The notes beneath the pieces are model-generated. The model ran no database searches, was not told the origin of the DNA, and was given only the letters and a program-made list of their open reading frames with translations. A DNA stretch of 63,104 bases from Gluconobacter oxydans. GTDB taxonomy: Bacteria > Pseudomonadota > Alphaproteobacteria > Acetobacterales > Acetobacteraceae. This document shows, piece after piece, positions 1 through 63,104 of the stretch (positions are counted from its first letter, which is position 1; every line of letters begins with the position of its first letter). Both the position numbers and the translations under genes were made by a program. The DNA lies in assembly GCF_006539685.1 (NCBI RefSeq), contig NZ_BJNM01000017.1, forward strand, positions 1 through 63,104. The letters run 5' to 3'.

Positions 1-993
1 AAACACCTAGTCGCCGGCGCCGCAGGCGGAAGCGCCATTGCATCAAGCGCCAAAATGGCTCTGCTGTCCCTATATGGCGCACATACCATCGGTGAATATG
101 GCGGCTTCCCAAGCTGGAGCCGCAGTCAGGAAGAGGAAGCCGATACCCTTGCTGTCGATCTGATGGCAAAGGCCGGATATTCGGTTTCGATGGCGGAAAC
201 CTTGCTGGATGCTCTCAATACAGCCGACCAGCGCGATGCGGCGCGGGCCGAACTGAAAGCAAAAGCAGCACAGGAAAAGGCCCGGCAGGAAGCTGAGAAA
301 AACCAGAAAGACAATCTGACGGCCGCAGTGCTGAGCCCCATCCTGACACCCGGCTTCTCACTTCTGGGCTCCGGACTGAACTATGTCGGAAAAGGCATGG
401 TCTACGTCAATCTCGATCATCCTCACGCCGCTGAACGCAAGGCGGAACTGTCACATTACATCAATCGCAATTATGCAGATCTGATCCCGATCCTTCACAA
501 GGCGCCCTTCCAGAAGTGGATCCGAAGCCGGGAAGTGCAGAAATTCCTGCATGAAAGCCAGGCCATCAATGACGTTGCCGATACGGCAGCGACAAAGAAC
601 TGGCAGAAAACCCGACAGCTTCTGGCGGGGATCGGCAGTCCGGTGCGCTCAAGCCAGATCTGGCTCTATTTCAACATCCTGACGGAAGCCGGGCTTGGCC
701 AGAACAGACAGGCCATTGCGGATCTTCAGGCCGCCAGCCAGCGTGACGACGTCATTCTGCAAACCGTCTCCATATGGGCCGATTATCTCGACAGCCAGGG
801 CAAGACCGATGACGCCCTTGCCTATCTGGCCCAGGAACAGAAACTGTTCGATGATCCGGCGACACTGCCCCAACAGATCACGATCGCGAAGAAGGCCAAG
901 AAAACGATCACCGTCAATGAGCTGGTAGTGGAATGTCAGATGACTGGTATAGACCGTCTTCAGCAGCAATGCTCAGCCGCGAGCAAGTCCTGA
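1..993 (+). CDS. M48-family metallopeptidase, C-terminal part (5' end outside window)
   Basis: The frame is open from base 1, so the gene starts upstream; the first internal ATG is at 55. The visible part starts just before an EEEAD motif (about base 130), which fits the third zinc ligand (ExxxD) of M48 zinc proteases. The HExxH helix must lie before the window. After it come a helical linker rich in Lys/Glu/Gln, a hydrophobic stretch, a DHPHAAERKAEL segment typical of M48 proteins, and a helical C-terminal half that looks like degenerate TPR repeats, as in BepA/YfgC-type periplasmic proteases. Such proteins are usually exported and act in outer-membrane protein quality control. The family assignment is solid; the BepA-like role is inference. 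Confidence 0.8.
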   Translation, partial: KHLVAGAAGGSAIASSAKMALLSLYGAHTIGEYGGFPSWSRSQEEEADTLAVDLMAKAGYSVSMAETLLDALNTADQRDAARAELKAKAAQEKARQEAEKNQKDNLTAAVLSPILTPGFSLLGSGLNYVGKGMVYVNLDHPHAAERKAELSHYINRNYADLIPILHKAPFQKWIRSREVQKFLHESQAINDVADTAATKNWQKTRQLLAGIGSPVRSSQIWLYFNILTEAGLGQNRQAIADLQAASQRDDVILQTVSIWADYLDSQGKTDDALAYLAQEQKLFDDPATLPQQITIAKKAKKTITVNELVVECQMTGIDRLQQQCSAASKS

Positions 994-1002
994 ACCAAAA
1001 TA

Positions 1003-1031
1003 CCGGGGAGAAGACTGATGCTTCTCCCCGG
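1003..1031. terminator. Bidirectional intrinsic terminator
   Basis: An 11-bp GC-rich stem (CCGGGGAGAAG / CTTCTCCCCGG) with a short loop lies between the convergent M48 and histidine phosphatase genes. On the minus strand it is followed by a TATTTTGG stretch. It overlaps neither coding region. Confidence 0.7.
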
Positions 1032-1038
1032 CAGGATA

Positions 1039-1725
1039 TCAGCCCCGGAAATCAGGCAGTTCGTTGACTGTCACGACGCGCCACAGGCAGTCGATGCGCT
1101 CCAGAATGGTGATGGACAGGTTCTGGATCGAAAAGCGCAGCGCCGTATCGGGATGAACGCTCAGCGCATGCGCCAGAGCCGCCCGGATGGCGCCGCCATG
1201 GCTGACGACAACCATGTCCTGACCTTCATGTGCATTCGCCAGATCCTCAAGCCCATGCCCCACGCGCGCGCAGACATCCAGCATGCTCTCCCCGCCCGGC
1301 GGAAGCTCACAGGCGGAAATGGACCAGAACGGATTGGGCGGCAGACGCAGCAGGGACATGAACTCCGAATGCGGCGTGCCATGCCATTTCCCGATCGACT
1401 GCTCGATGAAGCGCCCGTCAATCGTCACATCCTGCGAAAACGCCCCGGCTTTACGGATTTCAGCCGCAGTATCCTGCGCCCGCTGCAACGGTGAACTATA
1501 CCACAGCGCATCCGTCGGCAGACGCCGCGCCAGCGTGGCATAGCCGCCCTGCTGGCTCGCCATCGCTTCACGGCACAGCGGCACGTCGAGCGCGCCATAC
1601 ATCGTCTTTCGCGCACTGGCTTCCACGACCGCATGCCGGATCAGCCAGAACCGGGTGACGCCCTTCGGCAGCTCCGGCGTATCGAGAAAATGCCCGTGCG
1701 GGACCGCTTTGTCTGTCTGGGTCAT
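1039..1725 (-). CDS. Histidine phosphatase family protein
   Basis: This 228-residue protein belongs to the phosphoglycerate-mutase-like histidine phosphatases. The N-terminal LIRHAVVE is the RHG motif (RHA variant) with the catalytic His. A downstream VVSHGGAIRAAL segment carries the second conserved His. The frame is open further upstream, but the ATG at 1725 overlaps the stop of the upstream PLP-protein gene as ATGA, so translational coupling picks this start. The substrate cannot be read from sequence: alpha-ribazole phosphatase (CobC), phosphoglycerate mutase and general phosphatases share this fold. Its tight link to an uncharacterised PLP enzyme suggests it acts on the same small-molecule pathway (inference). 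Confidence 0.85.
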   Translation of the reverse strand: MTQTDKAVPHGHFLDTPELPKGVTRFWLIRHAVVEASARKTMYGALDVPLCREAMASQQGGYATLARRLPTDALWYSSPLQRAQDTAAEIRKAGAFSQDVTIDGRFIEQSIGKWHGTPHSEFMSLLRLPPNPFWSISACELPPGGESMLDVCARVGHGLEDLANAHEGQDMVVVSHGGAIRAALAHALSVHPDTALRFSIQNLSITILERIDCLWRVVTVNELPDFRG

Positions 1726-3770
1726 GACAACGGGGCGTAACGGGGGACAGGGTTCGCGTCCAGCAGAACATCCCAGTGCTTCAGGATCAGCTCCAGTTTT
1801 CCGAGCACCCGGCGCGCATCCATGCACTCGCGCTGAAGCCGGCGCTCCTCGTCCAGCCCTTCATGCGACGGCTCACCCGACACAAGGCGCGCCCCAGCAC
1901 ACAGACGCAGCGCTCCGGCCGGCCCATCCACCCTCGGATGAGGCACCGGCACCGGCTGCCCCAGCACACAGAGCAGGCTGCCCTCGCCTTCCGTCACCCA
2001 GGGTGACAGATCCGCATTCAGCCAGCGATGCAGCCGCCGCGCATCTTCCAGCGCCAGCGGACGGCCGGGCGCATGCGGATCTTCAACAAGAAAGGACAGG
2101 ATGGTCGGCACCGCATCCCAGCGCCCGTCATCAAAAGGCGTGCCCATCGGCAGCATGGTCAGCGCCGGACGGGCCTTAACCATGGCCACGGCTTCCGTCA
2201 TGAACCGGGTCAGACGTCCACGAATGACAGGATCGGGCAGCGCAAACAGCGCATCCATTTCCGCCAGTGCTGCATACCAGCGGAGCGCCAGTCCGATATT
2301 GTGACCGTTATTGAGGGCTGACGCATCCGCGCCTTCCGGCCATTCATCCCGATTGCCATAGGCCCGCAACCCTTTGGGAAGCGACAGGCACGACAGACGG
2401 TTGCGAATTGCAGGAGGAAGGAGAATGGCCCCGCAGAAAGGCGGGCCGGTAAAAAATTTGGAGCCGGTAATCATAACAATGATCCCCCGCTCTACCCATT
2501 CCGCCACACGCGACGGGCTCAGCCGCGCCTGACAGACATCAACGACGACGCTGAGCTGATCGCCCAGCTCCGTACACAATTCCCAGACAAGATCCATGTC
2601 CGGCGCCGCAAGCCCGGTCTTCGACTGGTCTAGCCGGTGCAGCAGAACATGCCGCCCATCGGCCACTTCCCGCCGCACAAGTTCCGCACATTGCGTGTTG
2701 ATTTCAGCCACGGGTCGCGCCGTCCCGTCAGCCGCACGGATATCGACACCGATCAACCGCGTCTCGGGCGAGAACCCTTCGATCACCTCACCCTTGCCCA
2801 CAAGCGTGGCACAGGCACTGTCCGTCGCGAAATGCCGCCCGCAGGCCGCAAGCGGAACCCCGCTGCCCGTCTCATCGGGTGCCAACAGAATGGACGTGAC
2901 CGGCCGATCCGTTCCCGCCGCAACAAGCGCCAGAACCGCCAGCTCACAATCCGTCCCGGAGGCCGAGAGCAGAACGGCATCTTCCGGCAGACCGAAATGC
3001 GCCCCGATCGCCTCGCGCGCCCGGCGCACGACACCTTCCTGCACCAGATCCGGGTCCTGCTTGGCCAGAAGCGCGCTCATCATGCCGCGTCGGGCTGCTT
3101 CCGCTCCCCCGAAACCACGCTCGGACAGCGAAGACGCAGTCGATGACCCAAAAGTGATCGCCCAGGGGCGCGGACGATGGGAGCTCGAATACCGGTTCAG
3201 CCCGGTATGCGGGTCAACAGCCAGCCGGGAATCCCCGCCGCTGCTCATCAGGCTCTCGGCCGGCGCAAGAACAGGCCACAGACGGGTCAGAACCCCTTCC
3301 AGCCGCTCTGCCTCATGCTGTGTGAAAGATGGCAGCTCCGGCAGGAACGCACTCAGTGTCTCCCAGCTCTGCATAAGAGCCGATGCATCCGGCACAGCAT
3401 CGCTGAAAACCGCAAGCCAGGCCGGAAGCGGCGCAACATCCCCCGTATCGAGCGCATGGAATAACGCCGCCACACGCGCTGCGGCAAAGCTAGCCAGATA
3501 CGGATTGGCACCCGGCTCCAGCAGGCGCATCAGCTCGATGGCATGCCGCAGGAAAGTCGGCGCCAGACGCGGCGCCTCAAGACACGGACTGCCCAGTTTG
3601 AGCGTCGCCGCCTGAAGGCAGAAAGGCTGCCCCGGTTCAAGCGCTCCCTCGATCCTGAAAGGCAGGGGCAGTAACACATCCAGGATCGGAACCAGCCCGT
3701 CCGCAATCACCCGAAGATCGGGCCGCTCCAGAACATCCGTCAGGGAGCGTGTCAAAGTATCAGCCAGCAT
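1722..3770 (-). CDS. PLP-dependent fold-type-I enzyme of unknown substrate with extra N-terminal domain
   Basis: This 682-residue protein has two parts. Residues 1 to about 195 form a helical region I do not recognise. From about 200 the sequence reads as a class-V-like aminotransferase or decarboxylase fold: SASGTDCEL (269-277) for phosphate binding, VVVDVCQAR with Asp411 for the pyridine nitrogen, and ITGSKFFTGPPF with Lys438 as the probable Schiff-base lysine. Catalytic residues are therefore intact. It is the first gene of a two-gene minus-strand unit and overlaps the histidine phosphatase by 4 bp. It is divergent from the rhamnose cluster. The reaction is unknown; the extra domain and the phosphatase partner are the only clues. 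Confidence 0.75.
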   Translation of the reverse strand: MLADTLTRSLTDVLERPDLRVIADGLVPILDVLLPLPFRIEGALEPGQPFCLQAATLKLGSPCLEAPRLAPTFLRHAIELMRLLEPGANPYLASFAAARVAALFHALDTGDVAPLPAWLAVFSDAVPDASALMQSWETLSAFLPELPSFTQHEAERLEGVLTRLWPVLAPAESLMSSGGDSRLAVDPHTGLNRYSSSHRPRPWAITFGSSTASSLSERGFGGAEAARRGMMSALLAKQDPDLVQEGVVRRAREAIGAHFGLPEDAVLLSASGTDCELAVLALVAAGTDRPVTSILLAPDETGSGVPLAACGRHFATDSACATLVGKGEVIEGFSPETRLIGVDIRAADGTARPVAEINTQCAELVRREVADGRHVLLHRLDQSKTGLAAPDMDLVWELCTELGDQLSVVVDVCQARLSPSRVAEWVERGIIVMITGSKFFTGPPFCGAILLPPAIRNRLSCLSLPKGLRAYGNRDEWPEGADASALNNGHNIGLALRWYAALAEMDALFALPDPVIRGRLTRFMTEAVAMVKARPALTMLPMGTPFDDGRWDAVPTILSFLVEDPHAPGRPLALEDARRLHRWLNADLSPWVTEGEGSLLCVLGQPVPVPHPRVDGPAGALRLCAGARLVSGEPSHEGLDEERRLQRECMDARRVLGKLELILKHWDVLLDANPVPRYAPLS

Positions 3771-3968
3771 GCCTGCCTCTCCTGCCTCCGCACGACTGTG
3801 GGATTAGCCCATCAGTCCGGACAGCGCGAGAGGTGAAAGCATTTCCCAATGTCACCGGTCCGGCGTGTAAAGAAACGTACCGGCGTTATTTGCGCTGTTT
3901 CAACAACGCTGTAAGATAAAAGTTATTCTGTCGGGGTTCAGACCCTGAGCAAATATCATGAGGTTCAA
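3771..3968. promoter_or_regulatory. Divergent intergenic region (PLP gene / rfbB)
   Basis: This 198-bp gap between divergent genes must hold promoters for both. It becomes AT-richer toward rfbB (around 3880-3960). I could not assign clear -35/-10 boxes or an operator. Confidence 0.4.
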
Positions 3969-5024
3969 ATGCGGATTCTGCTGACAGGCGGCTGTGGTTT
4001 CATCGGATCGGCCGTTGTACGCCATCTGATCCGGAACACTGAACATTCGGTTCTGAACGTTGACTGCATGACTTATGCAGCGTCGGAAGACACGGTCAGC
4101 GAAGTCGCAGACGATCCCCGGTATTCCCATGCCCGCGCGAACATCGTGAATGGCGTGGAAATGCAGCGCCTGTTCGAGGAATACCGCCCGGACGCCGTCA
4201 TGCATCTCGCAGCGGAAAGCCACGTGGACCGCTCGATCGATGGCCCCGGTGTCTTCATCCAGACGAACGTCGTCGGCACGTATTCCCTGCTCGAAGCCGC
4301 CCGGAAATACTGGAACACGCTGGGAGATGCCGAAAAGAAGGCCTTCCGCTTCCATCACATTTCCACGGACGAGGTCTTCGGTCATCTGGAGCCGAACGAT
4401 CCACCGTTCACCGAGACCACCCCCTACGATCCGCGCAGCCCGTATTCGGCCTCCAAGGCCTCGTCCGACCATCTGGTCCGCGCCTGGTTCCACACCTACG
4501 GCCTGCCGACCTTTGTAACGAACACCACCAACAATTACGGCATCTGGCACTTCCCCGAGAAGCTGATCCCGCTGGTCACGATCAACGCCATCGAAGGCCG
4601 CGAACTTCCGGTTTACGGCAAGGGCGAGAATGTCCGCGACTGGCTGTTCGTCGAAGACCATGCCGAAGCCCTGGTCAAAGCCGTCGAAATCGGCAAGCCG
4701 GGCGAGACCTACGCCATCGGCGCCCGCCAGCCGCGCACCAATCTTGAAGTCGTCAAGAAGATCTGCGCCGTCCTCGACGAGCTTCAGCCCGACCCGGCCG
4801 GCCCGCGCGAGCGCCTGATCCGCTTCGTGACCGACCGCCCCGGCCATGATTTCCGCTACGAGATCGACCCCTCCCACGCCGAGAAGGAACTCGACTGGAA
4901 AGCGGAGCACGATTTCGAACGCGGCATCCGCAAGACCGTTCAGTGGTATCTCGACAACCGCGCCTGGTGGGAAGGAATCCGCTCCAAGCGCTACACCGGC
5001 CAGAGACTGGGAGCAAACACGTGA
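3969..5024 (+). CDS. rfbB: dTDP-glucose 4,6-dehydratase
   Basis: This 351-residue extended SDR catalyses the second step of dTDP-L-rhamnose synthesis, converting dTDP-glucose to dTDP-4-keto-6-deoxyglucose with bound NAD. Visible marks are the N-terminal GGCGFIGS nucleotide-binding loop, the family signature [12 protein letters not shown], the ISTDEVFG active-site segment, and [11 protein letters not shown] carrying the Tyr/Lys catalytic pair. The length is normal. It is the first gene of a rfbB-rfbA-rfbC-rfbD cluster and ends in a 4-bp overlap (GTGA) with the likely rfbA start. The product would feed lipopolysaccharide or exopolysaccharide rhamnosylation. Confidence 0.96.
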
Positions 5025-5911
5025 GCACCATCGAGACAAAGCCCATGAAGGGCATCATCCTTGCCGGCGGTTCGGGCACACGCCTGTATCCGATGACGAT
5101 GGCTGCCTCCAAGCAGCTCCTGCCCGTCTATGACAAGCCGATGATCTATTATCCTCTTTCCACGCTGATGCTGGCGGGAATCCGGGACATCATGATCATC
5201 ACGACCCCGCATGACATGCCGCAGTTCCAGCGCCTGCTGGGCGATGGCTCCCAGTTCGGCGTCACCTTCGAATACCGCGTCCAGCCGTCGCCGGACGGTC
5301 TGGCGCAGGCGTTCCTGATCGCCGAAGACTGGATCCAGGGTGCTCCCTGTGCCCTGGCGCTGGGCGACAACCTGATCTTCTCCGAACATCTGGGCGTTCT
5401 TCTGCGTGCAGCGTCGAACCGTCCGCAGGGTGCGACGGTCTTCGCCTATCAGGTCCGCGATCCCGAGCGTTACGGCGTGGTCTCCTTCGACGAGAGCGGC
5501 CGGGCCCTGAAGGTCGAGGAAAAGCCGACCCATCCGGAATCCCACTGGGCCATCACGGGTCTGTATTTCTACGACAACCGCGTCGTGGACTTCGCCAAGA
5601 AGGTGAAGCCGAGCGCCCGCGGCGAGCTGGAAATCACCGACCTCAACCGCATGTATCTCGAAGAAGGCACCCTTCAGGTAGACCGTCTGGGCCGTGGCTG
5701 CGCCTGGCTCGATGCCGGCATGCCCGACAGCCTGATGCAGGCCGGAACCTTCGTGCAGACCATCCAGTCCCGTCAGGGCATGCTGGTTGGTTCTCCCGCC
5801 GAAGTCGCGTTCCGCAACAAGTTCATCACCGCCGACCAGCTCCGCGAACACGCAAAGAAAATGGGCAAGACCGAACTCGGTCGCCTGCTGCGGGAACTGG
5901 CCGACAGCTGA
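5021..5911 (+). CDS. rfbA: Glucose-1-phosphate thymidylyltransferase
   Basis: This enzyme makes dTDP-glucose from dTTP and glucose-1-phosphate, the first step of the rhamnose pathway. The signature [14 protein letters not shown] is followed by [17 protein letters not shown], both diagnostic for RmlA. The start is either GTG 5021, which overlaps the rfbB stop by 4 bp (296 residues), or ATG 5045, which begins directly at MKGIILAGG (288 residues). The latter matches the usual family N-terminus, the former the tight operon spacing. Metal-binding and sugar-binding segments ([16 protein letters not shown]) are intact. Confidence 0.95.
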
Positions 5912-5920
5912 TTTCTTCAT

Positions 5921-5966
5921 ACGGTTCCGGTTTTCTGCATCTTTTTGCAGCCGGAGCCGTTTTTTC
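5921..5966 (+). terminator. Intrinsic terminator inside the rfb cluster
   Basis: The arms ACGGTTCCGG and CCGGAGCCGT flank an inner CTGCA/TGCAG hairpin and are followed by TTTTTTC. This is a well-formed rho-independent structure just after rfbA and before rfbC. It would split the cluster or attenuate rfbCD. Confidence 0.75.
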
Positions 5967-6013
5967 GTGACCAATTTTCACGACCCCATCTTCAAAACAG
6001 GGATTTTCAGAGC

Positions 6014-6577
6014 ATGAAAGTCGAACGTCTTTCCATTCCAGAGGTCATTCTCGTCACGCCTCCCCGTTTTGGTGACAATCGCGGCTTCTTCTCCGAAACC
6101 TACAATGTGGAGCGCATGGGCGAAGCCGGTATCGACCTGCCTTTCGTTCAGGACAACCAGAGCCTGTCCCGCCAGAAAGGCGTCGTTCGCGGCCTGCACT
6201 GCCAGCTTGCGCCTTACGAGCAGGGCAAGCTCGTCCGCGTCACGCGCGGTGCCATCTGGGACGTGGCCGTCGACGCCCGCACGGGCTCGCCGACCTATGG
6301 CAAATGGGTCGCCGCCGAACTCTCCGCCGAAAACTGGTCCCAGCTCTGGATTCCGCCCGGCTTCCTGCACGGCTTTGTCACGCTCGAAGAGAACACCGAA
6401 GTGCAGTACAAATGCACTTCGCTCTACAGCAAGGTCTCCGAACGCGCCGTCATCTGGAACTGCCCGGAACTGAAGATCGACTGGCCCGTTTCCGAAGCTG
6501 ACGCCATCCTGTCCGACAAGGACAAGGTCGCACCGCATTTTGCAGAAGCCAAGGGCTGGTTCTCTTACGAAAAGTGA
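6014..6577 (+). CDS. rfbC: dTDP-4-dehydrorhamnose 3,5-epimerase
   Basis: This 187-residue RmlC cupin performs the double epimerisation of dTDP-4-keto-6-deoxyglucose. The family pattern is clear: DNRGFFSETYN near the N-terminus, QDNQSLSRQKGVVRGLH with the catalytic His region, DVAVDARTGSPTYGKW, and IPPGFLHGF with the second conserved His. The frame is open from 5945, but those bases lie in the rfbA terminator. ATG 6014 gives the normal family N-terminus (MKVERLSIPEV). The end overlaps the rfbD GTG start by 4 bp. Confidence 0.95.
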   Translation: MKVERLSIPEVILVTPPRFGDNRGFFSETYNVERMGEAGIDLPFVQDNQSLSRQKGVVRGLHCQLAPYEQGKLVRVTRGAIWDVAVDARTGSPTYGKWVAAELSAENWSQLWIPPGFLHGFVTLEENTEVQYKCTSLYSKVSERAVIWNCPELKIDWPVSEADAILSDKDKVAPHFAEAKGWFSYEK

Positions 6578-7479
6578 GCATGACGATGTCCAGCACAGGT
6601 CCCATTCTCGTCACGGGCGGCAACGGCCAGCTTGCGACGTCTCTTCAGAATCTCGGCAACGAGCGCATCATCCGCGTCGGCCGTCCGGAATTCGATTTCG
6701 ACCGCCCGGAAACCATTGCCGCCACGATCGAGAAGTACAAGCCGTCAGTTGTCGTGAACGCAGCCGCCTGGACGGCCGTCGATCTGGCCGAAACGGAAAA
6801 GGACGGTGCCGAACGCGCCAACAATTCCGGCCCGGCAGCGCTCGCCGCAGCCTGCGCCAAGGCGGATATCCCGTTCATCCATGTCTCGACAGACTACGTT
6901 TTTTCCGGTGATAAGGGCACGCCCTATACCGAAGAGGATGCCACCTCTCCCGAGACGGTCTATGGCAGCACCAAGGCCGAAGGCGAACAGGCCGTCCTGA
7001 CCGCCAACATCAAGAGCATCATCCTGCGCACGTCCTGGGTCTATTCGGCCCACGGCAAAAGCTTCGTGCGCACGATGATCAATGCGGGCGCCAAAAACCC
7101 CGTGCTCAAGGTCGTCGGTGACCAGAAGGGCAACCCGACCAGTTCGGACGATCTGGCCGAAGCCATTCTCGCCATCATCGCCCTGATCGAGCGCGATGGC
7201 TGGAAGCCGGAATATCGCGGCATTTTCCATGCCAGCGGAACGGGTGAGACCACATGGCACGGCCTGGCCGTCGCCGCGCTGGAAGAGGCCGCAAAGCATG
7301 GCCAGACCATGCCGCAGGTCAACGCCATCCGCACCGAAGACTGGCCTACGCCGGCCAAGCGTCCGCAGGACTCCCGGATGGACAATTCGAAGCTCCATCG
7401 CGTCTTCGGCGTAAAAATGCCGGACTGGCGCCACAGCGTGACGCATATCGTCCACAAGCTGTTTTCTCCTGAAGCCTGA
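6574..7479 (+). CDS. rfbD: dTDP-4-dehydrorhamnose reductase
   Basis: This 301-residue SDR catalyses the last step to dTDP-L-rhamnose, using NAD(P)H. It has ILVTGGNGQLATSL as the nucleotide-binding loop, NAAAWTAVDLAE, HVSTDYVFSG, and YGSTKAEGE with the Tyr-x3-Lys pair. The start is GTG 6574, coupled to the rfbC stop; ATG codons at 6580 and 6586 are alternatives. With rfbB, rfbA and rfbC it completes the pathway, so this organism should put rhamnose into a surface glycan. Confidence 0.95.
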   Translation: MSMTMSSTGPILVTGGNGQLATSLQNLGNERIIRVGRPEFDFDRPETIAATIEKYKPSVVVNAAAWTAVDLAETEKDGAERANNSGPAALAAACAKADIPFIHVSTDYVFSGDKGTPYTEEDATSPETVYGSTKAEGEQAVLTANIKSIILRTSWVYSAHGKSFVRTMINAGAKNPVLKVVGDQKGNPTSSDDLAEAILAIIALIERDGWKPEYRGIFHASGTGETTWHGLAVAALEEAAKHGQTMPQVNAIRTEDWPTPAKRPQDSRMDNSKLHRVFGVKMPDWRHSVTHIVHKLFSPEA

Positions 7480-7486
7480 CCGCCCG

Positions 7487-7512
7487 TTGCCCTCTCCCCG
7501 CGGGAGGGCAAC
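7487..7512 (+). terminator. Hairpin after rfbD
   Basis: An inverted repeat (GTTGCCCTC / GAGGGCAAC) lies just downstream of the rfbD stop. There is no T-run, so it is a weak terminator candidate or an mRNA-stabilising stem. Confidence 0.45.
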
Positions 7513-7590
7513 CGACCCTCACATTCTCTGCCGTTGCGTCCGAATGATTCCCTTTTCCTTTCTTTCGGCCTCATGCCCAGGTGCCGAAAC

Positions 7591-8529
7591 ATGACACAGA
7601 AAAGGGCCGAATCTTCCCGTCAGGTCGCCATTCTCCTGTCGCTCTACAATGGCGAAACCTATCTGGACGCCCAGCTTGCCAGCATCCTGGCCCAGACCCA
7701 TCCTGACTGGACGCTCTACTGGCGCGATGACGCCTCGACTGATCTCTCACGCGACCGGATGCGCGCCTTTGCCGATGGCCCAGGCCAGGGCCGCTGCGTC
7801 GAAATCACGACCCGCCACGGCCGCCTGGGCGTCGCAGGTTCCTACGCGCATCTGCTCGACGCCATCCCCGATACGCCCTATGTCGCCTTCGCCGATCAGG
7901 ACGACATCTGGGAACCGCAGAAGCTGGAATGGGCCCTCGATGCCGTCAGCCGTCGCCCGGCCGAAAAACCGACCCTGTATTGCGCCAGGCAGTATCTGAC
8001 AGACGCGGATCTCGTCATTTTCCAGGAATCCGCCCCCCTGCGCCGCAGACCCGATTTTCCGGCTTCCCTGACGCAGAACATCGCAACCGGCCACACCATC
8101 CTGCTGAACGCCGCAACCCACAGCCTGATGCGGAACACGCCGCCCCCGCCTTCAGTCCTGCATGACTGGTGGGCCTATCTCCTGACAGCCGCAGCCGGCG
8201 GAGAGGTCATTTTCGACAACCGCTGCGTCAGCTACTACCGGCAGCACGCCCACAACACCGTTGGTGCAACCGGCTCCTTCATCAGACGCGCCTGGGCCGC
8301 CTGCCGTCGTGGACCAAAAGTCTTCATGACGATCTTCCACTCCAACGTGACGCATCTGCTGAACAATCCGGAAAACCTGTCCGCTCCGGCCCGGCGCCTG
8401 TTGACGGACATCGCAGCCGCCCGCACATTCCGCGCCCGACTGCGCACACTTTTCAGATATCCGTCCCTCCGGCGACAGCGGTTCTCCGAAACCACCGTCT
8501 TCCGGATCTGGTATCTGCTTTCACGCTAG
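7591..8529 (+). CDS. Family 2 glycosyltransferase
   Basis: The protein (312 residues from ATG 7591) starts with a GT-A fold: VAILLSLYNGETYLDAQL, then YWRDDASTD for the first acidic nucleotide-sugar contact, and AFADQDDIWEPQKL as the DxD-type metal site. This is typical of RfaG/WcaA-like rhamnosyl- or hexosyltransferases that build O-antigen or exopolysaccharide. Position directly after rfbBACD suggests it may use dTDP-rhamnose (inference). Earlier starts at TTG 7534 and ATG 7573 are possible. The 3' end overlaps the convergent HIT gene by 9 bp. Confidence 0.85.
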   Translation: MTQKRAESSRQVAILLSLYNGETYLDAQLASILAQTHPDWTLYWRDDASTDLSRDRMRAFADGPGQGRCVEITTRHGRLGVAGSYAHLLDAIPDTPYVAFADQDDIWEPQKLEWALDAVSRRPAEKPTLYCARQYLTDADLVIFQESAPLRRRPDFPASLTQNIATGHTILLNAATHSLMRNTPPPPSVLHDWWAYLLTAAAGGEVIFDNRCVSYYRQHAHNTVGATGSFIRRAWAACRRGPKVFMTIFHSNVTHLLNNPENLSAPARRLLTDIAAARTFRARLRTLFRYPSLRRQRFSETTVFRIWYLLSR

Positions 8530-8961
8530 ATCCAGATAACGCCGCATGGCCTCCATGAACGGGCCGTCCTGTTCCAGACTGAACGGCCGCGCTGCGTCGT
8601 AGTCATAGACCGTCCCCGCCGGACGCGTGGCTTTCTCCGGATCTTCAGAGGCATAGCGCGGGACAATGTGAGTGTGCAGGGACGGCGCCAGATTGCACCA
8701 TGTCTCGTAATTGATCCGCACCGCATCGGTGACAGCCAGCAGCGCATCCCCGACCGCCGCCATATCCGCGAGATACTGCGCCCGCGCCTCGCCCTTGAGA
8801 TCATTGATCGTCGGCACGACCGGATCGGCCAGAAGCTGGCAATAGCCCGGCAGAGGCTGGGTCTGCCCAATCACCAGCCAGCCCGATTTCATACGCCCGA
8901 TAACAGAAGGGTTGCTGCCACATCGTGCGGCAGCAACCCTTTGTGCGATAACATCCGTCAT
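8521..8961 (-). CDS. HIT-family protein
   Basis: This protein of about 146 residues has a histidine-triad-like segment, APSLHTHIVPRY, in a short fold with an N-terminal WLVIGQTQPLPGYCQLL region usual for HIT hydrolases of the Ap4A or nucleotide-phosphoramidase kind. The triad is reduced (HxHxx rather than HxHxHxx). ATG 8961 is preceded by a good AGAAGGGGAA ribosome-binding site. An earlier ATG at 9000 overlaps the MFS gene stop as ATGA, so the two genes are probably co-transcribed either way. The substrate is not predictable. Confidence 0.8.
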   Translation of the reverse strand: MTDVIAQRVAAARCGSNPSVIGRMKSGWLVIGQTQPLPGYCQLLADPVVPTINDLKGEARAQYLADMAAVGDALLAVTDAVRINYETWCNLAPSLHTHIVPRYASEDPEKATRPAGTVYDYDAARPFSLEQDGPFMEAMRRYLDLA

Positions 8962-8996
8962 GGTCAGTTCCCCTTCTGCGTGAAGAGGAAAGCGTA

Positions 8997-10481
8997 TCAT
9001 GCAGCGGCTTCGGCGTCCCCGTCATCGCTCTGCACGATCCGGGTATTCCCCGGCGTCGGGCGGAAGCGCTTCTCAAGCAGCGCCTCTTCAATGTCCTCAA
9101 GCGACGCACCAGCCGTTTCCGGCACGAAGAAGAACACGAAGACCACGGACGCCAGATTGACGAACGCATAGAACCACATCGTCCAGCTCAGCCCGATGGC
9201 TTCGGCCATGCTCAGCGCCGTGCTGGTCACCAGCAGATCGGCCCCCCACAGCGTCGCAGCATGCAGAGACGTCGCCTGTCCACGCATCGACAGCGGGAAC
9301 ATCTCGGCCCCCAGCAGCCAGCCGCAGACCTGGATTCCGCCAGAATTGAACATCATGAACAGCAGCAGGAACACAACGATCATGTAGGCGCCCACGCTGC
9401 CAGGAGCCGGATGGCTCAGGAACATCACACCAAGCCCGACCAGCGACAGAGCCGCCCCCGGTCCCATGATGAGCATCAGACGACGACGGCCGATCCGGTC
9501 CACGAACATGCAGCCCAGGAACGTCATGATGCAGTAGATCACCGCCACTCCCAGCGACGCCAGAAGCGCCGAGGACGTGCCGAAACCCGCATCATTCAGG
9601 AAGGTCGGCGTATAGTAGATCATCATTTCCAGACCGCCGCACTGCGTGAAGAACGCAACGCCAAGAGCGGCCACGAGTGCGGGACGCACCCAAGGCTGGA
9701 ACAGACCACGCCAGCCACGGTTCTTCGGATCAATCCCTTCCGCGTTCTCACGGATGGTCTGAACCTCGCGGCGGATGGCCCGCTTGGTCGTACGGATCCG
9801 GCCGAGCTGGATGATGGCACTCTTCATGCCTTCGTTCTCAGCAGTCCAGCGCGGGCTCTTGGGCATGAAGAACATCGAGATGAACACGATGGCCGCCGGA
9901 ATGGCCGCAACACCGACCATCGGACGCCAGCCCCAGTTCACGCGCTCCGTAAAGCCGATGATGTTGGCGATCAGAATGCCCAGACCGATGGCCACGTTGA
10001 ACATCGTGACCAGCGTGCCACGACGTTCCTGCGGCGCTAGCTCGGAAATATACATCGGCACGACCTGCGTCGAACCGCCAACCGCCAGCCCCAGCACGAA
10101 GCGCGCGCCAATCAGGCTCCACACATCCGGCGCCAGAGAACAGGCCGTGGCACCCACCACGAACAGACCACTCACCATGCAGGTGGTGTTCCGGCGCCCG
10201 AATTTCTCCGAAAGCCCTCCGGCCGCAAATGCGCCGAAGATGGCACCGAGCAGAATGGCGGATGCAACCCACTCCTTCATGGTGGCACCCAGGCGGAAAT
10301 CATCCCCGATCAGCGGCAGCGTGCCGGAGATGATGCCCGTGTCATAGCCATAGAGACCACCGCAGATCGCGGCGACCACAGCGGCCAGAATCAGCATCAG
10401 CTTGGCGTTGGAAGAAACTTCGATGGACGCGGGATCGATGTGGTCCCGTCCGGTTCGGACTGTTTTCGTATCGTTTTCCAT
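8997..10481 (-). CDS. Sugar-porter MFS transporter
   Basis: The protein (494 residues from ATG 10481) has twelve predicted membrane segments and the sugar porter signatures: GGLYGYDTGIISG in helix 1, SEKFGRRN between helices 2 and 3, MPKSPRW before the central loop, DRIGRRRL after helix 8, and PETAGASLEDIE at the end. These place it with XylE/GalP/AraE-type proton-sugar symporters. The exact sugar or polyol cannot be told. In acetic acid bacteria such porters bring in the minor part of sugar that is not oxidised in the periplasm. The start at 10481 (MENDTK) is preferred over an upstream ATG at 10499. Confidence 0.92.
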   Translation of the reverse strand: MENDTKTVRTGRDHIDPASIEVSSNAKLMLILAAVVAAICGGLYGYDTGIISGTLPLIGDDFRLGATMKEWVASAILLGAIFGAFAAGGLSEKFGRRNTTCMVSGLFVVGATACSLAPDVWSLIGARFVLGLAVGGSTQVVPMYISELAPQERRGTLVTMFNVAIGLGILIANIIGFTERVNWGWRPMVGVAAIPAAIVFISMFFMPKSPRWTAENEGMKSAIIQLGRIRTTKRAIRREVQTIRENAEGIDPKNRGWRGLFQPWVRPALVAALGVAFFTQCGGLEMMIYYTPTFLNDAGFGTSSALLASLGVAVIYCIMTFLGCMFVDRIGRRRLMLIMGPGAALSLVGLGVMFLSHPAPGSVGAYMIVVFLLLFMMFNSGGIQVCGWLLGAEMFPLSMRGQATSLHAATLWGADLLVTSTALSMAEAIGLSWTMWFYAFVNLASVVFVFFFVPETAGASLEDIEEALLEKRFRPTPGNTRIVQSDDGDAEAAA

Positions 10482-10615
10482 AGTGGGATAACATATCACA
10501 AAACGGATGGTTTTTCAGGCCCGGGAGAAAACCGCCACAAATCCGGCCTGAAACACAGTCAGGAAAACACGATCAGGATTGACTATCACACCCGAAGACC
10601 GTCAGGATACGCCCC

Positions 10616-10744
10616 ATGCAGACACCTGACACAACCAATGATGTTCCGGTTATTGGCACGAAAGCGCTGATCATCATGCATGTGATGCTGGTCGCATTCA
10701 TCATGCTGATCCATTTCAAGCTGTCCGGCCTTACAGACTTCTGA
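10616..10744 (+). CDS. Small single-pass membrane peptide, hypothetical
   Basis: This 42-residue reading frame has TCAGGA about 9 nt before its ATG. Its centre is one hydrophobic helix (ALIIMHVMLVAFIMLIHF) after a polar 14-residue head, ending in SGLTDF. It sits in the 250-bp gap between the MFS gene and znuB, and its 3' end overlaps the znuB end by 14 bp in convergent orientation. I recognise no family. The topology and ribosome-binding site argue it may be real; the short length leaves doubt. Confidence 0.45.
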   Translation: MQTPDTTNDVPVIGTKALIIMHVMLVAFIMLIHFKLSGLTDF

Positions 10745-11537
10745 ACCGCCGCCACAGATCGGCCAGCGCGTAGGACAGGGCGGCTCCAAGCCCGATCCAG
10801 AACGGCACAGGCGCGTCCGTCACCCAGGACAGCATCAGCCCGCCCCATGACAGTGCGAGCGCCAGCCCGACCGAGAGCGCAATCCCGGCCAGCGGCCCAA
10901 GCCCGAGTTTCAGCGCCGTCGCGGCTGGCCCGATCATCAGACTGAACGCCAGAAGCGCCCCGGCCACTTCCGCACAGGCCGCACAGGCCAGCGCCGCCAC
11001 GGCCATGAACACCACCGAGACCAGACGCGCCGGCACACCCCGCGCCCGCGCCACTTCCGGCGCCAGACTGGCAAACAGCAGCCGCCGCCCCAGAAACGCC
11101 AGCAGTCCCAGACACAGTACGGCCACACCGCACAGCGCCTCCAGCGTCCGCAGATCAATCCCCAGAACATCGCCAAACAACAGCGTGGTCGCCAGACTGG
11201 AACCCCGGTTGCTCATGTGCAGGAACCAGGCCCCAAGCCCGAGACTAGCCGCGAGAACAAGCCCGATCGTACTGTCCCGCTGGGCCGGAATGCCGCGCTC
11301 CCCTTCCCGCTCGGCCCCGATGACAAACCCGGCCATCAGGCTGAACACCACCATCCCCGACAGCGGCGGAAACCCGAGCCAGACCGCCCCGGCCGCACCG
11401 CTGAAACCGATATGCGAGAGCGCATGGGCCGCAAACGCCTGACGCCGCAGCATCAGGAACCAGCCAACCGTCCCCGCCAGAACCGACACAACCGCCGCGC
11501 CCACAAAGGCATGGCGCATGAAATCAAACTCGAACAT
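10731..11537 (-). CDS. znuB: Zinc/manganese ABC transporter permease
   Basis: This 268-residue ABC-3 family permease is made almost wholly of membrane helices, with the conserved HALSHIGFSGAA segment typical of ZnuB/TroC proteins. It would pass the metal through the inner membrane, driven by the adjacent ZnuC ATPase. ATG 11537 lies inside the end of znuC (14-bp overlap), so the two are translationally coupled. The operon reads znuA-znuC-znuB on the minus strand. Zinc rather than manganese is inferred from the Zur-like palindrome before znuA. Confidence 0.88.
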   Translation of the reverse strand: MFEFDFMRHAFVGAAVVSVLAGTVGWFLMLRRQAFAAHALSHIGFSGAAGAVWLGFPPLSGMVVFSLMAGFVIGAEREGERGIPAQRDSTIGLVLAASLGLGAWFLHMSNRGSSLATTLLFGDVLGIDLRTLEALCGVAVLCLGLLAFLGRRLLFASLAPEVARARGVPARLVSVVFMAVAALACAACAEVAGALLAFSLMIGPAATALKLGLGPLAGIALSVGLALALSWGGLMLSWVTDAPVPFWIGLGAALSYALADLWRRFRSL

Positions 11538-12213
11538 GCAGCCCCCCGTCCGCAAGCTGCACCACGCGCGTCACGGCCCCGGCCAGCGCCTCCGTCTCAT
11601 GCGATGTCAGGACAATCCCGATCCCCAGACGCTCTGTCAGATCCTCCAGCAGACGCACCGTCTGCTCCTGCCCCGCCTGATCGAGCGCCGCCAGAGGCTC
11701 ATCCAGCAGCAGCAGATCCGGATTCCCCGCCAGAGCCTGCGCCAGCCCCACCCGCTGCCGCTCCCCGCCGGACAACAGCCCGAGCGGACGATGCGCAAAC
11801 GCCGACGCCCCCGTCAGCGCCAGAAGCCGGTCCGCTTCCTCACGCCGTGGCCGCAGACGCAGCGGCAGCCCCCAGCGCAGCCCGTCCACCGCCGCCCGGA
11901 CATGACTGACCGCCGGAAGCAGCAGCGCCGCATCCGTCACACTCTGCGGCATGTAACCGATATGCTGCCGCGCCTGCGCCGGTGGCAGACCATGGCTCAG
12001 GATCTCACCGCCCTGAAGCGGAATCAGCCCCAGCATCGCCCGCAGCAGCGTGGACTTCCCGGCCCCGTTCCGCCCGGACAGAAGCGTCATCCCCGAGAGC
12101 GGCACCGTCAGGGACGCATCCCGCAACACGCAGGTCGATCCCGCCGTGAGCGTCACATCCCGCAGGACCAGACCCCGCTCCGGCTGACAGCAGACCTTTT
12201 TAGCGTCCACCAT
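11524..12213 (-). CDS. znuC: Zinc/manganese ABC transporter ATP-binding protein
   Basis: This 229-residue ABC ATPase has Walker A GRNGAGKST (about residues 47-55), Q-loop, signature LSGGERQRVGLAQAL, Walker B LLLLDEP and an H-loop in LTSHE. The frame is open further upstream, but ATG 12213 (MVDAKK) gives the normal N-terminus and overlaps the znuA end by 14 bp. It energises the ZnuB permease. All catalytic motifs are intact. Confidence 0.9.
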   Translation of the reverse strand: MVDAKKVCCQPERGLVLRDVTLTAGSTCVLRDASLTVPLSGMTLLSGRNGAGKSTLLRAMLGLIPLQGGEILSHGLPPAQARQHIGYMPQSVTDAALLLPAVSHVRAAVDGLRWGLPLRLRPRREEADRLLALTGASAFAHRPLGLLSGGERQRVGLAQALAGNPDLLLLDEPLAALDQAGQEQTVRLLEDLTERLGIGIVLTSHETEALAGAVTRVVQLADGGLHVRV

Positions 12214-13087
12214 CACCCAGCGCCTGCTCCACAGTCTGAAGAATCCCGTGAACCCAGCCCTGCCAGGACTGCCCTTGCGGCAGCGTCTCGCCAATCGCCA
12301 CAACCGGCAGCCCCACCGTCTGCGCCCGATCCACCAGCCGGTCGATCTGCGGGGAATGAATGGCCGGATTGGTGATCAGCATCCGCACCTTCCGCCCGTC
12401 GATCAGCGTATCAACCTGCGCCACATCCCGCGGAGACGGTTCGGCATGGTTCATGATCGCCAGCGCAAAACTCTCATCCACGACATCCAGCCCCGCATCC
12501 CGGAGCAGCGTCTCCCCCACCGGTTCGACGGCCGCCACAGGCACGGACTCATGACGCGCCTTCATCGCGGCCAGACGGGCTTTCACACCGTCGAGTTCCT
12601 TCAGGAACGCCCCCAGCCGCGCTTCCACAGCCGATGTCGAAATCCCCGGCTGATGCGCCAGCATGTCCGCAAAGACATGCGCGACTTTCCCCACCGCTTC
12701 AGGATCAAGAAAAAGATGCGGATTATCGCCGGGCTGCCATCCGGCAATCCCCGCCACCACGATCTTTCCGGGCACGGACGCCGCAAACGGCAGCGCCCAG
12801 TCGTCATAGGTCGCCCCGTTCACCACAGCGATCGTCGCCCGCGCCATGGCGCGGGCCATGGAAGGCGACGGCGTCAGATCATGCGGATCAATGCCCGGTG
12901 TCGCGAGCAGGGCATGGGTCTGCACATCCGCCCCGCCGATCTGCGCCGCCACATCGCACCACGCCGCCTCCGCACACACCACGGATACCGGAGTTCGGGA
13001 AGGCTCGGCCTGAGCAGCGGCCAAACCGCTCCCAAGACTGCCCAGAGCCAGGCCAGCCAGCAGAAAAGCCGGGAAACAGCGCATCAT
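12200..13087 (-). CDS. znuA: Zinc/manganese ABC transporter substrate-binding protein
   Basis: This 295-residue cluster A-I periplasmic binding protein starts with a signal peptide (MMRCFPAFLLAGLALGSLG and on to an AxA site near residue 26). Metal-ligand candidates are the His in GIDPHDLTPSP and in DNPHLFLDPEAV, with a further NHAEPSPRD segment and a C-terminal acidic ligand region. It lacks the long His-rich loop of E. coli ZnuA. It leads the operon with znuC and znuB, and a GTTA-N5-TAAC palindrome 30 bp upstream suggests Zur control. A Mn-specific protein of the same family cannot be excluded. Confidence 0.88.
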   Translation of the reverse strand: MMRCFPAFLLAGLALGSLGSGLAAAQAEPSRTPVSVVCAEAAWCDVAAQIGGADVQTHALLATPGIDPHDLTPSPSMARAMARATIAVVNGATYDDWALPFAASVPGKIVVAGIAGWQPGDNPHLFLDPEAVGKVAHVFADMLAHQPGISTSAVEARLGAFLKELDGVKARLAAMKARHESVPVAAVEPVGETLLRDAGLDVVDESFALAIMNHAEPSPRDVAQVDTLIDGRKVRMLITNPAIHSPQIDRLVDRAQTVGLPVVAIGETLPQGQSWQGWVHGILQTVEQALGDGGR

Positions 13088-13116
13088 TTTCCTCGGGAAA
13101 GCGTCATGGGTGTAGC

Positions 13117-13129
13117 GTTATAAAGTAAC
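13117..13129. promoter_or_regulatory. Zur-like operator upstream of znuA
   Basis: GTTATAAAGTAAC is an imperfect palindrome with GTTA/TAAC arms, 30 bp upstream of the znuA start. It resembles AT-rich Zur boxes of proteobacteria. Placement before a zinc-uptake operon makes zinc repression likely (inference). Confidence 0.55.
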
Positions 13130-13160
13130 ACATCCCGCCTGACCACCTCACCAGAACCCC

Positions 13161-13568
13161 TCACCCCTGACGCAGATAGAGCGCCGCAGCAGCAGCCACC
13201 ACCTTGCGCTGGTAATCCAGATTGAGCGGCAGCGTCCGGGAATGATAATCCCCGATCGCCTTCATCAGATTGCCATGCTCGTCATCCAGCGCCCTGCGCA
13301 GGATCATGGCCGCCGCCGCGATGTTGAAACACGGATCAAGCGCCAGTCGCGCCGCAACCTGCGGCACAGGCTGATGGATCATGGACGCAATGGGCAAAAT
13401 CCAGCGCGAATTGATCTGCATGAGCCCGATATCAACCGACCCGTCCGTATTCGTGCTGACATGCCCCATCGTCCCGCCCTCGACCCGCTGGATCGCAGGC
13501 AGGATGCGCGGCGGCAGCCGGTAATGCAGGGCCGAAGCCAGCATGCAGGCCAGCAGACTAGCAGCCAT
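13161..13568 (-). CDS. Lytic transglycosylase (SLT domain, VirB1/IagB-like)
   Basis: This 135-residue protein is mostly one lysozyme-like SLT domain. The catalytic Glu is in ILPAIQRVEGG, followed by DIGLMQINSRW (the GLMQ motif) and IGDYHSR near the end. A short hydrophobic N-terminus (MAASLLACMLASALH) suggests export. Such small enzymes cut peptidoglycan to let secretion, conjugation or flagellar machinery cross the wall. No secretion genes adjoin it here, so the partner is unknown. Confidence 0.85.
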   Translation of the reverse strand: MAASLLACMLASALHYRLPPRILPAIQRVEGGTMGHVSTNTDGSVDIGLMQINSRWILPIASMIHQPVPQVAARLALDPCFNIAAAAMILRRALDDEHGNLMKAIGDYHSRTLPLNLDYQRKVVAAAAALYLRQG

Positions 13569-13675
13569 GGTTACGGACGAAACGCTGTTGAATCATGGTC
13601 CTGACCCTAGCATCGGACGCCCGCGCCTGCCATCCTGAACCCTTCAAGATGACCGCACAGGACAGGAGGACAAGC

Positions 13676-14152
13676 GTGCAGGACACATCCGCGACCCTGA
13701 CACTGGACGCTCTCGGCATTTCCTACGAACGCCATGTCTATGATTACGATCCCTCGGCCGGAAAACTCGGTGTGGCCGCTGCCGCAGCACTCGGCCTGTC
13801 GCCGGATCACGTCCTCAAGACCCTGATGGTGCAGATCGACGGCCGCCCCGCCTGCGTCGTGCTGCCCGCAGACCGCGAACTGGATTTCGCCCGCGTGGCG
13901 CAGGCCTTCGGCGGCCGCAAAGCCAAGATGCTCTCCCGCCCCGATGCCGAACAGCGCACAGGCTACCGCATCGGCGGCGTCAGTCCCTTCGGACAGCGCA
14001 GCACCGTCCCCACCGCCTTCGAACAATGCGGCATGGACGGCCCGCCCGTCGTCATCAATGGAGGCAGCCAGGGACTCCTGATCGAGCTTTCACCCCAAGA
14101 CGCCCTGACCGCCACGAACGGCATCACGGCCGATCTCGTCAAACCGCTTTGA
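13676..14152 (+). CDS. ybaK: YbaK/EbsC-type aminoacyl-tRNA deacylase
   Basis: The protein (158 residues) belongs to the YbaK/ProX superfamily that hydrolyses mischarged tRNA, most likely Cys-tRNA(Pro). Features are the N-terminal LGISYERHVYDYD, LKTLMVQIDGRPACVVLPAD with the conserved Lys, and GYRIGGVSPFGQR. The start is set by AGGAGG placed 6 nt before GTG 13676. Upstream ATG codons at 13595 and 13649 are in frame but lack a ribosome-binding site. The gene is divergent from the transglycosylase gene. Confidence 0.88.
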   Translation: MQDTSATLTLDALGISYERHVYDYDPSAGKLGVAAAAALGLSPDHVLKTLMVQIDGRPACVVLPADRELDFARVAQAFGGRKAKMLSRPDAEQRTGYRIGGVSPFGQRSTVPTAFEQCGMDGPPVVINGGSQGLLIELSPQDALTATNGITADLVKPL

Positions 14153-14203
14153 ACCATCCCAAACCGGACGGTCGCGAACGCGACCACCCGGAACACGGAT
14201 GCC

Positions 14204-14640
14204 TCAGAGCAGATTCTTCGCGCGGCTGAGGACCATGTTGCAGACTTTCTGCTTCATCTGCCCCTTCAGGCTCGACAGCGAGAACGCATTGCTGTCCCCC
14301 GTCAGAAGCTGCCCCTGCTGACCAGCCGTGTAATCGCTGGACGACGTCACGTCCTGCTTGCCGGTCAGGCTGCTCAGGGCCGAGGTCGCGCCGCTGCCGC
14401 TCAGATAGTTGTTCTGCACACAGTAGCTCAGAACACCGGCGACATTGCCCGTGCTGGCGGAAGAGATGTTCGGCAGCATGCTGCTCATCATGCCGGTGCA
14501 CCGGTCATGCCACTCATGCCCGACATGCCGCTCATGGCATTGCCCGCACTGCCAACGCCCGGAATGGACTGGGCATGAGCCGACGAGACAACAAGACCAG
14601 CTGCCGCAAGAACCGCGAAAATACCGTTTGAGTAACGCAC
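14204..14640 (-). pseudogene. DUF2501-family secreted protein, frameshifted after the signal peptide
   Basis: The 5' part starts at GTG 14640 behind a GAAGGAG ribosome-binding site. It encodes a signal peptide (RYSNGIFAVLAAAGLVVSS, then AHAQ) and a short MSGMSGMSGM repeat, and stops at TGA 14488-14490. The DUF2501 domain (YjjA-like, ending in KGQMKQKVCNMVLSRAKNLL) continues in the frame of ATG 14491, one base displaced. One missing base near 14491 would explain this; the stop and the next ATG overlap as ATGA. It may be a true mutation, slippage at the GGCATG-type repeat, or a sequence error. The family is of unknown function, periplasmic, with a conserved Cys pair (SYCVQN and KVCNM). Confidence 0.7.
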
Positions 14641-14765
14641 CGTATTTCTCCTTCAGAGAACGTTCAGGGCAGCACCTGCCAGAAGTCGGAAACCGTCGCT
14701 GCCAGAATTCATACCGACCCGGGGTTACGCTAACATAGCTGGACAGCAGGTCCACCCTTGCCGTC

Positions 14766-15947
14766 TCAGCAGAACTCCCGCGCCGCGCCATAGATATGGT
14801 AAAGCGAACTGGCCGGCACATCCGCAACGCTCGCCCTTCCGGACGCATCAAACCGGTCGATCCACACAGCACGCGTGCTGTCGGGAATGAACGTCGCAAA
14901 GAAATGCTCCGTCAGGCCCCGCAGGATCTCCGGGCTCTCGTTCCGGCAGATCAGCAGGCGGCACAGCTCGGTCTGCGGCCAGATCCGCGTGGCGTTTTCC
15001 AGGGAGCGTCCATCATCCGCAATGACATCCCGCACCGCGGCCCCCTGCACATCCGACCGCACGCCGTGACGCATCCCGAACGCGAACAGCCCGTCCGCAG
15101 CCTGCCGGATCGCCCCGGAGTCCTGCGCCCCAGAATTCAGTCGCAGATAATCCCCCAGCAGCCAGGACCATTCGAACAGATGCCCCGGCTCCACCCGGTT
15201 TTCCCCCGAAGCCGCCACAGGCCGCCAGTCCGCCCCGAATTCCTCGGGCAACACCCCGGCCCCCGGCTGGATCAGCCGCTCCAGCGCCAGACGCACCAGA
15301 GCCGTCGCCTCATCCAGATAAAAGCTGTCTCCCGACACCTCGAACAGCACCAGAAACGCCTCAAGCAGATGCATGTGCGGGTTCTGATGCCGCACAGCTC
15401 CCGTAACCCCCGGTGCCGTCAGCGACACTTCATCCAGAAATCCGCCATGCTCCGCCGCGAAGATCTGGTGAAGCTCCACAACCGTCTGCCGCGCCACCGC
15501 GAGGAAATCCGGATTGCCGCTCACCCGGTAAGCCCAGCCATAGGCAAAGAGAATGAAGGCATGCGCATAAAGATCGCGCTGCGTCCCGACCGGCGACCCG
15601 TCCGGCGCCACGGAAAAGATCCACCCCGCCTGGCCATCCCGATGCCGGTAAAGCCGCTCGACTTCTTCGAGACATGCCAGCGCCTGCGCCGAAGCATCAT
15701 GCAGCCCGTCCAGCGCAGCCCGACAGAATGTCGAGATCTGCCGCGCCTGCACCATCAGCCGCGAGGCCGGCAGAACCAGCGGTTCTCCGGAAAATGTCAG
15801 TCGCTCATGATAAAGACGCCGCCCGCGATCAAACCCGACGCCGCTCCAGGCTGGCAGCACCGTCCGCGTGAGCCAGCCGCTCCACAGCGCCCGCTGGTCA
15901 ACATCCATGAAGGTGGGCAAGGGGGCGTGTCGCGTTCCGGTCTGCAT
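14766..15947 (-). CDS. N-acylglucosamine 2-epimerase (AGE)/mannose isomerase-family protein
   Basis: The protein (393 residues from ATG 15947; ATG 15908 also possible) is a helical (alpha/alpha)6-barrel sugar epimerase or isomerase. Family marks are QNPHMHLLEAFLVLFE, EPGHLFEWSWLL and the C-terminal SSLYHIYGA, which carry the conserved His residues of the barrel. The frame runs open through the neighbouring tRNA, so a start inside 15908-15947 is needed. Known relatives interconvert GlcNAc/ManNAc, mannose/fructose/glucose (YihS, ManI) or cellobiose. In this sugar-oxidising setting a mannose/fructose isomerase is plausible but not shown. Confidence 0.85.
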   Translation of the reverse strand: MQTGTRHAPLPTFMDVDQRALWSGWLTRTVLPAWSGVGFDRGRRLYHERLTFSGEPLVLPASRLMVQARQISTFCRAALDGLHDASAQALACLEEVERLYRHRDGQAGWIFSVAPDGSPVGTQRDLYAHAFILFAYGWAYRVSGNPDFLAVARQTVVELHQIFAAEHGGFLDEVSLTAPGVTGAVRHQNPHMHLLEAFLVLFEVSGDSFYLDEATALVRLALERLIQPGAGVLPEEFGADWRPVAASGENRVEPGHLFEWSWLLGDYLRLNSGAQDSGAIRQAADGLFAFGMRHGVRSDVQGAAVRDVIADDGRSLENATRIWPQTELCRLLICRNESPEILRGLTEHFFATFIPDSTRAVWIDRFDASGRASVADVPASSLYHIYGAAREFC

Positions 15948-16039
15948 CCGACTGCCGTATGAGAGCTGAACGCCCGCGTCAACAGATCGCGAGCTGCTAC
16001 GGCGGAGCTGAAACAGAAATTTCAGATTTTCAGGGAAAC

Positions 16040-16115
16040 TGGTGGAGCCAATCGGGATCGAACCGACGACCTCCTGAATGCCATTCAGGCGCTCTCCCAA
16101 CTGAGCTATGGCCCC
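16040..16115 (-). tRNA. tRNA-Ala (GGC)
   Basis: A full 76-nt cloverleaf is visible on the minus strand: acceptor GGGGCCA/TGGCTCC, D arm AGCTCAGTTGGGAGAGC, anticodon stem CCTGA/TCAGG with loop ATGGCAT (anticodon GGC), T arm GGTTCGATCC, and encoded CCA. Confidence 0.97.
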
Positions 16116-16205
16116 ACGTGTTTCAAGCGGCCCCTTTGGGACGGGGCCGGATGAGGGCGGTATATCGTCATGATTTCGCCCTGACAAGCCTGAAAAACAG
16201 ATTTT

Positions 16206-16817
16206 TTAGGCCGCAAGGACCTTCAGTTCCCGCAGTTCCTCCAGGAGTGGCAACAGCGGCAGTCCCATCACGGCATCCTGCACCCCCTCGACAGCCGAAA
16301 AAAGCTGTATCCCGGGGCCTTCAAGCCGATACGCCCCTACACAGGACAGGATCGCCGGTCCTTCACGCTCCAGATAGGCCTTCAGAAAGTCGTCAGAGAA
16401 ATCCCGCATCGTCAGCCGCGGCGAGGCCAGATGCTCCCAGACCTTCTCGCCCCCCTTATAGAGAACGACTGCCGTGCGCAGGACATGCGTCCGCCCCCGC
16501 AACCGGCGCAGATGCTCCGCCGCCTCGGCCACAGACCCTGGCTTGGCAAACGCTACCCCGTCCAGATCGAGGATCTGGTCCGCCGCAACCGTTAGCTCAT
16601 CAAAGCCCACATCCCGCGTCGCAAGATTGGCTTTTGCATCCGCCAGCGCGATGGCCGTTTGGGAAAGCGTGTGGCCCTGCTCTTCGCAGGATCGCCGCAA
16701 CGCCTCCTCGTCCAGATCGACCGGTCTGGCCTGCACGGCCAGCCCCGCATTTTCGAGCAGCATGCGCCGGGCCGAAGAGCCGCTGGCAAGAATGAGGGAA
16801 GTACTGAAAGACATCAT
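16206..16817 (-). CDS. Maf-family nucleotide pyrophosphatase, YceF-like
   Basis: This 203-residue Maf/Ham1-type pyrophosphatase has the N-terminal LILASGSSARRMLLENAGL phosphate-binding loop and AADQILDLDG. The ADQ form of the second motif matches the YceF subgroup, which acts on 7-methyl-GTP, while the second Maf in this window has ADTVV. The gene is divergent from hemE across the candidate origin, matching the maf/hemE arrangement around alphaproteobacterial oriC. Its function is house-cleaning of modified nucleotides; substrate preference is by subfamily inference. Confidence 0.85.
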   Translation of the reverse strand: MMSFSTSLILASGSSARRMLLENAGLAVQARPVDLDEEALRRSCEEQGHTLSQTAIALADAKANLATRDVGFDELTVAADQILDLDGVAFAKPGSVAEAAEHLRRLRGRTHVLRTAVVLYKGGEKVWEHLASPRLTMRDFSDDFLKAYLEREGPAILSCVGAYRLEGPGIQLFSAVEGVQDAVMGLPLLPLLEELRELKVLAA

Positions 16818-17170
16818 GAAGTACGACTCCGTACTATCGACTGTTGGAACAGGGACGAGTACTGCGGATCACCCGGTGAAGAGATTGCGTCAGTACTGGG
16901 GTACATGGGGATAGTACCTGCCCTTGCGAAAGGAGTACCGAGTACCGTGGATTGTACGGTACACCAGCCGGAACTGGGGGTTGTACACAGGCTCTCTGTG
17001 GGCAATTCGGGATTGAATCAACGACTCCCTTGCAAAGTGCGGCTTCCGGAGTTGTACACAGTGTGAGTAAGACGGGGTACATTTTCAGAAAGCCGGGTAC
17101 CCCGGTATCCACAGGGATCATCTTAACCTCCAGCATTTCTTTCTTTTTTCTTTTATGATTAGTGGGCGAC
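16818..17170. other. oriC: Candidate chromosomal replication origin (oriC), GTAC-rich
   Basis: This 353-bp gene-free gap separates divergent maf and hemE. It holds DnaA-box-like 9-mers: TTGTACACA at 16981-16989 and 17052-17060, GTATCCACA at 17105-17113, and TTGCCCACA on the minus strand at 16997-17005. Three GANTC (CcrM-type) sites lie at 16825, 17015 and 17023. GTAC occurs 14 times between 16821 and 17100, where about one is expected. An AT-rich T-tract (17136-17160), suitable for unwinding, precedes hemE. Origins next to hemE are known in Caulobacter and Rickettsia. None of the boxes is a perfect TTATCCACA, and I saw no clean strand-skew switch, so this remains a prediction. Confidence 0.6.
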
Positions 17171-18232
17171 ATGATTTCGGAAAACGCACCTTCCTCACCC
17201 TCGTCGAAACCGCTTCTGCGGGCCCTCCGTGGTGAAGCCGTCTGGCCGCCTCCGGTCTGGCTCATGCGTCAGGCAGGCCGATATCTCCCCGAATTCCGCG
17301 CCATGCGGGACAGGGCCGACTTCCTGACCCGATGCATGACCCCGGACATGGCCACCGAGCTGACGATCCAGCCGATCCGCCGCTACGGCATGGACGGGGC
17401 CATCCTGTTTTCCGACATCCTGATCCTGCCCTGGGCGATGGGTCAGTCCCTTGAATTCATTGACGGACGCGGCCCCGTGCTCGGCGCCATCCGCTCCGAA
17501 GCCGACCTCGCCAGACTGGACCCGAAGCGCGTACAGGATGCCGTCGCACCCGTGCGAGAGACCTTGTCCCGCCTCACAAAAGAGCTTCCGGACGTCACCA
17601 CGCTTCTGGGCTTCGCAGGCAGCCCGTTCACGGTGTCCTGCTACATGGTCGAGGGCGGCGGATCGCGGGATTTCGCCGAAACCCGCCGCATGATGCAGAC
17701 CAACCCGGCCCTGTTCGATCGCCTGATCGACACCCTGACCTCGAGTACCGCCGAGATGCTCTGCGGCCAGATCGAAGCCGGTGCGGAAGCCGTAATGCTG
17801 TTCGATTCCTGGGCCGGAATCCTGCCGCCCTCCGCGTTCCGCCGCTACGTGATCGAGCCGACGCGCCAGATCGTCGAGTACATCCGTGCCCGTCACCCCA
17901 AGACGCCGATCATCGGTTTCCCGCGTCTTGGCGGCATCATGGTCCGCGAATATGCCCAGAAAACCGGCGTCAACACGCTCGCCCTCGACACCGTCGCCGA
18001 CCCGGCCCAGATCTCCGAACTGGTCTCCGAAGTCCGCCCCGGCCTGACGCTTCAAGGCAACATGGATCCGATGATCCTGTTCTCCGGCGGCGAGACAATG
18101 ATCCGCGAAGCCCAGGCCATCCGGGACGCGATGCGCGGAAAACCGCATGTTTTCAACCTCGGACACGGCGTCATGCAGCACACGCCACCTGAAAACGTGG
18201 CGGCCCTCGTCGAGGCGGTACGCGCGGTATGA
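17171..18232 (+). CDS. hemE: Uroporphyrinogen decarboxylase
   Basis: This 353-residue cytosolic enzyme removes four carboxyl groups from uroporphyrinogen III to give coproporphyrinogen III in haem synthesis. The two PROSITE-type signatures are present: PPVWLMRQAGRYLPEFR near the N-terminus and GFAGSPFTVSCYMVEGGGS in the middle, with active-site Asp in ILFSDILILPWAMG. The ATG at 17171 is preferred; an in-frame GTG at 17162 is possible. The stop overlaps the following HAD gene by ATGA, and hemJ follows, so this is a haem operon next to the putative origin. Confidence 0.96.
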   Translation: MISENAPSSPSSKPLLRALRGEAVWPPPVWLMRQAGRYLPEFRAMRDRADFLTRCMTPDMATELTIQPIRRYGMDGAILFSDILILPWAMGQSLEFIDGRGPVLGAIRSEADLARLDPKRVQDAVAPVRETLSRLTKELPDVTTLLGFAGSPFTVSCYMVEGGGSRDFAETRRMMQTNPALFDRLIDTLTSSTAEMLCGQIEAGAEAVMLFDSWAGILPPSAFRRYVIEPTRQIVEYIRARHPKTPIIGFPRLGGIMVREYAQKTGVNTLALDTVADPAQISELVSEVRPGLTLQGNMDPMILFSGGETMIREAQAIRDAMRGKPHVFNLGHGVMQHTPPENVAALVEAVRAV

Positions 18233-18933
18233 CAACCGCCCTGGACCCGGCAGGCCAGCTGAAACTGGTCATTTTCGACTGCGATGGCGTTCTCGTGGAC
18301 AGCGAAGGCCCGTCCTGCCGGGCCACGGCGGAATTCGCCCGCTCCAAGGGGCTGTCCATTTCGGATGACGAGGCGCATAAGCGTTTTGCGGGCAAGGCCC
18401 TGCCGCAGATCGTGACAGAACTCGAGCAGGAACTCGGGCATTCCCTACCGGAAGAAACGGCATTCAAACTGCGCGAAAATCTCGTACAGATGATGCGAAA
18501 AAGCGCAGAACCCGTAAGCGGAGCGCTCGAAATGCTGGCAGGCGTTCGGGCTTTGGGAATGCCGGTTCGCGTCGGCTCCAATTCTTCCGTCCGGGAGATG
18601 GAAGCCAAGTTCGAGCGCACCGGAATGTCGCAGTATTTCCCCGAAAACCGCATCCATTCCGCCAATGACATGGGCTGCCCCAAACCCGCTCCGGACGTCT
18701 ATCTGTACGCCGCAAAGGCCGAGAGTGTACTGCCAGAAAACTGTGTCGTCATCGAAGACAGTAATACCGGTGCGGAAGCAGCCTGGAAGGCCGGCATGGC
18801 CTGTGTGCTTCTTCGCCCCGATGATGTGCCTCTGCCGCCGTTCTGGCCCGTCGAAGGCTCCGTCCGCATCACGCATCTGGACGAGCTGGTACCCCTGCTG
18901 CGCCGGACGCTGGAAAGCCAGAAACACGCATGA
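18229..18933 (+). CDS. HAD-superfamily phosphatase (subfamily IA)
   Basis: This 234-residue protein has the HAD motifs: VIFDCDGVLVDSE (motif I, nucleophile Asp), VGSNSS (motif II), GCPKPAPDVY (motif III Lys) and CVVIEDSNTGAEAAWKAGM (motif IV), with a helical cap after motif I. It is like phosphoglycolate or sugar-phosphate phosphatases (YfbT/GPH type). It lies between hemE and hemJ with 4-bp overlaps at both ends, so it is co-translated with haem enzymes. Any direct haem role is unproven, and the substrate is unknown. Confidence 0.88.
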   Translation: MTTALDPAGQLKLVIFDCDGVLVDSEGPSCRATAEFARSKGLSISDDEAHKRFAGKALPQIVTELEQELGHSLPEETAFKLRENLVQMMRKSAEPVSGALEMLAGVRALGMPVRVGSNSSVREMEAKFERTGMSQYFPENRIHSANDMGCPKPAPDVYLYAAKAESVLPENCVVIEDSNTGAEAAWKAGMACVLLRPDDVPLPPFWPVEGSVRITHLDELVPLLRRTLESQKHA

Positions 18934-19376
18934 CCGACTTTCTCGCGACCTATCAGAGCTGGATCCTGTCCCTGCACATCATGGCGTTCATCGCCTGGAT
19001 GGCCGGGACGTTCTATCTGCCGCGCCTGTATGTCTATCACTGTCAGGTGGTACCGGGCTCGGCTGAAAGCGAGCGCTTCAAGGTCATGGAGCGCAAGCTC
19101 CTGCGCCAGATCATGACCCCGGCCATGATCGTGACCTTCCTTGCCGGTGGCGCGCTGGCCTCCATTCCCGGTCTGATCGACTGGAATGCCGGCTGGTGGT
19201 GGACGAAGCTGATCTGCGTTCTGGGGCTTGCCGGTTTCCACGGCGCCTGCGGAGCCTGGCGTCGCGCCTTCGCCGAAGACCGTAACCAGCACCCGGAAAA
19301 GTTCTACCGGATCGCCAACGAGGTCCCCACAATCCTGATGATGATCATCGTCATCATGATCATCGTCCGCCCCTGA
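18930..19376 (+). CDS. hemJ: Protoporphyrinogen IX oxidase, HemJ type
   Basis: This 148-residue four-helix membrane protein of the HemJ (UPF0093) family oxidises protoporphyrinogen IX to protoporphyrin IX. Conserved elements are SLHIMAFIAWMAGTFYLPRL with the haem-ligand His, a YVYH segment, ERKLLRQIMTPAM, and LAGFHGACG. It overlaps the HAD gene by ATGA and ends the hemE operon just before a long inverted repeat. HemJ near hemE at the origin is common in alphaproteobacteria without HemG/HemY. Confidence 0.92.
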   Translation: MTDFLATYQSWILSLHIMAFIAWMAGTFYLPRLYVYHCQVVPGSAESERFKVMERKLLRQIMTPAMIVTFLAGGALASIPGLIDWNAGWWWTKLICVLGLAGFHGACGAWRRAFAEDRNQHPEKFYRIANEVPTILMMIIVIMIIVRP

Positions 19377-19387
19377 AAAAGATCCTG

Positions 19388-19489
19388 AATAAAAGTTTTT
19401 GGTGAAGCTTTTTCCAAAAAGCTTCAAAGCCAGGAAGCGTCAAGGAACGTCACCTTTTTGAAAAAAGGCGACACCCAAAAACTTTTATT
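19388..19489. terminator. Long bidirectional terminator / dispersed-repeat-like element
   Basis: Outer arms of about 17 nt (AATAAAAGTTTTTGG and its complement) enclose a 20-nt hairpin (AAGCTTTTTCCAAAAAGCTT) and a smaller CCTTTTTGAAAAAAGG-type stem. It lies between convergent hemJ and the SDR gene and offers T-runs to both strands. The form resembles a repeat common in Acetobacteraceae intergenic DNA, from memory and not searched. Confidence 0.7.
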
Positions 19490-19493
19490 CGTC

Positions 19494-20465
19494 TCAGACT
19501 AGTCCGTATTTTACGCCCGTCATCTGTTCGGAGACGGTCCACAGACGCTCCGCCAGTTCGGGTACATGCGCCAGAGCCGGCAGCCCGGCGATCCCCGGAA
19601 CGCCACGGCGCTCTCCCGGGCCCTGCGGCCCGTAATAGCCGCCGTCACGCGCTTCCGGACTGGCCAGCGCATAGAGCAGCGGCCAGGCGCCTTCCTCGAC
19701 CGTCTGACCCATGGCGTGAAACACCGGACCGGCCACACGCCGCGCCAGCCCCCGCATGAACCGCGCCGCCTTGTTGGCGGACTGATCCAGACTGCCATTA
19801 TTGGCGACGATATCGCTCGCCGCCCAGCCCGGATGCGCGGCCCGCGAATGGATGGGCCAGGGCGCCTTGAGCGCCCGGCGATTCAGCTCCAGCGCAAACA
19901 GCAGATTGCACAGTTTGCTCTGCCGGTAACGCACCATCGGATTGTAGGAATGCCGCGCGTTCAGATCGCCAAACGGGATTTCCCCTTTCAGCGCCGCCAG
20001 AGACGCCACTGTCATGACCGTCGCATTCCCGGCTGCCAGTAGCGGCAGAAGCCGTCCGGTCAGCGCAAAATGCCCGAGATGATTGGTCCCGAACTGAAGC
20101 TCGAACCCGTCCTTCGTCGTCAGCCGTGTCGCCGGCCCCATAACTCCGGCATTGTTCGCCAGAAGATGGATCGGCTCGCCCCGGCTGCGCATGGCAGACG
20201 CAAAGGCCTCGATCCCGGCCAGCGACGCCAGATCCAGAAGCTCGAAGCGCGCTTTTACGAACGGCACCCGCTCATGCAGCCGCGCCAGAGCCGCCTGACC
20301 CTTGTTATGATTGCGCCCGCTCAGAAAGATCGCGGCGCCCTGCTTCGCCAGCCCGCAGGCGACCTCGAAGCCCAGACCCCCCGTCGATCCGGTAATGAGC
20401 GCCGTCTTCCCGTCCAGACGCTCAAGGGAATCCGTGGACCATGCGGGTGCGGCGGTCTGTGTCAT
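19494..20465 (-). CDS. Short-chain dehydrogenase/reductase
   Basis: This 323-residue SDR has TALITGSTGGLGFEVA (TGxxxGxG cofactor loop), LLANNAGVMG (NNAG motif), a Ser in TVMTVASLAAL and a YRQSK catalytic Tyr-Lys pair. The pattern with NHLGHFALTGRLLP and a long C-terminal part resembles retinol-dehydrogenase-like or WWOX-like SDRs of bacteria. NADP is likely because the Arg of SGRNHNKGQ follows beta-2. It is the second gene after dedA, 23 bp downstream. The substrate is not predictable. Confidence 0.88.
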   Translation of the reverse strand: MTQTAAPAWSTDSLERLDGKTALITGSTGGLGFEVACGLAKQGAAIFLSGRNHNKGQAALARLHERVPFVKARFELLDLASLAGIEAFASAMRSRGEPIHLLANNAGVMGPATRLTTKDGFELQFGTNHLGHFALTGRLLPLLAAGNATVMTVASLAALKGEIPFGDLNARHSYNPMVRYRQSKLCNLLFALELNRRALKAPWPIHSRAAHPGWAASDIVANNGSLDQSANKAARFMRGLARRVAGPVFHAMGQTVEEGAWPLLYALASPEARDGGYYGPQGPGERRGVPGIAGLPALAHVPELAERLWTVSEQMTGVKYGLV

Positions 20466-20488
20466 CGGGTCTGTCCTTCCAGTGTGGG

Positions 20489-21130
20489 TCAGCTCGGTTT
20501 CGTCTCTGCGCGGGCCTCGTCGCGTTTTTCATCCGCTTCGGCTTCCTTGAGGGCCTCATCCGTCAGGCGCTTCTCGTTCTTCTTGAGGAAGATGAGCCCC
20601 CCGATCAGACAACTCACCCCCAGAATGGCCATGACCACACCCACAGGCCCCGAGATCTTTTCGATCTGCTTGCCCAGTTCATAGGTTACGAAGGCATAGC
20701 CTCCCGCCCAGCAGATGCCGCCCATCGCATTGAAGAACAGAAACGAATGCCAGGGCATCCGGTTCGCTCCGGCCAGCAACGCCACGAACACACGCAGCAC
20801 TGCGATGAAGCGGCCGAGGAACACGACGATCCCGCCATGCTTGCGGAACAGATACCGCCCCAGCATCAGCCGCTCTTCCGTCATGCCGACCTTGTGGCCG
20901 TGCTTTTTCAGAATGCCGTAACCGAAGTGATGGCCGATCAGATACCCGATATTGTCACCCATGATGGCGCCAAGCACGGCGGCCAGGGCGATCCAGCGGA
21001 TTTCCAGATGATGGGTACTGCCCGCATAGAGCGAAGCCGCGATGATGACGCTTTCCGCCGGAAGGGGAAGGCCCATGCTCTCGAACATGACGATGACGCC
21101 AACGACGCCGTAGCCGTAATGCACCAGCAT
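20489..21130 (-). CDS. DedA-family membrane protein
   Basis: The protein (213 residues from ATG 21130) is a DedA/Tvp38-type integral membrane protein. Marks are FESMGLPLPAESVIIAASLYAG, GDNIGYLIGHHFG, and FLGRFIAVLRVFVALLAGANRM, which carry the conserved Glu, Gly and Arg residues. The C-terminus is a charged tail rich in Lys/Glu/Ala. DedA proteins move lipid carriers such as undecaprenyl phosphate or phospholipids and affect envelope integrity and pH tolerance. The frame is open upstream past the promoter; the start could be a few codons earlier than 21130 at a non-ATG codon. Confidence 0.85.
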   Translation of the reverse strand: MLVHYGYGVVGVIVMFESMGLPLPAESVIIAASLYAGSTHHLEIRWIALAAVLGAIMGDNIGYLIGHHFGYGILKKHGHKVGMTEERLMLGRYLFRKHGGIVVFLGRFIAVLRVFVALLAGANRMPWHSFLFFNAMGGICWAGGYAFVTYELGKQIEKISGPVGVVMAILGVSCLIGGLIFLKKNEKRLTDEALKEAEADEKRDEARAETKPS

Positions 21131-21238
21131 GTGGTCGAGAAAATGACTGAGGTGAAACAGTGTCCTGGTCCCGTTCAAGCTGTGGCGGAAAGGAAGGCCG
21201 CCGGTTACGATACTACGGCATCGGAGACAGGATGAAAA

Positions 21239-23161
21239 ATGACGACATCGCCTTCCCCCACAGTTTCCCCCCGCGCTCCCAAATCCGCATCCGGAAACTG
21301 GCCGTCCTGGGTCACGCCCGAACTCGTGGCCGGCCGCACCCTGTCCTTTTCCGAACTGCGCACGGTTGGAAACTGGATCATCTGGCTCGAAAGCCGCCCG
21401 GATGAACAGGGCCGCTCCGTCATTACCGCCCGTGACCCCGAAGGCCACATCCGCGATCTGAGCCCGGCCGGATATTCGGTCGGCACCCGCGTGCACGAAT
21501 ATGGTGGCGGGGCCTGGGATGTCCGTCTGAAGAATGGTGCCCCGCAGGTCGTCTTCAGCGACCGCAAACTTGGCGGACTCTGGTTCAGCGACGGCACCAC
21601 TGCCACGCAATGGACACAGGCAGGCGAAAACCCCGAACACCGCTACGCCGACCTGACCTTCGACCCTGTTTCCGATGCCGTGTTCTGCGTGCGCGAAAGC
21701 CACGGCGAAGGCACGCCCGTCGCAACCCTCGTCCATGTGCAGTCCGACGGCGGCGAAACCGTGCTGGCCAAAGGCGCGGATTTCTACGCCGCCCCCCGCC
21801 CCTCACCCGACGGACGTTTCCTGGCCTGGTTCAGTTGGAACGACCCGGCCATGCCCTGGACCGTCACAACCCTCTCCGTCGCTCCCTTCGACCGCACAAC
21901 CGGCACACTTGGCCCCGTCACCGATCTGACCGGCCCCGAACAGTGCAGCATCATCGAACCCTGCTGGTCCCCCGACGGCACGCTCTACGCCACGTCCGAT
22001 GCCTCAGGACGCTGGACGCCCATCCGCTTTTCCCACGATGAAACCGGCTGGCACCCGCACAGATTCAATGGCGCCAACGCCGAAATCGGCCTGCCGCACT
22101 GGGTCTTCGGTCAACGCACCATGGCCCCGCTGCCCGGAAACAGACTGCTGGCCCTCGGCATCCGCCACGGCCTCAATCACGTCCTGCTGCAAGACAATGG
22201 AAACTGGACGGACGTCTCCCTCGGCACCCCGGTTAACGTCCCGCAACCGCTCGAAGACGGACGGTTCGCCTGGATCGACGCCCCGACCGATGCGCCCGCT
22301 GCCATCGCCGTCGGCCGTCCCGGCGAACCGTATGACCGCTTCCGAACCAGCGTCACCCTCCCGCCCGGTGTCACAAAGGCCGATATCGCAACTCCCACCC
22401 CCTTGACCTTCCCGACCGCCAACGGCGCCGAAGCCCACGCCCTGTTCTACGCTCCCGCCAGCAGCACCAGCGCTCTTCAGCCCGGCGAAAAACCCCCGCT
22501 CGTCGTCATGGCCCATGGCGGTCCGACCGGCCGCGCCAACCCGTCCTTCGCTTTCAAGGTGCAGTGGTGGACGTCGCGCGGTTTTGCCGTCCTCGACGTT
22601 AATTACCGCGGCTCAACCGGCTTCGGCCGCGCCTACTGCGAAGCATTGGACCGCCAGTGGGGCGTCGCGGATATCGAAGACTGCCTCGCAGGCGTGCAGG
22701 CCGTGCTCGACCGCAGCCTTGCCGATCCGGCCCGCTGCGTCATCCGCGGCAGCAGCGCCGGCGGCCTGACCGTCCTCGGCGCTCTCGCCCAGTCGGACCT
22801 CTTCGCCGCCGGGACGTCCCTCTACGGCGTCACCGATCTGCGCGCCCTGGCCGAAGAAACGCACAAGTTCGAAGCCCGCTATCTGGACGGCCTGATCGGT
22901 CCTTATCCGGAAGACGAGGCCGTGTATCTGAAACGTTCCCCCATCACGCAAGCTGAAGGGATTACCGTTCCCGTCCTGTTCCTGCATGGCGGCGCTGACA
23001 GGGTCGTCCCCCTTTCACAGGCGGAATCCATGCGCACAAAACTCGAACATTCCGCCCTGCACGTCTATCCGGAGGAAGCCCACGGCTTCCGCGCCCGCGA
23101 AACCATAGAAGACGCCCTGCAAAGGGAACTCGCTTTCTATCAGCAGGTATTCGGTCAGTAA
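21239..23161 (+). CDS. S9-family prolyl-oligopeptidase-like serine peptidase
   Basis: This 640-residue protein has an N-terminal beta-propeller-like half (repeated WSPDG/PSPDG blades) and a C-terminal alpha/beta hydrolase domain. The nucleophile elbow is GSSAGG with Ser506, the acid lies in LHGGADRVVPLSQAE, and the His in YPEEAHGFR. The layout fits S9C acyl-aminoacyl peptidases or dipeptidyl aminopeptidases. No signal peptide is visible, so it should be cytosolic and degrade peptides. The gene is divergent from dedA and strongly C-biased at third positions. Confidence 0.88.
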   Translation: MTTSPSPTVSPRAPKSASGNWPSWVTPELVAGRTLSFSELRTVGNWIIWLESRPDEQGRSVITARDPEGHIRDLSPAGYSVGTRVHEYGGGAWDVRLKNGAPQVVFSDRKLGGLWFSDGTTATQWTQAGENPEHRYADLTFDPVSDAVFCVRESHGEGTPVATLVHVQSDGGETVLAKGADFYAAPRPSPDGRFLAWFSWNDPAMPWTVTTLSVAPFDRTTGTLGPVTDLTGPEQCSIIEPCWSPDGTLYATSDASGRWTPIRFSHDETGWHPHRFNGANAEIGLPHWVFGQRTMAPLPGNRLLALGIRHGLNHVLLQDNGNWTDVSLGTPVNVPQPLEDGRFAWIDAPTDAPAAIAVGRPGEPYDRFRTSVTLPPGVTKADIATPTPLTFPTANGAEAHALFYAPASSTSALQPGEKPPLVVMAHGGPTGRANPSFAFKVQWWTSRGFAVLDVNYRGSTGFGRAYCEALDRQWGVADIEDCLAGVQAVLDRSLADPARCVIRGSSAGGLTVLGALAQSDLFAAGTSLYGVTDLRALAEETHKFEARYLDGLIGPYPEDEAVYLKRSPITQAEGITVPVLFLHGGADRVVPLSQAESMRTKLEHSALHVYPEEAHGFRARETIEDALQRELAFYQQVFGQ

Positions 23162-23178
23162 TTTTCAGAGTGGGTATG

Positions 23179-23204
23179 CATGCAGGGACTCCCATCCCTG
23201 CATG
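23179..23204. terminator. Hairpin between convergent genes
   Basis: A perfect 10-bp stem (CATGCAGGGA / TCCCTGCATG) lies between the S9 peptidase stop and the end of the minus-strand hypothetical gene. There is no T-run on either side. Confidence 0.5.
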
Positions 23205-23219
23205 AAGCGCTCCGGAAAA

Positions 23220-23669
23220 TCAGTCGTCCGAAAGCCCGAACTGGCTGGGATAAGGCATCGCATTCCGGCCGAGCTTCTTCTTTTTCCACTCTGCCAGCGC
23301 GCGATCATATTCGACATGACGCAGCGCGAACTGCAGTGCTTCGACATGCCGCTCGTTCTCAGGATCCATCAGGTTCCGCCGCCACCCCGCCGTGATCAGC
23401 CAGTATTCCCCGGCCAGCCGCCACTCTCCGGCCGCGTGATACTCCAGCGCCAGCCGCTCAAGCCCATGATATTTGTTCTTCGGATTGGCGAGCGCTTCCG
23501 GCGTGAGGATGAAATCATCCCCTTTCCACAGAAAATTCGATTTCATGTAGGGAAACTGCCGGGTCATGACACCCGGATCCCCGAAATGCTCCTTAATCAG
23601 CATCGGAACCAGCCTGTCGTAAGACCTACGCCATTCGCACTGCACAGACCGTTCCCCTGAAAACAGCAT
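23220..23669 (-). CDS. Hypothetical protein
   Basis: This 149-residue protein belongs to no family I recognise. It is rich in Trp, Arg and Lys with helical segments (GLERLALEYHAAGEWRLAGEYW, VEALQFALRHVEYDRALAEWKKKK) that look like a TPR-like helical pair. It has no signal peptide or membrane segment. Codon use matches its neighbours and it is convergent with the S9 peptidase gene, which supports a real gene. The start may be ATG 23669 or a later ATG at 23603. Confidence 0.65.
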   Translation of the reverse strand: MLFSGERSVQCEWRRSYDRLVPMLIKEHFGDPGVMTRQFPYMKSNFLWKGDDFILTPEALANPKNKYHGLERLALEYHAAGEWRLAGEYWLITAGWRRNLMDPENERHVEALQFALRHVEYDRALAEWKKKKLGRNAMPYPSQFGLSDD

Positions 23670-23754
23670 TGAAGAGTGCCGCTTCTATAACGGGCACCTT
23701 CACCAGAGTCGATTTCGCCGGCCGGACCGGAACACACCAGACGTAGCATCAGGT

Positions 23755-23850
23755 GTGAATTAATAACCTTTTCAGTGTTATATATAAATAATTATATGTT
23801 ATAACAAAATATATCCACAGTTATAAAAGAAAATACTCGTCATTCCGGAA
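23755..23850. promoter_or_regulatory. AT-rich island in the gap before the DMT transporter gene
   Basis: The gap 23670-23961 holds no convincing gene. Bases 23755-23850 are mostly A and T in an otherwise GC-rich genome. They include the perfect palindrome TGTTATAACA (23797-23806) and ATATCCACA (23811-23819), one base from a DnaA box. It is probably a promoter and operator region for the flanking genes; another role is discussed in the findings. Confidence 0.45.
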
Positions 23851-23961
23851 ACGGGTTTGAATTTCCATAATACTTCTTCTAAGAAGCCTGACCGAGATTA
23901 CTGGTGCCCTGTCTCAGGACTGCACGTTTCCTTCTCTCTCCCGTCAGAGTCCCCGCGCCTT

Positions 23962-24927
23962 ATGGACACCAAAACCCTCTTCTCCGGAATGGCCCTGGCC
24001 TTCGGTGCCTATTCCGCGTTCGCCATCAGCGACGCCTTTTCCAAACTGCTGGACGGAAGTCTCGACCCCTTCGAGGTCGCGTTTTTTGGCGGTGTGTTCG
24101 GGTTCCTCATCCTTCCCTTCATTCGCAAACCGACTGAATCCTATCTCGACATCGTGCGTCCGAAGCTTCGGGGCATGTGGCTGCTGCGGGCCGTCTGCGT
24201 CTTCGTCGCCACAGCCGCCAGCGTCAAAGCCTTCATGCTGCTCTCGATGCCCGAGGCGCTGTCGATCACCTTCCTGATGCCGCTCTTTGTCACGATCCTG
24301 TCCGTCGTGCTGCTCAAGGAGAAAGTGACGTTCTGGGCCTGGCTCGCCGTCGCGCTCGGTTTTGCAGGCGTCCTGATCGTCCTGCGCCCCGGCGTGCGTC
24401 CCCTTAATCTGGGCCATCTGTGCGCCCTCATGGCCGCCTGCGCGAATGCGGGCAGCGTGATCGCCTACCGCATCGCCAGCAAGGAAACCGTCCGCCTGTC
24501 GCTCTTCGGATCGAGCCTGATGGGCGCTCTGGTCGGCAACGGTCTGCTGATGATCGCCCACGCCACATGGCCGTCCAACACAAAGATCTGGTTCTACCTG
24601 TTCGGATACGGCTTCCTGACGGCTCTCGGACAGCTCTGCATGATGCTCGCCACCGCCAGGGCCCCGGCAAACCGCGTCGCCCTGCCGCAATACAGCCAGA
24701 TGGCCTGGGGCGTTGCGCTGAGCTACTTCCTCTTCAAACAGCCGCTCGACCGCTGGACTTTCGTCGGCATCGCGGTTCTGACAGCATCCGGCATGCTGAA
24801 CTGGATCCGTCAGCGCATCCGCTACGAGAAAATGGCGATGAAAGAGCGTCTCGAACGCCTCAAGGCGCGCAAAATCGCCAAGGGCAACCTCAAAGCCGCA
24901 AAGAAAACGGCGCTCTCCGCCCGATAA
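23962..24927 (+). CDS. DMT-superfamily (EamA) transporter
   Basis: The protein (321 residues from ATG 23962) has about ten membrane helices arranged as two EamA repeats, the first ending near VLIVLRPGV and the second near VLTASGMLNWI. It is followed by a basic cytosolic tail (about 35 residues, many Lys/Arg). DMT transporters export amino acids, metabolites or drugs; no substrate mark is visible. An earlier in-frame ATG at 23857 would add 35 polar residues and is less likely because the membrane part begins right after 23962. Confidence 0.87.
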   Translation: MDTKTLFSGMALAFGAYSAFAISDAFSKLLDGSLDPFEVAFFGGVFGFLILPFIRKPTESYLDIVRPKLRGMWLLRAVCVFVATAASVKAFMLLSMPEALSITFLMPLFVTILSVVLLKEKVTFWAWLAVALGFAGVLIVLRPGVRPLNLGHLCALMAACANAGSVIAYRIASKETVRLSLFGSSLMGALVGNGLLMIAHATWPSNTKIWFYLFGYGFLTALGQLCMMLATARAPANRVALPQYSQMAWGVALSYFLFKQPLDRWTFVGIAVLTASGMLNWIRQRIRYEKMAMKERLERLKARKIAKGNLKAAKKTALSAR

Positions 24928-24996
24928 ATCCAGCTCCCGCCGCTGCACATACGGTCAGAACACTGGCCTCAGTCGCAGCGGCAACCCCAGCACCGC

Positions 24997-26382
24997 TTAC
25001 GGCTTCACAATCCCCGGCTCCAGCTTCCGGATCACCCGGAACGCCGTCACGACGGCCAGACTGCCAAACAGCACTACGCCCAGCGACTGCCCGACCAGAA
25101 TCCCGACCGGCCCGTAAGCCGACCCGAACCACACGAACGGAATGGTCCCCAGCGTCGCCCGGCCCCAGTTGAACCCCGTGGAATAGAACGGGTGCCCCAG
25201 ATTGTTGAACGCCGTATTGGCCACAAACAGCAGTCCGACAAACATGTAACTCAGCACCAGCCAGCAGCAGAACAGCCGCACGATATCCACGCCGACACCC
25301 TGAAGCTCGAAAAGCTGGATGATGTAACTGTGCGTCGCCGCCAGAATCAGCCAGGTCACCCCCACACACAGCGCCGTCAGCTTGAGCGCCGCCAGAAGCG
25401 CTTCCTGCACGCGATGGATCTGCCGCGCCCCCAGATTCTGCGCCATGATTGGTCCCACCGACCCCGTCAGCGCAAAGACCAGCGAAAACGCCACCGGCAC
25501 GATCCGGTCAATCGTCGCCTGCCCCGAAACCGCATTGAGCCCGAACCGCGCCATCGCATGCGTCACGAACAGCGCCCCCGTCGGCGTCGCCAGATTGGTC
25601 GCAATCGCCGGAACCGCAATCCCGCCAATCAGCCGCGTGGACGGCCCGAACGCCGACCGCTCCGGCCATTCCAGCATGGCGTGACCCCGCAAATTCAGGA
25701 ATCCGCTCGCGGCAATAGCCAACCGCGCCAGAACCGTGCTGATCGCCGCACCCTCAAGCCCCAGATGCAGCCCGAAAATCATGACCGGATCCAGACAGGC
25801 CGAAACCACAGCTCCGGTCAGCGTCACCCGCATCGAGCGCTTGGCATCCCCGACCGCCCGCAGAAGTGACGACAGCGCCATCCCCAGACAGACCAGCGGC
25901 AACGCCGGCGAGACAATATGCAGGAACGTCGCTGCATGTTGCTGCGCCTCGCCATGCGCGCCCAGCAGCCCAAGCAGAGGCATCGCGAACGTCGCCGTCA
26001 CCAGCCCCAGCACAGCGGCAATCGCCACCATGACCACCAGAAATGCCGAGGCCATCCGTCGTGCCTCGGCATGTTGCCGCGCCCCGATCAGCCGTCCCGT
26101 ACAGGCCCCAAGCCCGATCGTCATGCCAATGGAAACAGAGACCTGCACATAACTGACCGCCGTCGCAAACGCGATCGCCGCCGTCAGCGTCTTGTCATGC
26201 AGATGGGAAATATAGCCGTAATTGAGCAGATCGACGGCAAAGACCGCCATCAGCCCGATCGCCCCCGTTCCGGCCATGGTCACGACATGACGCATGATGC
26301 TGCCATGAACGAATCTGGCAGGTCTGACCGGAGAATCGTCAGGAATACTGGGCTTTTTCGGGTCGTCGTCTGGCTGGGGCAT
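24997..26382 (-). CDS. MATE-family efflux transporter
   Basis: The protein (461 residues from ATG 26382) has twelve membrane helices in two homologous halves, as in NorM-type Na+ or H+ coupled multidrug exporters. Typical features are an N-terminal bundle starting MRHVVTMAGTGAIGLMAVFAVDLLN and repeated VPLVC/ALSSLLRAVGDAKRSM-like loops. A polar head of 27 residues precedes the first helix. The frame extends upstream, but 26382 is the first plausible start. It converges with the DMT gene and is divergent from flgE. The substrate is unknown. Confidence 0.88.
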   Translation of the reverse strand: MPQPDDDPKKPSIPDDSPVRPARFVHGSIMRHVVTMAGTGAIGLMAVFAVDLLNYGYISHLHDKTLTAAIAFATAVSYVQVSVSIGMTIGLGACTGRLIGARQHAEARRMASAFLVVMVAIAAVLGLVTATFAMPLLGLLGAHGEAQQHAATFLHIVSPALPLVCLGMALSSLLRAVGDAKRSMRVTLTGAVVSACLDPVMIFGLHLGLEGAAISTVLARLAIAASGFLNLRGHAMLEWPERSAFGPSTRLIGGIAVPAIATNLATPTGALFVTHAMARFGLNAVSGQATIDRIVPVAFSLVFALTGSVGPIMAQNLGARQIHRVQEALLAALKLTALCVGVTWLILAATHSYIIQLFELQGVGVDIVRLFCCWLVLSYMFVGLLFVANTAFNNLGHPFYSTGFNWGRATLGTIPFVWFGSAYGPVGILVGQSLGVVLFGSLAVVTAFRVIRKLEPGIVKP

Positions 26383-26599
26383 GCTCACACATATTGCCCG
26401 TTCCAAACCCGGAGAACCAGAGGCTGAAAGCGTTTTTCCCGCCCGGGTTCCAAGGAATTCCATAGCCGAATCCGGCCTTCATGCAGGCTGGATGGCTCTT
26501 TTTTGCCTCGTAAGGACTTCCTTAACATCCATCGTGGAATCCTTGGCCGTGATGCTCGGGCATACGACCCGCAGCCTGTTCCATGTCCGGGAGTATGCC
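26383..26599. promoter_or_regulatory. Divergent promoter region (MATE / flgE)
   Basis: This 217-bp gap must hold promoters for the MATE gene and the flagellar genes. A GGGAG ribosome-binding site ends it before flgE ATG 26600. I could not assign a sigma-28 or sigma-54 box with confidence. Confidence 0.4.
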
Positions 26600-27835
26600 A
26601 TGTCCTCGATCATCAACGCGGTCCACACGGCCGTCAGTGGCCTGAACGCCCAGTCCCACGCCTTTACCGACCTGTCCAACAACATCGCCAACAGCCAGAC
26701 CACCGGCTACAAGGCGAGCACCACCAGTTTCGAGGACTACGTCACCAATAACGAACTGGCCAATGACGGTGAATCCCTGAGCGACAGCGTCGCTGCGACC
26801 ACCCGACAGCACATCGACAACCAGGGCATGGTCACAACGTCGACCAACAGCACGGCCCTCGCCATTTCCGGCAACGGCTTCTTCAACGTCGTGCAGGCCA
26901 CCGGCCAGAGCAATGACAGCACCCCCGTTCTGGGAACGCAGCAGTATTACACCCGCAACGGTGACTTCTCGCAGGACAAGAACGGCTATCTGGTCAACAC
27001 GTCCGGCTATTACCTTGAGGGCTACAACGTCGACGCCACCTCAGGCACTCTGGGCACCTCTCTCTCTGCCATTCAGGTTCCTTCCACCATCGCGTTCCGA
27101 CCGACCGAGAGCACGAAACTGACCGCAACTGGCACGCTCGACAGCAGCAGCAGCAAGACTGTCGATATGTCGACGACAGCCTATGACAGCACAGGTGCGG
27201 CCTCGACGGTCGATCTGAGCTGGACGAAGCTCAGCGACACGACCTGGGCTGTTAAGGATGTCAACGACACCACTGGCACCAGCAACAGCGCAACCGTGAC
27301 GTTTGATTCCAGCGGCGCCGTTTCCTCCGTGACGTCCCAGGACAGCACTGGAGCCAGCAGCACTTCCAGCTCAAGCTTCAATTATACAGGCTCTCCTCAG
27401 GACATGACCGTGAGCCTCAGCGGCGTCACCCTCGGCTCGGCAAACACAGTTTCCATGACCTCTGACAGCGTCACCACCGGCACTTTTTCCGGCATTTCCA
27501 TGGAGACGGACGGCTCTGTCATGGCAACATTCGACAACGGTTATTCCCAGCTTGTCGCCAAGATCCCGCTGACAACCTTCGCCGATCCGAACAGCCTGTC
27601 TGCCCAGAACGGACAGGCCTATACCGCCACGTCGCAGTCCGGCAGCCCGCAGATCAACGCCGTCAACACCAATGGTGCCGGCACCCTGACCACGGGCTCC
27701 ATCGAGGAATCCACCACGGACCTGACCGGCGATCTCAGCAAGCTGATCGTGGCGCAGCAGGCCTACGGCGCAAACACGAAAGTCGTCTCCACGGCCGACC
27801 AGCTTCTTCAGACCACCCTGGCGATGATCCAGTAA
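26600..27835 (+). CDS. flgE: Flagellar hook protein FlgE
   Basis: This 411-residue protein polymerises into the flagellar hook outside the cell after export by the flagellar type III system. The N-terminal rod/hook motif (AVSGLNAQSHAFTDLSNNIANSQTTGYK) and the C-terminal D0 helix (LIVAQQAYGANTKVVSTADQLLQTTL) are conserved. The middle domains are Ser/Thr/Gly rich. ATG 26600 has a GGGAG site 8 nt upstream. It opens a flgE-flgK-flgL run with gaps of 25 and 2 bp, so one transcript is likely. Confidence 0.93.
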   Translation: MSSIINAVHTAVSGLNAQSHAFTDLSNNIANSQTTGYKASTTSFEDYVTNNELANDGESLSDSVAATTRQHIDNQGMVTTSTNSTALAISGNGFFNVVQATGQSNDSTPVLGTQQYYTRNGDFSQDKNGYLVNTSGYYLEGYNVDATSGTLGTSLSAIQVPSTIAFRPTESTKLTATGTLDSSSSKTVDMSTTAYDSTGAASTVDLSWTKLSDTTWAVKDVNDTTGTSNSATVTFDSSGAVSSVTSQDSTGASSTSSSSFNYTGSPQDMTVSLSGVTLGSANTVSMTSDSVTTGTFSGISMETDGSVMATFDNGYSQLVAKIPLTTFADPNSLSAQNGQAYTATSQSGSPQINAVNTNGAGTLTTGSIEESTTDLTGDLSKLIVAQQAYGANTKVVSTADQLLQTTLAMIQ

Positions 27836-27860
27836 GCCGGACTGAAGGGATACCTGCCTC

Positions 27861-29390
27861 ATGGGACTGAACAGCGCACTCTCGATTGCAACGTCCGGCC
27901 TGAATGCCGTCCAGAACGCCATGGCCGTTGCGTCCAACAACGTCTCCAATGCCGGGACAAGCGGCTATATCAAGGAAAACGCCAACGTTCAGTCCACCGT
28001 GGCTGGCAACATGGGCACCGGCGTGCGCACTGCCGCCACAACCCTGGCCACGAACGAGCAGGTCCAGAAGGCGCTCTACGCCCAGAATGCGGACGTCGCG
28101 GCCTACACGGCCACGAGCAACTCCCTGTCCAACATTACCGCACTTCAGGGCTCCACCAGCGCCACCTCCGGCAGCAGCGGAACGCTCTCTGACGAACTGG
28201 GCAATCTTCAGTCCGCCCTGACGTCCCTGACGTCCACGCCCGACAGCGCCTCGGCCCAGAGCACGGTCATTTCCGCCGCCTCCACCTTCGCGCAGTCCGT
28301 CAACACCCTCGCCTCGGCCTATCAGACCCAGCGCCAGACGGCCCAGGATACTGTCGTGTCCTCGGTTTCGGACATCAACACCGATCTTACCACGATCGGT
28401 GCCCTGTCCACCAAGATCATGAATCTCAAAAGCATCGGTCAGGATACGGCCGCGCTGGAAAACCAGCGCTACACGGCCCTGTCGTCGCTTTCCTCGGAAC
28501 TCTCCGTCTCCTGGTCCGAGTCCGCAAATGGCGACATGACCATCTCCACCGCAAATGGCGTGACCCTGCCGACGCGGGATACCAGCAGCACCCAGGGCGC
28601 AACCGTCTCCTCCACCTGGCCCCTCAGCACGTCCTCAGCCCAGATTTCGGTCAGCTCGACCTATTCCGCCACGTCTGCCGACAGCAGCATTCCTGCCATC
28701 ACCCTGAACGGCCGGGATGTCACTGCGGATCTGACCGGTGGAACGCTGGGCGCGAACATCACCCTGCGCGATACAACGCTCCCCACCATGCAGGCGCAGC
28801 TGGACTCCCTGACATCAACCGTTGCCACCCGCCTGAGCGATCAGGGCATGCCCCTTTTCACATCCGGCACAGATGGCGACGTTCCGGGCACATCGCGGAC
28901 GGACCTCACGCCGACCGGAAGCGTCGGCTTCTCGCAGGTCATGAGCGTTTCCAGCACCTATTCCGATGATCCGTCCAAACTGCTCGACAGCAGCACATCC
29001 GGAACACAGACCATCCAGAAGGTTCTGAGCTACGGCTTCGGAACCACATCCGATTCCGCCGGCACCTCCCAGACGGCAGCGCCGAGCACGAACCTCGGAC
29101 TGACCGGAACCCTGTCCACGGGCTATACGGGAAATCAGGGGATCATCTCCCTTGCGACATCCCTGACGGCAAAACAGGCCGCCACCGCCAGCGATGCCAG
29201 CAGCGGCCTCGCCCTCTCCCAGACAACACAGACCAGCCTGACGTCCAACCTTTCCGGAACATCCACGGTCTCCGTGGACACGGAAATGGCCAATATCGTC
29301 ACCCTGCAGAACGCCAATGCGGCCAATGCCAAAGTCGTATCAACCGTCCAGACAATGTTCAGCGCCCTGCTGAGCGCAATCGGAACCTGA
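27861..29390 (+). CDS. flgK: Flagellar hook-associated protein 1 FlgK
   Basis: This 509-residue junction protein joins the hook to the filament. The N-terminal helix carries the flagellar motif (LSIATSGLNAVQNAMAVASNNVSNAGTSGY) and the C-terminal helix ends in NANAANAKVVSTVQTMFSALLSAIG. A GAAGGGA site precedes ATG 27861. The protein is Ser/Thr rich throughout, as is usual for flagellar proteins of this group. It lies between flgE and flgL. Confidence 0.92.
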   Translation: MGLNSALSIATSGLNAVQNAMAVASNNVSNAGTSGYIKENANVQSTVAGNMGTGVRTAATTLATNEQVQKALYAQNADVAAYTATSNSLSNITALQGSTSATSGSSGTLSDELGNLQSALTSLTSTPDSASAQSTVISAASTFAQSVNTLASAYQTQRQTAQDTVVSSVSDINTDLTTIGALSTKIMNLKSIGQDTAALENQRYTALSSLSSELSVSWSESANGDMTISTANGVTLPTRDTSSTQGATVSSTWPLSTSSAQISVSSTYSATSADSSIPAITLNGRDVTADLTGGTLGANITLRDTTLPTMQAQLDSLTSTVATRLSDQGMPLFTSGTDGDVPGTSRTDLTPTGSVGFSQVMSVSSTYSDDPSKLLDSSTSGTQTIQKVLSYGFGTTSDSAGTSQTAAPSTNLGLTGTLSTGYTGNQGIISLATSLTAKQAATASDASSGLALSQTTQTSLTSNLSGTSTVSVDTEMANIVTLQNANAANAKVVSTVQTMFSALLSAIGT

Positions 29391-29392
29391 TC

Positions 29393-30454
29393 ATGACCGG
29401 AACCATCTCCAGTTTCGGCTTCGGAGGAATCTCCAGCCAGCTTCTTCTGGGTGTCCAGAACCTTTCGCAAAGCCAGAGCTCGCTCCAGCTCGAAGCCTCG
29501 ACCGGCGTGCTCTCCAGCAGCTATGCCGGCCTCGGCGCATCCAGGACACAGGCCCTCGCCCTTCAGCCGGCCATCACGCAGGTGTCCGCCTGGACGAGCA
29601 ACGTCACGAATGCGCAGAACACCCTGACCACGACACAGACTGCCCTGTCGCAGATCTCCACCATCGCCCAGGATCTGACGAGTTCGCTGTCCACGCTCGG
29701 CAGCACGCTGACCTATTCAACCGTCACGACGGCCGCAACTGCCGCCCAGTCGGCCCTGACGTCACTCGGCAATCTGCTGAATACGAAACAGGGCGACAGC
29801 TATGTCTTCGCCGGGCAGCAGAACACGACCGCCCCCGTAAGCACCGATCTGGGCACATCGGATCTCGCTACCCAGATCGAACAGGCCGTCAGCCAGCTCG
29901 GCTCCACCAGTGCGGACGACGTGCTCAGCACGACCGAGGATCTGGCCAGCAATACCGCCGCCGGGCAGCCCTTCTCCGCAGCGGTGTCCACGTCCCCCGA
30001 TCAGGCCTACCAGCAGAAAATGCAGGTCGTCGTCGGTCAGTCCGAAACGGTCTCCGTGGGCATGGTCGCCACCCAGAGCGCAACCTCGACCTCCACCACC
30101 TCGCCCATCCGCGACCTGATGCGCAACCTCATGGTGGTCGCCTCCCTCGGCGCGTCTTCCACGAGCGCAAGTGACTATTCCAGCCTGATTTCAGGCCTCC
30201 AGAGCTCCATGGAAACCGTAACGAGCGGCCTGGGAGACATGAGCGGCCTTCTCGGCGTCCAGCAGAACAGCCTGACAACCCAGGCCTCCATGCTGAGCCA
30301 GATGTCTTCCGCCCTGACCACCCAGCTCGGGCAGGTCAAGGATGCCTATCTGGCGCAGGTTTCCACGCAGGTGACGGACACCAACAACCAGCTTCAGGCG
30401 TCCTATTCCCTCATCGCCGACATGAAGGGCATGACGCTCGCATCTTACCTCTGA
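29393..30454 (+). CDS. flgL: Flagellar hook-associated protein 3 FlgL
   Basis: This 353-residue flagellin-related protein is the second junction protein between hook and filament. The N-terminal coil (NLSQSQSSLQLEASTGVLSSSYAGLGASRTQALAL) and a middle LLNTKQGDSYVFAGQQN segment are the FlgL/flagellin signatures. It starts 2 bp after the flgK stop. The flagellin gene itself is not in the window. Confidence 0.88.
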   Translation: MTGTISSFGFGGISSQLLLGVQNLSQSQSSLQLEASTGVLSSSYAGLGASRTQALALQPAITQVSAWTSNVTNAQNTLTTTQTALSQISTIAQDLTSSLSTLGSTLTYSTVTTAATAAQSALTSLGNLLNTKQGDSYVFAGQQNTTAPVSTDLGTSDLATQIEQAVSQLGSTSADDVLSTTEDLASNTAAGQPFSAAVSTSPDQAYQQKMQVVVGQSETVSVGMVATQSATSTSTTSPIRDLMRNLMVVASLGASSTSASDYSSLISGLQSSMETVTSGLGDMSGLLGVQQNSLTTQASMLSQMSSALTTQLGQVKDAYLAQVSTQVTDTNNQLQASYSLIADMKGMTLASYL

Positions 30455-30520
30455 TGCCGGTTGAAAATCCGTTTGTGACATCGCATATCGAAGTCACTTT
30501 CCTGTACGGAGACTGATGAG

Positions 30521-32392
30521 ATGAGTGAAACGAACACCCAGAAGGCAGCCGAAAAGCACGAGTTCAGTGCCGAAGTCGGACGTCTTCTGGATCTGGTGGT
30601 CCATGCCCTTTACTCGGATCGTGAGATCTTTCTGCGTGAGCTCGTCGCCAATGCGGCCGATGCCACGGACAAGCGCCGCTTCGAGGCCCTGACGGACAGC
30701 GCGCTGGCTCTTCCGGAAAATGCGTCCATCCGCATCAATCCGGACAAGAGCCAGAAAGAGCTGACCATTTCCGATGATGGCGTGGGCATGACCCATGACG
30801 AACTGGCCCAGAACCTTGGCACGATTGCCCGTTCCGGCACCCGCGCCTTCGGTGAGAAGCTGAATGCCGCAAAACCGGAAGACCGTCCGAGCCTGATCGG
30901 CCAGTTCGGTGTGGGTTTTTATGCGGCTTTCATGGTGGCTGACCGTGTGGACGTCACGTCCCGCAAGGCCGGTTCCGACGAAGCCTGGACCTGGTCGTCC
31001 GACGGCAAGGGCGCCTTCACGCTCACCCCCGCCTCCCGCTCCACGCCGGGTACCGACATTGTCCTGCACATGAAGGACGATGCTGACGAGTTCCTGGACA
31101 GCTGGCGTCTGCGTTCGATCATCCGCAAATGGGCAGACCACATCTCCTGGCCCATCACCCTGCGTGAAACCAAGGAAGACGGCACCACCGAAGACCAGGC
31201 TGCCAACGAAGGCACAGCCCTGTGGAGCAAGCCGAAATCCGAGATCACGCCGGAACAGTATGCCGAGTTCTACCGGCACATCTCGCATGCTTTCGATGAG
31301 CCCTATGCGACGCTGCACTGGCGCGCGGAAGGTGTGACCGAATTCACGGCCCTGCTGTTCCTGCCCAGCGCCCGCCCGTTCGATTTCATGGAGCAGTCCC
31401 GCGAAAGCCGGATCCATCTGCATGTCCGCCGGATGTTCATCACCGACGAAGCCGAACTGGTTCCGAACTGGATGCGCTTCGTGCAGGGTGTGGTCGACAC
31501 CGAAGACCTGCCGCTCAACGTCTCGCGTGAAATGCTTCAGGCCACACCGGTCCTGGCCCGCATCCGCAAGGCCGTGACCAAACGCGTCCTGAGCGAGATC
31601 AGCAAGCGCGCGAAAGAAGCCGATAGCGGTTTCAACTCGTTCTGGGAAAACTTCGGCGCCGTCATCAAGGAAGGCCTGTGGGAAGACGCCGAACACCGGA
31701 CGGAAATCGCCGGTTTCGCCCGCTTCCACTCCACCTACAGTGACGACCTGATCACGCTGGATGATTACATCTCCCGCATGAAAGATGGTCAGGACGCCAT
31801 CTATTACCTGACCGGCGACAGTCTCGACGCGCTCAAGTCCTCGGCCCAGCTTGAAGGCTTCCGCGCCCGCGGCCTCGAAGTCCTGCTTCTCTCCGATCCG
31901 GTGGATGGCTTCTGGCCGGAGCGTCTGTCTTCCTATCAGGAAAAGCCCCTGCGCTCCGTCACCCACTCCCATGGCGATCTGGAAAAGTTCGAGTCTGTGG
32001 AAGCAGACACGACCGAAGCCGCAGACGTCGAAAAGCTGGTCCCGGCCCTCAAGGACGCGCTTGGCGATCAGGTTAAGGACGTCCGCAGCACCGTCCGCCT
32101 GACGGGCAGTGCCGTTGTCATCACGTCCGATGGTGGTCCGGACCTGACGATGCAGCGCCTGATGCGCCGTTCGGGCCAGGCCATGCCCGCCATGCCGCCG
32201 ATCCTCGAGATCAACCCGAAGCATCCGCTCATCAAGGCCCTGGCCGAGCGTGTCGCAAAGGGCGAGAGCGTCAAGGACTATGCGACCGTCCTGCTGGATT
32301 TGGCCCGCGTGCAGGAAGGCGAGCCCCTTCCCGATCCGACCGGTTTCGGCCGCTCGCTCGCAACGCTGCTGGCCGGTCCTGCCGCAGAATGA
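30521..32392 (+). CDS. htpG: Molecular chaperone HtpG (Hsp90)
   Basis: This 623-residue Hsp90 has an intact GHKL ATPase domain at its N-terminus: [14 protein letters not shown] with the Mg-binding Asn, [11 protein letters not shown], and [13 protein letters not shown]. The middle domain carries the catalytic Arg region (NVSREMLQ), and a C-terminal dimerisation part follows. It lacks the MEEVD tail of eukaryotic forms, as expected. It assists client proteins under heat and oxidative stress. It is 66 bp after flgL but probably has its own promoter, and it ends in a strong terminator. Confidence 0.97.
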
Positions 32393-32432
32393 GCAAAGAC
32401 CCGGAGCAAGCCATGTCTCCGGTCCGGTTCGC

Positions 32433-32468
32433 AAAAGGCGAGGGTGTCATCCCTCGCCTTTTCTTTTT
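32433..32468 (+). terminator. Intrinsic terminator of htpG
   Basis: A perfect 12-bp stem (AAAAGGCGAGGG / CCCTCGCCTTTT) with loop TGTCAT is followed by CTTTTT. It stands 40 bp after the htpG stop and before hldE. Confidence 0.92.
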
Positions 32469-32522
32469 GCGTACTCCGGTGAAATATGAACCGCCGCGCA
32501 TGACTGAAGGAGAAGCAGGCCT

Positions 32523-33962
32523 GTGATCGACGATTTCCGCTTTGGCCGCATTACGGTAATCGGTGACCTGCTGCTGGATCAGTATATTTCAGGCGGCGTC
32601 AGCCGGATTTCCCCTGAAGCCCCCGTTCCCGTCGTCCTGCATGACGGTCTGCGCTGTGTGCCGGGCGGTGCGGCGAATGTGGCGGTCAACGCCGCTGCCC
32701 TAGGCGCCCAGGTCCATCTTGTCGGTCTCGTAGGCGAGGATGATTCGGCCGCGCGCCTGAAGGAAACCCTGAAACTCTGGCCCACCATCGAGACGGACGG
32801 CATCGTCTCGTCCCCCGACTGGACCACCATCACCAAGACCCGCGTCGTCAGTGGCCGCCAGCAGATCGTGCGCATCGACGTCGAAAAGCTCACCCCCCTT
32901 TCCGAAACACTCCAGCAGCGCCTCGTGGAAGAAGCCTGCCGTGCGATCGCCGTCTCGGACGTGCTCGTCTGCTCGGATTACGCCAAGGGCGTCCTGACGG
33001 ATGAGGTCCTGCGCGCCATCATCGCCGCCGGCCGCGAAAAGGGCATCCCTGTCATCGTCGATCCCAAGCGCCACACCTTCGAAGCCTATGCCGGCGCCAC
33101 GCTCGTCACACCCAACCGCATCGAGGCGCAACAGGCCAGCGGCCTGCCGGCGCGCACGGATGGCGAGGTCCTGAAAGTCGCGGAAACCCTGTCCGGCCAG
33201 TTCGGCGGCAACGTCCTCGTCACGCGTTCGGAAGACGGCATGACGCTCTGGCAGCATGACGCCAAACCGCTGCATGTTGCCAGCCGCAAATCCGAAGTCT
33301 TTGACGTCTCGGGCGCCGGAGACACCGTCGTCGCCACGGTCGCCGCCGTGCTTTCCGCCGGTCAGACGCTGGAAACAGCCGTCGTCATCGCAACCGCTGC
33401 CGCGGCCCTGTCCGTCAGCAAGTTCGGAACCGCCACGGTCTCGCGGGAAGAACTCTCCCGCGAACTGCTGCAGGAAATGCCAGAAACAGGCGCCCTTGTG
33501 CCCGTCGAACAGGCAGCCCGCATCGTGGAAAGCTGGCACCGGCACGGCGCGAAGGTTGTGTTCACCAACGGGTGTTTCGATCTGGTCCATCCCGGCCATG
33601 TCAGCCTGCTTCAGGCGGCGGCCCGTGAAGGAGACCGGCTGGTCGTGGCCCTCAACACGGACCGCTCCGTCAGCCGGCTGAAGGGCCCGACGCGCCCGGT
33701 CCAGAAGGAAGAGGCCCGCGCCCGGGTCATCGGCGCCCTGCGCTCGGTCGATCTCGTGGTACTGTTCGACGAAGACACCCCCCTGGAGGTCATCCGCACT
33801 CTGAAGCCGGATATTCTCGTCAAGGGCGCGGACTATACCGAAGACCAGGTGGTCGGTGCCGATGTGGTTAAAAGCTATGGCGGCAAGGTCGTGCTGGTGG
33901 ACCTTGTCGAAGGCCAGTCCACCACCCGCCTCGTCCGGGGCATGCAGTCAGCCCCGTCCTGA
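32523..33962 (+). CDS. hldE: Bifunctional heptose-7-phosphate kinase / heptose-1-phosphate adenylyltransferase
   Basis: This 479-residue fusion makes ADP-D-glycero-beta-D-manno-heptose for the LPS inner core. The N-terminal half is a PfkB/ribokinase-type kinase with GGAANVAVNAAALGA and the catalytic DVSGAGDTVVAT. The C-terminal third is a nucleotidyltransferase with FTNGCFDLVHPGHVSLL. Both active sites are intact. It starts at GTG 32523 behind AAGGAG. ADP-heptose is also the donor for TibC-type heptosyltransferases, two damaged copies of which lie at the right end of this window. Confidence 0.95.
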   Translation: MIDDFRFGRITVIGDLLLDQYISGGVSRISPEAPVPVVLHDGLRCVPGGAANVAVNAAALGAQVHLVGLVGEDDSAARLKETLKLWPTIETDGIVSSPDWTTITKTRVVSGRQQIVRIDVEKLTPLSETLQQRLVEEACRAIAVSDVLVCSDYAKGVLTDEVLRAIIAAGREKGIPVIVDPKRHTFEAYAGATLVTPNRIEAQQASGLPARTDGEVLKVAETLSGQFGGNVLVTRSEDGMTLWQHDAKPLHVASRKSEVFDVSGAGDTVVATVAAVLSAGQTLETAVVIATAAAALSVSKFGTATVSREELSRELLQEMPETGALVPVEQAARIVESWHRHGAKVVFTNGCFDLVHPGHVSLLQAAAREGDRLVVALNTDRSVSRLKGPTRPVQKEEARARVIGALRSVDLVVLFDEDTPLEVIRTLKPDILVKGADYTEDQVVGADVVKSYGGKVVLVDLVEGQSTTRLVRGMQSAPS

Positions 33963-33977
33963 TTGGCCCCGTCCTGG

Positions 33978-34856
33978 TTAGCGTCGCCCTGACGATCCCG
34001 TCTGTTCCAGCCGCCCCAGCCGCAAGGCGGAACGCTGCCGGATTTCCCGCGGGGACGCCCCGAATTTCTGCCGGAAACGCCGGGAGAAATGCGCGGCATT
34101 GCGAAAGCCATGGTTCAGAGCGATCTGCGCGATCGGCAGTGCATCATGGGCCGGGTTCGTCAGATCCGCATGGATCCGCTCAAGCCGCCGGTTGAGGATC
34201 CACCCCGCGACCGCCCCCTCCTCGCCATCGAAAAGCTGATAGAGCGCCCGGGTCGAAATGCCCGACGCTTCCGCAATGCTCTGTGGCGTCAGATCATGCT
34301 CGTGCAGGCGTGTCTCGATATAGTGGCGGATATGCTTCTGCCGATGCCGGCGCCGTCCCGCGACACTGACTTCCAGCTCCAGACAATCCAGGATCGTCGT
34401 GATCAGCAGATCCGTGACATGCTGCATAAGGCGCTGGCGTGTCTGCGGAATCGTACCTTCCAGCACACCGGCCTCGAGCATGGACCCCGCGGAAAGCAGG
34501 AACGCCCCCGGCCCCTTCTCCATATTGAAAGACAGGGGCGGTAGCCCCGCAAGCATCGGAAGATACCGCAGCAGTGCACTGCGCGTGACGCTCAGCAGAA
34601 AGACATCCGCCGTAGGCTCGACACGTGGCGGCGTGGCCAGCGTCGAGAACTGGTGCTGATCCAGATAAAGCCTGCCCGTAGACTGCCGTGACAGCACCAG
34701 AACCGCCCGCTCCTGCTCCAGAATCTCCGCAACGCCCGCTGACAGGGCTGTGCTGAGACGAACGACGATCGGCTCCATTCCACGGGGAGGTGCCGCAAGG
34801 GTCGCGAGCGGGATGATGCGCTGTGCATTCAGGCTACCGCGGGGGCTTTCAGTCAC
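33978..34856 (-). CDS. AraC-family transcriptional regulator
   Basis: This 292-residue protein has an N-terminal ligand domain of the AraC-binding-domain-2 kind (residues about 20-170) and a C-terminal double helix-turn-helix: LTPQSIAEASGISTRALYQLF (first HTH) and IAQIALNHGFRNAAHFSRRF (second HTH, the AraC signature). The inducer and targets are not apparent. It converges with hldE, 15 bp after its stop. The upstream gap 34857-35068 is AT-rich and includes a copy of a 12-mer also found at the znuA operator. Confidence 0.9.
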   Translation of the reverse strand: MTESPRGSLNAQRIIPLATLAAPPRGMEPIVVRLSTALSAGVAEILEQERAVLVLSRQSTGRLYLDQHQFSTLATPPRVEPTADVFLLSVTRSALLRYLPMLAGLPPLSFNMEKGPGAFLLSAGSMLEAGVLEGTIPQTRQRLMQHVTDLLITTILDCLELEVSVAGRRRHRQKHIRHYIETRLHEHDLTPQSIAEASGISTRALYQLFDGEEGAVAGWILNRRLERIHADLTNPAHDALPIAQIALNHGFRNAAHFSRRFRQKFGASPREIRQRSALRLGRLEQTGSSGRR

Positions 34857-35068
34857 GACTGTGCTCCGTGAAGGAAAGTGGGAATGCCGTTAAACACCAT
34901 TTTTAATAGTAAAACCAGTCAAAACACCCATGTCAGGATGGCTATATGGAAAATCAGCTCAAAGGAAAATAGCCAGACTGTATTTCATACTATTTCGTCA
35001 CTCGGTGTCATTCACGAAACTGCGAAGCATTGGAATGTTATAAAGTAAACATTTTTTTAGAAACGGAA
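34857..35068. promoter_or_regulatory. AT-rich upstream region of the AraC-family gene
   Basis: This 212-bp gap lies between the end of the YhaN-like gene and the AraC-family start. It should hold the AraC-gene promoter. At 35037 it has GTTATAAAGTAA inside a near-palindrome (AATGTT...AACATT), similar to the Zur-like site at 13117. Confidence 0.4.
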
Positions 35069-38000
35069 TTATAGTTCCGTAAGACAGCCAATTTCTTTCG
35101 ATTGATTTAAGATATACCCATGGTGGGTAAAAAACAGAACCTGCGTTTTTTCCGAAATCTCCGCCAGAATCTTCAGACCCGCCTCCGTGCGCTCCTCATC
35201 AAACGTCACGAACAGATCATCCGCAAGGAAAGGCAGACGGATTCCACGCTCCAGCGCCTGCTCGACCGACGCCAGACGCAACGCCAGATAAAGCTGGTCG
35301 CGCGTGCCCTCGCTCATGGCATGAACGGGAACAAGCGCCGTGTTCCCCGGCCGGCATCCCGCCAGAACCAGCCCGTCCGACCCGTCCTCTTCTGTCGCAA
35401 GCCCCACATAACGCCCAAGCGTAAGCCGCGAAAACAGTGCTCCGGCGCGGGACAGCAATGGCCCGTGAGCCTGCTGCCGCCCCTGCTCCACCAGCCGCGA
35501 CAGCATGAGCTGCTGAAGCCTGAGCGAGACATAGCGGCTGGCCCGCTCGGCAATATCCGCTTCCGTCTCCTGGATTTCCTCGGCCGTCTCATGAACGCCC
35601 CGGGCATTTTCCAGATCGTCCAGAACCTTGCGCGCGGTAAACAGACGTTCGTCCACCTCCGACCTGCGGGTGTTCAGTGCCACCGTTTCCGCCTCGATGG
35701 CCTCGAATTCCTCTTCCAACTGCGCCGGGTCCGTTTCGCGGGCCTCTTCCAGAAGCACATCAATCGGACGGCCATTTCCGGCCTGCAGGATCTGATCGCG
35801 CAACTCGTCACGCCTGTCGCACAATGCAGCCCGCTCGCACGCCCGCGACAGTGCATGACGCAGATCATCGTCCGGCCCCAGACCCAGCGTTGACCGCACA
35901 GGCGCCAGCTCCGCCACCAGCGATGCAATCTTCAGATCCTTCTGCGTAACCTCGGCCTCAAGCGCGGCATGAGCCTGAACCACATTCTGCCGTTTCTGCT
36001 CGCGGGCCAGCGCCTGCGTCAGGAAAGCTTCCAGTTCGGCCGCCGATCCTTGTCCGTGGCGCTGAAGGAACGTCCCCAGTTCCGTGCGGAACGCCGCAAT
36101 ATCGCGCGTTTCGGCGGCCTGTTCCTTCTGTTCGCTTTCCATCCGTGTCTGGATTACGCGCGCATCATGCACATCCCGCAGATCCGCCCGGTCCGGCCGT
36201 CCCGGATAACGACAGGCCTGACAGGCCAGCGCCCAGTCTTCGGCCCACTGCGCCAGTTTGCGCTCCAGTCCGGCCTGTGCTGCCTTGCCTTTTGCCACAG
36301 CCTCCTGCAACCGGCGCTGATCCGCATTCCGGGCCTCATTCTGCTTAGCCAGAGCCTCGTCGCGCTCCAGGACCGATGCGGCCTGCCGGATCTGAACCGC
36401 CAGCCGTTCGGACGGACACGCCGGCACGAAAGCCTGCAACCGCCGGCTCATATCCGCCCGGGTCTGCATGGCGGCCTGCAACTGCGCCCGCATGCCCTGC
36501 AACTGCTCCTCGGCCGCAAGCGCCGTCTGACGGCGCGTAATCCAGACCTGAAGCGGAGCAGGAGGCAGCACCGGTGCGCCCAACGTCCCCAGCAGAGCCG
36601 CCCATGCGGCATCGCGCCGATCCAGTTCCGCTTCCGCATGTGCTGCCCTGCGCCGGGCCTCTCCCGCCTTCAGAGTCAGATCCTCAACCTGACGCGATAG
36701 CGCCGCAAGCAGCGCCGACTGCTCGGCATGGTCATGACGCCGATCCGCCAGACCATCCGCATTCTGGACCAGAACGCCAAACGCCTCCCGCATCGCCGGA
36801 GATGGACAGGCCCCGGACTGGAAATGACGCTCCATTTCCTGCCACAGCCGGTCGCGTTCCTGCCGCGCCGCGGAAAGCTGCTCGCGTGAAACGGCCTGGC
36901 CGCCTTCCTCAAGCCGCCGCCGCTGCTGTTCCAGATGCGCGCGGTCCGTCTCCGCCGCCTGCTCGTCCTCGCGCGCCACCCGGCGCTGCTCTTCCAGCCC
37001 CGCCCGGAGCCGCGCTTCTTCTTCGAGCGCCGCCATGTCCGGTAATGCAAGCGCCGTCAGCTCGGCCTTCCGGTCCGCACCTGTCGCACGCCAGGGCAAC
37101 AGCGCCCCATAAGCAGAAGCCGTGACGTCTTCCTGCCGCGCAATCGCCTCCGAAAGACCGTCGATCCGCTCATCCAGCGGACCAAGGCTCCGCGCCTCAT
37201 CCAGTTCCAGCCGGAAGAGACGCAGACGCTCCCCGTTTCCATTTTCATCCGCTTCCGAAACGGATTGCGGATGAAGCGCATTCAGCGCCTGCTCCGTCTC
37301 CCGAAGCCTGTCCCGCAGATCCTGTTCCTGCGTGTGCAGCAGCGCCCGCTCCTGAAGCCGCCGGTCCAGATCATCCAGCTCCGACAGGTCTGGCAGCACG
37401 TCCGGCTCACAGCCATGCCGTGCCCAGAACTGCTCAAGCCAGATCCCGTCCCGCGTCAGCCGCGCCTGACGGTCCCCCGCTGCCGCCTCAAGACGCTCAA
37501 CCAGAACACCCCGACCCAGAAGTGCGCGGATGGCATCCTGCTCCGCCAGAACGGGATGCGGTTCGCCACAGTCCCGGACCTGCCCGGACACCGCCTCAAG
37601 TTTCTGGCGCGCAGCCGAAAGTGCTTCCTCTTCCCGGTGCAGGTTTTCCAGGATTTTTTCAATCCGTGCGCAGTCCTGAACCGTCAGATCCCAGTGCGGA
37701 AATGCGGCGATCTCCGCTTCCGTTTCCATCAGTTTCTGAATCGGAACGGATGTCATTCTCAGACGCGAGTTGGTCCTGCGACGCACCCCAAGAGCCTGCG
37801 CTTCCTTCTCACAAGCCAACCGTTCCGATTCGGAAACGGACAGCGCCCGGTTCGCGGTGGAAAGCTGCCTCGCCGTCGTCGTGTCCTGACGCAGCGTCTG
37901 CTGCAACTCCTTCAGCTTCAGCTTCGCCTGCTGCAGGGCCGAGCGCGCGCGTCCGGATTTCCATTCCGAATTGACATCGTCCTGAAGTGTCGCAGCCAGC

Positions 38001-38479
38001 TTCCCCACGCCCTCAAGACCCAGACCCGCCGCTAGGATCTGAAGCCCCGCATCGTCCTTCAGCCGACGCATTTCTTCGCCACCGTCCCGCAACCGCGCAT
38101 GATCCAGCGCCCAGGCTGCCTCGAACCCCTTCGCATCCAGTCCGCCCAGCCAGGTCCGCAGCGGCAGATCATCCAGAGGTGTTTTGTCATCGGCTGCAAA
38201 AAGCGTCTGGTTCCGTCCCCGACGCCGCATCCCCTCAAAAACTGTCCCGTCCTGCTCCAGACACGCCCCGACCCGCAGCAGCGGGGCCGCCGTCATCCAG
38301 TCTCCGGCAATATGATGCGGAAACCCGAACAGGAAATCCCGGATCGCACAGAGCGTCGTCGATTTTCCAGCCTCGTTCGGCCCGTAAATGACATGCAGGT
38401 CCCGCTTCCCCTTCGGAAAGCTCAGCGTGACATCCTGAAACCCGCCATAGCGCAGAAGATCGAGACGTTCGAAACGCAT
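35069..38479 (-). CDS. YhaN/SbcC-like AAA ATPase with long coiled coils
   Basis: This 1136-residue SMC/Rad50-like protein has an N-terminal FERLDLLRYGGFQDVTLSF and Walker A GPNEAGKST (residues 33-41), very long Glu/Gln/Arg/Ala coiled coils (about 180-980), and a C-terminal head with AMSEGTRDQLYLALRLASVE (signature) and LPFLADDLFVTFDEERT (Walker B). This layout is the YhaN (SbcF) group, which pairs with a YhaO nuclease. Its start overlaps the last base of the upstream nuclease gene, so the two form one unit. The role is probably DNA end processing or repair. Confidence 0.9.
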   Translation of the reverse strand: MRFERLDLLRYGGFQDVTLSFPKGKRDLHVIYGPNEAGKSTTLCAIRDFLFGFPHHIAGDWMTAAPLLRVGACLEQDGTVFEGMRRRGRNQTLFAADDKTPLDDLPLRTWLGGLDAKGFEAAWALDHARLRDGGEEMRRLKDDAGLQILAAGLGLEGVGKLAATLQDDVNSEWKSGRARSALQQAKLKLKELQQTLRQDTTTARQLSTANRALSVSESERLACEKEAQALGVRRRTNSRLRMTSVPIQKLMETEAEIAAFPHWDLTVQDCARIEKILENLHREEEALSAARQKLEAVSGQVRDCGEPHPVLAEQDAIRALLGRGVLVERLEAAAGDRQARLTRDGIWLEQFWARHGCEPDVLPDLSELDDLDRRLQERALLHTQEQDLRDRLRETEQALNALHPQSVSEADENGNGERLRLFRLELDEARSLGPLDERIDGLSEAIARQEDVTASAYGALLPWRATGADRKAELTALALPDMAALEEEARLRAGLEEQRRVAREDEQAAETDRAHLEQQRRRLEEGGQAVSREQLSAARQERDRLWQEMERHFQSGACPSPAMREAFGVLVQNADGLADRRHDHAEQSALLAALSRQVEDLTLKAGEARRRAAHAEAELDRRDAAWAALLGTLGAPVLPPAPLQVWITRRQTALAAEEQLQGMRAQLQAAMQTRADMSRRLQAFVPACPSERLAVQIRQAASVLERDEALAKQNEARNADQRRLQEAVAKGKAAQAGLERKLAQWAEDWALACQACRYPGRPDRADLRDVHDARVIQTRMESEQKEQAAETRDIAAFRTELGTFLQRHGQGSAAELEAFLTQALAREQKRQNVVQAHAALEAEVTQKDLKIASLVAELAPVRSTLGLGPDDDLRHALSRACERAALCDRRDELRDQILQAGNGRPIDVLLEEARETDPAQLEEEFEAIEAETVALNTRRSEVDERLFTARKVLDDLENARGVHETAEEIQETEADIAERASRYVSLRLQQLMLSRLVEQGRQQAHGPLLSRAGALFSRLTLGRYVGLATEEDGSDGLVLAGCRPGNTALVPVHAMSEGTRDQLYLALRLASVEQALERGIRLPFLADDLFVTFDEERTEAGLKILAEISEKTQVLFFTHHGYILNQSKEIGCLTEL

Positions 38480-39717
38480 TATTCCGTTTCCCCCACCAGC
38501 CGCGCCCGCAACGCCGCCCGCGCCTCTTCAAGCGGAAACCGCCCGTCCGGCATCAGACTGTCCCGCTCGACACAGGAGGGCAGGGCGGAGAAAAACCCTT
38601 CAAACGCCTCGGGCAGGGACGCGAGAAAATCCTCGTCCTGCATCAGCCCCTCAAGCGCCAGATCCAGCTCCCGCGTCTCCGCCACTCCCGCCCGATGCGC
38701 CGGTGCGGACGTCTCGTTGCGGATTTTCTCCAGCGCGATCTGGGCTGTCCCCTGTGCCATCGACACCGCAATGCCCCGCAGATCCTCTTTCCACGCCTGC
38801 GACGCGCACAGCCGGTCATGCAGGACGCTCCGCCCCGTCAGCACGATCCGCGCAATGACGGTCCGGCCCCCCGCATCGGAGAGCGCGTTTTCCATCGCCT
38901 GACGCGCCGCGCCCAGAACCGCATCCATGGTCTGCATCCCGCTGACATCCAGCTCCAGTCGGGCCCAGCGCACAACATCACATTCCACGAATTCAACAGA
39001 CCGGACGATCCCATCCTCAACCGTGACCAGCTCACAGCCACACGCCCCGGTCTCCCGCGCATGACGCCCCTGAAGCACGCCCGGAAACACGATCCACGGA
39101 TGCTCGCAGACGATCTCGCGCGCATGGACATGCCCCAGCGCCCAGTAATCATACCCCTTGGCCGAGAGCGTCTCGACGGAGCAGGGGGCATAGGTCTCGT
39201 GCTCCCCATATCCCGAGAGCGACGTATGCAGCACCCCGATATTGAAACACCCCGCCACCGGCGCGGGATAGGCGCGTGTCATGTCCTGCGTGACATGCCG
39301 GTCCCGGAAACTCTGCCCATGCAGCGCCACACCCAGTTCGGGCCAGTGCAGCGTCTGCGGCGCATCATAGGAGAAATGGTCGATCCCGTCCGGCAGCGGC
39401 AGTTCGCGCGCAATGACCGACTGGGCATCATGATTGCCCGAAAGCGTCACGACCCGGATGCCCACCTGAACCAGCCGGCTCAGCGCCCGGACCATGTAAA
39501 GCCCGGTTCCCACATCCTGCCAGGTTCCGTCATACAGATCGCCAGCCAGCACGACGAAATCGACTTTTTCGGTGAGTGCCGTCTCGACCATCCGGTCCAG
39601 CGCGCGCCGCGTGGAGCCGCGGATTTCCGCTTCGGGAAGCCCCTCGTAACGGCTCAACCCCCTCAGGGGGCTGTCGAGATGGATGTCAGCAGCATGAAGG
39701 AAGCGGAATGAGGACAT
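38479..39717 (-). CDS. YhaO/SbcD-like DNA repair exonuclease
   Basis: This 412-residue calcineurin-type metallophosphoesterase of the Mre11/SbcD/YhaO kind has the metal-binding motifs FLHAADIHLDSPL (DxH), VVLAGDLYDG (GDxxD), LSGNHDAQS (GNHD) and ALGHVHAREI (GHxH). It overlaps the YhaN-like ATPase gene by 1 bp. Together they should form a nuclease-ATPase complex acting on DNA ends or hairpins. No phage or defence genes are next to it, so housekeeping repair is the simplest reading. Confidence 0.9.
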   Translation of the reverse strand: MSSFRFLHAADIHLDSPLRGLSRYEGLPEAEIRGSTRRALDRMVETALTEKVDFVVLAGDLYDGTWQDVGTGLYMVRALSRLVQVGIRVVTLSGNHDAQSVIARELPLPDGIDHFSYDAPQTLHWPELGVALHGQSFRDRHVTQDMTRAYPAPVAGCFNIGVLHTSLSGYGEHETYAPCSVETLSAKGYDYWALGHVHAREIVCEHPWIVFPGVLQGRHARETGACGCELVTVEDGIVRSVEFVECDVVRWARLELDVSGMQTMDAVLGAARQAMENALSDAGGRTVIARIVLTGRSVLHDRLCASQAWKEDLRGIAVSMAQGTAQIALEKIRNETSAPAHRAGVAETRELDLALEGLMQDEDFLASLPEAFEGFFSALPSCVERDSLMPDGRFPLEEARAALRARLVGETE

Positions 39718-39767
39718 GCCCGAAGTTTACGCCCTCACGGATGTCTTGCAAGCCGCGTTGAGCCGCT

Positions 39768-40271
39768 TTAGGCCGCCGCCAGATACTGCGCCACGATTTC
39801 CGGCATCAGCCCTTCAAGCGCCCCGGCCGCCGCTATTTCCTCATCCTTCAGACAGTCCAGCGCGGCCGCGTCCTGCGCAAAGCCAAGCTGCCGTGCCAGC
39901 ACGATCAGCACCTGAAGCGAGGCGATCTGATGGGCGCGATACCCGCTCGCCGCCAGCACGTTCTTCAGAACGTCATGCTCCTCACCCCCATGCAGCAGCC
40001 CCGAGACGGTGCTGAGAATGGACGAGACGGTCTCATGGGGAACCGGGGCAGGGTGTCCGTGCCGGGACAGAAGGATCGTGATCTCCCGCGCATGGCTCCG
40101 GCCCATCGCCAGATCCTGCTCCATCCGGCTGCACAGCCCTGGATACTGCTCACATACCGGAAGCTCCGAAAGCGCGGTCTCGATCGCCTTGGATTCAATG
40201 GACAGGTGATCCCGCAGGGCGTCCAGATAGATATCCAGCGCTGATCTGGCTGTCGTTTTCGTTCTGCCCAC
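39768..40271 (-). CDS. Ferritin-like DUF892 (YciE/YciF) protein
   Basis: This 167-residue all-helical protein has a layout matching the DUF892 ferritin-like family: an N-terminal DALRDHLSIESKAIETALSEL helix, a middle SRMEQDLAMGRSHAREITILLSRHG helix, GYRAHQIASLQVLIVLARQLG, and a final DCLKDEEIAAAGALEGL helix. These proteins are induced by osmotic or other stress and may bind a di-metal centre; Glu/His positions are present but loosely conserved. It has no signal peptide. It lies 50 bp upstream of the YhaO-like gene on the same strand. Confidence 0.65.
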   Translation of the reverse strand: MGRTKTTARSALDIYLDALRDHLSIESKAIETALSELPVCEQYPGLCSRMEQDLAMGRSHAREITILLSRHGHPAPVPHETVSSILSTVSGLLHGGEEHDVLKNVLAASGYRAHQIASLQVLIVLARQLGFAQDAAALDCLKDEEIAAAGALEGLMPEIVAQYLAAA

Positions 40272-40369
40272 CGTGGATCCTTTTCATCTTTGGCGCAGTC
40301 ATAAATGGCCATATTGCAAGGTAGAGCGCAAGGGCACGACAGCCTTGCACAAAAGCCCTTCCAGGCATG

Positions 40370-40399
40370 AAAAACCCCATGCCGGAGACCGGCATGGGG
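40370..40399 (-). terminator. Intrinsic terminator of the TonB receptor gene
   Basis: On the minus strand a perfect 11-bp stem (CCCCATGCCGG / CCGGCATGGGG) with loop TCT is followed by TTTTTC. It lies 28 bp after the receptor stop. Confidence 0.92.
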
Positions 40400-40427
40400 C
40401 ATTCAGGTTCAGCAGGGTCTGAAGGGA

Positions 40428-42965
40428 TCAGAAGCCGGCGCTGATGGAACCCGTCGCAGCGAACGGTGCCGCGATCATGTAGGTCGGGGTGGAACCCTTG
40501 ACCGTGTTGCCGAAGATGCCGCGCATCGTCGTGGCATTGGTCTGCAGACCAATCGGGAAGCCCAGATAGTGCTTGTTGGTGATGTTGGTCAGGTTCAGCT
40601 TGACGTTCGGGGCCTGGAGGAAGCCCAGGTTCTTGAAGCGGTAGCCCACGGTGATGTTCATCTTGACGTAGCCCGGGATGCTCTCGTCGTTCATGAACGT
40701 GGAATACTGCTTGGCGACGTATTTCAGGTTGTAGGCACCGAAGACATTGCCGTCGTCATAATCGAGGTTGAAGCCAACCTGATACTTCGGCGTTTCCGGA
40801 GCAAACTTGCCCTTGGTGGGCAGATAGTCGATGGACGAACCGCTGCCGGCACGCAGGTTGCTCGTCGTGCGGGCATCAACATACTCGAAAGAGACATACG
40901 GACGGATGTGATAGAAGATCGGACGCGTTCCGACTTCGGCATCCACACCGTTCGTGCTCTGGCCGCCAGCGTTGATGCTGCCGGTTGCGTAGCTGCTGCA
41001 GCTCTCGTCCAGACATTCGCTCTGGGAGAAGAAGCGGTTCGTGAAGTTGTAGTGGAAGTACGTGACCGAGGCCATGACCGTCGGACCCGTGTAACGCCAG
41101 CCGGCTTCTTCCGAAATCGAGATTTCAGGCTGCAGGTTGGTCGAGCCGTGCGTGGAATAGCCACCGTTCTTGTAGTAGGTGCCAGCGTCGTACAGGGAGT
41201 AGTTCGTCGGGATACGGAAGTTCGTGGAACCCGAGACGAAGACCTGCATTTCCGGATTGATCTGGTAACGGATCGCAGCGGTCGGCAGCGGCTGGTAATA
41301 CGTCTTGTTGATGTACGGACCCGTGGACGTATCGGGCAGCATGTTGTGCGCATCGCGGGTGACGATGGCATATTTCAGGCCGCCGTCGATCGTCAGTTTG
41401 TTGTGCAGCAGCGACAGGCTGTCGCCGATGAACATCGTATGCGTCCGCGTCTGCGTCAGGCTCTGACGGTACTGGTAGGTCGTGCCGTCATTGAACACGA
41501 AGTTCGGGCCGGCGCCCCACAGGTTCCACGGCGTACCATCGGAAGCGATACCCGTTGCTGGTGCGGTCTGGGACTGCTTGGCATATTCGAACCAGTAACC
41601 GACCATCAGACGGTTCACACCCGTGGTCAGCGTCAGCTTCGTGACGGCACCCGGACGATACGTCGTCGTGATGGACGGCTCGTAGATCAGGCTGCCCTTT
41701 GTCTGCGTCTTGCCATCGAGCGTACCGCTCATGGACGTGGCGCCCCAGCTCGTCGGAAGGCTGTAGGCCGCACCGCCACTGCCGTCACCGTACCAGAAAT
41801 ACGGCGTTTCCGTCAGGACGAGGTGGTCCGTCAGCTTGAAGGTGGAAGGCGCACTGGCATAGATGTTGGTGAACGGGTTCTGATGCAGCTTGTAGTAGCT
41901 GGCGTCACCTGCCGTCGTCTTGCCGGTCGGGTCCTTGTAGACACCGTTATAAGAGGTGTTGGAAATCGTGGAGCCGGACGTGTTCTTGAACGTCGTGCCG
42001 TTCGGACGGGTACAGGTGCTGCCGCTGTAACAGGGCGCGATGTACTGGTCCTTCACACCGAAACCGTACGTCTCCCAGGACGCCTGGTTCACGCTCGGCG
42101 TCAGGTAGTTGTAAAGGCGGTTGCCGACGATCGCGAGCGAGACGCGGTTGCCGTCACCCCAGTCGTTCACGAACTTCGCTTCGGCATGAAGCTTGCGGTT
42201 CGTGGCCATGGAGTGGATGGCATCTTCGGTCGCATAGGAGCCGGAGAAATAGGCGCGCAGGTTGGTCTGGCCGATCTTGCCGGTATCCAGACGCAGGAAG
42301 CCGCGCGTGTAGTCGTATGACCCGTAGGAGACGTCGAACGCGCCGCCCTTCTTCATCTTCGGATCGATCATGTACATGTCGACCACGCCGCCGGTGGCGC
42401 TCAGATGCGGGCTGTCGAGGTCGGCGGAACCCTGTGCCAGGCTGACCTTGCGCAGGTTCTCGGAGTCCACGATTTCCTGGGAATAGACCGAGAAGGAACC
42501 GATATCGTTGATCGGGAAGCCTTCAAGCGTGAAGCCCATCTGCGACTGGTCGAGGCCGCGGGCGCTCATGTGGCTGCCCGTCAGACCTGCCGGATCGGAA
42601 GACGAAACGTTTGCGCCCGGAAGCAGTGCGATCAGCTGCATCGGGTCCTGACCCGGTGCCTGCTTTTCGATGTAGTCACGGGAGATGGCCGAAACGGACT
42701 TTGCGGAGTCCTGTTTCTGCATCAGACCACCACCGACATCGCGGCGCGTTACGCCATCGAAATAGGTGTGATGTCCGCTGACGGAGACATGTTCTTCATG
42801 TTCGTCTGTTGGAGCCGTATTGCCCATCATGGACGGAGCGGCAGCAGCGACTTTCGTGGGGCTCTTCTTGTTGGAAGAGGCCGTGCTGTCTGCGGGTGCG
42901 GCAAATGCCGACACCGTACCGAACGCAAACAGGGCCGAAGTCGAAAGCAGGCGAGCAAGGCGCAT
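40428..42965 (-). CDS. TonB-dependent outer-membrane receptor, ligand unknown
   Basis: This 845-residue protein has a signal peptide (MRLARLLSTSALFAFGTVSAFA), a short Ser/Lys/Pro-rich linker with a TonB-box-like EEHVSVSGHH, a plug domain (residues about 75-200, with DYIEKQAPGQDPMQLIALLPG and SARGLDQSQMGFTLEGFPI) and a long beta-barrel ending in aromatic Phe. Loops contain Cys pairs (APCYSGSTCTRP, SECLDESCSSY) that could form disulphides. It is monocistronic with a strong terminator. Neighbours give no hint of the ligand; relatives carry ferric siderophores or carbohydrates. Confidence 0.9.
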   Translation of the reverse strand: MRLARLLSTSALFAFGTVSAFAAPADSTASSNKKSPTKVAAAAPSMMGNTAPTDEHEEHVSVSGHHTYFDGVTRRDVGGGLMQKQDSAKSVSAISRDYIEKQAPGQDPMQLIALLPGANVSSSDPAGLTGSHMSARGLDQSQMGFTLEGFPINDIGSFSVYSQEIVDSENLRKVSLAQGSADLDSPHLSATGGVVDMYMIDPKMKKGGAFDVSYGSYDYTRGFLRLDTGKIGQTNLRAYFSGSYATEDAIHSMATNRKLHAEAKFVNDWGDGNRVSLAIVGNRLYNYLTPSVNQASWETYGFGVKDQYIAPCYSGSTCTRPNGTTFKNTSGSTISNTSYNGVYKDPTGKTTAGDASYYKLHQNPFTNIYASAPSTFKLTDHLVLTETPYFWYGDGSGGAAYSLPTSWGATSMSGTLDGKTQTKGSLIYEPSITTTYRPGAVTKLTLTTGVNRLMVGYWFEYAKQSQTAPATGIASDGTPWNLWGAGPNFVFNDGTTYQYRQSLTQTRTHTMFIGDSLSLLHNKLTIDGGLKYAIVTRDAHNMLPDTSTGPYINKTYYQPLPTAAIRYQINPEMQVFVSGSTNFRIPTNYSLYDAGTYYKNGGYSTHGSTNLQPEISISEEAGWRYTGPTVMASVTYFHYNFTNRFFSQSECLDESCSSYATGSINAGGQSTNGVDAEVGTRPIFYHIRPYVSFEYVDARTTSNLRAGSGSSIDYLPTKGKFAPETPKYQVGFNLDYDDGNVFGAYNLKYVAKQYSTFMNDESIPGYVKMNITVGYRFKNLGFLQAPNVKLNLTNITNKHYLGFPIGLQTNATTMRGIFGNTVKGSTPTYMIAAPFAATGSISAGF

Positions 42966-43188
42966 CGTATTTTCGGTCTTTCTCGGTCAGGTGAACTTTC
43001 AACCGAGAAAAAGCATGAGTACCGGCTCTATTTCAATCAGATGTAGAGTGATACAGTATGACATGAAAGGGATATGGCAATTTAGTCACATTTCGCTGAT
43101 GTAACGGCACGAAATGGCAGGTAACTCCCTGCGTATTGTGACATTTGGAAGACATGACCCGTTTTTCTGGGGCGATCGTTTCAAAAAG
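42966..43188. promoter_or_regulatory. Upstream region of the TonB receptor gene
   Basis: This 223-bp gap lies between the receptor start and the end of the sulfotransferase gene. It should hold the receptor promoter. I see no Fur box or riboswitch. Confidence 0.35.
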
Positions 43189-43956
43189 TCATTCTGCCGG
43201 ACGCAGTGCCTCGTCTGCGCTGTAGAGCTGTCGAGTCCTTTTTGCCTGCGCGGCCGTGGGGACGACATCGTGGCTGTTGCCGTTCAGATGGGGAATGGTT
43301 TTGCCCTTCAGGACAGGCACCAGATCGGGCAGGGACGAGATCCGGTCCATCGAAAACAGCTGATCGACGGCAAGCCGGCCATTGCGGTCGCAGACATACA
43401 GGGTCTGCGGACGGAAGACATGGTCCATCTCGTAAACCGACGAACAGGATTCCACGTGGTCGATGGCATGGTCCAGCGTGTGGAACGAGCGGTAGAGCGC
43501 GTTGACGGAAGGATGGATTTTCACCCGCGACGTGCCGCCACGACGGGCAAAGGCCCATGCGGAAACGAAACGCTTCACGGGATCGCGCCAGATCGCGAAG
43601 CTGGGAAGGGTCCGGCACAGATCGGGCGCGACATGCTGATAATAGCGCCAGGTCTCATGCATCATGATCCCGCCATACAGCAGGTCACAGATCGACGTGC
43701 CGCCGTTCTTGGGAACATGGATGAACAGCGCCCCGGCTTCGCGGATGCGTTCGATCCGCTGAAGGCGTTTGCGGCCCAGCGGCAGTCGCAGTTTCAGATC
43801 GGCGGCCCGGGCATGGACGTCGTTATACTGCCGGACCCGGAAGGTGCTGCACAACAGGCGCTGGGGAAGACCGGGCCCCTCTGCTTTCATGCCATCGCAT
43901 CCTGTCGGAAGGTCGCGGTCCTGGTGAACCGTCTGGGCAGCAGAATGGGTCGTCAT
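43189..43956 (-). CDS. Sulfotransferase family 2 domain protein
   Basis: The protein (255 residues from ATG 43956, which has AGGA about 9 nt upstream) has LFIHVPKNGGTSICDLL, the 5'-phosphosulfate-binding loop of membrane-type and carbohydrate sulfotransferases, and FAIWRDPVKRFVSAW, the 3'-phosphate-binding motif. It would move sulfate from PAPS to a sugar or other acceptor. No signal peptide or membrane helix is clear. The frame is open upstream across the cobalamin riboswitch, which is not coding. The acceptor is unknown; an exopolysaccharide is a guess. Confidence 0.82.
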   Translation of the reverse strand: MTTHSAAQTVHQDRDLPTGCDGMKAEGPGLPQRLLCSTFRVRQYNDVHARAADLKLRLPLGRKRLQRIERIREAGALFIHVPKNGGTSICDLLYGGIMMHETWRYYQHVAPDLCRTLPSFAIWRDPVKRFVSAWAFARRGGTSRVKIHPSVNALYRSFHTLDHAIDHVESCSSVYEMDHVFRPQTLYVCDRNGRLAVDQLFSMDRISSLPDLVPVLKGKTIPHLNGNSHDVVPTAAQAKRTRQLYSADEALRPAE

Positions 43957-44128
43957 GATCGTGTCCTGATCCTGTATCCGATGGCAGGAACACTGACGTC
44001 CGGGGATATTCGAGGCAAAGGCCGTATTGTAACAGAATGAAAGCCATGTTGCAGAGTTGTGCGGTATCAAATCAGCCAGAAATGGATGTTTGTGTTTGAC
44101 TTGTGTCGCCCGGGGCGCTTCATGACAC

Positions 44129-44312
44129 CTGACGGTGCCCGGCCTGCCGGGTGAAAAGGGAACGCAGTGCAAAACTGCGGCTGCCCCCGCAACTGTAAGT
44201 GCTGACTGTCGCTCCGTAACGGGCGAACAGTACGGCTTCAGGAGAGAACCCACTGGCCCGGTGCCGGGAAGGGGCCTGAGACCGGAGCGCGAGCCAGGAG
44301 ACCTGCCGTCAG
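44129..44312 (+). ncRNA. Cobalamin riboswitch
   Basis: The P1 stem CTGACGG (44129) pairs with CCGTCAG (44306-44312). Between them are the B12-box features: GGGTGAAAAGGGAA, GTGCAAAACTGCGGCTGCCC, CCGCAACTGTAA, the CCACTGG and CCGGGAAGG core, and GAGCCAGGAGACCTGCC. It stands 119 bp before btuB and should shut down the btu locus when adenosylcobalamin is plentiful. The whole gap 43957-44431 has no gene; the part after the riboswitch should hold the expression platform. Confidence 0.96.
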
Positions 44313-44431
44313 CATGAGTTGTCCGAAGGACGGTCCGGGCGGGGTGCATCGGAACGCCGGGTCAGGCCCTGTCACTGCGGGTCTGCCTCCTTCTTGAGGG
44401 CGACGCAGAACGACGAGACATTACTATCGCC

Positions 44432-46429
44432 ATGCCCCGTATTTCCTGCCTTCTTTTCGCGACGAGCATGCTTGTCGCCGTTCCCGCGCTGGCGTCCGTC
44501 CCGGCCCAGGAACCGGCACCGCCGCAGAAGCCCAAGGCACCCCCGGCTGTTCCCCGGACGACAGCCACCAGTGCCCCGCAGAGCACGCCGGACGCCGTGA
44601 CCGCTACCGTCCCCGAGACCGTCACCGTAACGGCCAATCGCATCCCGCAGGACATCAGCAAGGTCGGCTCGCAGGTTACGGTTGTGACCCAGCGTGACAT
44701 TGAACTTCTGCAGCGGCGCGACCTTGCGGACCTTCTGGCGCGTGAGCCGGGCCTGAACATGGTGCGCACGGGCGGCCCCGGCGGGACGGGGTCGATCTTC
44801 ATGCGCGGGGTCAATTCCAATGAAGTGAAGGTGCGGCTGGACGGGATGGACATCAATGATCCGTCCACGCCGGCCGGGGCATTTGATACGGCGCAGTTCC
44901 TCACCGATGGTCTGGCCCGGGTGGAAATCCTGCGCGGACCGCAGAGTGGTCTTTATGGTGCAGATGCGATGGGCGGCGTCATCGACATGACGACCAAGCA
45001 GGGGCAGGGACCGCTGCACGGTTTTGTCCGTCTTGAAGGTGGCAGCTATTCCACCAAGAACGAGACGGCCGGGTTTTCAGGTTCGCTCCATCGTTTCCAC
45101 TATATGGTTGAAGTCTCGCATAACCATGTCGGCGACTATCAGGCCGTGCCGAAAGCCATCCGCGCGCAGGTCCAAGGCCATGATGTCGCGTCCAACCGCA
45201 ACGACAACCGTACGGCCAATGTACGCCTCGGCTATGACGTGACGGACAATTTCGATCTCGGCTTTACGGCCCATCTGACGCAGGCGGATTACGAATACGT
45301 CGCCGACGATTACAGCTCCTACCCTACGCTGCCGTCAGCCCAGCAGAACGAGAGCGACCTCAAACAGGCCATCCTGCGCGGTACCGCTCATCTGAAGTCC
45401 TTCAAGGGCGTGTTCGAGCAGACGCTGGGCGTTGGTTACATCACTTATGACCGCCATGACATTACGGCTGGCGATCCGGATATCTCGTCCAATCGCGGTG
45501 ACCGTCTGAAAGTGGACTGGCAGGGCCTGACCCATCTCGGCCATAATGGCTCCTTCCTCGTCGGATACGACTATATCCGCGAGCGGATCATGACCCCGGT
45601 TTCCGCCCAGACCACGACGAACGCCGCCTGGGGACAGCTCGAAGGCCACTGGCACGACATCCTCTTCGGCTCAGCCAATATCCGCTACGACAACAATTCC
45701 CGTTACGGCAATTACGTGACCTGGCGCGTCGCTCCTGCCGTGAAGATCCCCGGCACCGGCCTGACACTGAAGGCCAGCGGCGGCTCGGGCTTCCACGGTC
45801 CGTCCCTGAACCAGCTCTTCGTCAGCTACCCGACCTATTACTTCCTGGCCAATCCGAACCTGCGGGCCGAGCGTCTCCTGGGTTTCGATGCCGGCTTTGA
45901 AGAGCGCCTTCTGGACGGCAAGCTGACCTTCGGCGCCGATTATTACGGCAACCATGTCCGCAACCTCATCAACACGGCGCTGTCGGGCTACAACTACACT
46001 TATGTGAATGTCGCCCGCGCCCAGACGCATGGTGTGGAAGCCTTCGTCGATTACCGCATCATCAAGAGCGTGGATCTGCGCGGAACCTATACCTGGACGG
46101 ATGCCACGAACCGCAGCACCGGCGCTGCCCTCGTGCGCCGGCCCCGCCACAAGGCCACAGCCAGCGTCATCTGGACGCCGACCAAGCGCCTGAGCATCAC
46201 GCCAAGCCTGCTCTATGTCAGCGGCTGGCACGATCTCGACCGTTACACGTCCATGAGCACGATCGGTCATGACTACGTCACGGTGAACATCGCTGCGGAA
46301 TACAAGCTGGCCGACTTCGTCACCCTGTTCGCGCGCGGCGACAATCTGGGGAACCGGTATTATGAAAACCCGGTCGGCTATCTCCAGCCGGGCCGGTCCT
46401 TCTATGGCGGTGTGACGTTTGGCCTTTAA
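44432..46429 (+). CDS. btuB: TonB-dependent vitamin B12 receptor
   Basis: This 665-residue outer-membrane receptor has a signal peptide (MPRISCLLFATSMLVAVPALA), a Pro/Ala/Thr-rich linker, the TonB box ETVTVTANRIPQ, a plug (DIELLQRRDLADLLAREPGLN through VEILRGPQSGLYGADAMGGV) and a 22-strand-type barrel ending in GGVTFGL. The cobalamin riboswitch and the following ABC genes show the ligand is B12 or a related corrinoid. It overlaps the btuF start by 11 bp. The size is near E. coli BtuB. Confidence 0.94.
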   Translation: MPRISCLLFATSMLVAVPALASVPAQEPAPPQKPKAPPAVPRTTATSAPQSTPDAVTATVPETVTVTANRIPQDISKVGSQVTVVTQRDIELLQRRDLADLLAREPGLNMVRTGGPGGTGSIFMRGVNSNEVKVRLDGMDINDPSTPAGAFDTAQFLTDGLARVEILRGPQSGLYGADAMGGVIDMTTKQGQGPLHGFVRLEGGSYSTKNETAGFSGSLHRFHYMVEVSHNHVGDYQAVPKAIRAQVQGHDVASNRNDNRTANVRLGYDVTDNFDLGFTAHLTQADYEYVADDYSSYPTLPSAQQNESDLKQAILRGTAHLKSFKGVFEQTLGVGYITYDRHDITAGDPDISSNRGDRLKVDWQGLTHLGHNGSFLVGYDYIRERIMTPVSAQTTTNAAWGQLEGHWHDILFGSANIRYDNNSRYGNYVTWRVAPAVKIPGTGLTLKASGGSGFHGPSLNQLFVSYPTYYFLANPNLRAERLLGFDAGFEERLLDGKLTFGADYYGNHVRNLINTALSGYNYTYVNVARAQTHGVEAFVDYRIIKSVDLRGTYTWTDATNRSTGAALVRRPRHKATASVIWTPTKRLSITPSLLYVSGWHDLDRYTSMSTIGHDYVTVNIAAEYKLADFVTLFARGDNLGNRYYENPVGYLQPGRSFYGGVTFGL

Positions 46430-47291
46430 GGCGTTCCTTCACGCCCTTTCAGCCCCGATGGCAGTCCTGCTGCTGTCGGGCCTGATGACGGGTGCGATCG
46501 CCGGATCGGCCTGTGCCGGTCCGGTGCGGACCCGTATCGTTTCCCTGAACCTGTGCACGGACGAACTGCTGCTCGAACTGGCAGACCCGTCCCACATCCT
46601 CGGTCTCAGCCCATTGGCCACGGACTGCGCGGAATCCGTCCGCTGCGAGATCGCGGCGACCTATCCCGTCCAGCGCCCTGACGGCGAAAACCTCGTCGTC
46701 ACCCACCCCGACGCCGTTCTGGACGGAACATGGCACCGCCCGACGGTCCCGCTCGTGACCAATGCCCTGCACGTCCCGTTCGTGCAGCTTCCCTCCATTG
46801 GGTCCCTTGCGGATATTCCCACGCAGATCCGCACCGTCGCCCATGCCATTGGCGAGGACGCACGCGGAGACAATATGATCCGCGCTTTTGCGGACCGTCT
46901 GGAAAGTCTCCATCCCGTCCATCCGGACCAGATCCTGACAGCCACGGTCATCGGCGCGAACCTTGCGGGAGAAGAAGGGGGCCTGATTTCCGATCTGCTG
47001 AAGCGTGCCGGATTCCGCCTGTCTGCTTCCGAACGCCCGGACGGCACCATCGCGCTCGAAACACTGATCGCCCATCCGCCCGACCTTCTGGTGACGGGCA
47101 TGATTTCCGAAGGTGCGTCCCTGGCGGAAGATGCCGTGCATCATCCCGCCCTGCGGGACCGCTTCACGGGCGCGCATCTTCTGGCGCTTCCCGGCCGCCT
47201 GACCATGTGCGGCACGCCCGATACTCTCGATGCGCTGACCGCCCTGATCGCTGCGCATGACCGTCTGACCGGCACGGAGCCCTCGCCATGA
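46419..47291 (+). CDS. btuF: Cobalamin ABC transporter substrate-binding protein
   Basis: This protein of about 290 residues is a helical-backbone (cluster A-II) periplasmic binding protein like BtuF/FhuD/FepB. It has a signal peptide, then TRIVSLNLCTDELLLELADP, the family N-terminal signature. The start is TTG 46419, inside the btuB end; ATG 46458 is a shorter option that weakens the basic signal-peptide head. It overlaps the permease gene by ATGA. The riboswitch-linked operon supports corrinoid as ligand; the protein alone would not separate it from iron siderophores. Confidence 0.87.
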   Translation: MAFKAFLHALSAPMAVLLLSGLMTGAIAGSACAGPVRTRIVSLNLCTDELLLELADPSHILGLSPLATDCAESVRCEIAATYPVQRPDGENLVVTHPDAVLDGTWHRPTVPLVTNALHVPFVQLPSIGSLADIPTQIRTVAHAIGEDARGDNMIRAFADRLESLHPVHPDQILTATVIGANLAGEEGGLISDLLKRAGFRLSASERPDGTIALETLIAHPPDLLVTGMISEGASLAEDAVHHPALRDRFTGAHLLALPGRLTMCGTPDTLDALTALIAAHDRLTGTEPSP

Positions 47292-48274
47292 GCCGCTATA
47301 CATTAACCGTCGCCATATTGAGCGCCGTGGTTCTGGCTCTCGCCATCCTGTCACTGGCCGCAGGCCCGGCGGGGATCAGCGTCGTGCAAGGCCTGTCCGA
47401 CATGCTGCATGGCCGCGAGACGATCGCCGCAACCATCATCGGCCAGATTCGCCTGCCGCGCATGATCCTGGCCCTGCTGATCGGTGAAACGCTCGGCCTG
47501 TCCGGCGCAGCACTTCAGGGACTGGTCCGCAACCCGCTCGCCGATCCGGGCGTACTGGGTATTTCGGGCTGCGGTGCGCTCGGCGCCGTACTGGTCTTTT
47601 ATACCGGCGTTTCGGCAGTCTGGGCGCCCGCGCTCCCGCTGGCGGCCCTGTCCGGCGCTGGGCTCGCAACGCTCCTGCTTCTGGCCCTGACCCGTGGCGG
47701 CACGCTCGTTCTGGTGCTCGCCGGTGCAGCGCTGGGCTCCATGAGTGCCGCACTTCTGGCCCTGACGCTCAACCTCGTGCCAAGCCCCTATGCATCCTAC
47801 GAAATCATGCACTGGCTCATGGGCTCCCTGTCCCGCGCCAGCCTGCATGACGTGCTGATCGCCACACCCGGCCTCCTGATCGGCTCGGCACTACTGTTCA
47901 GCACCGGACGCTCCCTCGACGCGCTGACCCTTGGCGAAGACGTCGCACAGACGATGGGCTTCCCCCTGCGTGCGGTGCAGTGGCGCGTCGTGCTCGGAAC
48001 GGCGCTCGCGGTCGGCAGTGGCGTCGCCGTGGCAGGCGGGATCGGGTTCGTCGGCCTCGTCATGCCGCACCTGCTGCGTCCGCTCGCAGGCGCCCGACCG
48101 TCACGCCTTCTCCTGCCCTCCGCACTCGGTGGCGCGGCGCTTCTGCTGGCCGCGGATCTGTTCGTGCGCCTGCCCGTCAGCGGTGCCGAACTGCAACTTG
48201 GTGTCGTCACCTCCCTGATCGGAACGCCGGTCTTTTTCTGGCAGGTCTGGCGCCTGCGCGGCCGGCCGGTATGA
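47288..48274 (+). CDS. btuC: Cobalamin ABC transporter permease (FecCD family)
   Basis: This 328-residue protein has about ten membrane helices and the FecCD family signatures IRLPRMILALLIGETLGLSGAALQGLVRNPLADP near the N-terminus and GGIGFVGLVMPHLLRPLAG toward the C-terminus, the latter contacting the ATPase. The ATG overlaps the btuF stop by 4 bp. It carries corrinoid through the inner membrane with BtuD. Confidence 0.92.
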   Translation: MSRYTLTVAILSAVVLALAILSLAAGPAGISVVQGLSDMLHGRETIAATIIGQIRLPRMILALLIGETLGLSGAALQGLVRNPLADPGVLGISGCGALGAVLVFYTGVSAVWAPALPLAALSGAGLATLLLLALTRGGTLVLVLAGAALGSMSAALLALTLNLVPSPYASYEIMHWLMGSLSRASLHDVLIATPGLLIGSALLFSTGRSLDALTLGEDVAQTMGFPLRAVQWRVVLGTALAVGSGVAVAGGIGFVGLVMPHLLRPLAGARPSRLLLPSALGGAALLLAADLFVRLPVSGAELQLGVVTSLIGTPVFFWQVWRLRGRPV

Positions 48275-48284
48275 GGAGCGCGCC

Positions 48285-49055
48285 ATGATCCTCCAGACAG
48301 ACACGATCAGCCTGACCCTTCAGGGCAACAGACTTCTCAATGATATCGCGCTCGACGTCCGCCCCGGCGAAGTCCTCGGCCTGATCGGCCCCAACGGTGC
48401 GGGCAAGAGCACCCTCCTGCGCATCATGGCCGGACTGCTCCGCCCCGAGACCGGCCGCGTTCTGCTGGACGGACAGGACCTGTTCACCATGCCGCCCGAA
48501 GAGCGCGGCCGGCATCTGGCCTATCTCCCGCAGGAAGCGCCCGCTGCCATCGGCATGAGCGTGCGGGATGTCGCAATGCTCGGGCGCCTGCCCCATCGGC
48601 GCACGGCCTCGGCGGAACAGAATGAAACAGCCGTGCAGCAGGCTCTCGATGCGGTCGGGACGAGCGCATTCGCTGACCGCTCCTCCGCCCGTCTCTCAGG
48701 CGGCGAACGCGCCCGCGTCCTGCTTGCCCGCGCGCTGGCGGTTCAGGCTCCCATCCTGCTGGCGGACGAACCCGTCGCGGCCCTCGATCCCGCGCAGGCC
48801 CTGACGGTCATGGACCTGTTTGGCCAATGCGCTGCACAGGGTCAGGCCGTCGCCGTCGTTCTGCACGATCTGGCGCTCGCGGCCCGCTTCTGCACGCGCA
48901 TTGCTGTCCTGTCGCAGGGCCGCCTCGTCAGTATCGGCACGCCTGCCGAAGTCCTGACAGACGCCCTGTTCGCCGAGGTTTACGGCGTGGCGGTGCGACG
49001 CTGCGGCGAGGTCGCCGTGCCCTGGTCGCTGGTCTCGAGTGCGCGACGCCCATAA
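48285..49055 (+). CDS. btuD: Cobalamin ABC transporter ATP-binding protein
   Basis: This 256-residue ATPase has Walker A GPNGAGKST (K41), signature LSGGERARVLLARAL, Walker B ILLADEPVAALD and H-loop VLHDLALAARF, as in FecE/BtuD. It starts 10 bp after btuC and is the last gene of the riboswitch-controlled unit. Its last 76 bp overlap the end of the convergent transporter gene, so no terminator stands between them. Confidence 0.92.
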   Translation: MILQTDTISLTLQGNRLLNDIALDVRPGEVLGLIGPNGAGKSTLLRIMAGLLRPETGRVLLDGQDLFTMPPEERGRHLAYLPQEAPAAIGMSVRDVAMLGRLPHRRTASAEQNETAVQQALDAVGTSAFADRSSARLSGGERARVLLARALAVQAPILLADEPVAALDPAQALTVMDLFGQCAAQGQAVAVVLHDLALAARFCTRIAVLSQGRLVSIGTPAEVLTDALFAEVYGVAVRRCGEVAVPWSLVSSARRP

Positions 49056-50002
49056 CGTCGCGCCAGCAGCGTGCAGGTGAAGAGCTGGATCTGGTGATAG
49101 ATCATCAGTGGCAGGACGATGATGCCAACCGAAGCCGCCGGGAAAATCACGCTCGCCATCGGCACGCCTGACGCCAGCGACTTCTTCGAGCCGCAGAACT
49201 GAAGCGCGATCTTGTTCTCCGTCGTCTGCCCCAGCCCGTCGCCCATCAGATGCGACAGCACCAGAACCAGCGTCAGCATGAAACTGTCGAGCAGTGCCAC
49301 TTCCAGCAGATGCGCCCCCGAAACCCGGTGCCAGATCCCTTCCACAACGGCCGAGCTGAACGCCGTATAGACGACCACGATGATGGACCCGCGATCGGTG
49401 AACGAGATCAGGATCTTGTGTTTCCAGACGATCGGCCCGACCCATTTCTGAAGGATCTGCCCGAGTGCAAACGGAAGCAGCAGTTCCTTGCCTACATCCA
49501 GAACGGATTCCAGCGGTGAATGTCCGGCCCCCACATGCCCGAGCACCACGCCCGTCAGCAGCGGCGTGAGCGCAATGCCCGCGATGTTGGAAACCGTCGC
49601 CGCACAGATCGCCGCCGGAACATTGCCCTTCGCGATGGAGGTCAGCGCGATGGAAGACTGCACGGTGGACGGCAGGCAGCACAGGAACAGAATGCCCGAC
49701 CACAGCTCTTCACCGAACAGCGCATCCGGAAAGACCGCCCGGAACAGCAGATGCAGCCCGATCCCCAGCAGCGGAAACAGCGCGAACGTGCAGAGCAGCA
49801 CGCTTCCCTGAAGCTTCCAGTCCTTCACACTGTCCACAATGGCGTGACGTTCGAGCTTCGCGCCCTGGAAGAAGAACATGAACGTGATGAGGATCGTCAC
49901 GACATGCTGGAGAATGTGCTCCATCTGCCCCCGGCAGGGCAGGAAAGAGGCCAGCGCGATCGCGGCGATGAGGGACAGGAGAAAGGGGTCGAGACGCTTC
50001 AT
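48980..50002 (-). CDS. Bile acid:sodium symporter (BASS) family transporter, YfeH-like
   Basis: This 340-residue protein has ten predicted membrane helices. It starts MKRLDPFLLSLIAAIALASFLPCRG and contains LPSTVQSSIALTSIAKGN and CGSKKSLASGVPMASVIFP, the two conserved crossover segments of the SBF-like/BASS fold seen in YfeH and ARSM-type proteins. The substrate is an organic anion coupled to Na+, but unknown. The last 25 residues are polar and Arg/Thr-rich and are encoded antisense to the end of btuD, so the C-terminus may be an acquired extension. Confidence 0.87.
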   Translation of the reverse strand: MKRLDPFLLSLIAAIALASFLPCRGQMEHILQHVVTILITFMFFFQGAKLERHAIVDSVKDWKLQGSVLLCTFALFPLLGIGLHLLFRAVFPDALFGEELWSGILFLCCLPSTVQSSIALTSIAKGNVPAAICAATVSNIAGIALTPLLTGVVLGHVGAGHSPLESVLDVGKELLLPFALGQILQKWVGPIVWKHKILISFTDRGSIIVVVYTAFSSAVVEGIWHRVSGAHLLEVALLDSFMLTLVLVLSHLMGDGLGQTTENKIALQFCGSKKSLASGVPMASVIFPAASVGIIVLPLMIYHQIQLFTCTLLARRYGRRALETSDQGTATSPQRRTATP

Positions 50003-50099
50003 GCCGCACTATGTCTGTATCCGGGCCGGACATGCAACGTCCTGCCCCGGGCTCACGCCCGCTCTTTTGAAAACGGGCGTCTCATGTATCCTGTCCGCC

Positions 50100-52040
50100 A
50101 TGACAGACCATAATGACCTGCCAGTCCCGGGCCGCCGCCGCGCCCTGACATCCCTTCTTGCCGCCGGAACCGTTGCCGGCACCGTCGGCAGCAGCCTGCG
50201 TCTGACGGGGAATGCCAGCGCTGCCGATGAACCGCCGAAAGACGCGCTCACGCCTCACGGCCATCAGCCGAGCAATGCGCATATCGAACCCGCCGATCAG
50301 CCCGGCGCAAATAACAAGCCTGTCATCCGCACCCAGAGCGACTATTTCTATCGCCCTTCCATTCATTTCTCGCCGCCTACCGGCTTCATGAATGACCCCA
50401 ACGGCCTGATCTTCGACGGCCAGACCTACCATCTCTATTACCAGTACGACCCGACCGCCCCCTACGCCGGACGCGTCCACTGGGGCCACGCCACCAGCAC
50501 GGATCTCTACACCTGGCAGGACCAGCCCATCGCCATCGACCAGACGGCAGCGGGCGAGGCCTATACCGGCTGCGTCGTGCTGGACCGCAACAACGTCTCG
50601 GGTCTTTTCCCGCCCCGCAAACCGGAGGCCGCCGCTGCTCCTCCGGCGACCCCGACGGCCACGCAGGCCGCCGTGCAGGCGCTCGCCCCGGAACTGCGGA
50701 AAACCACATCTGACACGCCTTACGCGCCCGACAAAATGCCCGCGCTCGGCCCGAATGAGTCCGCCCCGTTCGGCTCGGTCTATGCTCCTTCAAGCAGCGC
50801 CGAAACCCATGCTGCCCCGCCTGCGCTCCCGCCCATGCCCGGCGGACTGGTCGCGATCTACACGCGCGCCACACCGCAGAGCCAGACGCAGTACATCGCC
50901 TGGAGCCCCGATGGCGGCCAGCATTACATCGACTACGACCACAACCCGATCCTGAATATCGGCGTCAATTCCTTTCGCGATCCCAAGGTCTTCTGGCACG
51001 AGGCCAGCGGCAAATGGATCATGGTCGTGGTCAGCGCACGCGCTCACAAGGTGCTGTTCTACGGCTCCATCGACCTGCTGCACTGGATGCATCTCAGCAG
51101 CTTCGGTCCCGCCGGCCTGTTCGGCGTGGACTACGAGTGTCCCAACCTGATCGAACTCGACATCGAGGGCGATGAAAAAGGCAGGCGATGGGTGCTGTTC
51201 GTCTCCGTCAATCCGGGCGGCCCGCTGGGCGGCAGCGTCACGCAGTATTTTGTGGGCGATTTCGACGGCGAACGCTTTACGCCCGACAACACGGTGATCG
51301 GCCTGACGGACTTCGCCAAGGACAGCTACGCCATGCAGGTCTATGACAGCATGCCGGACAACAAGGCGGTCTATTTCGCCTGGTTCGGCAACTGGCAGTA
51401 CTGCGAGGAAGTTCCCAACCGGAGCTGGCGCGGCCTCATGACGCTGCCGCGCCGCATGTTCCTGCGCCGGGATGAAATGAACTGGCTGCGTCTGGTCCAG
51501 CGCCCCTACGGGCTCGAAGCCTTCCGTGGCGAGAAAATCCCGTTCAAGGTGGAGCGTATCGCGGCCCAGAGCGGTGTCCAGGTTGCGCTGCCCACCGGCA
51601 CCGCCATCGAACTGCTCCTGACCGTCACCGTCGATGAGCGCAGCAACCCGCAGCCGGACGGCGAACAGGGCCGTGCGGGCCGCTTCGTCATTGTGTTCTC
51701 GAACGGGCAGGGAGAGTCCCTCTCCATCGGCTTCGACGCCTTCTCAAGCCAGCTCTGGCTCGACCGTGGTGACCTGCACGGCTTCTCCCAGCCCTTCTTC
51801 ACGGAGCGTTTCTCCACGCCCCTGATCGCCAACAGCCGCCGCTTTTCCCTGCGTCTGGTGCTGGATGCCTGCGCGCTGGAACTCTTCGCCAATGACGGCC
51901 TCTCCGTCGCCACGGCCCTGGTCTTCCCCGCCAATCCGCTGACGACGCTGGGCCTTCAGGCGACCAATACCGGCGCGACCATTGAAGAGCTGGCGCTGTA
52001 TCCGCTGCGCAAGACCATGGACCGTCCGACGGCGTTGTGA
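50100..52040 (+). CDS. GH32 fructosidase (levanase/invertase type) with Tat signal
   Basis: This 646-residue enzyme has GRRRALTSLLAAG (residues 11-23), a twin-arginine export signal. The five-bladed propeller carries SPPTGFMNDPNG with nucleophile Asp99, SFRDPKVF with Asp294, and YECPNL with acid/base Glu346. A C-terminal beta-sandwich follows. Between blade elements, residues about 169-247 form a Pro/Ala-rich insertion not usual in the family. It should hydrolyse levan, inulin or sucrose in the periplasm or outside, feeding fructose to periplasmic oxidation. Levanase versus invertase cannot be fixed from sequence. Confidence 0.92.
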   Translation: MTDHNDLPVPGRRRALTSLLAAGTVAGTVGSSLRLTGNASAADEPPKDALTPHGHQPSNAHIEPADQPGANNKPVIRTQSDYFYRPSIHFSPPTGFMNDPNGLIFDGQTYHLYYQYDPTAPYAGRVHWGHATSTDLYTWQDQPIAIDQTAAGEAYTGCVVLDRNNVSGLFPPRKPEAAAAPPATPTATQAAVQALAPELRKTTSDTPYAPDKMPALGPNESAPFGSVYAPSSSAETHAAPPALPPMPGGLVAIYTRATPQSQTQYIAWSPDGGQHYIDYDHNPILNIGVNSFRDPKVFWHEASGKWIMVVVSARAHKVLFYGSIDLLHWMHLSSFGPAGLFGVDYECPNLIELDIEGDEKGRRWVLFVSVNPGGPLGGSVTQYFVGDFDGERFTPDNTVIGLTDFAKDSYAMQVYDSMPDNKAVYFAWFGNWQYCEEVPNRSWRGLMTLPRRMFLRRDEMNWLRLVQRPYGLEAFRGEKIPFKVERIAAQSGVQVALPTGTAIELLLTVTVDERSNPQPDGEQGRAGRFVIVFSNGQGESLSIGFDAFSSQLWLDRGDLHGFSQPFFTERFSTPLIANSRRFSLRLVLDACALELFANDGLSVATALVFPANPLTTLGLQATNTGATIEELALYPLRKTMDRPTAL

Positions 52041-52092
52041 TGCAGGGCGCTGCCCTGCACCCGGAAGGGGGCTCGCTCCCTTCACCCCTTTT
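52037..52092 (+). terminator. Double-hairpin terminator-like repeat
   Basis: Two stems follow the GH32 stop: TGCAGGGC/GCCCTGCA and GGGGGCTCGCTCCC, then a CCCCTTTT tail. The form resembles GC-rich intergenic repeats seen in Acetobacteraceae. It separates convergent genes. Confidence 0.6.
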
Positions 52093-53101
52093 AGCAATGG
52101 GGTGGCAGATAGGTGAGGTAGGTGGCTTCCGAGAACAGCCCCATTTCCGCCCGCCGTTTGTCCAGCGTCTTCGGATCGTCGCCGCCCGCATCAAGCGAAC
52201 GGGGTGCATAGTGATGGTTCTGGCACGAAAGCTGGGAGCCATAATGCTGCTTGCCTGTCGTTGCCAGCATGACCCGGTCTGTCAGCAATGCATAATCCGG
52301 CCTGTTGAATTTGCCAGCGTGAACATAGGGCGCAAGCTGACGCAGCGCCCTGGCCTGAAAGGCCGGATCCTCATCGGCATGCTGCACTATCAGCCAGACC
52401 ATTTTTGCAGTTCTCGGTCCCGCCTTTATCACGGCTGACCATCCCTTCGTGTCCAGCAGATGCCGCACCCAGTGACTGTTGTCCCAATCCACATCTTCAA
52501 ATCTGTGTACAGTACGGTTTTTCAGCATTCTGAGTGTATCGGCATCAACGCCTGACAGAGTGTCTAATGTTTCCATCCCAAGGGGTCCCCGCCAGGCCTG
52601 ATCGGGAATGATGCGTGCTGTGGCCTCTTCTTCGAGCGTGTTCTCTTCTGCCCCCTGAATGGCATTGACTGAAGCTGTGATCCCGGCCGCGTAAGTCTGG
52701 AAATAGGGAAGGCTGCGGGACAACGCTGTCTGGAACGTCTCCCAAGTTGCAAAACCTTCCGGCGCAGAGATGACGTTAAGGATCTGCGAACACAGCCGGT
52801 CCTGATAGCCGCGATCTTTCGGAACGGACGCGATAATCCCGAGCTTTTTCAGCTCCGCATCCTGTACAAGTGCCGCATTCTGCATGCAGGCCTTGCCGTA
52901 AGCCTTAATGGCCTTCCAGTCCGCGACCTGCTGCGTGGTCGCACCCGGAAAAGCACCCCGGACCAACCCGTAATCGCCGGGCTCGAAACTGCCGTCATGA
53001 ATAAGCGGCGCCAGAACTGGCGGCGGCGCAGGAGCCGCGGATGCTGCTGCAAACGCGCCCAGACCGGCCAGTAGGAAAAGCATACGAAAACGGGCCATCA
53101 T
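52091..53101 (-). CDS. Secreted DUF6624-like protein
   Basis: This 336-residue protein has a signal peptide (MMARFRMLFLLAGLGAFAAASAAP) and a helical body. The C-terminal third has MVWLIVQHADEDPAFQARALRQL, then DYALLTDRVMLATTGKQHYGSQ and DKRRAEMGL, the pattern of DUF6624, a domain of unknown function. It is probably periplasmic. It is the second of a row of minus-strand envelope or stress genes and converges with the GH32 gene. Composition is less GC-rich in parts than its neighbours (for example 52490-52560). Confidence 0.72.
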   Translation of the reverse strand: MMARFRMLFLLAGLGAFAAASAAPAPPPVLAPLIHDGSFEPGDYGLVRGAFPGATTQQVADWKAIKAYGKACMQNAALVQDAELKKLGIIASVPKDRGYQDRLCSQILNVISAPEGFATWETFQTALSRSLPYFQTYAAGITASVNAIQGAEENTLEEEATARIIPDQAWRGPLGMETLDTLSGVDADTLRMLKNRTVHRFEDVDWDNSHWVRHLLDTKGWSAVIKAGPRTAKMVWLIVQHADEDPAFQARALRQLAPYVHAGKFNRPDYALLTDRVMLATTGKQHYGSQLSCQNHHYAPRSLDAGGDDPKTLDKRRAEMGLFSEATYLTYLPPHC

Positions 53102-53173
53102 GACGACATCCGGTAAGGAAATGTTTCGTCACGATGGCCCGCATCAGAGGCTCAGATCAAGACCGTAACGGTC

Positions 53174-53803
53174 TCAGCCGCCCGTGATCCTGTTCTTCAG
53201 ATTGTGAAGGCTGGTCGAAACCTGCTTCTGCCACTCGCTCATACGGTCGTGCCATTCGGTCGAATGCTGCTGCACGAGGACGCGCTCGGCTTCTGCGGCT
53301 GCAGCGGCCTGGGCCTTCTGCTGGGCCAGGACCTCGCGCTCCACGGCCTCGATCGGCCGACGCAGCACCAGCGATGCACCCAGCGACGCCGCCAGATCGT
53401 CCACGACCTGCGGCACATATTCCTGAACCGTCGCGATCACGGCCGTCGTCCCCACGGGAATGACGGAGGCGATCTGTGCCAGAAGGCTGCTGCGGATGGC
53501 CGCATCCTCAACCGACAGGCTCGATCCCACGAGCGCACCCATGGACGCCCCAAGAAGCACACCCAGTGGCCCCAGAAGAAGCCCGACGAGCGAGCCCAGA
53601 AGTGTTCCGTTCAGAACCTGCTCGCCTGAAGATCCGTTGGCCCAGTTGTCATGAATGGTGATGTTGCCGTCCGTGGTACGCTCAACGACAGCCTCGTTGA
53701 TGACGACCAGCTTCTGGTCTGCAGCCCGTTCCCGCAGTTCGGAAAACGCCTGGAAGGCCTTGCTCTGCTCGGTGAAGGAGAGAACAAGAATGTTGGTATC
53801 CAT
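53174..53803 (-). CDS. DUF1269-family membrane-associated protein
   Basis: This 209-residue protein starts MDTNILVLSFTEQSKAFQAF, then a Gly zipper (LLGSLVGLLLGPLGVLLGASMGALVG, about residues 69-95), then IPVGTTAVIATVQEY, matching DUF1269 proteins. A C-terminal coiled coil rich in Gln/Ala/Glu follows. These small proteins associate with membranes and are often stress-induced; the function is unknown. Confidence 0.8.
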   Translation of the reverse strand: MDTNILVLSFTEQSKAFQAFSELRERAADQKLVVINEAVVERTTDGNITIHDNWANGSSGEQVLNGTLLGSLVGLLLGPLGVLLGASMGALVGSSLSVEDAAIRSSLLAQIASVIPVGTTAVIATVQEYVPQVVDDLAASLGASLVLRRPIEAVEREVLAQQKAQAAAAAEAERVLVQQHSTEWHDRMSEWQKQVSTSLHNLKNRITGG

Positions 53804-53878
53804 GATCTGTCACGCTCCGCTCCCCCGCGAAAAAATGCAGGAAGAGCCGGGCACGCGGGGGAAGTGTCCGGCCTGTCA

Positions 53879-53903
53879 CCGCAGCCTTCCCGGAAGGCTG
53901 CGG
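53879..53903 (-). terminator. Hairpin after the DUF1134-like gene
   Basis: An 11-bp stem (CCGCAGCCTTC / GAAGGCTGCGG) with a CCG loop lies 15 bp downstream of the minus-strand gene that ends at 53919. No T-run follows. Confidence 0.55.
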
Positions 53904-53918
53904 CAGGAGGACACCAGA

Positions 53919-54383
53919 TTATCGGCTCAGCGTAAAGGTCAGACCCTGCGCACCCGCAGCCAGACGCGCACCTTCGGTCGCCGTCTCGATCTTGATGCGA
54001 ACGCCGTTGCTGTTGGACAGGACAGCGCCACCCAGACCCTTGTCCAGCGTCGCTTCCCCGGCGAGGGAGCCGTAGCTGCCGTCGAAATCATGCAGGTGCT
54101 TCAGGTTGTAGACGGTGCCTTCGGCCTTCAGGGCGGAGAAGCCGACGGCGGCGATGTTCCCGCCGCTGACCTTGAAGTGATAGGTATGATGGCCGTAGGT
54201 CAGGGTGCCGTCACCCCAGGTGTAACCCACGCCGACATCCGCCGAATGGGCGGTGAGCGTGACATGTCCGACAGGGGCCCCGAGCGTATCTTCAGCGCGT
54301 ACGGCAGGAGCTGCGACAAGACCGGCACCGAAAAGGACGGCTGCAAGGGCGACGCCACGGCGGCTGATATTGAAAGACATCAT
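53919..54383 (-). CDS. Exported DUF1134/EipA-like small protein
   Basis: This 154-residue protein has a twin-Arg-containing signal peptide (NISRRGVALAAVLFGAGLVAAP). The mature part is predicted beta-rich and has VGVGYTWGDGTLTYGHHTYHF, then GFSALKAEGTVYNLKHLHDFDG and LSNSNGVRIKIETATEG. This recalls DUF1134 (EipA-like) envelope proteins of alphaproteobacteria, but I am not certain of the family. It should be periplasmic and involved in envelope integrity if the match is right. Confidence 0.6.
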   Translation of the reverse strand: MMSFNISRRGVALAAVLFGAGLVAAPAVRAEDTLGAPVGHVTLTAHSADVGVGYTWGDGTLTYGHHTYHFKVSGGNIAAVGFSALKAEGTVYNLKHLHDFDGSYGSLAGEATLDKGLGGAVLSNSNGVRIKIETATEGARLAAGAQGLTFTLSR

Positions 54384-54520
54384 GAAACCTTCTGTCTGTT
54401 TTCATAGTCAGGCCCTGCGGGTGCAAACCCGTGTGACACTGACACTTGAGAAGACAACGCTCCGACGCGGGTTCGGATGCATGCGAAGGGAGAATTCATG
54501 TTCCTGTCCTCAGTCTCTGG

Positions 54521-55045
54521 TCAGGGGATGCTGAAATTGAAGTGCATCCTGTAGTGTGAACTGACGGGATGACCGTTTCTCATCGCGGGGAAATAGGATG
54601 CCTGAACCACATAGTCGCGTGCGGCCTGATTCAGCTCCGCATAATGCCCTTCCTGGACCAGACAGTCATGGGAATGGCCCTGTGCATCGATCGTACAGGC
54701 CATCGTGACGTGATCTTCGATATGCCGGTCGACCATGTCCTGGGGATAACGGGGCGTGCCGGACACGGCGCGGTTGAGCCGGGCGGCGTGGGTGTTGTCC
54801 TGATGGTCCGATATGCCGAAGAGCCTGCCCGGGCCGATATTCAGATGGGCGATCTGCGGCACCAGAACAGCAACCTGAAACAGGCAGATGCAGAGCAGGG
54901 GCAGCAAAAACCAGACTGGCGGCTGGCGACGTCGCCCGTTGGCATCAGTCTCGGGACAGGGCTGGAGTTCAGGCTGGGGGCTCTGCTCCGGTTCCATCCG
55001 GGGTGGAATGTCAGGGTCGTGATGCCGGGAAAGGGGATCGTCCAT
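54521..55045 (-). CDS. TonB-like protein with C-terminal TonB domain
   Basis: This 174-residue protein has a Pro/Gln-rich cytosolic head (residues 1-45), one membrane helix (VWFLLPLLCICLFQVAVLV, about 44-62) and a periplasmic domain. The last 80 residues follow the TonB C-terminal pattern: TPRYPQDMVDRHIEDHVTMACTIDAQG, then AARDYVVQASYFPAMRNGHPVSSHYRMHF. It is shorter than normal TonB and lacks the long Pro-Lys spacer. It could serve the TonB receptors of this window or another energised process; no exbB/exbD lie nearby. Confidence 0.65.
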   Translation of the reverse strand: MDDPLSRHHDPDIPPRMEPEQSPQPELQPCPETDANGRRRQPPVWFLLPLLCICLFQVAVLVPQIAHLNIGPGRLFGISDHQDNTHAARLNRAVSGTPRYPQDMVDRHIEDHVTMACTIDAQGHSHDCLVQEGHYAELNQAARDYVVQASYFPAMRNGHPVSSHYRMHFNFSIP

Positions 55046-55220
55046 TTTTCGGTTCCCGATATCTCCGGGCGCGAGAGATGAGGCCTGTTTCAGACGGCGA
55101 TGGCCTGCCCGGCGTCATCATGGAAGATCCGGCTGTCAGAACGCCAGAGGGAATCGCGCCATGACAGAGGCAGCCATTCGCGTGAAGCGCTGATCAGAAG
55201 ATGATTTTTCAGGGGAAAAA

Positions 55221-55296
55221 TGGTGCCCAAGGGCGGAATCGAACCACCGACACTGCGATTTTCAGTCGCATGCTCTACCAACTGAGCTACTTGGGC
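55221..55296 (-). tRNA. tRNA-Phe (GAA)
   Basis: A full 76-nt cloverleaf is visible: acceptor GCCCAAG/CTTGGGC, D arm AGCTCAGTTGGTAGAGC, anticodon stem TGCGA/TCGCA with loop CTGAAAA (anticodon GAA), T arm GGTTCGATTCC and encoded CCA. A TTTTT follows the 3' end. Confidence 0.97.
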
Positions 55297-55356
55297 ACCG
55301 AGCTTCAGGGCGGACCCCGTTGCGGAGATGGGGTTTAACTGATGATTGAGGCGGGA

Positions 55357-55536
55357 TCAACCCTCCCTGTCGCGATATTCGTCGTGCTCTTCGTCATTAT
55401 CCTGACGAAAGGACGGAACGCGGTAGGTCCCGCTGAACCAGCGGCCCAGATCGACATCCGCACAGTGACGGGAGCAGAAAGGCCGGAACTGCGGATCGGT
55501 GGGCCGATGGCAGATCGGGCAGGTGGCGTTGCTCAT
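55357..55536 (-). CDS. yacG: DNA gyrase inhibitor YacG (zinc-finger protein)
   Basis: This 59-residue protein reads MSNATCPICHRPTDPQFRPF and continues with CSRHCADVDLGRWFSGTYRV. The four Cys (CPIC and CSRHC) form the YacG zinc finger, and the DLGRWFSGTYRVP segment is the family signature. The tail is acidic. E. coli YacG binds GyrB and blocks gyrase. Its ATG overlaps the stop of the RNase gene (ATGA), so it is co-translated in infA-maf-rng-yacG. Confidence 0.93.
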   Translation of the reverse strand: MSNATCPICHRPTDPQFRPFCSRHCADVDLGRWFSGTYRVPSFRQDNDEEHDEYRDREG

Positions 55537-56576
55537 GACAGGCTCCAGCTTGCGGGTGGGGCATTGGGATCAAGGACAAGGTCCAGCGGCCGGGCGCGAC
55601 GGGATATGAAATCCGCCAGGGCGTCGGGGTCGTTTTCCAGCGCCCTGACGAGTCCGATCGAGGCGGTCAGCGTTTGGCCGGGACGGTTTTCGCGCAGGAT
55701 CGTCCTGAGGATGGACAGTGCCTGCCCATGTGGGGAGGACAGGAGTTCATGCAAGGGGGGACGGCGGCGCGGGCGCGTCAGTTCCAGCAGGCCGGAGGGG
55801 GTGGCGCCGAGGACGTCCGGTTTCAGGGGATCGCCAGCCAGAGCCTCACGCAGGAAGGGGACGAGAGCCGGGCGTTTGCGCGTCTTCACGCCCGCCGGAT
55901 CTACAAGAATCGTGCCTGAGAGGTTCCGCAGGCGGATCTGTCGGGCCAGTTCCGGGAAGGCTGCGATATTGCCCTTGAAGTCCGGGGCGCCAGTGCTGTC
56001 GAGATCGATGGCGACAAGGGCGGGGGTTGGGAAGATGCTGGCGGTCAGGAGGCCCAGATCGGCCTCGGGGCTGCCGAGACTGTCGAAATCTGCCTCAAGC
56101 GCACCGTCGAACGCCTGCTGGCAGCGCTGAAGGCGCGGACGCAGCCGGGCGGGGAGTTTTGCCGCAATGCCCGGATCGTCCACGAAAATCGGAGCCTCCG
56201 GATAGCGGTCTGCCAGTTCATCGAGCGGGGTTGGTCCGCGTTCGAGCAGTTTGGGGCCGGAGGGGGCCCCAGTGGGTATGTCCGCACGGCGCAGGCGCAG
56301 GCCTTTGCCGTTCTGGGCGGCGCGGCTGACGCGCGCTGCGGTCAGGGCCCCTTCGATCAGGGCTTCGCGGGTGGAGAGGAAGCCGCTCTGACCGTCTTCG
56401 AGCAGGACGAATGCACCGCCCAGAGCGGGAGCGGCTTTCTGGACGCGGACGACGTGCCAGTCTTCCAGACCATCCGGGCAGCCGGGACGCCAGATCGCGG
56501 CATCCAGCAGGGTGTCATGGTCCGTGACAGCAATCCGCACTTCGCCCGGAGAACAGGCTGCGCGGATTTCGGTCAT
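55533..56576 (-). CDS. Ribonuclease E/G-family protein, short form
   Basis: This 347-residue protein has a divergent S1-like N-terminal part (GGAFVLLEDGQSGFLSTREA), the catalytic DNase-I-like region with LVAIDLDSTG (Asp191/193) and LSGTILVDPAG (Asp226), and GATPSGLLELTRPRRR. The CPxC zinc-link that follows this last motif in RNase E/G is absent, as is the C-terminal scaffold. It is therefore a minimal RNase G-like enzyme. It overlaps maf and yacG by 4 bp each. Short forms in this operon position are known in alphaproteobacteria. Confidence 0.87.
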   Translation of the reverse strand: MTEIRAACSPGEVRIAVTDHDTLLDAAIWRPGCPDGLEDWHVVRVQKAAPALGGAFVLLEDGQSGFLSTREALIEGALTAARVSRAAQNGKGLRLRRADIPTGAPSGPKLLERGPTPLDELADRYPEAPIFVDDPGIAAKLPARLRPRLQRCQQAFDGALEADFDSLGSPEADLGLLTASIFPTPALVAIDLDSTGAPDFKGNIAAFPELARQIRLRNLSGTILVDPAGVKTRKRPALVPFLREALAGDPLKPDVLGATPSGLLELTRPRRRPPLHELLSSPHGQALSILRTILRENRPGQTLTASIGLVRALENDPDALADFISRRARPLDLVLDPNAPPASWSLS

Positions 56577-57229
56577 GCGATCCAGCCACCCGAGGGCTTG
56601 CCGACCGGCTGTCCGCGCAGGAGCTGGGCCGTTTCAAACAGTGGCAGCCCCACGACGGCGGAATAGCTGCCGCCGATCTGGCGGATATGGGCGGCCGCGG
56701 CGCCCTGGATGGCATAGCCGCCCGCCTTGCCCTGCCAGTCTCCCTGCGCGATCAGGGCGTCGATCTGCGCGTCCGTCAGGCGATGGAAAATGACGGAAGT
56801 TTCCACCAGCCGCTCGCAGGGCGTGCCTTGTGGCCAGCCCGCGCTCGGGCGCAGGACCACGGCCGTCAGCACCTTGTGGCGCCGGCCGGAGAGCAGCTTC
56901 AGGCAGGCGCGGGCCGTCTTTTCGTCTTCGGCTTTCGGCAGGACGCGGCGGCCCACGGAGACCACCGTATCCGCGCCGAGGACGAGCGCTGCATCCGTGC
57001 GCTGCGCGGCCACATGCTCCGCCTTCTGGCGGGCGAGGCGCTGCGCGAGCGGGCGCGGCAGTTCACCGGGGCGCGGTTCTTCGTCGATATCGGCGCTGAC
57101 GACGGCGTCGGGCACGATGCCGATCTGTTCCAGCAGGCTCAGGCGGCGCGGGGAGGCGGAGGCCAGAACGAGCTTCGGACGGTCCGGAAGGCCGGATGAC
57201 CCTTCTGCGGAAGACGGGGAGGCGGTCAT
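56573..57229 (-). CDS. maf: Maf-family nucleotide pyrophosphatase, YhdE-like
   Basis: This 218-residue Maf protein has LVLASASPRRLSLLEQIGI (phosphate loop with the SPRR motif) and LGADTVVSVGRRVLPKAED, the ADTVV form of the dTTP/UTP-specific YhdE subgroup. It hydrolyses non-canonical or excess nucleoside triphosphates and is linked to septum inhibition. It follows infA by 13 bp and overlaps the RNase gene by 4 bp. It is distinct from the YceF-type Maf at 16206-16817. Confidence 0.92.
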   Translation of the reverse strand: MTASPSSAEGSSGLPDRPKLVLASASPRRLSLLEQIGIVPDAVVSADIDEEPRPGELPRPLAQRLARQKAEHVAAQRTDAALVLGADTVVSVGRRVLPKAEDEKTARACLKLLSGRRHKVLTAVVLRPSAGWPQGTPCERLVETSVIFHRLTDAQIDALIAQGDWQGKAGGYAIQGAAAAHIRQIGGSYSAVVGLPLFETAQLLRGQPVGKPSGGWIA

Positions 57230-57242
57230 GCGGCGGACTGTC

Positions 57243-57461
57243 TTACTTGAAGCGGAACGTGATCCGGCCCTTGGACAGGTCGTACGGCGTCATTTCGACG
57301 TTCACGCGGTCACCGGCCAGAACGCGGATGCGGTTCTTGCGCATCTTGCCGCTGGTGTGGGCCAGAATGGTGTGCTCGTTGTCGAGCGTGACGCGGAACA
57401 TGGCGTTGGGAAGCAGTTCCATGACGGTGCCGGTAAACTCGATCAGGTCTTCTTTTGACAT
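57243..57461 (-). CDS. infA: Translation initiation factor IF-1
   Basis: This 72-residue S1-fold protein ([20 protein letters not shown]...) has the IF-1 signature [32 protein letters not shown]. It binds the 30S A site during initiation. The length is exactly that of the family. It heads the infA-maf-rng-yacG operon; the 195-bp region upstream (57462-57656) should carry the promoter. Confidence 0.98.
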
Positions 57462-57618
57462 GTGAATCCTTGCTTCAGGGACAGGGTAATGATCTGCGCG
57501 CGGCAGTGGCTCCGGTGCGGAGCCAGAAAATCCAGCCCGCTATGTGCGGACTGTCAGCCCAAAGGTCAAGCATGACCGGTCCCTGTCCGGGGATTCTTGC
57601 GGTTTTTTGGCACTCTTG

Positions 57619-57648
57619 CGTCGTGCCGCCCTCTCAGGCAGCACGACG
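57619..57648 (-). terminator. Hairpin after the DEAD-box helicase gene
   Basis: An inverted repeat (CGTCGTGC / GCACGACG, extended by GCC/GGC pairs) begins 8 bp after the helicase stop. There is no T-run, so its terminator role is uncertain. Confidence 0.4.
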
Positions 57649-57656
57649 GGATCTGT

Positions 57657-58955
57657 TCAGGACGCTTTGGCAGCCGCCGCGGCCCGGGCGGCCATCTTTT
57701 CCTCTTCGGTCCAGACGCGGCGCTCGCGCACCTTCTGCGGCTTGACCTGCTTGACCGGACCGCCGCCGAGCACGGGCGGGCGCATGGTGGAGTTCCGGGC
57801 CTCTTCCGAGTGCCATTCATGGCTGTCATGAACGTCCAGAGTCCGGCCGATTTCACGCTCGACGGCATGCAGCCAGGCGCGCTGCTCAGCATCGCAGAGC
57901 GTGATGGCAAAACCGCTGCGGCCCGCACGGCCCGTGCGGCCGATCCGGTGCACATAGCTTTCCGGCAGGCTCGGCAGGTCGTGGTTGATCACATGCGTGA
58001 CGGTATCGACGTCAATGCCGCGGGCGGCGATATCGGTCGCCACCAGAACCTGAACGTCGCCTTCGCGGAAGGCGTTCAGGGCGCGCTCGCGCTGACCCTG
58101 CGAGCGGTTGCCGTGCAGGGCCTCGGCCGTAATGCCGGATTCCGTCAGGAAGGTGCAGACGTCGTTGGCGATGTTCTTCTGCAGCGTGAAGACGACGGCC
58201 TGACCGATGCCCGGCGTCCGGAGCTGCGCCAGAAGGGCCGCTTTTTTGTCGGATGCGTTGAGGAACATGACCGACTGCGCGATCCGGTCCACCGTGCTCG
58301 AGGGCGGTGCGATCTCGACCTTGGCCGGGTTACGCAGGAGGCTCTCGACGAGGGCTGCGATGGATTTCGGCATCGTTGCGGAAAACAGCACCGTGTGCCG
58401 GTCTTCGGGGAGCGTTGCGACAATGCGTTCGATCGGCTTGGCAAAGCCCATGTCCAGCATCTGGTCCGCTTCGTCCAGAACCAGCGTCTCAAGCTGCGAC
58501 AGGTCGCATAGACCCTGCTCGATCAGGTCCAGCAGGCGTCCCGGTGCGGCGACGATGATGTCCACGCCCTCTTCAAGCGCCTTGACCTGATGCACCTGAC
58601 TGACGCCGCCGAAAATCGTGGTGACGCGCACCGGCTGGTGACGGCTGAAGCTCTCGAACCCGTCCGCAATCTGGGAAACCAGTTCACGCGTGGGTGCCAG
58701 AACCAGAACGCGCGCGCCGTTTTTGGGTGCGGGACGGGGCGTTGCGGCGAGCCGGTGCAGCAGGGGCAGCGCGAAAGAGGCTGTCTTGCCGGTGCCGGTC
58801 TGGGCCAGACCGAGCAGATCACGGCCTTCAAGAAGCAGCGGAATGGACTGGGCCTGAATGGGCGTGGGTTTGACGTAACCCGCTTCGTCCAGCGCGCGGA
58901 GAAGCGTGGGCGCCAGGGCGAGATCGGCAAAAGCCTGGGCAGAAGTTGGGGACAT
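57657..58955 (-). CDS. DEAD-box RNA helicase (RhlE-like)
   Basis: This 432-residue helicase has all family motifs: Q-motif KPTPIQAQSIPLLL, motif I AQTGTGKTASFALP, Ia PTRELVSQ, motif II VLDEADQMLD, motif III SATMP, motif V ATDIAARGIDV and motif VI HRIGRTGRAGR. The C-terminus is a short basic tail with RRVWTEEEK. It unwinds RNA in ribosome assembly or mRNA decay. It stands alone upstream of infA on the same strand with a 195-bp gap. Confidence 0.95.
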   Translation of the reverse strand: MSPTSAQAFADLALAPTLLRALDEAGYVKPTPIQAQSIPLLLEGRDLLGLAQTGTGKTASFALPLLHRLAATPRPAPKNGARVLVLAPTRELVSQIADGFESFSRHQPVRVTTIFGGVSQVHQVKALEEGVDIIVAAPGRLLDLIEQGLCDLSQLETLVLDEADQMLDMGFAKPIERIVATLPEDRHTVLFSATMPKSIAALVESLLRNPAKVEIAPPSSTVDRIAQSVMFLNASDKKAALLAQLRTPGIGQAVVFTLQKNIANDVCTFLTESGITAEALHGNRSQGQRERALNAFREGDVQVLVATDIAARGIDVDTVTHVINHDLPSLPESYVHRIGRTGRAGRSGFAITLCDAEQRAWLHAVEREIGRTLDVHDSHEWHSEEARNSTMRPPVLGGGPVKQVKPQKVRERRVWTEEEKMAARAAAAAKAS

Positions 58956-59081
58956 GATGAAGCGGCGCCTCCGGCGCTGAGTAAAGCTGCGCCTGATGGG
59001 GCTTCGCGGATTCAGAAAACGGGCTTGTACGAATGATGCCTGCCGCCGTCAACGCAACGAAGAGCATGCCTAACCGGTCTG

Positions 59082-59522
59082 TCAGGACAGTTTGGAAATA
59101 TCGCGCATGGCCACGACCAGAGACATGTGTGACGTCAGAAGCCGCTGCGGCAGCGTGGGCAGATAGATCCGGATGGCCTCAAGGCGTTTGGACTCCGGAA
59201 GTGCCGCAAAAGGTGGCCGCGATCCGGGCCCCTCACTGCCCGCATCGTAGCTTTTGGCAATTGCGGCAAGGAGGGAGGCAGGGACCGAAGCAAGAAGCGC
59301 TCTCTGCGCGGGATTCAGAAGCCGGTCCCGCAGGGGGTCGGAGAGGGTGCGCTCTTCCGCTATTTTCGGGGGCTCGTAAGGCTTGAGTTGGCTCAGCGGG
59401 AATTCAACCTCCACGCCATTGGCCTGCTCCACATAGCCGGTGGCGCCGTCGATATCGACCAGCCTGCCGTCATGCGTGCCCTTCAGGTCCGAAACATGAT
59501 CACCGATCGACAACTTGGCCAT
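59082..59522 (-). CDS. Hypothetical protein with KOW-like N-terminus
   Basis: This 146-residue protein starts MAKLSIGDHVSDLKGTHDGRL and has VDIDGATGYVEQANGVEVEFPLSQL, a small beta-barrel pattern like a KOW/SH3 domain that sets an interaction surface. The C-terminal half is helical (LRDRLLNPAQRALLASVPASLL, LPTLPQRLLTSHMSLV). An AGAAGGAGAAA site precedes the ATG. It has no signal peptide. I recognise no named family. Confidence 0.7.
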   Translation of the reverse strand: MAKLSIGDHVSDLKGTHDGRLVDIDGATGYVEQANGVEVEFPLSQLKPYEPPKIAEERTLSDPLRDRLLNPAQRALLASVPASLLAAIAKSYDAGSEGPGSRPPFAALPESKRLEAIRIYLPTLPQRLLTSHMSLVVAMRDISKLS

Positions 59523-59574
59523 GACTGATTTCTCCTTCTCGGTACGGATCCTAGAGCAGTTCCGGAGCCGAAGC

Positions 59575-60770
59575 TTACGAAATCTCGGTCATGAGGGTTC
59601 CGATCATGTCGATGACATGCTGCCCCTCGATCGCCCGAGTGCATTCGAACTGTCGTGGCGTGCCCCTGTGCCGGGGACACCAGAGATAGTCTTTCGGGTC
59701 CATCTGATGGCGGGGATCGTTCGCGCAGCCGTGGCAGACATTTCTGTTGATCGGGCGCCAGGGTGTCGTGAATTCGTTGAAAGGCTGCGTAAAGCCCGAG
59801 ATCATGACCACGGGACAGTTGACCGCCCATGCCAGCCAGGACAGGCCGCTGGAGAGACCAACGAAGAACCGGGCATGCTTCAGCCACATCGCCCGCTCTG
59901 CCAGCGGTCGGTTGCCTGTCTGGTCCTCGACGCCGTTGGGAATGCTGTTCCAGACGATCCCGTGGCCCGCAACAGGTTTCTGGTCGATGCAGACAACCCT
60001 CAGGCCCTGCTGTTTCAGAAAGGCGACCACCTCTCTCCAGCCATGAGGATTGTTCCAGTATTTGGCCTGCCCCGAGACCTGTGTCGCGATACAGACATAA
60101 GGCTCATCCAGCGGCGGCGTTGACGCAATGTCTGAAAGGCGGGGACGGATTTCACGCGGCGCCTGTCCCAGAATATGGGCGGCCGTCCCTGTCAGTCCCG
60201 CGAGGCGATAATCGACAGGCTGATAGATCCCGTTCTCGTCATTGTAAAAAACGCAGACCTTGTACGACGCGTAATAAAGTGTTCCGTCTTCCGCATCCGG
60301 TGTGACCATCCGGATGAAGGGATAGGCATCACGCAGAAGGGCGGCCAGCGGCGCTTTCATGACGCAGGTCAGCCGGCACTGGTGCTCCAGGCGGAAGCAC
60401 TCGACTTGACCGATCCAGGCAAGATGATCGCCCAGCGCGCCGAGGCTCATGTCGATACGCACATCCCTGTCCCGCAGGTCCAGATCGTGAGCAAAGATTT
60501 TCTGCCCGCCACGCCAGATTTCGAAGCCGAATTTCACGAAAGACCGCCGCGTGGAGTGCAGGGTTCCTTCGTTCAGGGGCATATCGGCAAGAACGGTTTC
60601 GGTTTCCCGGTCACGCAGCCGCACTCGCCAGGGAATATCGCTTTTCGGGAAGGCGATACGGGCCCCGTCATTGAAGTCGAAACGAATGCCTTCAGGTCCG
60701 GAGAAAGTCGGGGGCAGTGGGGGGGAGACGGTTTTGTGCCGCCATTGGGCGGCAGAGCCGGGTCAGCCAT
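59575..60770 (-). CDS. Autotransporter O-heptosyltransferase (BAHT/TibC-like), out of frame at a poly-C run
   Basis: Most of the protein (59575-60624, 349 residues) is in one frame. Family marks are IRMVTPD, YVCIATQVSGQAKYWNNPHGW, FFVGLSSGLSWLAWA and the iron-finger Cys set CHGCANDPRHQ...LWC...FEC. Such enzymes transfer heptose from ADP-heptose to Ser of AIDA/TibA-type autotransporters. The natural N-terminus (MADPALPPNGGTKPSPP, from ATG 60770) is in a different frame. One extra C in the seven-C run (60719-60725) would join it to PLPPTFSGPEGIRFDF and so on. As read here the gene is off, or starts at GTG 60624 without its N-terminal domain. Confidence 0.85.
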
Positions 60771-61198
60771 TGCAACGCGCCTGTCGTGGCTGTGCGGAGG
60801 ACCGGTTGGGGCGGGTTGCCGGATGCTGATTCCTGTCTTTCCTGCGGGGGCGTATCGTCCTGCGCGTGTGTGATCTCATGTCCCTGTAGACCCTGTCTTC
60901 CAGTCCGACACGGACGATGCATCAGCACTGTGATCGCGGGAAGGGGGAAGGTGAAAACGCAGGCCCGGCTTCATAAAACTATCATATCCCCCCTGACGCT
61001 GAATCCGTTATCAGCCCTTGTATCGGACCTCGGAATGACCCCTCTGCCGGATCTGGCACGGGGGCTGCGGGCTCAGGACTGGCGGTGAGACATCATCCGC
61101 ATTTCGATATGGTGCGATCTTTGGTTATGACGGGAACAGAAGACGGCGCGTACGGGAACTCCGGCATGGACGGACCATCCGCATCACCTCTGGCGGGC
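60771..61198. other. Intergenic region, divergent heptosyltransferase / cytochrome c peroxidase
   Basis: This 428-bp stretch has no convincing gene. It should hold promoters for both flanking genes. Small open frames are present, but none has a ribosome-binding site and family resemblance. An in-frame extension of the cytochrome gene to 61085 is possible but lacks a signal-peptide logic. Confidence 0.5.
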
Positions 61199-62596
61199 AT
61201 GGTCCGGATCATGCGGTGTCTGGGTGTTGTTCTTGCCATGACCGCGCTGGGCGGAAGCTGTTACGCCCAGTCCTCGCAGGATGTCTGTGATCCCGCGCCG
61301 GATGGCCGGAACCCCTGTCCCCAGACTTTTCATCGTCCCAGACAGGAGCCCCTGTCGCAGATGGCGCAGATCGGGCGCATGCTGTTTTACGACAGGGCAC
61401 TGTCCGGCTCGGGCAAACTGTCCTGCGCGTCCTGCCATGATCCGGCGAACCATTATGGGCCGACGGGTAATGCGTCCGTTTTCGAAGGCGGGGCGGATCT
61501 GCACCGGCAGGGACGGCGTGCGATTCCCACACTGACTTATCTGGAACGTATGCCGCCGTTCAGTATCGGGCCGGATCTGGGAAATGACGATGTTGCACCG
61601 CGCGTCATCGGTGTGCCGAGTACGGGAAACCAGCGCGGCAGCAAAAGTGCTACGGATACAGCGTCATCCGCCGCCCATATCGTTCCACAGGGCGGACTTT
61701 TCTGGGATGGTCGGGTCGATACATTTCAGCAACAGGCGGGTGGACCGCTTTTTGATCCCGATGAGATGGCTTCCACGCCGGAGCGTGTTACTGCACGGCT
61801 GAACACGGCACCTTATCGTGCGGCTCTTCTCGCGCTGGCAGGAGCGCGGGGAGAAAAGGATCCTGCCTTCCTGCGTGAAGAAGCGCTGTTCGCAATCGGG
61901 CGCTATGAGCTGGAAGACCGTCATTTCCATGAATATTCCAGCAGGTTTGATGCTTGGCAGGAAGGAAAGGCCCGGTTCACACCGCTCGAGCGTCAAGGGT
62001 ATCTCCTGTTCAACGATCCGCAGAAAGGCAACTGTGCGGCCTGTCACCTCGATCACATCACGCGCGATGGCCTTCCTCCGCTTTTTACCGATCATCAGTA
62101 TGAAGCGCTCGGTGCGCCACGCAACATGGCGATCAGCCGCAATGCCGTCGCCAGCTATGACGATCTCGGGGTGTGCGATGCTCAGCCCCACGGTCGGAAG
62201 GCCTTTGCGGCATATTGCGGGATGTTCGTGACGCCGACGTTGCGTAATGTCGCTACACGTCATGTCTTTTTCCATAACGGTGTTTTTCATACGCTCGAGG
62301 CGGTTATGGATTTCTATGCAGTCCGGGACCTGCAGCCTGAAAAGTTCTATCCGCGTACGCCTGATGGAAAAATCAAAGCGTATGATGACATTCCGGAACA
62401 ATATCGTTCTAATATTGATACGATGGATGCGCCCTTCGATCGAAAACCCGGAGAGCAGCCCGCGCTAACCGAGAGCGAGCGCCGTGCGATCATTGCGTTC
62501 CTGGGCACGCTGACGGACACGGGTGCTCCGGCTTCGCCGCCGGTCGCAGAGAAATCTACGGGACAGACAAGGGAAACGACAGGATGGGTGATGTGA
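61199..62596 (+). CDS. Di-haem cytochrome c peroxidase / MauG-family protein
   Basis: The protein (465 residues from ATG 61199; ATG 61211 also possible) has a signal peptide (MRCLGVVLAMTALGGSCYA) and two c-type haem sites. LSCASCHD is followed by a GPTGN segment, and GNCAACHLDH lies in the C-terminal half, with FVTPTLRNVATRHVFFHNG after it, as in bacterial CCP/MauG proteins. It reduces peroxide or acts in oxidative protein modification in the periplasm. It overlaps the next gene start by 13 bp, which ties it to a heptosyltransferase gene, an unusual pairing. Confidence 0.88.
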   Translation: MVRIMRCLGVVLAMTALGGSCYAQSSQDVCDPAPDGRNPCPQTFHRPRQEPLSQMAQIGRMLFYDRALSGSGKLSCASCHDPANHYGPTGNASVFEGGADLHRQGRRAIPTLTYLERMPPFSIGPDLGNDDVAPRVIGVPSTGNQRGSKSATDTASSAAHIVPQGGLFWDGRVDTFQQQAGGPLFDPDEMASTPERVTARLNTAPYRAALLALAGARGEKDPAFLREEALFAIGRYELEDRHFHEYSSRFDAWQEGKARFTPLERQGYLLFNDPQKGNCAACHLDHITRDGLPPLFTDHQYEALGAPRNMAISRNAVASYDDLGVCDAQPHGRKAFAAYCGMFVTPTLRNVATRHVFFHNGVFHTLEAVMDFYAVRDLQPEKFYPRTPDGKIKAYDDIPEQYRSNIDTMDAPFDRKPGEQPALTESERRAIIAFLGTLTDTGAPASPPVAEKSTGQTRETTGWVM

Positions 62597-62841
62597 TCCA
62601 GACGCCGGATGCGGTGGTCGAGGCTTCTGCCGCAGCGGCGGAACAGTCTTCCGTCTCGTCGGCAGAAGAGAAAAAGGACGGAAAGCCCGGAGACAAGAAT
62701 CCGTTTCTGGATCCTGCGCCAATCCCCGTGTTTGAGGGGCCGCGGGGAATCCGGTTTGACTTCAACCAGGGCGCGCGCGTCATTCTGCCGGCCCGTGAAA
62801 GCGGGCAGTGGCACGCTGTTCTGCGCGACCTGGAGGGTTCT
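62584..62841 (+). pseudogene. Second BAHT/TibC-like heptosyltransferase, N-terminal remnant cut by an IS element
   Basis: The fragment begins MGDVIQTPDAVVEASAAAAE and reaches PIPVFEGPRGIRFDFNQGAR, then a segment ending VLRDLEG. It aligns with the N-terminus of the other copy (PPTFSGPEGIRFDFNDGAR, ending RVRLRDRETE). Similarity stops after RDLEG near base 62838. From there the sequence is intergenic DNA of an IS5-type element, and the frame ends at 62872. The rest of the gene should lie beyond the insertion, outside the window. Confidence 0.75.
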
Positions 62842-63104
62842 AAAAACCCCCTGGTTTTGAGGTCTTCTGTATGATTCTATTTCTTCTGCGTTGATTGAGG
62901 GAATGGCGATATGAAGCAGTCTGGTTTCTTTGATGTTGAAGAGCGTCTTGCCCGGCTGAGTGGGCTTGGCGATCAGCTCGAAGCGTTTTCCCGGACTGTG
63001 GATTTTGAAGCGTTCCGTCCTGATCTGGACAAGGCCCTGGCGTATTCCGATGGAAGCAAGGGCGGACGACCGCCATTTGATCCTGTGCTGATGTTCAAGA
63101 TCCT
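62841..63104 (+). mobile_element. IS5-family insertion sequence, left part
   Basis: The element begins close to 62841, where homology to the heptosyltransferase stops; the exact terminal repeat was not fixed. It holds about 70 bp of AT-richer leader and then a transposase start. The right end is outside the window. A CTAA at 62844 is compatible with the short target sites used by IS5 relatives, but only one junction is visible. Confidence 0.7.
62911..63104 (+). CDS. IS5-family transposase, N-terminal part (3' end outside window)
   Basis: The frame from ATG 62911 reads MKQSGFFDVEERLARLSGLG and continues to GSKGGRPPFDPVLMFKI. The GGRPPFDPVLMFKI motif is typical of the N-terminal DUF4096/IS5-type domain of IS1031- and IS12528-like transposases that are common in acetic acid bacteria. 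A GAGG site stands upstream. The catalytic DDE part lies beyond the window. Confidence 0.88.
   Translation, partial: MKQSGFFDVEERLARLSGLGDQLEAFSRTVDFEAFRPDLDKALAYSDGSKGGRPPFDPVLMFKI

Follow-up and report, generated by a model that had tools for sequence, protein, structure and literature searches.

The region between a maf-like gene and hemE in Gluconobacter oxydans raises the question of why a single tetramer, GTAC, recurs there 15 times within 300 bp and whether such an array takes part in starting chromosome replication. "The window" denotes the whole stretch of DNA that was analyzed, 63,104 nucleotides in length, which is contig 17 of 107 in a genome of 2.7 Mb.

A GTAC array between maf and hemE

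The first-pass annotation, made from the letters of the window, placed 15 GTAC copies between the divergent maf and hemE genes, and every listed position was found to be exact. The features of the gap and its borders are as follows.

16206..16817, minus strand: maf-like gene, located by sequence and named from family features
16801..17100, no strand assigned: GTAC array of 15 copies, with spacings of 20, 10, 28, 34, 8, 13, 21, 7, 12, 5, 24, 71, 23, and 20
16893..16945, no strand assigned: left conserved core with GTAC at 16893, 16901, 16914, 16935, and 16942, from the alignment of 34 array origins
16981..16989, plus strand: DnaA-box-like 9-mer TTGTACACA containing GTAC 16983, a copy found in 34/34 aligned origins
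17052..17060, plus strand: DnaA-box-like 9-mer TTGTACACA containing GTAC 17054, also found in 34/34 aligned origins
17053..17101, plus strand: right conserved core with GTAC at 17054, 17077, and 17097 at fixed spacings of 23 and 20, each in 34/34
17094..17115, plus strand: GGGTACCCC followed by ATCCACAGG, with the GTAC that adjoins the last DnaA-like box, from sequence
17105..17113, plus strand: GTATCCACA, a DnaA-like box with one mismatch to the DnaA box TTATCCACA
17137..17158, plus strand: T-rich tract, candidate unwinding element as judged from sequence
17171..18232, plus strand: hemE (the longest open reading frame begins at 17162)

The maf-like gene, which starts at 16817, contains the first copy (16801), and the interval 16818–17170 contains 14 copies against 0.42 expected from the GTAC frequency of the window itself. 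The best count for any 300 bp elsewhere in the window is 4, compared with 15 in the array, and a Poisson estimate for 15 copies per 300 bp is 4e-21. Sequences simulated with a first-order Markov model of the array region had a mean of 2.3 GTAC and a maximum of 9 (5000 sequences). A second-order model of the same region gave a mean of 10.6, with at least 13 copies in 1193 of 5000 sequences, but is not a valid test because a model trained on this region has absorbed the GTAC motif itself. Three GTAC occur close together at 15 places in the genome; 10 of these fall in the array, and the remaining five are single places. The flanking rate had been put at approximately four copies per kb, which holds just downstream of the array (10 in 17.1–19.6 kb), whereas the window outside the array has 60 copies in 62.8 kb, or approximately one per kb. 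Other elements of the first description are borne out by the sequence, including the varied flanks of the GTAC copies, the two DnaA-like 9-mers that contain GTAC (at 16981 and 17052), the three GANTC sites in the gap (16825, 17015, and 17023), and the T-rich tract. Next to the array in GTAC density within the window is a stretch in the interval 41058–43022, inside a TonB-receptor-like gene, with 4 copies in 300 bp, which is probably due to chance or codon use.

The array is conserved well beyond the window. Eighty named hemE loci were fetched and 63 were examined by counting GTAC in the 450 bp before hemE, and 30 of the 63 had 10–16 copies. These belong to seven genera (Gluconobacter, Neokomagataea, Acetobacter, Komagataeibacter, Gluconacetobacter, Novacetimonas, and Commensalibacter), and three further loci, from Endobacter and two metagenome bins, had 6–7 copies. 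The named loci of Bombella, Parasaccharibacter, Saccharibacter, Acidiphilium, Rhodopila, Acidisoma, Azospirillum, and Burkholderia had 0–4 copies in the same 450 bp. An absence of enrichment in orthologous hemE-maf gaps had been named as evidence against the array, and the 30 loci show the opposite result. In an alignment of 34 array origins, GTAC columns were 93% conserved compared with 61% for the others, and nine GTAC positions were common to at least 24 origins, including four common to all 34. The left-core copies at 16893, 16901, 16914, 16935, and 16942 were shared by 24, 33, 28, 30, and 32 of the 34, respectively. The array occurs at a local G+C content of 34% (G089) and of 69% (G119), and base composition therefore does not explain it. 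HemE from the window shares 96–98% identity with the protein of six Gluconobacter loci and 87–88% with that of three others, which places the host in Gluconobacter.

Probable position of the chromosomal origin

GC skew in relatives points to the gap as the origin of replication. In G012 and G005, both near-complete and from the same genus as the window, the skew was negative in samples up to 1.05 Mb and positive beyond (G012) or flipped at approximately 0.97 Mb (G005), and in both the sign changed within a few kb of the maf-hemE gap. Amongst 31 array-bearing named loci, 18 switch from negative to positive skew across the gap; the others comprise seven of the G. oxydans type that stay negative, five that are indistinct, and one that is positive on both sides. 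Five further genomes were read over ±36 kb around the gap, and the skew minimum was 440 bp from the gap in one (G118), 30 kb away in another (G074), and 9–39 kb away in three with weak skew (G108, G095, and G071). In Gluconobacter japonicus the skew flips at the gap.

Bombella dulcis separates the array from its usual neighbor. Its hemE lacks the array, and the same conserved sequence occurs 26 kb off (C21:59534-59742), where the skew flips from –0.04 to +0.09. Because the array and the skew flip are found together 26 kb from hemE, the array tracks the origin and not the adjoining genes, and a role of the array as a regulator of hemE or maf is rejected on the same observation. The DnaA box consensus is TTATCCACA, and the gap contains three DnaA-like boxes (GTATCCACA and two copies of TTGTACACA) together with the T-rich tract, a box trio that occurs nowhere else in the window. 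The identification of the maf-hemE gap as oriC in the relatives is well supported.

For the species of the window itself, the skew gives a different picture. In the window and in two near relatives (G007 and G016), the skew on the hemE side stays negative for approximately 36 kb, to approximately 53 kb, and the cumulative minimum of the window lies at 54 kb. A minimum away from the gap had been named as evidence against an origin there, and such a minimum, approximately 37 kb away, is what the subclade of the window has, whereas the flip is at the gap in G012 and G005. The proposal that the gap is oriC is thus carried by the flips in the relatives and in Bombella, and the skew of the window's own species speaks against it. 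One explanation is that the active origin of the G. oxydans-type subclade has shifted by approximately 37 kb, with the array there having another role or not being the start point. Such a shift would account for the long negative stretch in genomes whose gene order, in the window, is collinear with that of G. japonicus, which flips at the gap. We consider it quite improbable, as no DnaA-box or GTAC cluster and no origin-like gap was seen at 52–55 kb of the window, and the window and G007 share 95.4% identity over the block that carries maf and the array, compared with 78–94.5% over the other aligned blocks.

In the near-complete contigs of G012 and G005 (C1 in both; loci L281–L320), dnaA is at the contig start and hemE/oriC at 42–45% of the length. 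The opposite skew flip of G012 falls at 2.08–2.32 Mb of 2.48 Mb, which places dnaA closer to the terminus than to the origin.

An orphan methyltransferase that accompanies the array

A search of 80 family genomes for PF01555 (N6/N4 methyltransferases) gave a strong CcrM-like match (E below 1e-58) in 76, and many of the genomes also encode a second, shorter protein. In the genome of the window, this second methyltransferase is encoded on contig 5 (47720–48532) and has 272 residues, with TSPPYN preceding DPFxGxGT, an order that we take to mark the beta class of methyltransferases. The protein matches PF01555-type models, and its score against the NCBIfam CcrM model (72 bits) is below the cut-off of 830. 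Among its relatives in the PDB are a DNA cytosine-N4 methyltransferase, CcrM, MboIIA, and M.BceJIV (GTWWAC), the last of which was set aside as a guide to specificity. The eight open reading frames around the gene resemble a MauG-type peroxidase, MltA, Tim44, SecB, HemD, porphobilinogen deaminase, Smr, and a phosphorylase, and no endonuclease is found among these eight. Several of the neighbors are conserved beside the gene in other genomes. In three array-less genomes (G035, G112, and G115), the methyltransferase gene is 5–8 kb from hemE.

The three GTAC of the right core were used as a signature for genome searches (TGTACA-17N-GGTAC-16N-GTACC), which matched 119 of 394 Acetobacteraceae genomes, once each; a reversed control matched one genome. 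The methyltransferase is present in 175 of the 394. All 119 genomes with the signature carry the enzyme, whereas none of the 219 genomes without the enzyme has the signature. The converse does not hold, as 56 of the 175 enzyme-bearing genomes lack the signature, and most of those counted have 1–5 GTAC at hemE. The signature also misses some arrays, including two Komagataeibacter loci with 15 GTAC. In a class sample of 386 genomes, the methyltransferase and the signature coincided: both were found in the same four, each a member of the Acetobacteraceae. By a direct count of GTAC in 75 genomes from a draw of 80, all 22 array genomes have the enzyme, none of the 32 enzyme-less genomes has an array, and 21 have the enzyme and no array.

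The three meanings first offered for GTAC were a modified DnaA-box code, a target for an origin-binding protein, and a methylation site, and this co-occurrence makes a methylation site the best fit. Nevertheless, the association, although strong, is treated as mostly one history, with one gain and probably one loss. On the HemE tree, the array clade (24 rows, support 100/99) contains two genomes, G114 and G078, which have neither enzyme nor array; they are sisters with modest support (91/69), and their joint absence of both is therefore probably one loss. Independent pairs on this tree changed in the same way in one case, in the opposite way in none, and showed no difference in six, which is not significant, and it is this lack of power that leads us to regard the association as mostly a single history.

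GTAC could instead be the core site of an origin-binding protein, either an activator or a repressor, with methylation incidental or absent. The palindromic word, varied flanks, and fixed positions of the copies would suit such a protein. However, all genomes with the signature share the same orphan methyltransferase, the two array-less genomes within the clade also lack it, and varied flanks are more what one would expect of an enzyme that recognizes four bases than of most binding proteins. On balance, we regard the binding-protein explanation as unlikely.

The probable recognition word of the enzyme comes from phage homologues, which are 43–48% identical and mostly from cyanophages. In Synechococcus phages ACG-2014j and Syn19, the homologue (43% identical) overlaps a gene annotated as the R.RsaI endonuclease, and in cyanophage Syn2 the same place beside the homologue is taken by a gene that is related to the R.RsaI one but annotated as hypothetical. 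RsaI is an enzyme of GTAC, and M.RsaI makes m4C in GTAC (PMC6256690). Because some of the phage homologues adjoin genes annotated by name as R.RsaI, the orphan methyltransferase is probably specific for GTAC, and its product is perhaps m4C. The phage group ACG-2014f, whose enzyme is slightly closer (46%), has no R.RsaI-type neighbor, which makes the reading of GTAC methylation slightly less likely. The two nearest plasmid homologues (50–52% identical) have no endonuclease listed as a neighbor in plasmid gene tables that are incomplete, and neither a plasmid match nor a Pfam family was found for the R.RsaI-like protein of the phages.

The array-less genomes that carry the enzyme suggest where the array may have come from. 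In these genomes, a lone GTAC recurs in GGGTACCCC-N3-ATCCACAGG, adjoining the last DnaA-like box before hemE, and it matches the window copy at 17097, the one copy of the array that is present at the same place in many array-less relatives. The lone GTAC occurs in 19 of 21 enzyme-bearing array-less genomes compared with 9 of 32 that lack the enzyme, a count that includes G076 with a one-base shift. The array thus looks like an expansion from a single GTAC beside a DnaA box. The lone GTAC was also considered as a tracer of the enzyme and was not retained, as the independent pairs (2.3 in the same way, 0.6 opposite, and 4.1 with no difference) were not significant.

A possible methylation switch and comparable systems

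We lean towards the reading that the maf-hemE gap is the origin of the acetous Acetobacteraceae and that the GTAC array acts as a switch that controls replication initiation through methylation. The orphan beta-class methyltransferase, encoded away from the origin, would methylate the GTAC copies of the array, and passage of the replication fork would leave those of the daughter origins half-methylated. DnaA may then fail to reoccupy its weak sites, which alternate with GTAC, either as a direct effect or through a putative reader protein. Re-methylation by the orphan enzyme would end the refractory state, until which immediate re-initiation would be prevented. GTAC specificity, the chemistry, methylation in the cell, the effect on DnaA, and the reader protein are parts of this scheme that we infer, and the refractory new origin is proposed by analogy with GATC and SeqA of Escherichia coli. 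With barely more confidence than doubt, we further suggest a separately evolved replication clock, which would consist of an orphan, probably m4C-forming GTAC methyltransferase, 8–16 GTAC in oriC, and perhaps a sequestration protein, and whose array would have arisen from one GTAC next to the unwinding-proximal DnaA box, a lone copy that is retained in many sister lineages.

A further alternative is a changed DnaA-box code, in which the GTAC copies themselves would be the altered boxes. In its favor, two of the four invariant GTAC sit in TTGTACACA, and the gap of G114, which has neither array nor enzyme, contains 14 exact canonical DnaA boxes. However, the RDHTTV recognition segment is the same in 41 of 41 DnaA proteins compared, no column of the segment separates array-bearing from other family members, and the flanks of most GTAC copies are unlike a DnaA box. 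The inverse relation between the array and canonical boxes is also weak (p = 0.076, 75 genomes). As domain IV of DnaA shows no change that matches the array, its recognition segment being identical in genomes that have one and genomes that do not, the array cannot be explained simply as a new DnaA code, and this first suggestion is now highly improbable. A general inverse relation between canonical boxes and the array was likewise set aside, as only G114 and, less so, G078 (2 exact canonical boxes) are striking.

Two further observations concern these loci. The 14 exact boxes of G114 (TTATCCACA/TGTGGATAA) lie in approximately 550 bp upstream of hemE (locus L238). The DnaA proteins of Acetobacteraceae (L381–L410 and Gluconobacter) have FGNRDHTT, with N or D in 34 of 35 and a deletion in one, and six other alphaproteobacterial DnaA proteins have FGGRDHTT.

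Dense methylation sites within an origin are best known from the Dam/GATC system of enteric bacteria, and Dam belongs to another enzyme family than the PF01555-type methyltransferase. The oriC of E. coli has 11 GATC that are half-methylated after replication and bound by SeqA, which keeps DnaA off low-affinity sites (PMC13337833, PMC8488378). Like it, the present origin is dense in four-base palindromes (15 GTAC, compared with 11 GATC in E. coli), which alternate with weak DnaA sites and are conserved together with an orphan methyltransferase. The differences are the word GTAC, the PF01555-type enzyme, and the probable m4C chemistry. Moreover, the dnaA region is GATC-rich in E. coli, whereas no GTAC cluster precedes dnaA here, with 0–2 copies in 35 loci (350 bp before and 100 bp into the frame, with little or no upstream DNA in five of the 35). 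As part of the timing reading, and with the same modest inclination in its favor, the GTAC system would work like the Dam/SeqA kind without being a member of it, as both word and enzyme differ.

Three other systems share traits with this one. The alphaproteobacterial CcrM/GANTC system also has a beta-class orphan methyltransferase, and CcrM is one of the PDB relatives noted above; however, it is another protein, as the low CcrM score indicates, with another word, of which the gap has three sites. The RsaI restriction-modification system (PMC6256690) has the same probable word and probable m4C chemistry, in addition to the phage homologues beside R.RsaI-annotated genes, but the present enzyme lacks an endonuclease among its eight neighbors, is kept through the family, and has a target array in the origin. 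The archaeal orphan GTAC m4C methyltransferases HG10 and HG18 are likewise orphan, persistent in a lineage, and directed at GTAC (PMC10609329); unlike the present enzyme they are archaeal, and the passages drawn on mention no origin array. Among the matches listed from the open-access literature, none describes a GTAC origin or a GTAC methylome of Acetobacteraceae.

If the methylation reading is true, the array would be a second case of dense methylation sites within an origin, using a different word and enzyme and probably a different chemistry, and timing by hemimethylation would be a repeatable solution; the search for a reader protein would also become concrete. The host organisms are culturable vinegar and kombucha bacteria, and several natural experiments are at hand, including G114 and G078 (within the clade and without enzyme and array), Bombella (origin and hemE separated), and the sister lineages that have the enzyme and mostly one GTAC site.

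Two further features of the window lie away from the origin. A second Maf-like gene (KLVLASASPRRLSLL...) is found at 56573–57229, in addition to the maf-like gene at the origin. A cobalamin riboswitch at 44116–44324 lies upstream of a gene run (44432–49055) whose products resemble a cobalamin-uptake TonB receptor, binding protein, permease, and ATPase, as named by eye.
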